Assembly: GCA_018829945.1 (NCBI GenBank)
Contig: JAHJTI010000015.1
Location: 1-36,822 of the forward strand
DNA from: Pseudomonadota bacterium
Lineage (GTDB): Bacteria > Desulfobacterota > Desulfobulbia > Desulfobulbales > Desulfurivibrionaceae
Direction of reading: 5' to 3'
DNA length: 36,822 nucleotides
This document shows positions 1 to 36,822 of the stretch, piece after piece. The stretch's first letter is position 1. Each line of letters begins with the position of its first letter. The notes below the pieces were generated by a model, which ran no database searches, was not told the DNA's origin, and saw only the letters and a list, made by a program, of their open reading frames with translations. The translations under genes were made by a program, and so were the position numbers.

Positions 1-17
1 TCTAGCAAGCTGAAAAA

Positions 18-713
18 ATGGCCACGGTCGGGACTCTTGCCGCCGGAGTAGCCCATGAAATAAACAACCCCCTGACAGCTATCAGCGGTTTTGCCGAAGG
101 CTTGCGGCGCCGGCTTGGCCATATCCGCGGCCAGGTGAACAATGAAATCTATGACGATTTCGAAGAATATACAAACACCATAATCAAAGAGTGCCTGCGC
201 TGCCGTGATATTGTCCGAAGCCTCCTCACCTTCAGCCGACCGGTGGCATCCAGCATGCAGCCTGTGGATTTAAACCACTGTATCGAGGACACCCTTTTTA
301 TCCTGAAGCATCATTTTAAAGAACAGCATAAGATCACGGTTACAACCGAGTTGCATGCCGAACTGCCCATGATCAATGGCGATGAGTCGCAACTCAAGCA
401 GGTAATTATCAACCTTTTAACCAACGCCATCGATGCCACGAATAAAGGCGGGACAATCAAGATCACAACCTGCCCCGATGGAAACAAAAATGCCGTGCTT
501 ATTGTCGAAGACTCCGGCTGCGGTATCCCGAAAGATGTGCAGGACAGGCTTTTTGAGCCGTTCTTTACCACAAAGCCCGCCGGAAAGGGTGTGGGCATCG
601 GTCTTTCAACCTGCTATTCGATAGTAAAACACCATAACGGAGAAATAAGTGTGACCAGTAAAGTGGGCAAGGGTTCCTCTTTCTGCGTGCGCATACCAGG
701 TATCATTGAATAA
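18..713 (+). CDS. Sensor histidine kinase, C-terminal DHp + HATPase domains (5' part outside window or truncated)
   Basis: H-box AAGVAHEINNPL, N-box NLLTNAIDA, G1 VEDSGCGIP, FFTTKPAGKGVGIGLS; overlaps/abuts the downstream response regulator. In-frame TAG at 3-5. Confidence 0.85.
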   Translation: MATVGTLAAGVAHEINNPLTAISGFAEGLRRRLGHIRGQVNNEIYDDFEEYTNTIIKECLRCRDIVRSLLTFSRPVASSMQPVDLNHCIEDTLFILKHHFKEQHKITVTTELHAELPMINGDESQLKQVIINLLTNAIDATNKGGTIKITTCPDGNKNAVLIVEDSGCGIPKDVQDRLFEPFFTTKPAGKGVGIGLSTCYSIVKHHNGEISVTSKVGKGSSFCVRIPGIIE

Positions 714-2050
714 TGAAGAACGAAAAATACCCGATACTTGTCATTGACGACGAAGAATCAATCCGAAGGCTGCTGCAAAAGGAGTTGGCCTCTGCCGACC
801 GTGAAATTTTCACCGCCGCCGATGCAGCCCAAGCCATGGATATGGTCCGCCGGCGCTGGTTTGATGTCGTTATTATGGACCTGCTTCTGCCGGACAGCTC
901 CGATCTTGATTTACTCATAAAGGTGAGGGACGCAAGCCCCTCCACGGAAGTAATCATGATTACCGGTCATGGGGACATCGACAGCGCGGTGGAGGCGATG
1001 AAACTCGGCGCCTGTGATTTCATCCCAAAACCCTTCAACCTGGACCGGCTTGACATTGTTGTGGAAAAAGCGCATCAGCGGGCTAGACTTTCCAGAGAAA
1101 ACAAGAGACTGCGGCACCATTCCGGTCTTGATCACGGACCAACCAAGTTCATCGGCAATTCCAAGGCCGTGCAAAACATTCATTATCTTGTTGATAAAGT
1201 GGCGCCGGCAAATATTCCGGTGCTTATCACCGGCGAATCCGGAGTAGGCAAGGACGTGGTGGCCAATGCCATTCATGACCGCTCACCCCGTTCCGGCAAT
1301 CCGATTATCATAAAAAACTGCGCATCCCTGCAAAAGGAACTGGCCCGCAGCGAACTTTTCGGTCATCTGAAAGGCTCTTTCACCGGGGCAATCCAGTCTC
1401 AGGAAGGCTTAATGTCATATGCCCACGAGAGCACCCTGTTCCTTGATGAAATAGGTGAACTTCCCCTCGAGGTACAGGCCTCTTTGCTGCGGGTACTGGA
1501 GACCCAAAAATACCGGCGGGTGGGAGAGAAAGATGAATGTCAGGTCGATATCCGCTTCCTGTTTGCCACCAACCGCAACCTGGCCGAGGAAGTTCAGGCA
1601 GGGCGCTTCAACGAAGCTTTTTTTCATCGGATCAACGCTTTTAACATCCACATTCCTTCCCTGGCAGAAAGAAAGGAAGACCTGCCTTTGCTGGTTGATT
1701 ACTTTCTCACGACCTTGAGTCCTGATGGCGGAACTTACCGAATGGTGCAAGGCGCAATGAACTGCATGCTTCGCTACGACTGGCCGGGCAATGTAAGGGA
1801 GCTCCGGAATGTCATCGAGCGCGCCATTATTCTTTCCGAAAACGGGATTATAACGGAAAAATGTCTGCCCCGCGAACTTGCAGAAGCATCGGAAATTTCT
1901 GAAACAAGCATTGCCCTGGAATCGGTGGAAAAGCAGCACATCCTCAAGATTCTCGATTTTTATGACGGAAACCGGAGCAAGGCCGCGGATGCTCTGGGAG
2001 TCAGCCGTAAAACCTTGTACCGAAAGATGAAAGACTACGAAACGAATTGA
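713..2050 (+). CDS. Sigma-54-dependent response regulator (receiver-AAA+-Fis HTH, NtrC family)
   Basis: Receiver ILVIDDEES/VVIMDLLLP; Walker A GESGVGKD; GSFTGA loop; FLDEIGELP; C-terminal Fis HTH GNRSKAADALGVSRKTLYRKMKDY. Confidence 0.95.
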   Translation: MKNEKYPILVIDDEESIRRLLQKELASADREIFTAADAAQAMDMVRRRWFDVVIMDLLLPDSSDLDLLIKVRDASPSTEVIMITGHGDIDSAVEAMKLGACDFIPKPFNLDRLDIVVEKAHQRARLSRENKRLRHHSGLDHGPTKFIGNSKAVQNIHYLVDKVAPANIPVLITGESGVGKDVVANAIHDRSPRSGNPIIIKNCASLQKELARSELFGHLKGSFTGAIQSQEGLMSYAHESTLFLDEIGELPLEVQASLLRVLETQKYRRVGEKDECQVDIRFLFATNRNLAEEVQAGRFNEAFFHRINAFNIHIPSLAERKEDLPLLVDYFLTTLSPDGGTYRMVQGAMNCMLRYDWPGNVRELRNVIERAIILSENGIITEKCLPRELAEASEISETSIALESVEKQHILKILDFYDGNRSKAADALGVSRKTLYRKMKDYETN

Positions 2051-2117
2051 TCCTGTTGTTTGTGTGGTTGTTGCATGGTAGCAGCCATTGCGCTTCATAC
2101 CCGCCCAAAGGAGACTG

Positions 2118-3005
2118 ATGATGAAAAGATTACTGCTTGCAATATCCGTTGTTCTCTTGTGCTTTTCTTTACCGGGACAGGCCGTTTCGGGAGATAAAAT
2201 CATGAAGATGTCGACCACAACTTCGACGCAGGCCTCAGGTTTGCTCGACGTTCTCCTGCCCGAGTTTGAAAAAGACACGGGTATTATGGTTAAGGTTATC
2301 GCCAAAGGCACCGGGGCTGCCATTCGCGACGGCGTTGACGGCAATGTTGATGTTATTTTCGTGCATGCCAAGGAACCGGAAGAGAAATTTGTACAGGATG
2401 GCTTTGGAACCAAACGGTATTCGGTAATGTATAATGATTTTGTCGTGTTGGGTCCTGTTGCTGATCCGGCCGGAATTAAAAAATGCACAACAGCCGCTGA
2501 TGCCCTGCGCAAAATCGCTGCTGCTTCAGCTTTTTTCGTTTCACGCGGTGACGACTCCGGGACACACACCAAGGAACAGGATTTGTGGAAGGCAACCGGT
2601 CTGCCCCTGGAACAAGGATCACAGAGCATTGTTCCAGGGGCAGACCGGCCGGTGAACTACATGAGGCCATTGGGTGCGTGGTATCTTTCCATTGGCCAGG
2701 GAATGGGCAAAGCGCTGACCTTTGCCGATGAAAAACAGGCCTACCTTCTGGCCGACCGCGGCACATACATAAAGTATAAGTTTGACCGCGAAATCCCGGT
2801 TGCCCTGGATATCCTCTGTGAGGGTGACCCCGCCCTGGCAAATCCGTACGGAATTATTCCGGTTAATCCAGCAAAACACCCCCATGTGAAAAATGATCTG
2901 GCGGAGAAATTTGTCGCCTGGATTACCTCTGCCCGCGGTCAAAAACTCATCGGCGATTACCGGGTGCTTGGCAAGCAGTTGTTTTACCCTGATGCCGGCA
3001 AGTAG
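2118..3005 (+). CDS. tupA: Tungstate ABC transporter substrate-binding protein
   Basis: Signal peptide; TTTSTQASGLLDVLLPEFEKDTGIMVKVIAKGTGAAI, MYNDFVVLGP, SRGDDSGTHTKE, GQGMGKAL, DRGTYI motifs characteristic of TupA; start chosen at 2118 behind GGAG. Confidence 0.9.
   Translation: MMKRLLLAISVVLLCFSLPGQAVSGDKIMKMSTTTSTQASGLLDVLLPEFEKDTGIMVKVIAKGTGAAIRDGVDGNVDVIFVHAKEPEEKFVQDGFGTKRYSVMYNDFVVLGPVADPAGIKKCTTAADALRKIAAASAFFVSRGDDSGTHTKEQDLWKATGLPLEQGSQSIVPGADRPVNYMRPLGAWYLSIGQGMGKALTFADEKQAYLLADRGTYIKYKFDREIPVALDILCEGDPALANPYGIIPVNPAKHPHVKNDLAEKFVAWITSARGQKLIGDYRVLGKQLFYPDAGK
2596..2648. repeat. Perfect 20-bp inverted repeat (13-nt spacer) inside tupA
   Basis: CCGGTCTGCCCCTGGAACAA (2596-2615) / TTGTTCCAGGGGCAGACCGG (2629-2648), spacer GGATCACAGAGCA. 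Confidence 0.95.
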
Positions 3006-3029
3006 AGAGAGCAGGCAAGGATAACTACA

Positions 3030-3725
3030 GTGGATATTCTTTTTGACAGCCTGTTTTCCGCCCTGCTCCTTGTTTTTTCTCTCGACAAGGAAATGCTGGC
3101 CATTGTCATGGTTTCGTTGCAGGTGAGTTTCGCCTCAACCATCCTTGCCGCTCTTGTCGGCATACCGGCAGGATTCCTCGTTGCCCTGGGGAAGTTTCCC
3201 GGCAAGCGGATGCTCATTACGGTGCTGAATACCCTGCTGGCATTGCCCACTGTGGTAATCGGCCTGCTTGTCTATGCCTTTATCTCGCGACGCGGCATCT
3301 TCGGCCCCCTTGATCTGCTGTATACGCAAAAGGCGATGGTCATCGGCCAGATTATCCTGATTATCCCACTGGTGAGCGCCTTAACAATCGCAGCCATCAG
3401 CCGGATAGACACCCGTTACCGCCGCACGGCCATGACTCTGGGCGCCAATCGTTTTCAGACGGCCAGAGTTATTTTCTTTGAAGCCCGCTTCGGCATAACC
3501 GCAGCCATCGTGGCTGCCTTTGGCCGGGTTATCTCCGAAGTGGGCATCTCGATGATGCTGGGCGGCAACGTCAAGGGATTTACCCGGACCATGACAACCG
3601 CCATGGCCCTTGAGTACGACAAAGGCGCCTTCTCTTTTGCCGTGGCCCTGGGTCTTATTTTGATGACCCTGAGTTTTGCCATAAATATTCTTTTCCATTT
3701 TTTTCAGGGCAAGTATCGAACATGA
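3030..3725 (+). CDS. tupB: Tungstate ABC transporter permease
   Basis: Hydrophobic multi-TM protein with EVG-type permease loop (RVISEVGISMMLGGNVKGFTRTMTTAMALE); between tupA and the ATPase; GTG start. Confidence 0.88.
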   Translation: MDILFDSLFSALLLVFSLDKEMLAIVMVSLQVSFASTILAALVGIPAGFLVALGKFPGKRMLITVLNTLLALPTVVIGLLVYAFISRRGIFGPLDLLYTQKAMVIGQIILIIPLVSALTIAAISRIDTRYRRTAMTLGANRFQTARVIFFEARFGITAAIVAAFGRVISEVGISMMLGGNVKGFTRTMTTAMALEYDKGAFSFAVALGLILMTLSFAINILFHFFQGKYRT

Positions 3726-4747
3726 AGATGTATTCGATCCATAATCTGACCAAATCATACAACGGTCGATCCATTTTGGATATTGAGCACCTGGAACTGG
3801 AGGCAGCCCGGATATACGGGCTGCTTGGCCCCAATGGCGCGGGCAAGACGACCCTGCTCAATATCCTCGGCTTCCTGGTTCAGCCGACTTCAGGCCGTCT
3901 TGACTTTCTCGAAAAACCTGTCCGGTTTCAGGAAACGCATTTGCAGCCTTTGCGGAAAGAGGTTGTTGTTTTAGATCAATATCCGGTCCTCTTTACGACC
4001 TCGGTGTATGGAAATCTGGAGTTCGGCTTAAAATTAAGAAAGGTGGACAAGGCGAAAAGGGAGAGGATCATTGACGAGGCGCTTGATCTTGTGGACATGG
4101 CTTCATTCAAGCATGTCCCGGCTCATACCCTGTCCGGCGGAGAAACCCAGCGCATAGCCCTGGCCCGGGCCCTGGCTCTTTCTCCCAAGGTCTTCCTCTG
4201 CGATGAGCCCACTGCCAGTGTTGATGTGGAAAATCAGGCAGCCATCATTGCCGTATTGAAACAGATCAATGATACCAAAAAAATCAGCATCGTCTTTACC
4301 ACCCATGATCGTCTCCTTGCCGCAGGACTGGCCCACCAGACTCTTGTTCTCAACAATGGCCGCCTCGTGTCGACAAGCTATGAAAATATCTTTCCCTGCA
4401 GGATTGAGGCGGTAAACGGCACAGAGGTTCGCTGTCACCTTGCGGAAAACGCTTGGGTTTTTCTTTCCCCTAACACTGCGGTTTCTGCTGTCGGCAAATC
4501 CCGGATATTCATTGACCCGGAAAAGATCACCCTGTATCCCGCTGAAAAAAAACCAGAGAATGTCCATTGTTTAGAGGGCAAAGTTGTTCAACTCATGGAT
4601 GAAGCAAACCGGGTCCGAATCGTGGTGAATATCGGCTTTCTCCTGACTGTTCTTCTCAAACGCGAAGACTATGAATCCCTCCGTCCCGGAATTGGTGATG
4701 CGGTTGCCGTTGCAATAGCCCAAGACGCTGCGATCGTGCCCAATTGA
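3722..4747 (+). CDS. tupC: Tungstate ABC transporter ATP-binding protein with C-terminal TOBE-like extension
   Basis: Walker A GPNGAGKTT, signature LSGGETQRIALARAL, Walker B VFLCDEPTA; overlaps tupB end. Confidence 0.9.
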   Translation: MKMYSIHNLTKSYNGRSILDIEHLELEAARIYGLLGPNGAGKTTLLNILGFLVQPTSGRLDFLEKPVRFQETHLQPLRKEVVVLDQYPVLFTTSVYGNLEFGLKLRKVDKAKRERIIDEALDLVDMASFKHVPAHTLSGGETQRIALARALALSPKVFLCDEPTASVDVENQAAIIAVLKQINDTKKISIVFTTHDRLLAAGLAHQTLVLNNGRLVSTSYENIFPCRIEAVNGTEVRCHLAENAWVFLSPNTAVSAVGKSRIFIDPEKITLYPAEKKPENVHCLEGKVVQLMDEANRVRIVVNIGFLLTVLLKREDYESLRPGIGDAVAVAIAQDAAIVPN

Positions 4748-4814
4748 CCCGTCCTGGCCGGCAGCGATTTCAAAAAAATACAATGTACCGCTCCTGTTCA
4801 TAACGCCGTGAGGC

Positions 4815-4831
4815 GGAGTCATTCTGACCCA
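4815..4831. promoter_or_regulatory. Candidate upstream activator site 1 (imperfect dyad GGAGTCA-N3-TGACCCA)
   Basis: Matches 12/14 arm positions of the perfect dyad at 4948-4964; lies upstream of a sigma-54 promoter. Confidence 0.5.
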
Positions 4832-4947
4832 TTCCTTTTTCCGACTGTTTCCTTTTGTCCATTCCCTGCCAACGCCCATCCCGCAATGAGTTTCCTGTAC
4901 CTCCTTTCAAGAAAAGACAATCCCACCGAGACTCTGCTTGCCGTCAT

Positions 4948-4964
4948 TGGGTCACGCTGACCCA
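4948..4964. promoter_or_regulatory. Candidate upstream activator site 2 (perfect dyad TGGGTCA-CGC-TGACCCA); alternatively a terminator stem for tupABC (followed by TTTCTTTTTTTT)
   Basis: 7-bp perfect dyad, 3-nt centre; centred ~65 bp upstream of the -24 element; T-tract downstream. Confidence 0.55.
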
Positions 4965-5018
4965 TTTCTTTTTTTTACAAATAAGCCCAACATGCTGATT
5001 TATCACGTTTTTCAAGCG

Positions 5019-5034
5019 TGGCACGTCCGTTGCT
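5019..5034 (+). promoter_or_regulatory. Sigma-54 (-24/-12) promoter of the adh operon
   Basis: TGGCACGTCCGTTGCT matches TGGCAC-N5-TTGCW exactly with GG-N10-GC spacing, ~90 bp before adh ATG. Confidence 0.88.
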
Positions 5035-5121
5035 ATATAGAAAACAAAACGGTTTTTGTATCCAAACCTAAAACCAGGGAACGGCAACTCAGCCAATCAT
5101 CTCAAAAAAGGACGGTACATT

Positions 5122-6303
5122 ATGGCTATTCAAGAACAAGTGTATGGATTCTTCATTCCCAGCGTGACCCTTATCGGCATTGGCGCCCACAAAGAAATCC
5201 CCGCCAAGATCAAGGCCCTCGGCGGGAGCAAACCGCTGCTTGTCACCGATAAAGGGATCACCGCTGCAGGTATCACAAAAAAGATTTCGGATCTCCTCAC
5301 CGAAGCCAAGATGAAACACGTTATCTATGACGACACGATTCCTAATCCCACCGACAAAAACGTTCACGACGGGGTAAAAGTTTATAAAGACAACAAATGC
5401 GACAGCCTGATTACCCTGGGTGGCGGCAGCTCTCACGATTGCGGCAAAGGAATCGGGCTGGTAATCGCCAATGGCGGAAAAATCCATGATTACGAAGGCG
5501 TTGACAAGTCCACCAAGCCGATGCCTCCCTATGTAGCGGTGAACACCACGGCAGGAACCGCTTCGGAAATGACCCGGTTCTGCATCATTACAGACACCAG
5601 CCGCAAAGTAAAAATGGCCATCGTTGACTGGCGCGTAACCCCCGGTATCGCCCTTGATGATCCGCTGCTGATGATGGGTATGCCTCCGGCGCTGACCGCA
5701 GCCACGGGCATGGATGCCTTGACCCATGCAGTTGAGGCGTACGTTTCAACCATTGCCACTCCGATGACCGATTCCGCTGCGGAAAAAGCCATTGAGCTTA
5801 TTGCCCGGCACCTGCGTCCCGCAGTAGCCAACGGCGGCGACATCGTTGCCCGCGAAGGCATGTGTTTCGCGCAGTATCTTGCCGGGATGGCCTTCAACAA
5901 TGCAAGCCTCGGTCATGTCCACGCAATGGCCCATCAGCTCGGTGGTTTCTATGACCTGCCCCATGGCGAGTGTAACGCCATCCTGTTGCCCCATGTTTCG
6001 AAATTCAACCTGATCGCCAAAATCGACCGTTTTGTGAAAATTGCCAAGCTTATGGGTGAAAACGTCGAGGGTCTTTCTCCTCGCGATGCAGCCGAGCTTG
6101 CCTTGGTGGCAATCAAGAAACTTTCCACCGACATTGGAATTCCCGCCGGTCTCGTTGCTCTGGGCAAACGCTACGGTAAGGACGTCAAAGAAAAAGATAT
6201 CGAGACCATGACCGCCAATGCCCAGAAGGATGCCTGTGGGCTCACCAACCCCAGATGTCCTAAGGATGCCGATGTTATCGCCATCTACAAGGCGGCAATG
6301 TAA
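5122..6303 (+). CDS. adh: Iron-containing (group III) alcohol dehydrogenase
   Basis: GGGSSHDCGKGIGL, TTAGTASEMTRF, MDALTHAVEAY, HAMAHQLGGFYDLPHGECNA. Start at MAIQEQVYGFF (5122) preferred over the longer ORF, which would cover the promoter leader. Confidence 0.95.
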   Translation: MAIQEQVYGFFIPSVTLIGIGAHKEIPAKIKALGGSKPLLVTDKGITAAGITKKISDLLTEAKMKHVIYDDTIPNPTDKNVHDGVKVYKDNKCDSLITLGGGSSHDCGKGIGLVIANGGKIHDYEGVDKSTKPMPPYVAVNTTAGTASEMTRFCIITDTSRKVKMAIVDWRVTPGIALDDPLLMMGMPPALTAATGMDALTHAVEAYVSTIATPMTDSAAEKAIELIARHLRPAVANGGDIVAREGMCFAQYLAGMAFNNASLGHVHAMAHQLGGFYDLPHGECNAILLPHVSKFNLIAKIDRFVKIAKLMGENVEGLSPRDAAELALVAIKKLSTDIGIPAGLVALGKRYGKDVKEKDIETMTANAQKDACGLTNPRCPKDADVIAIYKAAM

Positions 6304-6324
6304 AAAAGCATCCGCAGACCCTTT

Positions 6325-6354
6325 GGGTGGCAGGTCGGTCTCGGTCTGCCACCC
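6325..6354 (+). terminator. Strong hairpin between adh and hdrC (partial terminator or mRNA-stabilising element)
   Basis: GGGTGGCAG / CTGCCACCC perfect 9-bp stem with 12-nt loop; followed by C/T-rich rather than pure U tract. Confidence 0.5.
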
Positions 6355-6519
6355 TCCCCCTTCCCCTTACTTTCTGGGGCAGTTGGCCAGGTACCACTCC
6401 AGTGTGGCGTTATCTGCTGTGCTTGAAACAGTCTTGTCTTCAAAGAGGACAACCGGACAAAAAACGTTTTTTCACTTTTCTAACGCTGCACCGACAGCAA
6501 AAAGGCGGATCGTAACACA

Positions 6520-7197
6520 ATGAAAGTTATCAATATCAACTTGTCTTACAATTCTGATTTTGTCACCCGGGTTGAAGAGGAAAGCGGCCAAAAGCTCAAC
6601 CACTGCTACCAGTGCGGAAAATGCACGGCAGGCTGTCCCTACACTGATGAATATGATATTTCAGTCAGCCAGATCATGCGCCTTACCCAGACAGGACAAA
6701 AGGATAAAGTTCTGCAATCAAAATCTCTTTGGCTCTGCGCCTCCTGCGAATCATGCACCGCCCGCTGCCCCAACAAAATTGACGTAGCCCGGATCATGGA
6801 TGTGCTCCGTCATATGGCCCGGCGGGAAGGACATGCCGGAGTACGCACGGTCAAAACCTTCTGGGATTCCTTTCTTAATTCCGTAGAAAGCAATGGCAGG
6901 CTCTTTGAAGTAGGCCTGTTGGCGAATTATATCTCCCACACAGGCAGATTCTGGACCGATGCCGGCCTGGGCCACAAAGTTCTCCCCAAAGGAAAAATTC
7001 ATTTCAGGCCCTCTGAGATGCAGGGCAAAAAAGAAGTCACAAAAATCTTCATGCGCTTCAAAGAAGAATCCGCAAAATGCGGGGCAAAAAAGCTGCCACC
7101 GGAAATTTCATCCGTTTCAGAGAGGAAACCGCATAATGAATACATCCCTGAACTACGCTTATTATCCCGGGTGTTCAAGCACCGGAACCTCCCTTGA
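6520..7197 (+). CDS. hdrC: Heterodisulfide reductase subunit C-like (two [4Fe-4S] clusters)
   Basis: CYQCGKCTAGCP and CASCESCTARCP ferredoxin motifs, IMRLTQTGQ, IARIMDVLRHMA context. Confidence 0.92.
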   Translation: MKVININLSYNSDFVTRVEEESGQKLNHCYQCGKCTAGCPYTDEYDISVSQIMRLTQTGQKDKVLQSKSLWLCASCESCTARCPNKIDVARIMDVLRHMARREGHAGVRTVKTFWDSFLNSVESNGRLFEVGLLANYISHTGRFWTDAGLGHKVLPKGKIHFRPSEMQGKKEVTKIFMRFKEESAKCGAKKLPPEISSVSERKPHNEYIPELRLLSRVFKHRNLP

Positions 7198-8041
7198 ATA
7201 CGATATGTCAAGCCGCGCCGTCTGTGGCGCCCTGGACATAACATTAACCGATGTGCCGGACTGGAGCTGTTGCGGCTCCACCCCGGCACACACCGTGGAT
7301 CACACCCTGTCATCGGCGCTTTCAGCCCGAAATCTTGATCAGGTCGCTTCGATGGGTCTGGATTCCTGCATTACCCCATGCCCAAGCTGTCTGGCCAACC
7401 TTAAGACGGCAAAGCACAGGATGGAAGAAGTCGGTTTCAGGGACAAGGTTAACAATCTTCTCGACAAACCGGCCAACACACAGGTTGGAGCAAAGTCTGT
7501 GCTGCAGATACTGGTTGAAGACTACGGCGTTGCAAATATCAAGAAAAAAGTGGTGAAACCGCTGACCGGTCTGGCCGTTGGCGCCTATTACGGTTGCATC
7601 CTCAACCGACCTGCCGAATTGATGCAATTTGATAACCGTGAACACCCCATGGCAATGGACAATATCATGGAGGCGCTTGGCGCCACGGTGGTGCCTTTTC
7701 CTTTAAAGGTCGAATGCTGCGGGGCATCCTTTGGTATTCCGCGAAAAGATCTGGTTATGAGATTGTCCGGCAAACTCCTCGATACGGCTAAAAGCATCGG
7801 CGCAATGGCCCTGGTCACGGCATGTCCGCTTTGCCAGATGAATCTGGACATGCGCCAGACCCAGATAAACAACGCCAATAGTTCGAGCCATAAAATACCG
7901 ATTTTCTACTTCACCCAACTCATGGGTCTGGCCCTGGGCCTGACGGAAAAAGAACTGGGCATGGACAAACTCTGCGTCAGTCCCCGCTCCGTATTGGATG
8001 CCCTGACCAGTGTGGAGAATCCCAAGGAGAAGGCGGCATGA
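7136..8041 (+). CDS. hdrB: Heterodisulfide reductase subunit B-like (two CCG domains)
   Basis: YYPGCSS, SCCGSTPAH, CPSCLANLK, VECCGASFGI, CPLCQMNLD; start MNTSLNYAYYPGCSS at 7136. Confidence 0.93.
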   Translation: MNTSLNYAYYPGCSSTGTSLEYDMSSRAVCGALDITLTDVPDWSCCGSTPAHTVDHTLSSALSARNLDQVASMGLDSCITPCPSCLANLKTAKHRMEEVGFRDKVNNLLDKPANTQVGAKSVLQILVEDYGVANIKKKVVKPLTGLAVGAYYGCILNRPAELMQFDNREHPMAMDNIMEALGATVVPFPLKVECCGASFGIPRKDLVMRLSGKLLDTAKSIGAMALVTACPLCQMNLDMRQTQINNANSSSHKIPIFYFTQLMGLALGLTEKELGMDKLCVSPRSVLDALTSVENPKEKAA

Positions 8042-9996
8042 AAATAGGAGTCTTTGTCTGCCATTGCGGAAGCAATATCGAGGCTACCGTTGATACCGCT
8101 GCGGTGGCTGCCGCAGCCAGGGAATTCCCGGACGTGGTCTTTGCGACGGATACGATGTACACCTGCTCCGAACCTGGACAAGATGAAATAGTTGCTGCCA
8201 TCAAGGAGCATAATCTTGGCGGTGTTGTTGTCGCCTCATGTACGCCGCGGATGCACGAGCAGACCTTTCGCCGCACGGTGGAACGGGCGGGCCTGAACCG
8301 CTATCTCTTTGAAATGGCAAATATCCGGGAGCATGTTTCCTGGATCGGCAAGGACCGCGAGGCCAACACCAACAAATCAATCGACCTCGTTCGCATGGCA
8401 ACGGAAAAGCTGATGCGCAACCGGCCCCTTTTTTCCAAGAAATTTGATGTCAACAAAAGAGTTCTGGTCATCGGTGGCGGTGTTGCCGGGATCCAGGCGG
8501 CTCTTGACTGTGCAGACGGCGGGCTTGAAGTGGTCATGGTGGAAAAAACGGCTACCATCGGCGGCAAGATGGCCAAACTGGACAAAACCTTTCCCACCGT
8601 GGATTGTTCCAGCTGTATCCTCGGGCCGCGCATGGTTGATGTGGCCCAGCATCCCAATATCACCCTCTATGCCTATTCGGAAATTGAGGAAATAAACGGC
8701 TATGTCGGGAACTTTGAGATCACGGTCAAAAAGAAAGCAACCTATGTAAACTGGGATTCCTGCACCGGCTGCGGGATCTGCATGGAAAAATGTCCGAGCA
8801 AAAAAGCCACCGACTCCTTTAACGAAGGGATCGGCAAAACAACGGCCATTAACATCCCCTTTCCCCAGGCAATCCCCAAAAAAGCAAAGATCGACCCCGA
8901 ATTCTGCACAAAATTAACAAAAGATAAATGCGGAGTCTGTGCCAAGGTGTGCCCCTCAGGCTGCATTGATTATGAAATGCAGGACGAATTCGTCACCGAA
9001 AAGGTAGGGGCCATAGTCACGGCCACCGGATACGACCTCTTTGACTGGAGTGTTTACGGAGAATATGGCGGTGGACGATACCCCGACGTCATCACTGCCC
9101 TGCAGTATGAACGGATGCTGTCAGCCTCCGGCCCCACCGGCGGTCATATCAAGCGCCCCTCGGACGGCAAAGAGCCCAAAAACATCGTATTTATCCAATG
9201 CGTCGGCTCCCGCGACAAATCCGTCGGCCGCCCCTATTGCACCGGTTTTTGCTGCATGTACACTGCCAAACAGGCGATCTTGACCAAAGATCACCTGCCG
9301 GGATCCCAAAGCTACGTCTTTTATATGGATATCCGGGCAGTCGGCAAACTGTACGATGAGTTCACCCGCCGAGCCATGGAAGAATACGACACCAAATATA
9401 TCAGGGGCAGGGTCTCCATGATCTACCCCAAGAACGACAAGCTCCTGGTCCGCGGCGCTGACACACTCATGGGAGCACAGGTTGAAGTGGACGCCGACCT
9501 CGTTGTTCTGGCTGTCGGTGCGGAAGCTGCCGTTGGCGCAAGCGAATTGGCTGAAAAACTTCGTATTTCCTATGACTCCTACGGCTTTTATATGGAAGGC
9601 CATCCCAAACTTAAACCTGTTGAGACAAACACGGCCGGCGTCTATCTTGCCGGCGCCTGCCAGGGACCAAAGGATATCCCTTCATCAGTGGCACAGGGCA
9701 GTGCCGCTGCAGCCAAGGTGTTGGGACTGTTTTCCAAGGACCAGTTGGAAAGCGACCCGCAGGTTTCGCTTGTCGATATAAAACGCTGCATAGGATGCGG
9801 AAAATGCATCAAGACCTGTCCTTACGGCGCTATTAATGAAATGGAATTCCGGGGCCTGACCAAGGCAAACGTAATCGAAACAATATGTCAGGGCTGCGGT
9901 ATCTGCACGTCAACCTGCCCCCAGGGAGCTGTTCAACTCCAGCATTTCACTGACAATCAGATACTCTCGGAGGTGAATGCATTATGCCGGTTCTAG
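8038..9996 (+). CDS. hdrA: Heterodisulfide reductase subunit A-like (FAD + multiple [4Fe-4S])
   Basis: MKIGVFVCHCGSNI, VLVIGGGVAGIQAALD, TVDCSSCILGP, CTGCGICMEKCP, CGVCAKVCPSGC, CIGCGKCIKTCP, CQGCGICTSTCP. Confidence 0.95.
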   Translation: MKIGVFVCHCGSNIEATVDTAAVAAAAREFPDVVFATDTMYTCSEPGQDEIVAAIKEHNLGGVVVASCTPRMHEQTFRRTVERAGLNRYLFEMANIREHVSWIGKDREANTNKSIDLVRMATEKLMRNRPLFSKKFDVNKRVLVIGGGVAGIQAALDCADGGLEVVMVEKTATIGGKMAKLDKTFPTVDCSSCILGPRMVDVAQHPNITLYAYSEIEEINGYVGNFEITVKKKATYVNWDSCTGCGICMEKCPSKKATDSFNEGIGKTTAINIPFPQAIPKKAKIDPEFCTKLTKDKCGVCAKVCPSGCIDYEMQDEFVTEKVGAIVTATGYDLFDWSVYGEYGGGRYPDVITALQYERMLSASGPTGGHIKRPSDGKEPKNIVFIQCVGSRDKSVGRPYCTGFCCMYTAKQAILTKDHLPGSQSYVFYMDIRAVGKLYDEFTRRAMEEYDTKYIRGRVSMIYPKNDKLLVRGADTLMGAQVEVDADLVVLAVGAEAAVGASELAEKLRISYDSYGFYMEGHPKLKPVETNTAGVYLAGACQGPKDIPSSVAQGSAAAAKVLGLFSKDQLESDPQVSLVDIKRCIGCGKCIKTCPYGAINEMEFRGLTKANVIETICQGCGICTSTCPQGAVQLQHFTDNQILSEVNALCRF

Positions 9997-10448
9997 AAGG
10001 GAAGGAACTTCGTATCGTCGGTTTTCTTTGTAACTGGTGTTCTTACGGCGGGGCCGACACTGCCGGAGTTGGGCGCTTCAGCCAACCAACGGACCTGCGC
10101 ATTATCAGAGTTCCCTGTTCCGGCAGAATTGACCCCTTGTTCATCGTCAAAGCCTTGATGAACGGGGCGGACGGCGTCCTGGTCTCGGGTTGTCACCCCA
10201 GGGATTGCCATTATTCAGAAGGCAATTTTTATGCCCGGAGAAGGCTGGAAATAATGCAAAGATTCCTGCCTGTTCTCGGCTATGAACCGGAAAGGTTTGC
10301 CTATACCTGGGTTTCCGCCTCGGAAGGCCAACGCTGGCAGGAGGTGGTGAAATCCTTCACCGATCAGATTCACAAGCTTGGTCCAGCGCCTAAAATATTA
10401 GGGCCGCAAGCCTCGGACACCCTCAGCCTTATGGCAGCAGCTCTGTAA
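9984..10448 (+). CDS. flxD: MvhD/FlxD-like [2Fe-2S] electron-transfer subunit
   Basis: IVGFLCNWCSYGGAD, VPCSGRIDPLFIVKAL, GVLVSGCHPRDCHYSEGN. Confidence 0.92.
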   Translation: MPVLEGKELRIVGFLCNWCSYGGADTAGVGRFSQPTDLRIIRVPCSGRIDPLFIVKALMNGADGVLVSGCHPRDCHYSEGNFYARRRLEIMQRFLPVLGYEPERFAYTWVSASEGQRWQEVVKSFTDQIHKLGPAPKILGPQASDTLSLMAAAL

Positions 10449-10485
10449 TAGCACCCTCAGATCTGAGCCGGACAAAGGAGAACAG

Positions 10486-11445
10486 GTGAAATTTCAAGAA
10501 GAGCTCAAAAACAGTATCAGAAAGGTTCTACCGGAACTGGATATGGTAATCGGCTGGGGCAAAAGCTTTGACCCCCTGCATGCCACGCCGCATTTCATCC
10601 GCAGGCAAGAAGATATAGACGAGCTGGTGATAAGCCCCTTAAGCGTTCATAATCTGGCAACGTACCTTCCCGGCCTGCGAGGCAAAAAGGTAGGGATCGT
10701 GGTCAAAGGCTGTGATAGCCGCTCGGTGATTGAACTGCTCCAGGAAAACCTCATCGACAGGAAAAATGTCACCATCTTCGGTTTTCCCTGCACAGGTGTG
10801 GTGGATCAGACAAAAATCAAAAAGGCCATGGGCCATACAGGGAATATCGAATCCTGCGATATGTCTGACACGGCAATTGTCATCAAGTCGAAAGACAAAA
10901 CACGTTCATTGCCGCTTTCAGAAATGCTGGCCGACAAATGCCATTCCTGTCGGTACCCTGATGCGATTATCAGTGATCATTTTGTCGGCGACAGGATAGC
11001 TGACCCTGCTCCGGCTGCGGCCGATTATCAGGCACTTGCGGCCTTTGAAAAACTTTCGGTCTCCGAAAGATTCGGCTACTGGCTCAAGGAGCTTGACCGA
11101 TGCACCCGCTGCTATGCCTGCCGGAACGCCTGTCCCTTATGCGTCTGCCGGGATCATTGTGCGGCTGAAAGCCGTGATCCGCACTGGTTGTCCCAAGAAA
11201 ACAATGTCCGTGACAAATTGATGTTTCAGGTTATTCACGCCTATCATCTGGCCGGACGCTGCACCGAATGCGGCGAATGTCAGCGTGCCTGTCCCGTGGA
11301 CATTCCTGTACTTTTGTTTAAGCAGAAAATGAACAAGGAAATCAGGGACATTTTTCACTATGAGGCGGGAGTCGACCCTGAAGCCACTCCGCCCCTGCTC
11401 TCCTTCAAGATGAAAGAAGAGAATATCACAGAAAAGGTGTGGTAA
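10486..11445 (+). CDS. flxC: Flx iron-sulfur subunit (FlxC-like; F420-hydrogenase beta-like with 4Fe-4S)
   Basis: CTRCYACRNACPLCVCRDHC and CTECGECQRACPVDIP ferredoxin motifs; position in hdr-flx operon. Confidence 0.82.
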   Translation: MKFQEELKNSIRKVLPELDMVIGWGKSFDPLHATPHFIRRQEDIDELVISPLSVHNLATYLPGLRGKKVGIVVKGCDSRSVIELLQENLIDRKNVTIFGFPCTGVVDQTKIKKAMGHTGNIESCDMSDTAIVIKSKDKTRSLPLSEMLADKCHSCRYPDAIISDHFVGDRIADPAPAAADYQALAAFEKLSVSERFGYWLKELDRCTRCYACRNACPLCVCRDHCAAESRDPHWLSQENNVRDKLMFQVIHAYHLAGRCTECGECQRACPVDIPVLLFKQKMNKEIRDIFHYEAGVDPEATPPLLSFKMKEENITEKVW

Positions 11446-12506
11446 TGGATTCTATTAAATATCTAAAATCAACCGATCTGAAGCACTGGCTTGAAGAATT
11501 GGCGCGGGAAAACAGTGTATTCGCCCCACGGGCTGAAGGCGACTCCGTGATTTTCGCCCCCTTTGAGCCAAAACAGGAAATGTCCATAAAACACGCACCA
11601 ACCGTGCCGCCCAAAAAAACGGTGTTCCCCCAGAGTGAAAAGCTTGTTGATTTCACCTACAGCAAAGATCCGGAAAACTTGGGCAGGGTTATGATTGAAG
11701 GCAAGGAAATCCTGCCGGAAGGGACAGCGGTCGTCTTTGGCGGCCGCCCCTGTGACGTCCGCGGCTTCACCATGTTCGACCGGGTCTATCTGGCGGAAAA
11801 AACCGCCGATATCTACTACAAGACCCGCCGTGACAACACCTCGTTTATCACCCTGGCCTGCGAAAAACCGGAAAATACCTGCTTTTGTCATTGGGTGGGC
11901 AGCAGCCCGTCCGACACAACCGGTTCCGATGTCATGGCCACCCCGATTGAAGGCGGTTATGTACTTGAAGCGTTCACCGAAAGAGGCCAAGATCTCCTGA
12001 CCTCTCGCCTTCTTGAGAATGGCGACAGATGGATATTGGAAGCCCAGGAAGTCCATACAATCGCGGCCGGCTCCTTGACCGAGGCCCCGAATCTGTCCCA
12101 GGCCCCGCAGAAACTCCTGGACGTCTTTGACAACATGGATTTCTGGGAAAACGCCGCAGCCAAGTGCCTCAGCTGCGGCGCCTGCACCTATCTCTGTCCC
12201 TCATGCTACTGTTTCAACATCACCGACGAAACAGCAGGCATGCAAGGCACCCGTTTCAGGTCCTGGGACAACTGCATGTCTGCCCAGTTCACCATGGAGG
12301 CAAGCGGCCATAATCCCCGGCCCACCAAGGCCCACAGGCTGAAAAACCGGATAGGCCACAAGTTCAGCTACTATCCGACCATCCATAACCGGATTATCTC
12401 CTGCTGCGGTTGCGGCAGATGCATCAAGAGCTGTCCCGTGAGCCTCGACATTCGTGAAATCGTTCTGGAGGCCATAAATTACGAACCGGCCGCTGGCGAG
12501 GAATAA
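11445..12506 (+). CDS. flxB: Flx iron-sulfur subunit (FlxB-like; AsrA/hydrogenase beta-type 4Fe-4S dicluster protein)
   Basis: CLSCGACTYLCPSCYCFNI and CCGCGRCIKSCPVSLDIREI; CDVRGF motif; operon position. Confidence 0.82.
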   Translation: MDSIKYLKSTDLKHWLEELARENSVFAPRAEGDSVIFAPFEPKQEMSIKHAPTVPPKKTVFPQSEKLVDFTYSKDPENLGRVMIEGKEILPEGTAVVFGGRPCDVRGFTMFDRVYLAEKTADIYYKTRRDNTSFITLACEKPENTCFCHWVGSSPSDTTGSDVMATPIEGGYVLEAFTERGQDLLTSRLLENGDRWILEAQEVHTIAAGSLTEAPNLSQAPQKLLDVFDNMDFWENAAAKCLSCGACTYLCPSCYCFNITDETAGMQGTRFRSWDNCMSAQFTMEASGHNPRPTKAHRLKNRIGHKFSYYPTIHNRIISCCGCGRCIKSCPVSLDIREIVLEAINYEPAAGEE

Positions 12507-12510
12507 ACAA

Positions 12511-13344
12511 ATGAGCGCAAAGAATCACTATCTTCCGGAAATGGCGACAATCAATGAAGTTATCCAGGAAACACATAACATCATGACCTTCCGGGTGATC
12601 TTTAACGACCCGCAGGTCATGGAAAATTTCACCTTCGAACCGGGCCAGGTCGGGCAGCTCTCCTCCTTTGGCACCGGCGAGGCAACCTTTGTCATTAATT
12701 CTCCTCCCACCCGCAAAGACTATTTGCAGTTCAGCGTCATGCGCACCGGTGAGGTCACGAGCAAACTCCATGTCCTCAAAGCAGGCGATCAGATAGGCGT
12801 CCGCGCTCCCCTTGGCAACTCTTTCCCTTATGAAGACATGAAGGGCAAGGACATTGTCTTCATCGGCGGGGGTATCGGCATGGCGCCCCTGCGCCCCCTG
12901 ATGCTGTACATGCTGGACAACAGAAACGATTATGGCAAGATCACCCTGCTCTACGGAGCACGATCTCCGGTTGACATGGCCTTCAATTATGAATTACCAT
13001 CTTGGCTGGAACGTGATGATCTTGAAACACACCTGACCATTGATGCCGAATATGAAGGCTGGCAGCACACCGTGGGCCTTATCCCCAACGTTTTACTCGA
13101 CATTGCACCAAACCCAGAGAATTCAGTGGCCGTTACCTGCGGTCCGCCGATCATGATAAAATTCACCCTGCAGGCCCTTGAAAAACTGGGGTTTAAGGAT
13201 GAGCAGATTGTCACCACCCTGGAAAAAAGAATGAAGTGCGGGGTGGGAATCTGCGGGCGCTGCAATATAGGCTCGAGCTATGTGTGCATGGACGGACCGG
13301 TTTTTACAGCCGCCCAACTCAAGGAACTGCCCAATGAGTTGTAA
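12511..13344 (+). CDS. flxA: FAD/NAD(P)-binding oxidoreductase subunit (FlxA-like, AsrB/hydrogenase gamma type)
   Basis: FNR fold FEPGQVGQLSSFG, FIGGGIGMAPLRPLML, LLYGARSP, C-terminal CGVGICGRCNIGSSYVCMDGPVF [2Fe-2S]. Confidence 0.88.
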   Translation: MSAKNHYLPEMATINEVIQETHNIMTFRVIFNDPQVMENFTFEPGQVGQLSSFGTGEATFVINSPPTRKDYLQFSVMRTGEVTSKLHVLKAGDQIGVRAPLGNSFPYEDMKGKDIVFIGGGIGMAPLRPLMLYMLDNRNDYGKITLLYGARSPVDMAFNYELPSWLERDDLETHLTIDAEYEGWQHTVGLIPNVLLDIAPNPENSVAVTCGPPIMIKFTLQALEKLGFKDEQIVTTLEKRMKCGVGICGRCNIGSSYVCMDGPVFTAAQLKELPNEL

Positions 13345-13492
13345 TGCTCTATTATTGCGGAAATGTGAAGGCGAAACCTTGAAACAAAAACAATAACATA
13401 ATGCCGGACGGTCTTTCCGGTGAGTTGGAGATACTGCTCAATACAAGATTCTTGCGCATCCTCTTTTTTTCAACCCTAAATGGAGCACGATC

Positions 13493-15220
13493 ATGGCTAA
13501 TAAAATTTTCCGGGTCAATATGACAGATCTTTCCACCTCCATCGAAGATGTCCCCGCTGCCTGGGGTGGTCACGGCGGCCGCGGACTCACCTCAACAATC
13601 GTTGCGGCTGAAGTCCCTCCCACCTGTCATCCCCTGGGGGTAAACAACAAGCTTGTTTTTGCCCCGGGCCTGCTTTCCGGTACTCCAGCGGCAAATTCCG
13701 GCCGCCTTTCCTGCGGAGCCAAAAGCCCTTTAACCGGCACCATCAAAGAATCGAATTCCGGCGGCTCATCCGCACAGTTACTGGCAAAATGCGGCTGCAA
13801 AGCGCTCATCATTGAAGGCCAACCCAAAGATGATGCCTGGTACAGTCTGGCAGTCACCCCCGACGGTGTGACCATAAACAGGGAAAAAGAAGTTGTCGGC
13901 AAAGGGAATTTCGAAACAACTAAAATTCTTGGCAAACGTCTCGGCACAAAGCAGGGAATTATCATCATCGGCACTGCCGGTGAAATGAGAATGAGATCCG
14001 CCAATATTTCGGTAAAAGACCCCGATGGCAATCTGCGTTCCGGCGGACGCGGCGGTCTCGGCGCCGTTATGGGATCAAAACGGGTAAAATTCATCAGTAT
14101 TGACCCCAAAGACGGCAAGGTTGAAATTGCCGATATGGAAAAATTCAAGGAGGCAAACAAAAAATTTGCCAAATCCTTGATCGACAACCCCATCAGCCAG
14201 GCCCTTGCCACCTACGGCACCAATGTTCTTGTCAATATTATCAATGAGGCCGGAGGCCTGCCGACCAGAAACTTCACCTCCGGTCAATTTGCAGGACACG
14301 AGCAAATTTCCGGCGAAACAATGCACGATCTTATTCAAGAACGTGGCGGCAAAGTAAAACATAATTGCCACCCGGGATGTGTCATCCAATGTTCCCAAAT
14401 ATATAACGATGTAAACAAGAAATACAAAACTTCCGGTTTTGAATATGAATCGATCTGGGCCCTGGGTGCGGATTGTGCCATTGACAACTTGGACATCATT
14501 GCCGAAGCGGACAGTCTCCTTGATGATATCGGCATCGATTCCATTGAAACCGCCGTTGCCATTGGCGTTGCCATGGAAGCAGGCGTCCTTGAGTTTGGTG
14601 ATGGTAAAGGTTTGCTGCGTATTCTGAAAGAAGATGTTGCCAAGGGAACCGCGCTTGGACGTATAATCGGCGGCGGCGCCGGTGATGTCGGTCGTGCCTT
14701 CGGCGTTACCCGTGTGCCGGTGGTTAAAAATCAGGCGATTCCCGCCTATGATCCACGCGCCATAAAAGGTATCGGCATCACGTACGCCACCTCCACCCAA
14801 GGGGCTGACCACACAATGGGTTATACCATTGCCACCAATGTTCTAGGTGTCGGCGGCTCCCTTGATCCGCTTTCCAAAGAAGGCCAGGTGGAACTTTCCC
14901 GCAACCTGCAGATTGCAACGGCCGCCATCGATTCCACAGGCATGTGTCTCTTTATCGCTTTTGCAGCTCTTGACGATGCAACCTGCCTCCCGGCGCTTAT
15001 CGATCTCATCAATGCCCGCTTCGGCCTCGCATTAACCGGAGACGATGTGACAAATCTTGGCAAATCTATTCTAAAAACAGAGCACGCCTTTAACCTGGCT
15101 GCCGGATTTACCAACCAGGATGACAGGCTGCCTGAATTCTTCAGCATGGAGCCTCTCCCGCCCCATAACGTGGTCTGGGATTTCAGCGGGGAAGAGATCG
15201 ATACCTTCTGGGATTTTTAA
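13493..15220 (+). CDS. aor: Aldehyde:ferredoxin oxidoreductase-type tungstoenzyme
   Basis: AOR N-domain pattern (GGHGGRGLTS, SGRLSCGAKSPLTGTIKESNSGG), GRGGLGAVMGSKRVK, cluster motif CHPGCVIQCS, late Cys in DSTGMCLF. Confidence 0.93.
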   Translation: MANKIFRVNMTDLSTSIEDVPAAWGGHGGRGLTSTIVAAEVPPTCHPLGVNNKLVFAPGLLSGTPAANSGRLSCGAKSPLTGTIKESNSGGSSAQLLAKCGCKALIIEGQPKDDAWYSLAVTPDGVTINREKEVVGKGNFETTKILGKRLGTKQGIIIIGTAGEMRMRSANISVKDPDGNLRSGGRGGLGAVMGSKRVKFISIDPKDGKVEIADMEKFKEANKKFAKSLIDNPISQALATYGTNVLVNIINEAGGLPTRNFTSGQFAGHEQISGETMHDLIQERGGKVKHNCHPGCVIQCSQIYNDVNKKYKTSGFEYESIWALGADCAIDNLDIIAEADSLLDDIGIDSIETAVAIGVAMEAGVLEFGDGKGLLRILKEDVAKGTALGRIIGGGAGDVGRAFGVTRVPVVKNQAIPAYDPRAIKGIGITYATSTQGADHTMGYTIATNVLGVGGSLDPLSKEGQVELSRNLQIATAAIDSTGMCLFIAFAALDDATCLPALIDLINARFGLALTGDDVTNLGKSILKTEHAFNLAAGFTNQDDRLPEFFSMEPLPPHNVVWDFSGEEIDTFWDF

Positions 15221-15236
15221 CCGGATTTCCATAATT

Positions 15237-15315
15237 GTGCGCCCTGTTCCCTGTCTATTTCCATTCTCCCTCTATTCTCCTTCAAAGAATAGGCAGAGAA
15301 CAGGTGCACTTTTTT
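15237..15315 (+). terminator. Long imperfect hairpin followed by T6 downstream of aor
   Basis: GTGCGCCCTGTTCCCTGTCTATT (15237-) pairs imperfectly with AATAGGCAGAGAACAGGTGCAC (-15309), then TTTTTT (15310-15315). Confidence 0.75.
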
Positions 15316-15353
15316 AAGTTGTGCGATTTCACAATCTATTCAATACTCTCATT

Positions 15354-15971
15354 ATGATTAGCAGACCTTCTCACATTCCCCGGCTGGAGTTCATTGTTCC
15401 GGCTGCGGCCACCAAAAAATATACGACTCTTTTGCAGTCCGGCATTTGGGAGGAAATAAGCGCTTCAACCACTGTTGGCGAATTTCTTGCCTGCTTGCCC
15501 GGTTTTACTCCGCAATATATACGTGAACACATTGAAACGATTTTCTTAAACGGCCTGCCTGTTGATGATCTTGAAACAACTATTAACGGTCCATCTCCGG
15601 TTCTTGCCATTTCCGCCGCCATGCCGGGACTTGCCGGAGCGATTTTTCGAAAAAACAGTTTCCATGCAGCCTTGCGAACCGCACCCTCTCTCTCTTCGCC
15701 GGCCAGGATGCCGAGTGGAGAAAAAATTATGATACGGCTGAAATTTTTCAATACCATTGCCTGCGAAAAAGGAACAGCTATCCTGAATAATGGCTGTTTA
15801 TTATCAAGTGACAGCGTGTTAAAATTCATAACCTACCGTCGACAACTGTTTTCTGATTTACTGTCCCTGCGTTGTGACAATAAACCCGTAGGTCTCGATG
15901 ACCTGGAAAGTCTTCTTCATCCCTCAAAAACCGTTTTCCTAAGGATTCAAGAAGAGAATGCCTGCATCTGA
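15354..15971 (+). CDS. Uncharacterised protein in AOR/cofactor cluster (possible beta-grasp-like N-terminal region)
   Basis: ORF between aor and moeA, overlaps moeA start; ETIFLNGLPVDDLETTI...LAISAAMPGLAGAIFRK resembles a recurrent but unnamed motif; no confident family. Confidence 0.75.
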   Translation: MISRPSHIPRLEFIVPAAATKKYTTLLQSGIWEEISASTTVGEFLACLPGFTPQYIREHIETIFLNGLPVDDLETTINGPSPVLAISAAMPGLAGAIFRKNSFHAALRTAPSLSSPARMPSGEKIMIRLKFFNTIACEKGTAILNNGCLLSSDSVLKFITYRRQLFSDLLSLRCDNKPVGLDDLESLLHPSKTVFLRIQEENACI

Positions 15972-17229
15972 CACAACAAAAGACATGCTGGGAAGACAGC
16001 GGTTGACCCCGGTGCATGAGGCTCTATCTCTTCTCACCTCCAGCCTGCAAAATATCCAGCGGACGTCGGAACGTATTTGCCTGACTGAAGCACTCGATCG
16101 TATTACTGCCCAAGACATTCTTTCGCCGGAAGATCTCCCGGCACAGGCACGCTCGACCATGGACGGCTTTGCGGTAAGGGCTGCAGATACCTTTGGCGCC
16201 AGCCAGTCTTCACCGTGCTATCTTCAGATAAGCGGTGAAGTGCTCATGGGCGAAAACCCGCCGGGCAAAATAGAACAGGGCCATTGCTTCCGCATCTCCA
16301 CCGGCGGCCTCTTGCCCACGGGCAGCGATGGTGTGGTCATGCTTGAGCACACCATTCCGGTGGACAGCAAGATGATCGAACTGGTTAAAAGTGTTGGCGC
16401 CGGAACAAACCTGATTAACAGGGGGGAGGATATCAGCACAGGGAGTGTCGCCCTGGGCGCCGGGCATCGAATACGCCCCCAGGACCTCGGGTTGCTTGCC
16501 GGGTTGGGGATCGGTGCGCTCGAGGTATACTGCCGGGTGAAAGTGGGCATCCTTTCCACCGGCGATGAAATCGTCCACTGGTCCGAAAATCCCCCTGCCG
16601 GCAAAATCCGGGACATCAATGCGATCACCCTGACAGGTCTTGCCAGGCGGGCGGGCGCCATAGTCACCGATTATGGCATCGTTTCAGACCGTGAGGAAGA
16701 TTTTTTCCCAACAATGCTCAAAGCGATTAAGGAAAACGATCTTGTCCTCTTTTCAGGCGGCAGCTCTGTGGGAATGCGAGATCTTGGGGAAAAAATCATC
16801 GGACGGCTCGGCAACCCTGGGATTCTTGTCCACGGCGTCACCTTGAAACCGGGCAAACCGATCATCATAGGACTTCACAACGGCATTCCTCTCTTTGGTC
16901 TGCCGGGGCATCCTGTTTCAGCCATGGTCTGTTTTGAGCTCTTTGTCGAGCCGGCAATAGAACTCCTGTCCGGGCATAAAAAAAACCAGACACTTCCGCA
17001 ACCGACCATCCAAGCCGTGCTCGAAAGAAATATCAACTCCGCTGCCGGCCGCCTCGACCTGATTCGCGTCCGTCTGCAAGAGATAAACGGGGTTCTGATG
17101 GCCCAGCCGGTACTGGGCAAGTCAGGCTCGATTTCAACCCTGTCCAGGGCCCATGGCTATTTTTTCATCGATGAAAGTTCACAGGGCCTGGAAAAAAATT
17201 CCGAAGTAAGGGTGCACTTATTACAATGA
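15958..17229 (+). CDS. moeA: Molybdopterin/tungstopterin molybdenumtransferase MoeA
   Basis: STMDGFAVRAAD, VGILSTGDEIV, FSGGSSVGMRD, VTLKPGKPIIIG, FGLPGHPVSAMVCFELFV. Confidence 0.95.
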   Translation: MPASDTTKDMLGRQRLTPVHEALSLLTSSLQNIQRTSERICLTEALDRITAQDILSPEDLPAQARSTMDGFAVRAADTFGASQSSPCYLQISGEVLMGENPPGKIEQGHCFRISTGGLLPTGSDGVVMLEHTIPVDSKMIELVKSVGAGTNLINRGEDISTGSVALGAGHRIRPQDLGLLAGLGIGALEVYCRVKVGILSTGDEIVHWSENPPAGKIRDINAITLTGLARRAGAIVTDYGIVSDREEDFFPTMLKAIKENDLVLFSGGSSVGMRDLGEKIIGRLGNPGILVHGVTLKPGKPIIIGLHNGIPLFGLPGHPVSAMVCFELFVEPAIELLSGHKKNQTLPQPTIQAVLERNINSAAGRLDLIRVRLQEINGVLMAQPVLGKSGSISTLSRAHGYFFIDESSQGLEKNSEVRVHLLQ

Positions 17230-19157
17230 AAAAACGAAATATCTTCGTCAAAAACCATCCCCTTGCCGAGGCCAAAGAACTCTGGCGCCAGGCCCTTGCA
17301 AACATCGGATTCGGCAGCAGCACGACAGTCATACAGTCCATCCCTGTTGACACAGCACTCGGCTATCGTCTCGCCGGGCCGGTCTTTGCCATCCATTCAT
17401 CGCCCTCATACAATGCCGCAGCCATGGATGGCATCGCCGTCCATTTTGCAGATCTGGCCCAGGCAAGCGAGGCATCGCCTGTCCATCTCGGCAAAGATAA
17501 ATTCATGCCGGTAAACACCGGCAATGCCTTGCCTGAGGGCTTTGACGCCGTGGTGATGATTGAAGATGTCCATTATGTCAGCGATGAGGAAGTGGAATTG
17601 GCCATACCGGCAACTCCCTGGCAGCATGTCCGGACCATCGGGGAAGACATCGTTGCAACCGAGCTTATCCTGCCGGAAGGACATACGGTCCGGCCCATTG
17701 ACCAGGGTGCCATGCTTGCAACAGGAGTGACAACAATCAAGGTGCGGCGTCCGCCCAGGGTGCAGGTTATCCCCACCGGCAGCGAACTTATCCAGCCTGG
17801 ACAGACGGCAAAGCCAGGGCAGATCATAGAATTCAACTCCAGAATACTGGCGGGATATCTCAACGAATGGGGGGCTGAAGCCAATGGTTCGGCACCGGTT
17901 ATTGACGACCCCGACCATCTGCGCAAAGCGATACAAAAAGCGGTGCAGGAGAACGACATTGTGGTGCTCAATGCCGGAGCATCTGCGGGCACCAGGGATT
18001 ACACCTCAAATGTGCTGGCGGAACTGGGTGAAGTTATTGTCCATGGAGTGGCGATAAAGCCCGGTAAGCCCGTTATTCTCGCCATTGTCAACAATACGCC
18101 CGTCATCGGCCTGCCCGGATATCCGGTCTCAGCCATTCTTACCATGCGTCTCTTTGTCCGCGACATGATCTATGCCTTCATGAACCTGGAAACCCCGAAA
18201 GCACAGATGATAGAAGCGGTGATGTCCCGCCCCCTGGCCTCATCCATGGGGGTTGATGAATACGTTCGGGTTACCCTGGGCCAGGTTGACAACACCTTTA
18301 TGGCTACCCCCTCAGGAAAAGGTGCAGGAGCGGTAATGTCTCTTGTCCGGGCCGACGGGTTGCTCACTCTTCCTGCCGGGAGTGAAGGCATCGGCGCCGG
18401 AGAAAAGGTGCAGATTGAGTTGCTGCGCCCCCTGCACGAGATAGAGTCAACCCTTGTCTTTATCGGCAGCCACGACAATATCCTTGATGTCATTGCCAAT
18501 CAACTCCACAAACAACGCCCTCCAGCCAGGATTTCCTCAGCCCATGTCGGCTCCATGGGCGGCATCATGGCAATACGCCGGGGCGAGGCCCATCTTGCCG
18601 GGACCCATCTGTTGGATGAAGAAACCGGGGAGTATAATGTTTCCTACATTAAGCGTTTTCTGGCCGATATCCCTCTCCAGCTCATCAATCTCTGCTACCG
18701 GGAACAAGGGCTGATCGTCCAGAAAGGCAACCCCCTGGGTATTAAGGGCTTTGCCGATATCGCCGAGCGCAACCTTACTTTTATTAACCGCCAAAACGGG
18801 GCCGGCACCCGTCTGCTCACAGATAAGATACTGCGTGACCAGAACATTGATCCTGGTTCCATTCAAGGATACAGCCATGAAGAATACACCCATATGAGTG
18901 TTGCTGCGGCCATTGCCAGCGGCAGCGTTGACACGGGAATGGGAATTCGTGCGGCAGCAGTAGCCCTTCATCTTGATTTCGTGCCGGTGACGGAAGAACG
19001 GTACGACCTCATCCTTCCCCTGAAATTCCTGAAAGACAGCAAGGTCGCTGTCATTCTCGATCTTCTGAAAAATGACCGGAGTTTCCACGAAAAAGTCCTT
19101 GGCCTCGGCGGCTATGATCTCCGCGATTGCGGGAAGATACTGTACGAACAGAAATAA
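17226..19157 (+). CDS. MoeA fused to a C-terminal periplasmic-binding-protein-like (PBP/LysR substrate-binding-like) domain
   Basis: MoeA motifs (YNAAAMDGIAV, VQVIPTGSELI, LNAGASAGTRD, GVAIKPGKPVILA, GLPGYPVSAI) followed by GSHDNILDVIANQL...INRQNGAGTRLLTDKIL...DTGMGIRAAA; starts within ATGA overlap. Confidence 0.93.
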   Translation: MKKRNIFVKNHPLAEAKELWRQALANIGFGSSTTVIQSIPVDTALGYRLAGPVFAIHSSPSYNAAAMDGIAVHFADLAQASEASPVHLGKDKFMPVNTGNALPEGFDAVVMIEDVHYVSDEEVELAIPATPWQHVRTIGEDIVATELILPEGHTVRPIDQGAMLATGVTTIKVRRPPRVQVIPTGSELIQPGQTAKPGQIIEFNSRILAGYLNEWGAEANGSAPVIDDPDHLRKAIQKAVQENDIVVLNAGASAGTRDYTSNVLAELGEVIVHGVAIKPGKPVILAIVNNTPVIGLPGYPVSAILTMRLFVRDMIYAFMNLETPKAQMIEAVMSRPLASSMGVDEYVRVTLGQVDNTFMATPSGKGAGAVMSLVRADGLLTLPAGSEGIGAGEKVQIELLRPLHEIESTLVFIGSHDNILDVIANQLHKQRPPARISSAHVGSMGGIMAIRRGEAHLAGTHLLDEETGEYNVSYIKRFLADIPLQLINLCYREQGLIVQKGNPLGIKGFADIAERNLTFINRQNGAGTRLLTDKILRDQNIDPGSIQGYSHEEYTHMSVAAAIASGSVDTGMGIRAAAVALHLDFVPVTEERYDLILPLKFLKDSKVAVILDLLKNDRSFHEKVLGLGGYDLRDCGKILYEQK

Positions 19158-19210
19158 CAGCAACACATTGTGAAGATTGTTATGGATCTATTTCTGCAGA
19201 AAAACAGGGA

Positions 19211-19441
19211 ATGCATATGCAGGTGACGGTCAAACTCTTTGCCTTCTTCCGCGAAGGGCGTTTCAAGGTAGAAGAAAGAGAATACCCCCAGGCGACGACA
19301 GTTTCCGATGTTGTTGAAGGCCTGGGCATTGATCTGGATAAGGTCGGCATAACCATGATAAATTCCAGGCATTGCAAGTTTGAAACCCTTTTACAAGAAG
19401 GGGATAACCTGGCTATTTTTCCAGTCATCGGCGGAGGCTGA
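19211..19441 (+). CDS. moaD: MoaD/ThiS-family sulfur carrier protein
   Basis: Beta-grasp pattern VTVKLFAFFREGR...LLQEGDNLAIFPVIGGG with C-terminal GG; start 19211 or 19217. Confidence 0.88.
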   Translation: MHMQVTVKLFAFFREGRFKVEEREYPQATTVSDVVEGLGIDLDKVGITMINSRHCKFETLLQEGDNLAIFPVIGGG

Positions 19442-19442
19442 G

Positions 19443-20255
19443 ATGTCACTTGCTGCCCGGTTGCGAGAAAAAAGCCAAGACAACATACTCCTGTTTGCCG
19501 ACGCCCTTATTCTGGCGGAACAATGCAACGTTGATCTGCTGAAATTAGAACAGACCGCACTTGAAAATAATATCTGGCCTGAACGCTACCAGCGCCACCG
19601 AGACATCTTTTCCCCGGCCCAGCAACACCAGCTGCTCGTCTCCATTGTGGCTATTGTCGGCTGCGGAGGATTAGGCGGCCAGGTCTTTGAAGAGTTTATT
19701 CGTCTTGGCGTGGGACGAATTATAGCGATTGATCCGGACTGTTTTGCCGCCCACAATCTTAACCGACAACTTCTCTGCACTGTCGAGGAGCTGGGCAGAT
19801 TCAAAGTGCAGGCGGCAGTCAGGCGAGCCCGTTCGGTAAACCCGGCTGTACAAGTAACTCCACTTGCCCAGTCTTTCTCCGTAGATATTCACAATGAAGT
19901 CCGCCAGGCACAGGTTGTGATAGATTGTCTCGACTCAGTTGCCGACCGGCACGAATTGGCGGAATTTTGCCGCTCATCGAGGATCCCTCTGGTGCACGGC
20001 GCAGTGGAAAAATGGTTCGGACAAATTGGCGTACAGAAAAAAAGCAACCTCATCAAAAACCTTTACCCCCAAATCCCCCCTCAGGATAAAATCACCATTC
20101 CCTCCGTACTTTCGTGTACCGTTGCTGCGGTGGCCTCCTTACAGGTCGCTGAAACCATAAAACTTCTTCTTCATCTGGATTCCCCGCTTCGCGATAACTG
20201 GAAAAGCGTTGATCTGTTGAACTGCGAAATTGAAGCGCTTGACGCGCAGCCATAG
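19443..20255 (+). CDS. ThiF/MoeB/HesA-family E1-like adenylyltransferase (lacks recognisable Zn CxxC pairs)
   Basis: VAIVGCGGLGGQVFEEFIRLGVGRIIAIDPD, NLNRQLL, CLDSVADRHELAEFC, PSVLSCTVAAVASLQVAETIKLLL; adjacent to moaD. Confidence 0.88.
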   Translation: MSLAARLREKSQDNILLFADALILAEQCNVDLLKLEQTALENNIWPERYQRHRDIFSPAQQHQLLVSIVAIVGCGGLGGQVFEEFIRLGVGRIIAIDPDCFAAHNLNRQLLCTVEELGRFKVQAAVRRARSVNPAVQVTPLAQSFSVDIHNEVRQAQVVIDCLDSVADRHELAEFCRSSRIPLVHGAVEKWFGQIGVQKKSNLIKNLYPQIPPQDKITIPSVLSCTVAAVASLQVAETIKLLLHLDSPLRDNWKSVDLLNCEIEALDAQP

Positions 20256-20276
20256 CCTGCATTTTTCTCCTCTGCT

Positions 20277-22421
20277 TTAAAAAGCCGTGCCGATACTGAA
20301 ATGGATAACGTACTCCTCCTCGCCCCTTTCCTTGTCCTGATCCGGATTCCAGGCAAAATCTAGCCGGGCCGGACCGATGGGCAGCAAATAGAGCAGGCCG
20401 CAGCCGAGGCCGGGCCGGAGTCCTTTGAAATAATCGGCAAAGGTTGCGTCGATGATCTCGGAGCGATCGGTGAAGGGCGGTTCGCCATTCTCTTCGCGGG
20501 TGCGGTTCGGAGAGACGTTGCCATAGTCGAAAAAGAGTGAAGCGGCCAGCCGGTCCGTCAGCCTGTGGCGCAGCTCAATGGCAAAAACATTGAAGGCATC
20601 GCCGCCCAGCGGTTCGCCCTGCACATCCTTGGGCCCCAACTGCGACTCCTTGAAGCTGCGCACCGTATTCTCGCCGCCGTTAAAGAACCGCTCCCCGATG
20701 GGAATGGTGAGCTGATCCCGGCCGGGCAGGATAACCCCGGTGTCAAAGCGCAGCCCCAGGGTGTTTTTTTCGCTGAGCGGCAAAAATTTCCGCATGCCCA
20801 GATTGAACCGATAAAAGGAGATGCCGCTGCCCAGGGAGGGATCGGCAATTTCCACGGCCCCAAACGCCTTGTGCCCGCTGGTGGGAAAAAAGATATCGTT
20901 GCGGCTGTCCGTGGTGGCCTGAAGCTTGGCGCTGGCCGTGGTGTAGCTGCTCTCCGACGCCTCGGTGAGAGAGGTGGAGGCGAGCTCGACGATGTTGCTC
21001 TCCCGGTACAGATAGCCCAGGGTCACGCCTACCCCCCCGAAAAAGTTTCGGGAAAAAAGGAGGGAACCACCCACTTCCTCCCTGGTGAAGGACGGCTCTT
21101 CCCGCCTGCGGAAATATACGGGCAGAGCGGCGGTGATATCGCTGCCCAGAAGCCATGGGTCGGTGAGGTTGGCCTGCACATTGACGCTTTTCAGCGACCC
21201 GCCCGCTTCAAGGCCGAAAACCCGGCCGGTGCCGAAGATATTATTGTGTCGATACCCGGTGCTGGCCCGGAGCAGTTCGTACGAACCCCATCCTCCCTGA
21301 ACGAAAACCTCCCGGGCCATGGATTCCTGCACCGTGACTTCAAGAACCCGCTCCCCAGGGCTGAGGCCGTCCACCAGCTCGATAGCTACCCTGGAAAAAA
21401 GGCCGGTCTGGTAAAGCGCTCTGAAACTGGCCTGCTTTCCATCACCGCTATATATATCCCCGACCTGCAGGGCAAGGCGGCTGCGGATAAAGGCATCCGT
21501 AGTGCGCTCGTTTCCGTGGATGGCTATGGCGGCGATTTTCACTTTCGAACCGCTGGCAATGGTGACATCAAGATGTACCTGGGAGAAATTGACCCCTGTT
21601 GTATCCGAAACCGTAACCTCGGCTGCGGGAAATCCCAGATTGCCGTAGATCTCCTGCACCCGGCTTTTCAGCACCAGCTTACGCCGCGGCACATAGGCTT
21701 TACCGATCAGCTCTTCGGGGAGATCAGCCAGGAGCCCCATTGCCTCGGGATCGGTATCGCCATGAAACTCCACCGCGGCGATTATACGACGGGTCCCCTC
21801 CTGGACAGCGCAATGCACCGTAACCTTGCCGCGATCCGTGGAATAGCTGAAAACCGGGTCGCCGACCAGGGCTTGGGAATAACCCTCGCTCAGGTAAAGA
21901 TCCCGAATCGCACTCAGGGCGGCGCTGATATCCTTCTCCACAAACAGCAACTTGTTCAGGCCGAGAAAGCCGGTCGTTTCCCCCTCAAAAAAAGCAAGCA
22001 ATGTTTCCCGATCAAAGGCGGTGTTGCCTGAAAACTCGATGCTCTCGACAATCACCTGCACCCCCTCGCTCACGGTGAATTCAAGGGTTGCAGCCTCCGG
22101 CGCACCAGAGAGTCGATAGGAAACAACGGCAAAGGCATAGCCTTCCCTTTTATAGGCCTGCTCCATCTGAAAGGCGGCATCGTCCGCCGTGGCCGCCGGG
22201 AAATCGGTGTGGGCCAGCAAAGCAAGCTCTTCGGCCGCAGCCTGGCGCAGCCGCCCTTCCGAGAATGCCTGATTACCTGTGAAAACGAGCATATACTCCT
22301 TTGCGACCCGGCCCTCTGCCGGTTGGGCCAACACCGTGCCAACCCCTGCCGCAAGCTCCGTCAGCAGCAGAAGCGCGCAGCACAGGGAAACAGCCAGCCT
22401 TCTACTTGAAGCGGAAAACAA
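20277..22421 (-). CDS. tamA: TamA/BamA-family outer-membrane protein (POTRA + Omp85 barrel)
   Basis: N-terminal signal; POTRA-like repeats (EFSGNTAFDRETLLAFFEG, IHGNERTTDAFIRSRL); C-terminal barrel GERFFNGGENTVRSFKESQLGP, GLRPGLGCGLLYLLPIGPARLDFAWN. Confidence 0.88.
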   Translation of the reverse strand: MFSASSRRLAVSLCCALLLLTELAAGVGTVLAQPAEGRVAKEYMLVFTGNQAFSEGRLRQAAAEELALLAHTDFPAATADDAAFQMEQAYKREGYAFAVVSYRLSGAPEAATLEFTVSEGVQVIVESIEFSGNTAFDRETLLAFFEGETTGFLGLNKLLFVEKDISAALSAIRDLYLSEGYSQALVGDPVFSYSTDRGKVTVHCAVQEGTRRIIAAVEFHGDTDPEAMGLLADLPEELIGKAYVPRRKLVLKSRVQEIYGNLGFPAAEVTVSDTTGVNFSQVHLDVTIASGSKVKIAAIAIHGNERTTDAFIRSRLALQVGDIYSGDGKQASFRALYQTGLFSRVAIELVDGLSPGERVLEVTVQESMAREVFVQGGWGSYELLRASTGYRHNNIFGTGRVFGLEAGGSLKSVNVQANLTDPWLLGSDITAALPVYFRRREEPSFTREEVGGSLLFSRNFFGGVGVTLGYLYRESNIVELASTSLTEASESSYTTASAKLQATTDSRNDIFFPTSGHKAFGAVEIADPSLGSGISFYRFNLGMRKFLPLSEKNTLGLRFDTGVILPGRDQLTIPIGERFFNGGENTVRSFKESQLGPKDVQGEPLGGDAFNVFAIELRHRLTDRLAASLFFDYGNVSPNRTREENGEPPFTDRSEIIDATFADYFKGLRPGLGCGLLYLLPIGPARLDFAWNPDQDKERGEEEYVIHFSIGTAF

Positions 22422-25400
22422 TTTTCACCCCCACATTGTAATTGTCGTACACATCCCGCTCGCTGGTGATAAAGAGCCGGTCTCCGGGGAGAAGCAGCCC
22501 CTCCACCAGGCGAAACCGCGCTTCCACCGTGTCTTCGCCGCTGCTGGTGATCTCGCGGCCTATATCCAGGTCGAAACGCTCGAGCACCGACTCGTCGGTT
22601 TCCGCCCCCCCGTTGCCGAACCAGTTGGCCAAAAGCCCCTTGCCCAGATAAACGGCCATGTTCATCCCGGCCACCTGCCGCCTTCCAGAGCCTGCGGTGT
22701 TAAGCGGCGGCCGACCGGTAAGCACCAGAAGCAGCAGGTCACTGTCGGGGAGGGCGGGCTGGGAAGAAAGGGTTATCACCGGCTCATCGGCCGTTCCCTG
22801 AAGGTGCATGTCGATATCATATCCCGCCAGCTTCGATTTGGCAGTCACATCAAAGGTGGGCCGATCAGGATCGTTTTTCGGGAAGGTAATCACCCCTGAT
22901 TCTATGACAAGGCGTCCCGCAGGCAGGGAAATGGAGACAGGATCGACAAAAATCCTCCCGACCAGCACTGGAACCTCCCCGGTGCCTCCAAGGCTGAACT
23001 CCGGGCGAACAGCGCCTTTGGCGAGATTGTTCCGGATGAGAAAAGGCTGCGTGGCGCTGACCTCGATACCAAATTCCATATCCCGAAAAGGCGGGTCGGG
23101 CAGGGAAAACGCCTGCAGCCCGATATCACTGCGCGGCCGGGAGGCGCCCTTAAAAAGCCGGAGAAAATCAATATTCTTGGTATAGCGGCCATCGGTGACA
23201 ATCAGTTTGCCGGAAAGAACCAGCTTGCGCACAGGCCCGCTGAGGCGCAGGTCGGCGTCACCGCGGATCTTCAGGTCGGCGTCACGGAAAAAGAGCAGAT
23301 TCTTGCCCTTGGCGGTAAAATCAAAGCTGCTTTCATCCCCGGCCATGATAATGGTTCCGCTCGCGTTAAAAGGCGCTCCGCCGAGCAGCCCCTCCATGCT
23401 CCGCACCTGAATGGTATCACCGGCGAACTCTGCCCGGACTGCTACGCCATCCATGGTTGGCAGGGTTGCCTTTGCAAAACGCAGGGTGGCATCGGTGAGG
23501 GTGAGCCCTCCGGACAGTTTAGGTGCAGCCGCATGGCCGCTTACGGAAAAAGTGGTGGCAAGCCTGCCGCTCAAACGACGCACCGCCTTGCTCTCCTGAA
23601 CAAGCCAGCCGATGTCCGCCATTTTCAGATTACCCTGAACGGCAAGAGTACCGGGAAGCTCCGCAGGCGGCTGACTTACAAGGCTCGCCAATGAAGGCAG
23701 TTGACGCCACTCACCGGAAAGCGTCCCGCTGCTGGAGGCGGACTCAAACTTACAACGCGTAAGCTGCAGCCGCGTTCCCGCCAGAGCCAGCGCGCAATCA
23801 AGATTGAGCGGTTCCGGGGGAAGTACGCCCTTAAGTTGCGGCACCGTCAGATTCCTGGCACGCAGGTTCGCCCTGCCCACGGGCTGCTGCCAGGATCCGG
23901 AAATATTCAGCTCCCCGATAAGTTCGCCCGACACGGTTCCCTGCCGGGGCACCTCCGCCGCCATTCCCGACAAGTCCGGAAGCTTGATCTGGCCATTCAG
24001 GGAAAACGGACCAGACAGAATGCTTTTCTCGGCAAAAGGATCATAAGGGATAAGGCCGGACAGGGAAACCTGCTGGCCAACCGCATTGTTGAAGGCAAAT
24101 TTTCTCAACCGCACCCCTTCGGACGAATATGCCAGGTCAATGCTCCCAACAAATGGTTCAACAAAATGGGAGCTGCCAAGGGCTGCCACAGAGCCGACCA
24201 GTGCCCCCCTGGCCCGGTTCAAGGGGCCTTGAATCGCCAGATTAAACTCCAGCCCTTTAAAATCATACCCCGGCACCAAGAGTCCCTTCAGCCATTCGCC
24301 GCTTTTAAAACCGCTGGCCCTGAGCTGAAAACTCCCCTCTTCCTGCCGGGAAAGTTTCCCTCCGGCAGATACAGATCCGACCGGACTGCGCAGCACCATA
24401 TTATCAATGACCAGACTTGTATTTCCGCCATAAACCGCAATCACGGCAAACGGTTTTTCCGCAACAAACCTGGCCCCGCCCCGGGACAGGATAAACTGCT
24501 GCAGTCTGGCGGATATCCTTTGCCTGGAAATATCGGCAGCAACATGGCCGGACAGGGAAAGGCTGCCCTGAGAAGTTTCAAGCCCTGCCTCTTTGCAGGC
24601 AAAATTCCGCCAATCTTCGGTATCAAGGGCCAGATCGCCCCGGGCTATGTCCAGGGTACCGAAACGCCCATTGCGCAGGGCAAGGGAAATATGCTGTCTG
24701 TTGCCAGGACTCTGGGTTACCGAACCGTGCAGGCTCCCGGAAAGATCGCCGACAATATCCTTGCAGGCAGAACCATACCGACCAAGTTCGCTGATCGCCA
24801 CCTCTCCCTCAAGGGACTCGATCGCCTTGCGGGACAGCGAATACTTTCCTGAAAAGCGCACTCTGTCGTTCCCCTGCCGTATTTGCGCGGAAACAACCTG
24901 CACCTGCTTGCCGTCCGCTTTGGCCTCGAGCCGGAGATCGCCCAACAGGCACCCCTGATAGCGCAGCTTTTCTCCCTGAAGCTTGATGTGACCTTCCACC
25001 GCCTGCAAGGTGCCGCTGAAGCCCATTGTTCCATGCAGACTTCCGCCCATCTCCGGCAGATCTGACAGCGAAGCGAACTCCCGAAGATCCGTAAGGGCAA
25101 TTTGAAACGTCCCGGTAAGCTGTTGCGTTGCAAATGACTGGTCGGCGGCGGGCAGCTCCATTGACCCATGACTGAGGATGAGCGAATTTCTGCTGCTCTG
25201 GAATCGCCCCTGGGTCAGAACAAGACGCTTCTCCTTGATCGTGCCTTCAAGTTCAAGAAAATGATTGGCTGGCAACAGAACAGCATCCGGACCTTTCCCG
25301 GCAATTTTCCAGAGGGCCGGAATATTTTTCAGCCGGGCAGCAAAATGCTCGACAGAAGCAGCTCCGGAAAGCCGCTTTTCTTTGAGGTCTGCGAGCGGCA

Positions 25401-26463
25401 GCACTCCATTGGTGATCGTCAGCCGGTTTCCGGCAAGGCCAACATCAAAACGATTCAAGACAAGAGCATCATCCTTGAGAAGCGTCGCACAGGAAAGATC
25501 AATGTCCTCACCGTTTACAGTGCCCTGCCAAGCACCATCCAGTGTTCCGGAAACCCCTTGGTTGTTGATCCTTGCCGCAGCTTTGCCGGAAATCGTGCCA
25601 CCCAGCATGTAGCCGGAAGAAGGCAGAAGCGGAGTGAGCTGTGCAAGATCAAGCGCTGCAAGGTTGAGGGAAAGATCGCTTACCTGGGCACCAAGAATGC
25701 CTGAGGCGGCCAACTCACCGCCGAAAACCTGCAAGCCAAGGGAAAAGGAATCCGGGGTTCCATTCTGCGCAAACAAAAATTGCCCTGTGCCGGAAATCTC
25801 TTTTCCGTCGAGAACAATACGTTTCAGAACCAGTGACTCCGGTCGATACCAGCAAGAGAGCGAGCCCGAAGCCTGCACCCCTTTTCCGCCGGCAGGAACC
25901 AGGGAAACGGACTTGCTCACCAGCTGCAGAAGCTGGCCCTGCCCCGGCACCGCCGCATCCACGGAAAAATCGAAACCAGTAAAAAAAAGCGCGTTGTCGC
26001 CATGCTGCAGCTTCAGGGAAAGATCTTGCCCGACAATCCTGGGCAGGTGCTGAGGCATGACGGTCACAGGAGCGTTCTCCTCTCCTGGCGCTGCAAGATC
26101 AAGGACAAGGTCGCCCCTGTCGATGGTAATCCGGGTGTTGGCCAGAAAAGCGTCCATGCCTTGAAAGAGATCAAGAAGCGAATAGTCCGCGTGCAGCGAC
26201 TCGATGGAAAGCTCCGCCACTGCTGACGACTCGTCGGTACGCGTGGCCCTGATCTTTGCCATACGCAGGTCGCTGACCAGACTGCCCCCAAGCTCGATTT
26301 TACTGAGGGCAAGGTGATGTTCTGCTTCCAGATAATTGGTCAGGTTTTTTTCAATAACGAAAAAAAGGATCGGGCGGCCGAAAAAAAGCACAACAAGGCA
26401 CACCGCTACCAAAACAAGCAGGAAAAACCGAAACCGGGAATATGTTTGTTGCCAAAATGCCAT
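22402..26463 (-). CDS. tamB: TamB/DUF490-family translocation and assembly module protein
   Basis: 1353 aa, N-terminal TM, repetitive beta-rich AsmA-like segments, C-terminal LPDSDLLLLVLTGRPP...VYDNYNVGVKIVFRFK; overlaps tamA start. Confidence 0.88.
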   Translation of the reverse strand: MAFWQQTYSRFRFFLLVLVAVCLVVLFFGRPILFFVIEKNLTNYLEAEHHLALSKIELGGSLVSDLRMAKIRATRTDESSAVAELSIESLHADYSLLDLFQGMDAFLANTRITIDRGDLVLDLAAPGEENAPVTVMPQHLPRIVGQDLSLKLQHGDNALFFTGFDFSVDAAVPGQGQLLQLVSKSVSLVPAGGKGVQASGSLSCWYRPESLVLKRIVLDGKEISGTGQFLFAQNGTPDSFSLGLQVFGGELAASGILGAQVSDLSLNLAALDLAQLTPLLPSSGYMLGGTISGKAAARINNQGVSGTLDGAWQGTVNGEDIDLSCATLLKDDALVLNRFDVGLAGNRLTITNGVLPLADLKEKRLSGAASVEHFAARLKNIPALWKIAGKGPDAVLLPANHFLELEGTIKEKRLVLTQGRFQSSRNSLILSHGSMELPAADQSFATQQLTGTFQIALTDLREFASLSDLPEMGGSLHGTMGFSGTLQAVEGHIKLQGEKLRYQGCLLGDLRLEAKADGKQVQVVSAQIRQGNDRVRFSGKYSLSRKAIESLEGEVAISELGRYGSACKDIVGDLSGSLHGSVTQSPGNRQHISLALRNGRFGTLDIARGDLALDTEDWRNFACKEAGLETSQGSLSLSGHVAADISRQRISARLQQFILSRGGARFVAEKPFAVIAVYGGNTSLVIDNMVLRSPVGSVSAGGKLSRQEEGSFQLRASGFKSGEWLKGLLVPGYDFKGLEFNLAIQGPLNRARGALVGSVAALGSSHFVEPFVGSIDLAYSSEGVRLRKFAFNNAVGQQVSLSGLIPYDPFAEKSILSGPFSLNGQIKLPDLSGMAAEVPRQGTVSGELIGELNISGSWQQPVGRANLRARNLTVPQLKGVLPPEPLNLDCALALAGTRLQLTRCKFESASSSGTLSGEWRQLPSLASLVSQPPAELPGTLAVQGNLKMADIGWLVQESKAVRRLSGRLATTFSVSGHAAAPKLSGGLTLTDATLRFAKATLPTMDGVAVRAEFAGDTIQVRSMEGLLGGAPFNASGTIIMAGDESSFDFTAKGKNLLFFRDADLKIRGDADLRLSGPVRKLVLSGKLIVTDGRYTKNIDFLRLFKGASRPRSDIGLQAFSLPDPPFRDMEFGIEVSATQPFLIRNNLAKGAVRPEFSLGGTGEVPVLVGRIFVDPVSISLPAGRLVIESGVITFPKNDPDRPTFDVTAKSKLAGYDIDMHLQGTADEPVITLSSQPALPDSDLLLLVLTGRPPLNTAGSGRRQVAGMNMAVYLGKGLLANWFGNGGAETDESVLERFDLDIGREITSSGEDTVEARFRLVEGLLLPGDRLFITSERDVYDNYNVGVKIVFRFK

Positions 26464-26616
26464 AAGGAGTTGCCGTGAGCAGAGATTTCTTCCTTTTCAG
26501 ACCGCATACTGCCGCAAAAAGTTCCCGAAAGGAAGAACTATATACCGTATGCGAGAGGGGAAAAACCACCGCTATTTTATTACCCCTGAGCAGAAAGACC
26601 TACAACGAAGAATCCC

Positions 26617-27801
26617 CTAGGAGCTGTATGAGATGACCCTGGTCCGGATCACCCCGGGATGCGCTTCGATCTCTGCCACCAGTTTCTGCGGGATTCCGGA
26701 CTCCAGATCGATGATGTTATAGCCGATGACGCCGTTTGATTCATTGAGATAGCTTGCGATATTGATTTTGCTGGCGCCGATGGCATGGGAAGCAAAGCCG
26801 ATCATGTCCGGGATGTCCCGGTTGATCATGATAAAGCGGGTGTGCACCTTATCGGAGGGAACCGATTCGGCGGTGGGAAAATTGACGCTGTGGGTGATTG
26901 TGCCATACTCCAGGTAGCCGCGCAGCTCCCGAACGGCCATGCAGGCGCAGTGCTCCTCGGACTCCTCGGTGCTGGCTCCCAGATGCGGGGTGGCGATAAT
27001 CTGCGGGTGGGCCAGAGTGGCGGAAGTGGGGAAATCGGTAATATAGGCGGAAAGTCGGCCGCTGGCCAATGCAGCAAGCACCGCCTGTTCATCGACAACG
27101 GGGCCGCGCGCGTAGTTGACCAGAATGGCCCCATTCGGCAGCCGATTGATCAACTCTGAATTCACCAACCCTCTGGTTTTTTCATTGAGCGGCGTGTGCA
27201 CGGTGAAGATATCGCTTTTCCCCACCATTTCTTGCAGGGACCGGGACAGAGAAACCTCAGGGGAAAGGTCATGGATATTCTCCAGAGCCGGGAAGGGATC
27301 AAAGCCGATAACCCGCATCTGCCGCATGATCCCACCGTTGGCAACCCGAATGCCGATTTTCCCCAACCCCAGCACGCCAAGGGTTTTTCCGGCCAGCTCA
27401 AACCCCTTGAACAGCGATTTTTGCTTCTCGATCCGGGAAGCGATTTCCTTGTCGGCAAGACCTGCCAGGCTCTGACTGAAAGCGAGGCTATGATGAATAT
27501 TACGCACCTGGATTCCCAACATGACGAAGACCAGTTCTGCCACCGCATTGGCATTGGCGCCCGGCGTATTGAAAATGCAGACCCCCTGCTCGGTTGCCTT
27601 TGCCACGGTGATGTTGTTGACCCCTGCTCCGGCCCGGGCCACGGCCAGCAAGGAGGGATAGGCTGCGGTGTCCACCTTGGCGCTGCGCACCAGAATGCCT
27701 TGCGGGTCAGATTCTTCCGAGCTTACCTGAAACCGTTCATCAAAAAGAGCCAGTCCTTCCGGAGCGATCTTGTTGAGCACCTTGATCCGATAACCAGTCA
27801 T
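26617..27801 (-). CDS. serA: D-3-phosphoglycerate dehydrogenase (short form with C-terminal ACT-like domain)
   Basis: VLGLGKIGIRVANGG, VHTPLNEKTRGLVN, LVNYARGPVVDEQAV, TPHLGASTEESEEH; C-terminal IIDLESGIPQKLVAEIEAHPGVIRTRVI. Confidence 0.92.
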   Translation of the reverse strand: MTGYRIKVLNKIAPEGLALFDERFQVSSEESDPQGILVRSAKVDTAAYPSLLAVARAGAGVNNITVAKATEQGVCIFNTPGANANAVAELVFVMLGIQVRNIHHSLAFSQSLAGLADKEIASRIEKQKSLFKGFELAGKTLGVLGLGKIGIRVANGGIMRQMRVIGFDPFPALENIHDLSPEVSLSRSLQEMVGKSDIFTVHTPLNEKTRGLVNSELINRLPNGAILVNYARGPVVDEQAVLAALASGRLSAYITDFPTSATLAHPQIIATPHLGASTEESEEHCACMAVRELRGYLEYGTITHSVNFPTAESVPSDKVHTRFIMINRDIPDMIGFASHAIGASKINIASYLNESNGVIGYNIIDLESGIPQKLVAEIEAHPGVIRTRVISYSS

Positions 27802-27879
27802 GCTCCCTCCTGTATGCGCGGTAAAATGAAAAGAAAAATCTGATTATTGAGCCTTCTCATTCAGAGTTTTCATATAGCA

Positions 27880-28110
27880 GACAGAATCCCATAGTCACGC
27901 AGCCGAGCACCGCAGAGGCTGCCGAAAAGGGGATTTGCACTGTTTGAGGCGAAGCCGAGTTTGCAAAGCCCCGGCAGCATTGAGGAGTCCCCCAAGGGGA
28001 TAAACTCCGGGAATCCCGCCAAAGGCGGGACAAGCGGCTGGGTGCCTTTTCTTTTTCGTTCTTTTTCTTTGGGCAAGCAAAGAAAAAGAACAGAAGGATG
28101 AAACAAATTC
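27880..28110 (-). repeat. Intergenic multi-hairpin repeat-like element upstream of serA
   Basis: 14-bp perfect IR GTTCTTTTTCTTTG/CAAAGAAAAAGAAC (28058-28071/28078-28091), CCCGCC-AAA-GGCGGG, TCCCC-CAA-GGGGA; overlapping short spurious ORFs; resembles intergenic elements commonly seen in proteobacterial genomes (memory-based). Confidence 0.55.
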
Positions 28111-28151
28111 TTGTATCTGCGAAGATTGCTTAGTAATCACGCAAACAAAAA

Positions 28152-28202
28152 AGGCCATACCTGATTGTAGCAGATTTCCCCTGCCCCAATCAGATATGGC
28201 CT
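28152..28202 (-). terminator. Intrinsic (bidirectional-capable) terminator after the GGDEF gene
   Basis: AGGCCATACCTGATTG (28152-28167) pairs with CAATCAGATATGGCCT (28187-28202), one mismatch; T-rich tracts on both outer sides. Confidence 0.85.
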
Positions 28203-28235
28203 GATTTTTTCTTTTTTAAACCGGAACTGCGAAAC

Positions 28236-29267
28236 TCAACGCTCCTCGACACACACCTTGCAGCGCCCGGTTTTTTTCGCCTGATAGAGCACTTCATCGG
28301 CCCGTTGCAGCCATTCGTCCTTGCTCATTTCCGGACTCCACTGAACAAGGCCGATGCTCACTCCCAACCGGCTGCCGTCCCCGGCATTGAGATCCAGGCT
28401 ATCGATGGCACCGCAGAGGCGCTCGGCCAGCAAACGGGCCGCGTCAAGATCGGTATCCGGCAGGAGCAGAACAAACTCGTCGCCGCCCATGCGCACCAGA
28501 AGATCACTGTTGCGCACCATGCCGGTCAAGGCCTTGGCAACCATTTGCAATGCACTGTCCCCGGCGGCATGCCCCAGGGTATCATTGATCTGTTTGAAAT
28601 GGTCCAGATCCATGCTGGCCACGGTGATGGGCCGGTCATGGCGGCGTGCGGTTTCCAGTAAAGGTCCGATGCGCTCCTCAAAAACCCGCCGGTTATCAAG
28701 ACCGGTGAGCATATCCCGCCGTGCCTGGGCGAACAGATCTTCATACATAAGGGCGCGCTGCAGAGGTTCTCCCAAAATCTCCAAGGCATCCCGTAAAATC
28801 TGGGTTTCCTCCGCTTCAATGCAGGTTCCCCGACGCAGCAGCATCAGGCAGCCCTGATGGGCAGCGGCAGTATCAATGGCGAAGGACATCTGCCATTGCT
28901 GTACAAAAAAAGGACCCCACTCACAGCAGGTGTCATCCAGCAGACAGTCCCGCTTCTCAAATACTTCTTCCGCGGTCTGCATGGCAAGACGCCGTTCCGG
29001 GCCATGGCAGGAACAGATTATATGCACCCGGCTTCTGTCGAGGCTGCGGTAGGCAATCAGGTCATGCCCGACCAGCGGCATCAGCCACACGGAAAAGGCT
29101 TCGATCATGCCCTGCAGGTCGGTGGCACAGGCCAGTCTTGCATGCAGTTCGTTTACCTGTTTTAACCACTCCGATTGGCGGCGGTAACGATCAAGCTCCA
29201 CCATCAGATGATCCAGGTTGATCGACTCTGTCTTTTCCCTATCAGAGAGAGAGATTGCGGCGTTCAT
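28236..29267 (-). CDS. Diguanylate cyclase with N-terminal GAF-like sensory region
   Basis: DMLTGLDNRRVFEERI, DLDHFKQINDTLGHAAGD, RNSDLLVRMGGDEF (intact GGDEF and RxxD I-site). Start MNAAISLSD at 29267 is likely; the upstream extension looks non-coding. Confidence 0.88.
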   Translation of the reverse strand: MNAAISLSDREKTESINLDHLMVELDRYRRQSEWLKQVNELHARLACATDLQGMIEAFSVWLMPLVGHDLIAYRSLDRSRVHIICSCHGPERRLAMQTAEEVFEKRDCLLDDTCCEWGPFFVQQWQMSFAIDTAAAHQGCLMLLRRGTCIEAEETQILRDALEILGEPLQRALMYEDLFAQARRDMLTGLDNRRVFEERIGPLLETARRHDRPITVASMDLDHFKQINDTLGHAAGDSALQMVAKALTGMVRNSDLLVRMGGDEFVLLLPDTDLDAARLLAERLCGAIDSLDLNAGDGSRLGVSIGLVQWSPEMSKDEWLQRADEVLYQAKKTGRCKVCVEER

Positions 29268-29648
29268 TGCAACGGCTCCTTTCATTTCTTTGAAAATGGT
29301 CCCCTGCCCCGAACTGTTGCTATTTTCATGCCAGACCGTTACCCCTTCTCCCCTGCAACCCTGCCCAGAACGAAATTTCCTGGAATTGGCACACTTATCT
29401 GCCAGAAATAACAACAAAAATATACTTTGGAATAAAAACACTAGAAGTATCCAAAAACAGCTTTCTGTCAACGCACAGGGAAAAATTTTCCCGCCACAGT
29501 CGTCAATTTACTGACACCATTCCCCCCTGTGCCAACATTTCCCGACCCAGGCAATCGTTTCCTTGCATCCGCAAAAGAAGCGGATATCATGCAACAATAC
29601 ACCCACCCAGTTCATGCCAGGGAGCGCCCCGCATCCATGCCGATTCCA

Positions 29649-30854
29649 ATGAGCCGCCGCATCATCCATCTTGACATGGATGCCTTTTACGCCTCAGTCG
29701 AGATTCTCGACAATCCTGCCCTTCGCGGCCAGCCCGTGGTGGTGGGCGGCAACGCTAACCGCGGCGTGGTATGTGCCGCCTCTTACGAGGCCCGGAAGTT
29801 CGGAGTTCATTCGGCCCTGCCCATACTCACGGCCAGGAAACTCTGTCCGCACGGGGTATTCCTCCCTGTCCGCATGGGACGCTACCAGGAAATTTCCAGC
29901 CGGATCATGGACATCTTCCAACGCTTTACCCCGCTGGTGGAGCCGCTCTCGCTGGATGAGGCCTTTCTGGATGTCACCGCCAGTCAGAGCCTGATGGGAT
30001 CGGCCGAGGATATTGCCCGACAGATCAGGGTGCTGGTGCGGGAAACCCTCGGCCTTACCGTCTCGGCCGGGGTTGGAGGTTCAAAACTTGTGGCCAAGAT
30101 CGCCTCTGATCTTAACAAGCCCGATGGATTGACCATTGTACCTGCCGGCCAGGAAGAGATATTTCTGGCTCCCTTGCCAATCGGTCGTTTGTGGGGTGTG
30201 GGACGAACAACACGGGACGCGCTGGCACTTATCGGGGTAACCACCATCGGCGATTTACGCCGCATGCCTCAGTCCATCCTCATTGCCAAGTTCGGCAAGG
30301 GTGGCCTTATGATGCACGAATCAGCCCGGGGGATTGACCACCGTCCGGTTGAACCGCGACAGGAAGCCAAATCCATCGGCCACGAAGAGACATTTGCGGA
30401 AGATTTACGTGATACAAAAAGAATCGAACAGGAATTGCTGGCTCTGTGCCTCAAGGTCGGCAAACGGGCGCGCAACCATGGGCTAGGAGGCAGAACCGTC
30501 ACCATCAAGGTTAAATACCGGGATTTCGTGCAGGTAACCCGCTCGCTCACCCTGCCGGAGCCGGTGGCAGACGACAAATCGATTTACCAGACCGGCCGAA
30601 CGCTTCTTGGAAAAACAGAGATCGGCATACGCCCCATTCGCTTGCTGGGAATATCATTGGCAAACCTGACCGGTGCCGGGACCGGTTGCGGTCAGTTGTC
30701 ATTGTTCGGAGAAAACCGGAGCCGGGCAAAAGGCAGCCGCCTCTATGAGGCCATCGATGCAATCAGCGATCGGTACGGCAGTGGCAGTATCGTCCCGGCA
30801 ACGTTGGTGGAAAAAAAAGAGGCGGAACAGGAATCAGATAAAAAAAAGAGCTAG
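29649..30854 (+). CDS. dinB: DNA polymerase IV (Y-family)
   Basis: IIHLDMDAFYASVE, YEARKFGVHSALP, PLSLDEAFLDVT, SAGVGGSKLVAKIASDLNKPDGL. Start assigned at MSRRIIHLDMD; may be further upstream. Confidence 0.93.
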   Translation: MSRRIIHLDMDAFYASVEILDNPALRGQPVVVGGNANRGVVCAASYEARKFGVHSALPILTARKLCPHGVFLPVRMGRYQEISSRIMDIFQRFTPLVEPLSLDEAFLDVTASQSLMGSAEDIARQIRVLVRETLGLTVSAGVGGSKLVAKIASDLNKPDGLTIVPAGQEEIFLAPLPIGRLWGVGRTTRDALALIGVTTIGDLRRMPQSILIAKFGKGGLMMHESARGIDHRPVEPRQEAKSIGHEETFAEDLRDTKRIEQELLALCLKVGKRARNHGLGGRTVTIKVKYRDFVQVTRSLTLPEPVADDKSIYQTGRTLLGKTEIGIRPIRLLGISLANLTGAGTGCGQLSLFGENRSRAKGSRLYEAIDAISDRYGSGSIVPATLVEKKEAEQESDKKKS

Positions 30855-30865
30855 TGGACTCAGCC

Positions 30866-31831
30866 TCAATACTTCAAGCCGACCCGGTCGCGGACCAGAT
30901 CCAGAGTTACGACAGCCCTTTCCCTTGCCTTGATTGCGCCCTGTTGCAGGATCGCCCGCACCTGAGCCGGATCACTCAGCAGCCGGTCGCGTTTTTCCCT
31001 GGCCTCCCGGAAATACTCCCAGAGGAGATCAAGAAGTTCCAGCTTGATCTTGCCGTACATGGCCCCGCCGTTGACATAGAGACCACGCACCTCGGCCAGT
31101 CTATCTGCCGGCGCAAACAGCTTGAAGAGACTGAAGAGGTTACACTTGTCCGGATCCTTTGGCGCTTCCACCGGGGTGGCATCGGTGACAATGGCCATGA
31201 CCTTTTTCTTCAACTCTTTTTCGGTGGCGAAGATAGGGATGGTGTTGCCATAGGATTTGGACATCTTCTGCCCGTCCAGACCGGGGATGGTGGCCAGGTT
31301 GTCATCAATAACCGGCTCGGGCACGACAAAGGTCTCGCCAAAGGTGTTATTGAACTTGATGGCGATATCGCGGGCCACCTCAAGATGCTGTTTCTGGTCT
31401 TTGCCCACCGGTACACGTTCCGCCTGAAAAAGCAGAATATCGGCGGCCATCAGCACCGGATAAGCGAACAGGCCGTGACTCGGAACAATGCCCTTGGCAA
31501 CCTTGTCCTTATAAGAGTGGCAACGCTCAAGCAACCCCATGGGGGTCAGGGTGGAAAGTACCCAGGCCAGTTCCGTAACCTCAGGCACATCGGACTGGAC
31601 CCAGAAAAGGCAGCGGTCTGGATCGAGCCCCAGAGCAAGAAAATCAGTGGCCGCCTCAAGGGTGCCGCGCGACAACCGCTCCCTATCCTGCACCGAGGTG
31701 AGTGCGTGAAGGTCGACGATAAAGGCATACAACTCGCTTGAATCCATGTTGTCGATCATGGAGCGCATCATGCCAAAATAGTTGCCGATATGAAGCTGGC
31801 CAGAAGGCTGGATTCCGGATAAAATTCTCAT
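30866..31831 (-). CDS. trpS: Tryptophanyl-tRNA synthetase
   Basis: MRILSGIQPSGQLHIGNYFG (HIGH) and GQKMSKSYGNTI (KMSKS). Confidence 0.96.
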   Translation of the reverse strand: MRILSGIQPSGQLHIGNYFGMMRSMIDNMDSSELYAFIVDLHALTSVQDRERLSRGTLEAATDFLALGLDPDRCLFWVQSDVPEVTELAWVLSTLTPMGLLERCHSYKDKVAKGIVPSHGLFAYPVLMAADILLFQAERVPVGKDQKQHLEVARDIAIKFNNTFGETFVVPEPVIDDNLATIPGLDGQKMSKSYGNTIPIFATEKELKKKVMAIVTDATPVEAPKDPDKCNLFSLFKLFAPADRLAEVRGLYVNGGAMYGKIKLELLDLLWEYFREAREKRDRLLSDPAQVRAILQQGAIKARERAVVTLDLVRDRVGLKY

Positions 31832-32110
31832 TGCGTTCTCTCTTGGTAACGGCGTTTACATAGCCGGATCATTGCGCATCGTCTATATTCCGAGGCAGTG
31901 GATGTATAAAAAAGGCCGGAGCAATCTTAGCGTACTCGTAAAAAAAACAAAAGAGTTCCAAAGCAACACCTGTTGTAATCGCGTCTTTTTGCGATTTCAA
32001 CCATCTTTTTCCGCCCCGCGATTTTCCGCCTTTTTTTTTGCGATTGACAGCTTCATCGACCAACGGTACACCTTTGCATGCATCCCCAGAAGAAAGACCT
32101 TGGAGACACC

Positions 32111-32917
32111 ATGAAAAAACATGCCCATATATCGGCCATGCTCACCCTTCTTTTCCTTGTCAACGGCTGCACCTTGCCGGCCGTGAAAGAGCCGGCTCCC
32201 CGCATGGACAAGGAAGCCGCCGCAGGCAAAGCCGTCCAGCCGGAAAAACCGGCCGCTGCGGCACACCCTGAAACAAAAGGGAAACGTGTTTCCCTTATTC
32301 CCAAGGAAAGCGCCCCGCAGACAGCCAAGGAAATACCGCCGGACAAGGCGGCCGTCCCTGCCCAGGAAGAAATCCCGCCGGAACAGCCGCAGCCTCCTCC
32401 TCCCCAGCCCCAGGTGTTTGCGGATTACAACACAGGATTGACCTTTACCTACCAGCGGCCCTGGCACCTGGTCTCAACCATGGGAGACGGGCCTGTTCTC
32501 GGCAGGGACGGACAGTCTCAGCTGACCGCCCGCTTCACAACCCTGACCACAAACAAAGAGAAAGGCGCGCAAGCAGGCTATTTTTATGTGCCCGGCGACA
32601 GCCTCACCGGGACAATCGGCAAAACCTTGAGTTCCATTCTTGGAGTTGAGGCCAAACAAACAACACAGGGGAAAACCCCCATTGATGTCCTGTTGACCCA
32701 GAAACATTTCCCCAATCTCATCATCGAAAAACGTTATCGGGGGAACAATGGCGGGATAGTTGTCCAGAGATGCCGCCACAAACAGATTCCAGGCCAGATT
32801 CAGGTGTACCATATCTTCATCGGAGACAAGGTTGCGTCATACAGCCTCTCCGAAATACAGAATCGCCAGCTCAAGCTTGAAATGCAGCAGATCGTACTCT
32901 CCACCAGAAAACCATAA
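32111..32917 (+). CDS. Putative lipoprotein, function unknown
   Basis: Signal with lipobox LVNGC; Pro/Ala/Lys-rich linker (EQPQPPPPQPQ) followed by a globular domain (FADYNTGLTFTYQRPWHLV...). Confidence 0.75.
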   Translation: MKKHAHISAMLTLLFLVNGCTLPAVKEPAPRMDKEAAAGKAVQPEKPAAAAHPETKGKRVSLIPKESAPQTAKEIPPDKAAVPAQEEIPPEQPQPPPPQPQVFADYNTGLTFTYQRPWHLVSTMGDGPVLGRDGQSQLTARFTTLTTNKEKGAQAGYFYVPGDSLTGTIGKTLSSILGVEAKQTTQGKTPIDVLLTQKHFPNLIIEKRYRGNNGGIVVQRCRHKQIPGQIQVYHIFIGDKVASYSLSEIQNRQLKLEMQQIVLSTRKP

Positions 32918-32952
32918 GGATTGCGGATCATGGAAACTGAAACGGTGCCATC

Positions 32953-33444
32953 ATGACCAAACTACATTTTCCCAAACCGTTCAGGCACGAACATCCGCCG
33001 GTACAAAACGTCAACCAAATCATCGCAACCCAACTAACCTTCGGCCAAAAAGCCTCCGACTGGGTCGCAATGCATCTGGGAAGTTGGTGGTTCATCATCA
33101 TCCAGACAATAATCCTGGCCCTCTGGGTTATTGTCAATATTACCGCCTGGATTCTCCACTGGGACCCCTACCCCTTTATCTTCATGAATCTGGTGCTTTC
33201 CCTGCAAGCCGCCTATGCGGCGCCCATCATCATGATGAGCCAGAACCGGCAAGCCAACCGGGACCGGCTGGAAGCGCGCAACGATTACCAGATTAACGAA
33301 AAAGCCGAACAGGAAGTCCGCGCCATTCTCGAACACCTGGCGGCACAGGATGCGGCCCTGCTTGAAATACACCAGTTGCTTGCCCAGATACAGGAAAAAC
33401 TGGACCTCTCCGAATCAGCATCCGCGCCCCAGAAGATCGGTTAA
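32953..33444 (+). CDS. DUF1003 family membrane protein
   Basis: SDWVAMHLGSWWFIIIQTIILALWVIVN, WDPYPFIFMNLVLSLQAAYAAPIIMMSQNRQANRDR. Confidence 0.92.
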   Translation: MTKLHFPKPFRHEHPPVQNVNQIIATQLTFGQKASDWVAMHLGSWWFIIIQTIILALWVIVNITAWILHWDPYPFIFMNLVLSLQAAYAAPIIMMSQNRQANRDRLEARNDYQINEKAEQEVRAILEHLAAQDAALLEIHQLLAQIQEKLDLSESASAPQKIG

Positions 33445-33474
33445 GCGCTCGGTCAATTGCTTTTTCTGTCCCAC

Positions 33475-33513
33475 AAAAAAATCCTCTTCCCGAAAAGGAA
33501 AGAGGATTTTTTT
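33475..33513. terminator. Bidirectional intrinsic terminator between convergent DUF1003 and aminotransferase genes
   Basis: Perfect 14-bp IR AAAAAAATCCTCTT (33475-33488)/AAGAGGATTTTTTT (33500-33513), 11-nt loop. Confidence 0.92.
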
Positions 33514-33530
33514 ACGCCCCGCACACAGAC

Positions 33531-34835
33531 CTATGAATTCAGATACTGCCTGATCCCGTCGGCAATGATCTTGAAAATCTCGGTAAACCGCTCTTCGTTA
33601 CGCTCAAGCAGGGTGATGCGGAACCCCTGCAACTCGGTGGCGAATGAGGAAAGCGGCACCACGCATACACCGGTGGACCCCAGTAGGTAATAAACAAACC
33701 GCTTGTCAAAGGCCACATTCGGCCCGCTCACCAGATTTTCCACATGGGTGCGGACCTCTTTACTGCCGATGGACAGCGTCTGCCGACTGTTCAACCGGCC
33801 TTCTTTAAAAACCACGCTCATGTAAAATGCGCCGTTGGTCCGGTTCACCAGCACGCCGTCAATATCCTTCAGGGCATCATAAGCGATATTGGACAACTTC
33901 TCGTAGCGGCTGATCCTCTCCTGCAGATAAGGAAGATACTGCGGGTGGCTGAGGATTGCCGGGATCGCCCTTTGCGGCAGAGTGGTCGAGCAGACCTCCA
34001 CCATCTTGGCGTTGAGAATCGAAGTCACATACTTGGCAAACATGGGGTCGCGGTCGGCATTATAGACTTCGATCCAGCCGCAGCGGGAACCGGGCCAGGG
34101 CATTTCCTTGGAAATACCCCGCATGCAGATGGCAGGCACATCCCCGATCACTTCGGCCAGAGGCAGGGTTTTCTGCCCGTTATAGATGATGGCCTGATAC
34201 ACCTCGTCGCAGATCACGAACAGATCATATTTCCTGGCCAGAGCCACCATGCCCCGCAGAATTTCCTCGGGATACACCGCACCGGTAGGGTTGTCGGGGT
34301 TGATGATCAGGATGCCGACCACCGCAGGATTATATTTAATGCGTTTTTCCAGATCATCAAGATCCGGATACCAATAATTATTGGGATCCAACCAGTATGT
34401 TACCGGGCGATCTCCGGCATGGGCCGCTTCCGCCGAAGAATGGGTCGTGTAACTGGGCGACGGCACCACCACTCGAGCGGTAGGTCGCAGGTAACCGAAA
34501 ACCTTGCTGATCGCGTCGCCTAAGCCATTAAAGAAAATGATGTCGTCGGGACCGATCTGCACCCCGCCGCGCTTGTTGGTCTTTTCGGCAAGAAATTCCC
34601 TGGTCGCCAGCATGCCCCGGGTCGGGCAATAACCGTAGGTGGCATCTTCCATGACCAGATCGGAAACGACCTGTTTCATCCACAGGGGAATCTCTTCGCC
34701 CTTGGCAATGGGGTCACCTATATTCTCCCAGTAGACCTTGGTTCCCAGCTTCTGCAATTTCTCGCCGACAATGACGATGTTGCGGATCTCATAGGTCAGT
34801 TCTCCGGCACCGACATGCAGGATATCAGTACGCAT
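33531..34835 (-). CDS. PLP-dependent class I/II aminotransferase
   Basis: ATYGYCPTRGMLATREFLAEKTNKRGG, IINPDNPTGAVYPEEIL, FVICDEVYQAIIYNG, SKEMPWPGSRCGWIE; start MRTDILHVGAGELTYEI at 34835. Confidence 0.9.
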   Translation of the reverse strand: MRTDILHVGAGELTYEIRNIVIVGEKLQKLGTKVYWENIGDPIAKGEEIPLWMKQVVSDLVMEDATYGYCPTRGMLATREFLAEKTNKRGGVQIGPDDIIFFNGLGDAISKVFGYLRPTARVVVPSPSYTTHSSAEAAHAGDRPVTYWLDPNNYWYPDLDDLEKRIKYNPAVVGILIINPDNPTGAVYPEEILRGMVALARKYDLFVICDEVYQAIIYNGQKTLPLAEVIGDVPAICMRGISKEMPWPGSRCGWIEVYNADRDPMFAKYVTSILNAKMVEVCSTTLPQRAIPAILSHPQYLPYLQERISRYEKLSNIAYDALKDIDGVLVNRTNGAFYMSVVFKEGRLNSRQTLSIGSKEVRTHVENLVSGPNVAFDKRFVYYLLGSTGVCVVPLSSFATELQGFRITLLERNEERFTEIFKIIADGIRQYLNS

Positions 34836-35090
34836 GCACGCATTCTCCCTTAAAAAAAGTCGTGGTGGTGTTTTCGTTGCGACTGGGGGATTTGCAAGCA
34901 AATCAGAAAAAGACACTCTGCAGCGTGGCAGCACACCTCGCCCAGACGCAAGGACAAAGGGTATTTATTAACACCAGCCCCAGCCAGAAGTCAATAAGTC
35001 CTTTATCAGCACCACAACATTGCCGATAGAGAAGTTAAGAGGTGGGCAAAAAGGGCCATTCAGCAGCCCGCAGCGACAGGAGGATTAGCA

Positions 35091-35294
35091 ATGACAATCA
35101 TCCGGTTTTCGATTCTCAACGATGTGGTTCGATTTGGCGCCAAACAACGGCAAAAGCTCACGAGCAGGGGATGCAATGAGCCCTACAAGAACCGATACTG
35201 GTGCCCGAGAAAAAAATGGTTCAACACCGAGCCCTGCCCTTTCCTCTGTCTGCGGGAATGTGACAATTACCAGTCCATGTGCGGAGTGATCTGA
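35091..35294 (+). CDS. Small Cys-rich protein (67 aa), function unknown
   Basis: Canonical AGGAGG (35078-35083) 7 nt before ATG; six Cys (RGC, YWC, EPC, FLC, REC, SMC). Confidence 0.6.
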   Translation: MTIIRFSILNDVVRFGAKQRQKLTSRGCNEPYKNRYWCPRKKWFNTEPCPFLCLRECDNYQSMCGVI

Positions 35295-35368
35295 TGGCTT
35301 CGGTATGCTTGGCAATCTTGCCCGTGTTTTCACTGCAGCAGCACAATCTTTCTGCCAACTAAATAAAA

Positions 35369-35405
35369 TCGCCGCCAACAGCGACGTTTACGCTGTTGGC
35401 GGCGA
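35369..35405. terminator. Intrinsic terminator downstream of citrate synthase (minus strand), also reachable from + strand
   Basis: Perfect 15-bp IR TCGCCGCCAACAGCG (35369-35383)/CGCTGTTGGCGGCGA (35391-35405), 7-nt loop; TTTTATTT on minus-strand 3' side. Confidence 0.85.
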
Positions 35406-35434
35406 CAGTTATTTCCTAGGCAATCCTCAATACC

Positions 35435-36739
35435 CTATTGCCGTTCAGCAATAGGCACAAACGGCCGCCTTTTGGGGCCGACATACACCTGCCTGGGCCG
35501 GCTGATCCGCCAGTCCGGATCATCCCACATTTCTTTCCAGTGGGCAATCCAGCCCGGAAGTCGGCCGAGGGCGAACATCACCGTGAACATATTGGTGGGG
35601 ATACCGATGGCCCGGTAGATGATCCCGCTGTAAAAATCCACGTTGGGATAGAGGTTACGCTCCACGAAATACTCGTCTTTCAGAGCTACTTCTTCCAGTT
35701 CCTTGGCGATATCCAGCAGGGGGTCGGAGATATTCAAGGCCACCAGCACATCATCGCAGGCCTTCTTGATAATCCGTGCCCGAGGATCATGGGTCTTGTA
35801 GACCCGGTGCCCGAAACCGACCAGGCGGAAAGGATCGGCCGGGTCCTTGGCCATGGCAATATATTTCTTATAATCCCCGCCTTCCTCATGAATCTGGGTG
35901 AGCATCTCCATCACCGCCTGGTTGGCACCGCCGTGGAGCGGTCCCCACAAGGCGTTGATCCCGGCGGAGATCGAGGCGTACAGGTTGACCCGGGCGCTCC
36001 CTGCTACCCGAACCGTGGCGGTGGAGCAGTTCTGCTCATGGTCGCCATGCAGGATCAGCAATTTGTTCAGGGCCTTGACCACCGTATCGTTGATCTCGTA
36101 TGGCGCAACCGGCGAATCAAACATCATGTTCAGGAAGTTGGCGCAGTAGCTCAGGTCGTGCCGTGGATACACCAGGGGCTGACCCATGGATTTTTTATAA
36201 GAAAAAGCCGCGATGGTCCGCACCTTGGAAAGCAACCGGGCTGCCATCTTGTCGATATTTTCCAAGGGATTGGCCAGCATCTCCGGATAAAAGCTGCACA
36301 GGGAGTTCACCATGGAGGAAAGAATGGCCATGGGCGGACTGTTGGCCGGGTAGCCGTCAAAAAAACGGATCATGTCCTCATGGACCATGGCGTACTTGCC
36401 AAGCATATGACTGAATTTGCTCAACTCCGCCCGGGTCGGCAGGTTGCCGTGGTCCAGAAGATAGGAGACCTCGACAAAGGTACAATTCTCGGCAAGATCC
36501 TCGATGCCGTAGCCACGATAGCTGAGAATTCCCTCCTCCCCATCCAGAAAGGTGATGCTGCTGCTGCAGGAACCGGTATTCATGAACCCGCTGTCCAGGG
36601 TGATGTAGCCGGACTCGGCACGCAACGACCGGATATCAATGGCCCTTTCCCCCTCACTGCCGACAACGATCGGCAAATAATAGGTTTTTCCTTCGAGTTT
36701 CAACTCTGCTTTTTCTTGACCCACAACCACATGTTCCAT
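35435..36739 (-). CDS. gltA: Citrate synthase (type II-like)
   Basis: FMNTGSCSSSITFLDGEEGILSYRGYGIEDLAEN, LHGDHEQNCSTATVRVAGSA, WGPLHGGANQAVMEML, FGHRVYKTHDPRA. Confidence 0.95.
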   Translation of the reverse strand: MEHVVVGQEKAELKLEGKTYYLPIVVGSEGERAIDIRSLRAESGYITLDSGFMNTGSCSSSITFLDGEEGILSYRGYGIEDLAENCTFVEVSYLLDHGNLPTRAELSKFSHMLGKYAMVHEDMIRFFDGYPANSPPMAILSSMVNSLCSFYPEMLANPLENIDKMAARLLSKVRTIAAFSYKKSMGQPLVYPRHDLSYCANFLNMMFDSPVAPYEINDTVVKALNKLLILHGDHEQNCSTATVRVAGSARVNLYASISAGINALWGPLHGGANQAVMEMLTQIHEEGGDYKKYIAMAKDPADPFRLVGFGHRVYKTHDPRARIIKKACDDVLVALNISDPLLDIAKELEEVALKDEYFVERNLYPNVDFYSGIIYRAIGIPTNMFTVMFALGRLPGWIAHWKEMWDDPDWRISRPRQVYVGPKRRPFVPIAERQ

Positions 36740-36822
36740 AAGTGCCCCTCGCCGTTGCCCCGCTCGTGTAACGACGGCTTGCCTGTATTTTCGTAAAAAC
36801 CGTAATGAAAGATCATCTCGAA

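Follow-up and report, generated by a model that had tools for sequence, protein, structure and literature searches.

NtrC-type enhancers, such as those of the glnA and nifH promoters, consist of tandem dyads ∼80 to 230 bp upstream of the −24/−12 element. The described system closest to the one analyzed here is that of DVU2394 and its kinase DVU2395 in D. vulgaris Hildenborough. DVU2394 is reported to regulate DVU2405-2397 (adh, hdr), on the basis of its DAP-chip targets and of a binding motif that was validated; this motif was a direct repeat and occurred in no strains other than D. vulgaris Hildenborough and Miyazaki (PMC3333781). DVU2394 is also listed among sigma-54-dependent regulators with GSFTGA (PMC4641369). 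Of the alcohol dehydrogenases in the D. vulgaris proteome, Adh1 was the most abundant (PMC10920352), and DVU2394-2396 have been mutated repeatedly in laboratory evolution (PMC7439460, PMC8319347). In Solidesulfovibrio fructosivorans, adh regulation is still called unresolved (PMC10084766). A second related system is ErcA-ErcS / YiaY-YiaZ of Pseudomonas, in which an iron-containing alcohol dehydrogenase (iron-ADH) homologue is cotranscribed with a histidine kinase and takes part in the control of alcohol oxidation (PMC12997753, there citing Hempel et al. 2013).

The window (the whole 36,822-nucleotide stretch of DNA analyzed here) carries a locus of the DVU2394 type (Table 1). Like DVU2394, its regulator is an NtrC-type two-component protein with GSFTGA, a predicted adh-hdr-flx target, and a predicted partnership with sigma-54. 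In contrast to the published direct repeat, the operator here is a palindrome array, TGGGTCA-N3-TGACCCA, common to two classes of sulfate reducers, and, unlike in the DVU2394 system, tup genes sit between regulator and adh. Compared to NtrC-type enhancers in general, the window array has its own operator sequence and a three-site geometry. A second iron-ADH homologue (ADH2) and the kinase form a pair resembling ErcA-ErcS: the best of all models for ADH2 was NCBIfam ErcA (NF041833), although its score of 404.9 bits is below the cut-off of 550, and the kinase differs in being a plain PAS kinase that has an NtrC-type regulator of its own. We estimate at roughly 0.85 the probability that positions 4815 to 5034 form the enhancer and promoter of adh-hdr-flx, bound by the regulator encoded at 713 to 2050 together with sigma-54, and that the array is also autoregulatory. 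While the type of control is already known, what is new here is the shared operator and its geometry, together with the autoregulatory copy and the apparent horizontal acquisition; a search covering the open literature found no earlier report of the operator or layout. Adh-Hdr-Flx has a central role in the ethanol metabolism of sulfate reducers and in their electron bifurcation. With an operator that is shared and fixed in geometry, its control can be tested directly in cultured strains, and the regulon can be called in metagenomes.

Table 1. Features of the window at and around the adh promoter, with the basis of each assignment
Feature	Positions	Strand	Basis
Sensor histidine kinase, 3′ part (contig begins within gene)	1–713	+	Pfam HisKA and HATPase_c
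NtrC-family response regulator	713–2050	+	Pfam Response_reg, Sigma54_activat, HTH_8; syntenic counterpart of DVU2394
Tungstate-binding TupA-like protein	2121–3005	+	NCBIfam TupA, 230 bits (below cut-off of 400); Pfam PBP_like_2
TupB-like ABC permease	3030–3725	+	Pfam BPD_transp_1
TupC-like ABC ATPase	3722–4747	+	Pfam ABC_tran
Operator site A, GGAGTCATTCTGACCCA	4815–4831	+	PWM 16.5 bits; 204 bp upstream of −24 start; position conserved in relatives
Operator site B, TGTTTCCTTTTGTCCAT	4846–4862	+	Weak, PWM 7.1 bits; 31 bp after site A
Operator site C, TGGGTCACGCTGACCCA	4948–4964	+	Perfect dyad; 71 bp upstream of −24 start
Sigma-54 −24/−12 promoter, TGGCACGTCCGTTGCT	5019–5034	+	Perfect consensus match; start predicted near 5045
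adh, iron-containing alcohol dehydrogenase	5122–6303	+	Pfam Fe-ADH and ADH_Fe_C
HdrC-like protein	6520–7197	+	4Fe-4S domains; gene order
HdrB-like protein	7136–8041	+	Pfam CCG, two copies
HdrA-like flavoprotein	8038–9996	+	FAD and 4Fe-4S domains
MvhD/FlpD-like subunit	9984–10448	+	Pfam FlpD
Three Flx-like genes (iron-sulfur, sulfhydrogenase-beta-like, FAD/NAD-binding)	10486–13344	+	NCBIfam below cut-offs; Hdr-Flx synteny
Aldehyde:ferredoxin-oxidoreductase (AOR)-family protein, tungsten enzyme candidate	13493–15220	+	Partial NCBIfam AOR match below cut-off

An initial annotation, made from the letters of the sequence, had placed a consensus −24/−12 element with correct spacing ahead of adh. Position and sequence both agreed with this claim: TGGCACGTCCGTTGCT fits the sigma-54 pattern TGGCAC-N5-TTGCW, shows zero mismatches to TGGCAC-N5-TTGCT, and keeps the GG-N10-GC spacing. 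Since 0.79 matches to TGGCAC-N5-TTGCT with up to one mismatch are expected in the window by chance (2 were observed), a single match is weakly surprising by itself. Across the source genome, TGGCAY-N5-TTGCW matched 17 times, compared with 3 times for its reversed control, and contig C111 encodes RpoN (PF04552 match; 206 bits). No sigma-70-like site was found in positions 4700 to 6560.

Upstream of this promoter, the annotation had described two dyads (sites C and A here). Both are real and exceed chance expectation: within the window, TGGGTCA-N3-TGACCCA with up to two mismatches matched just these two sites (0.10 expected), two sites were reached in 0 of 100 shuffles, and site C is the sole perfect copy of the palindrome in the whole 2.83-Mb genome. 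The description had, however, overlooked the weaker site B, which lies ∼173 bp upstream of −24 and is recognized by the 31- to 32-bp pair spacing and its own conservation block in relatives. The two copies had also been said to share ∼20/24 positions; the actual count is 20/23, and the ATTyCTTTTT tail, common to both window copies, is not conserved in relatives.

Operator and promoter were compared across relatives at two scales. adh was sought in 146 genomes of the window's order and was present in 28, source genome included; the best Adh matches in the 27 others were mostly 84 to 94% identical. Upstream regions were compared at 79 named adh loci from sulfate reducers of Desulfobulbia and Desulfovibrionia (Adh 76 to 94% identical), most of which had the −24/−12 element ∼100 bp 5′ of the adh ATG and one to three operator copies. 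The operator consensus in relatives was a 17-bp palindrome, TGGGTCA-www-TGACCCA. Its pattern YGGGTCANNNTGACCCR (up to two mismatches) occurred in 53 of 78 adh upstream regions, compared to 4 of 78 for the best of 120 shuffled palindromes, and in a de novo count of all inverted repeats in these regions the operator's two halves ranked first and second. Sites found by PWM scanning clustered 68 to 72, 170 to 175, and 201 to 206 bp upstream of −24, the ∼70-bp position being occupied in a subset of loci, and 31 to 32 bp separated 51 site pairs; three helical turns separate the distal pair in relatives. When loci were aligned on site A, site B emerged as a separate conserved block with little conservation between the sites. 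These loci therefore show the geometry of an NtrC-type enhancer, at least two operator dyads at conserved, phased distances. The operator proposed by the annotation holds as a conserved palindrome at fixed distances, but it is looser than a perfect dyad. Promoter and operator occurred together at 67 of the 79 loci, with neither at 7 and just one at 5, contrary to the possibility, raised in the annotation itself, that the dyads are unrelated to −24/−12 elements in relatives. Two second adh copies (L108 and L115) had no −24/−12 element and no operators. At L038 and L181 (G066:C1, ∼1061800 to 1066159), a regulator and operator array were present, and the adh match spanned residues 179 to 393 alone.

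The response regulator joins a receiver to an AAA+ domain that carries GSFTGA and to a Fis-type HTH, placing it in the NtrC family. Its recognition helix (LG[IV][SGC]RKTLYRK) is near-invariant among orthologs; because this helix is of the common Fis type, the sequence does not by itself tie the regulator to the operator. In Nitratidesulfovibrio, a diverged DNA-binding domain was considered and rejected: the alignment ends at residue 391 where the linker has a glycine-rich insertion, and the recognition helix is unchanged. The annotation's assignment of this protein as the activator is backed by gene neighborhood, by co-occurrence with adh, and by the published target of its counterpart. In both classes, many named loci have the kinase and regulator immediately 5′ of adh, and ADH2 precedes them in an ADH2-kinase-regulator arrangement conserved beside adh in two classes. 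Of the order's 146 genomes, 26 contained a close homolog of the regulator, all 26 belonging to the 28 adh-positive genomes and none to the 118 adh-negative ones (Fisher P ∼ 9 × 10−27, uncorrected for ancestry). The strict operator occurred in 13 of 26 regulator-positive versus 9 of 120 regulator-negative genomes (P = 1.7 × 10−6, likewise uncorrected); since the genomes are not phylogenetically independent, these P values are indicative. The neighboring regulator gene very probably works the switch, its product being predicted to bind the sites.

Alternatively, the array may be a real enhancer bound by another sigma-54 activator, with the adjacent two-component system controlling something else. 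Many NtrC-type activators are indeed encoded (9 and 4 homologs with E < 1e-85 in the two genomes examined), and one nearly complete genome (G055) retains adh, the −24/−12 element, and weaker sites, with ADH2 and an adjacent regulator not recognizable; this genome keeps the alternative alive. We do not claim that its operators are decayed, the sites being weaker yet present. Nevertheless, we consider another activator improbable, given the synteny and co-occurrence described above, the presence of the array before the ADH2-kinase-regulator operon as well, and the adh-hdr operon as the published target of DVU2394 (PMC3333781). The annotation had further proposed a regulon. Sigma-54-dependent, two-component control of the adh operon is supported, but its recognizable members are limited to the adh operon plus, in part of the lineages, the operon of the regulator itself. 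In the search for a wider regulon, strict matches outside an array or away from a −24/−12 element (L178-180, L182, L183, L185, L190, L192, and L195-L198) look like chance.

The dyads could also be read as intrinsic terminators of the tup operon, each a hairpin followed by a T run, such that the −24/−12 element alone would matter for adh. A terminator scan accepts site C together with the TTTCTTTTTT that follows it (stem of 7 bp, loop of 3 nt), and site A too has a T-rich tail. Over 155 sites in relatives, however, no downstream T enrichment was detected (0.29 versus a background of 0.27), 16 sites had at least five T within 8 nt, perfect inverted repeats were found at just 6, and arm positions covaried hardly beyond shuffles. 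In addition, the sites stay at fixed distances from −24 at adh loci that are not preceded by tup genes. The missing T run, scant covariation, and few perfect repeats indicate that the conserved entity is a sequence and not a hairpin, as expected for a protein-binding site; the terminator reading was rejected on the 155-site test, and we regard it as very improbable. Finally, chance or general repeats unrelated to regulation are scarcely credible, since loose (3-mismatch) matches are many in the source genome (105 versus 96 for the reversed control) but strict matches are rare, position locked, and conserved, and the comparative data contradict this explanation.

The operator array apparently also precedes the regulator's own operon. 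On contig C190 of the source genome (L067; G000:C190, 7448 to 9261), the gene for ADH2, an ErcA-like iron-ADH that keeps its metal-binding residues, overlaps the beginning of the gene for a PAS histidine kinase; this 5′ part of the kinase bears the PAS domain (PAS_4). ADH2 is preceded by three sites (at 7169, 7201, and 7302) and by a −24/−12-like element at 7372 to 7387 (two mismatches), with spacings of 32, 101, and 70 bp versus 31, 102, and 71 bp at adh. A three-site array with a −24/−12 element was also present 5′ of ADH2-kinase-regulator in several relatives, although not in all. The array thus appears to lie ahead of the regulator operon in several genomes, apparently including the source genome, and this position implies positive autoregulation. 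Window positions 1 to 173 overlap positions 9091 to 9261 of L067 inside the kinase gene with 93% identity, which exceeds the 82 to 84% identity of either sequence to the nearest relative; contigs C190 and C158 thus probably represent a single locus in two strain variants. The two contig ends suggest, but do not prove, strain variants with an assembly break.

In the mechanism that we propose, the PAS histidine kinase would phosphorylate the response regulator, which would then bind sites A to C and oligomerize. DNA looping would let the regulator drive sigma-54 polymerase, with transcription beginning near 5045 and the alcohol dehydrogenase and Hdr-Flx electron-bifurcating complex being switched on; through the array before the ADH2-kinase-regulator operon, the circuit would be positively autoregulated as well. 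The signal is likely an alcohol, aldehyde, or redox cue, and, more speculatively, ADH2 may contribute to its sensing. It is conceivable, if doubtful, that ADH2-kinase-regulator constitutes an enzyme-coupled alcohol sensor in which ADH2 would signal alcohol or aldehyde turnover to the PAS kinase and the upstream array would provide a positive feedback switch. Equally tentative is the corollary that such a switch would occur in some of the sulfate reducers carrying the ADH2-kinase-regulator operon.

The nearest relatives of D. vulgaris that we compared, Nitratidesulfovibrio, have a syntenic ADH2-kinase-regulator next to the adh cluster. The window regulator is 57 to 59% identical to the single match in each Nitratidesulfovibrio-type genome, and in one of these (G146) the match lies beside ADH2. 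Nitratidesulfovibrio also carries two degenerate palindromic operator copies ∼31 bp apart, which might explain the published direct-repeat reading; we infer that the DVU2394 motif and the present operator may be the same site.

No further member of the window's own family among the genomes sampled has adh or the regulator, and the window Adh is 94% identical to that of Desulfocapsa. A contaminating contig was ruled out, since the gene at 26620 to 27801 on the same contig is 95% identical to that of a same-genus genome, indicating that the contig belongs to the genus. Because the family is otherwise without adh and regulator, yet a gene on the contig matches the genus, the cluster (713 to 15220) was probably acquired from a Desulfocapsa-like donor by horizontal transfer, or else lost in sister genomes. 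Here and in a few relatives, the regulator is separated from adh by the tup genes (2121 to 4747); in most loci, the regulator abuts adh. A strong operator-like match, CGGGTCAATATGACAGA (17.1 bits), is located at 13511 to 13527, just inside the AOR-family gene, with no −24/−12 element nearby. An AOR-family gene lies near adh in many relatives, and molybdopterin genes are also present on the window contig along with the AOR-family gene. The placement of the tungstate transporter fits with a downstream tungsten AOR.
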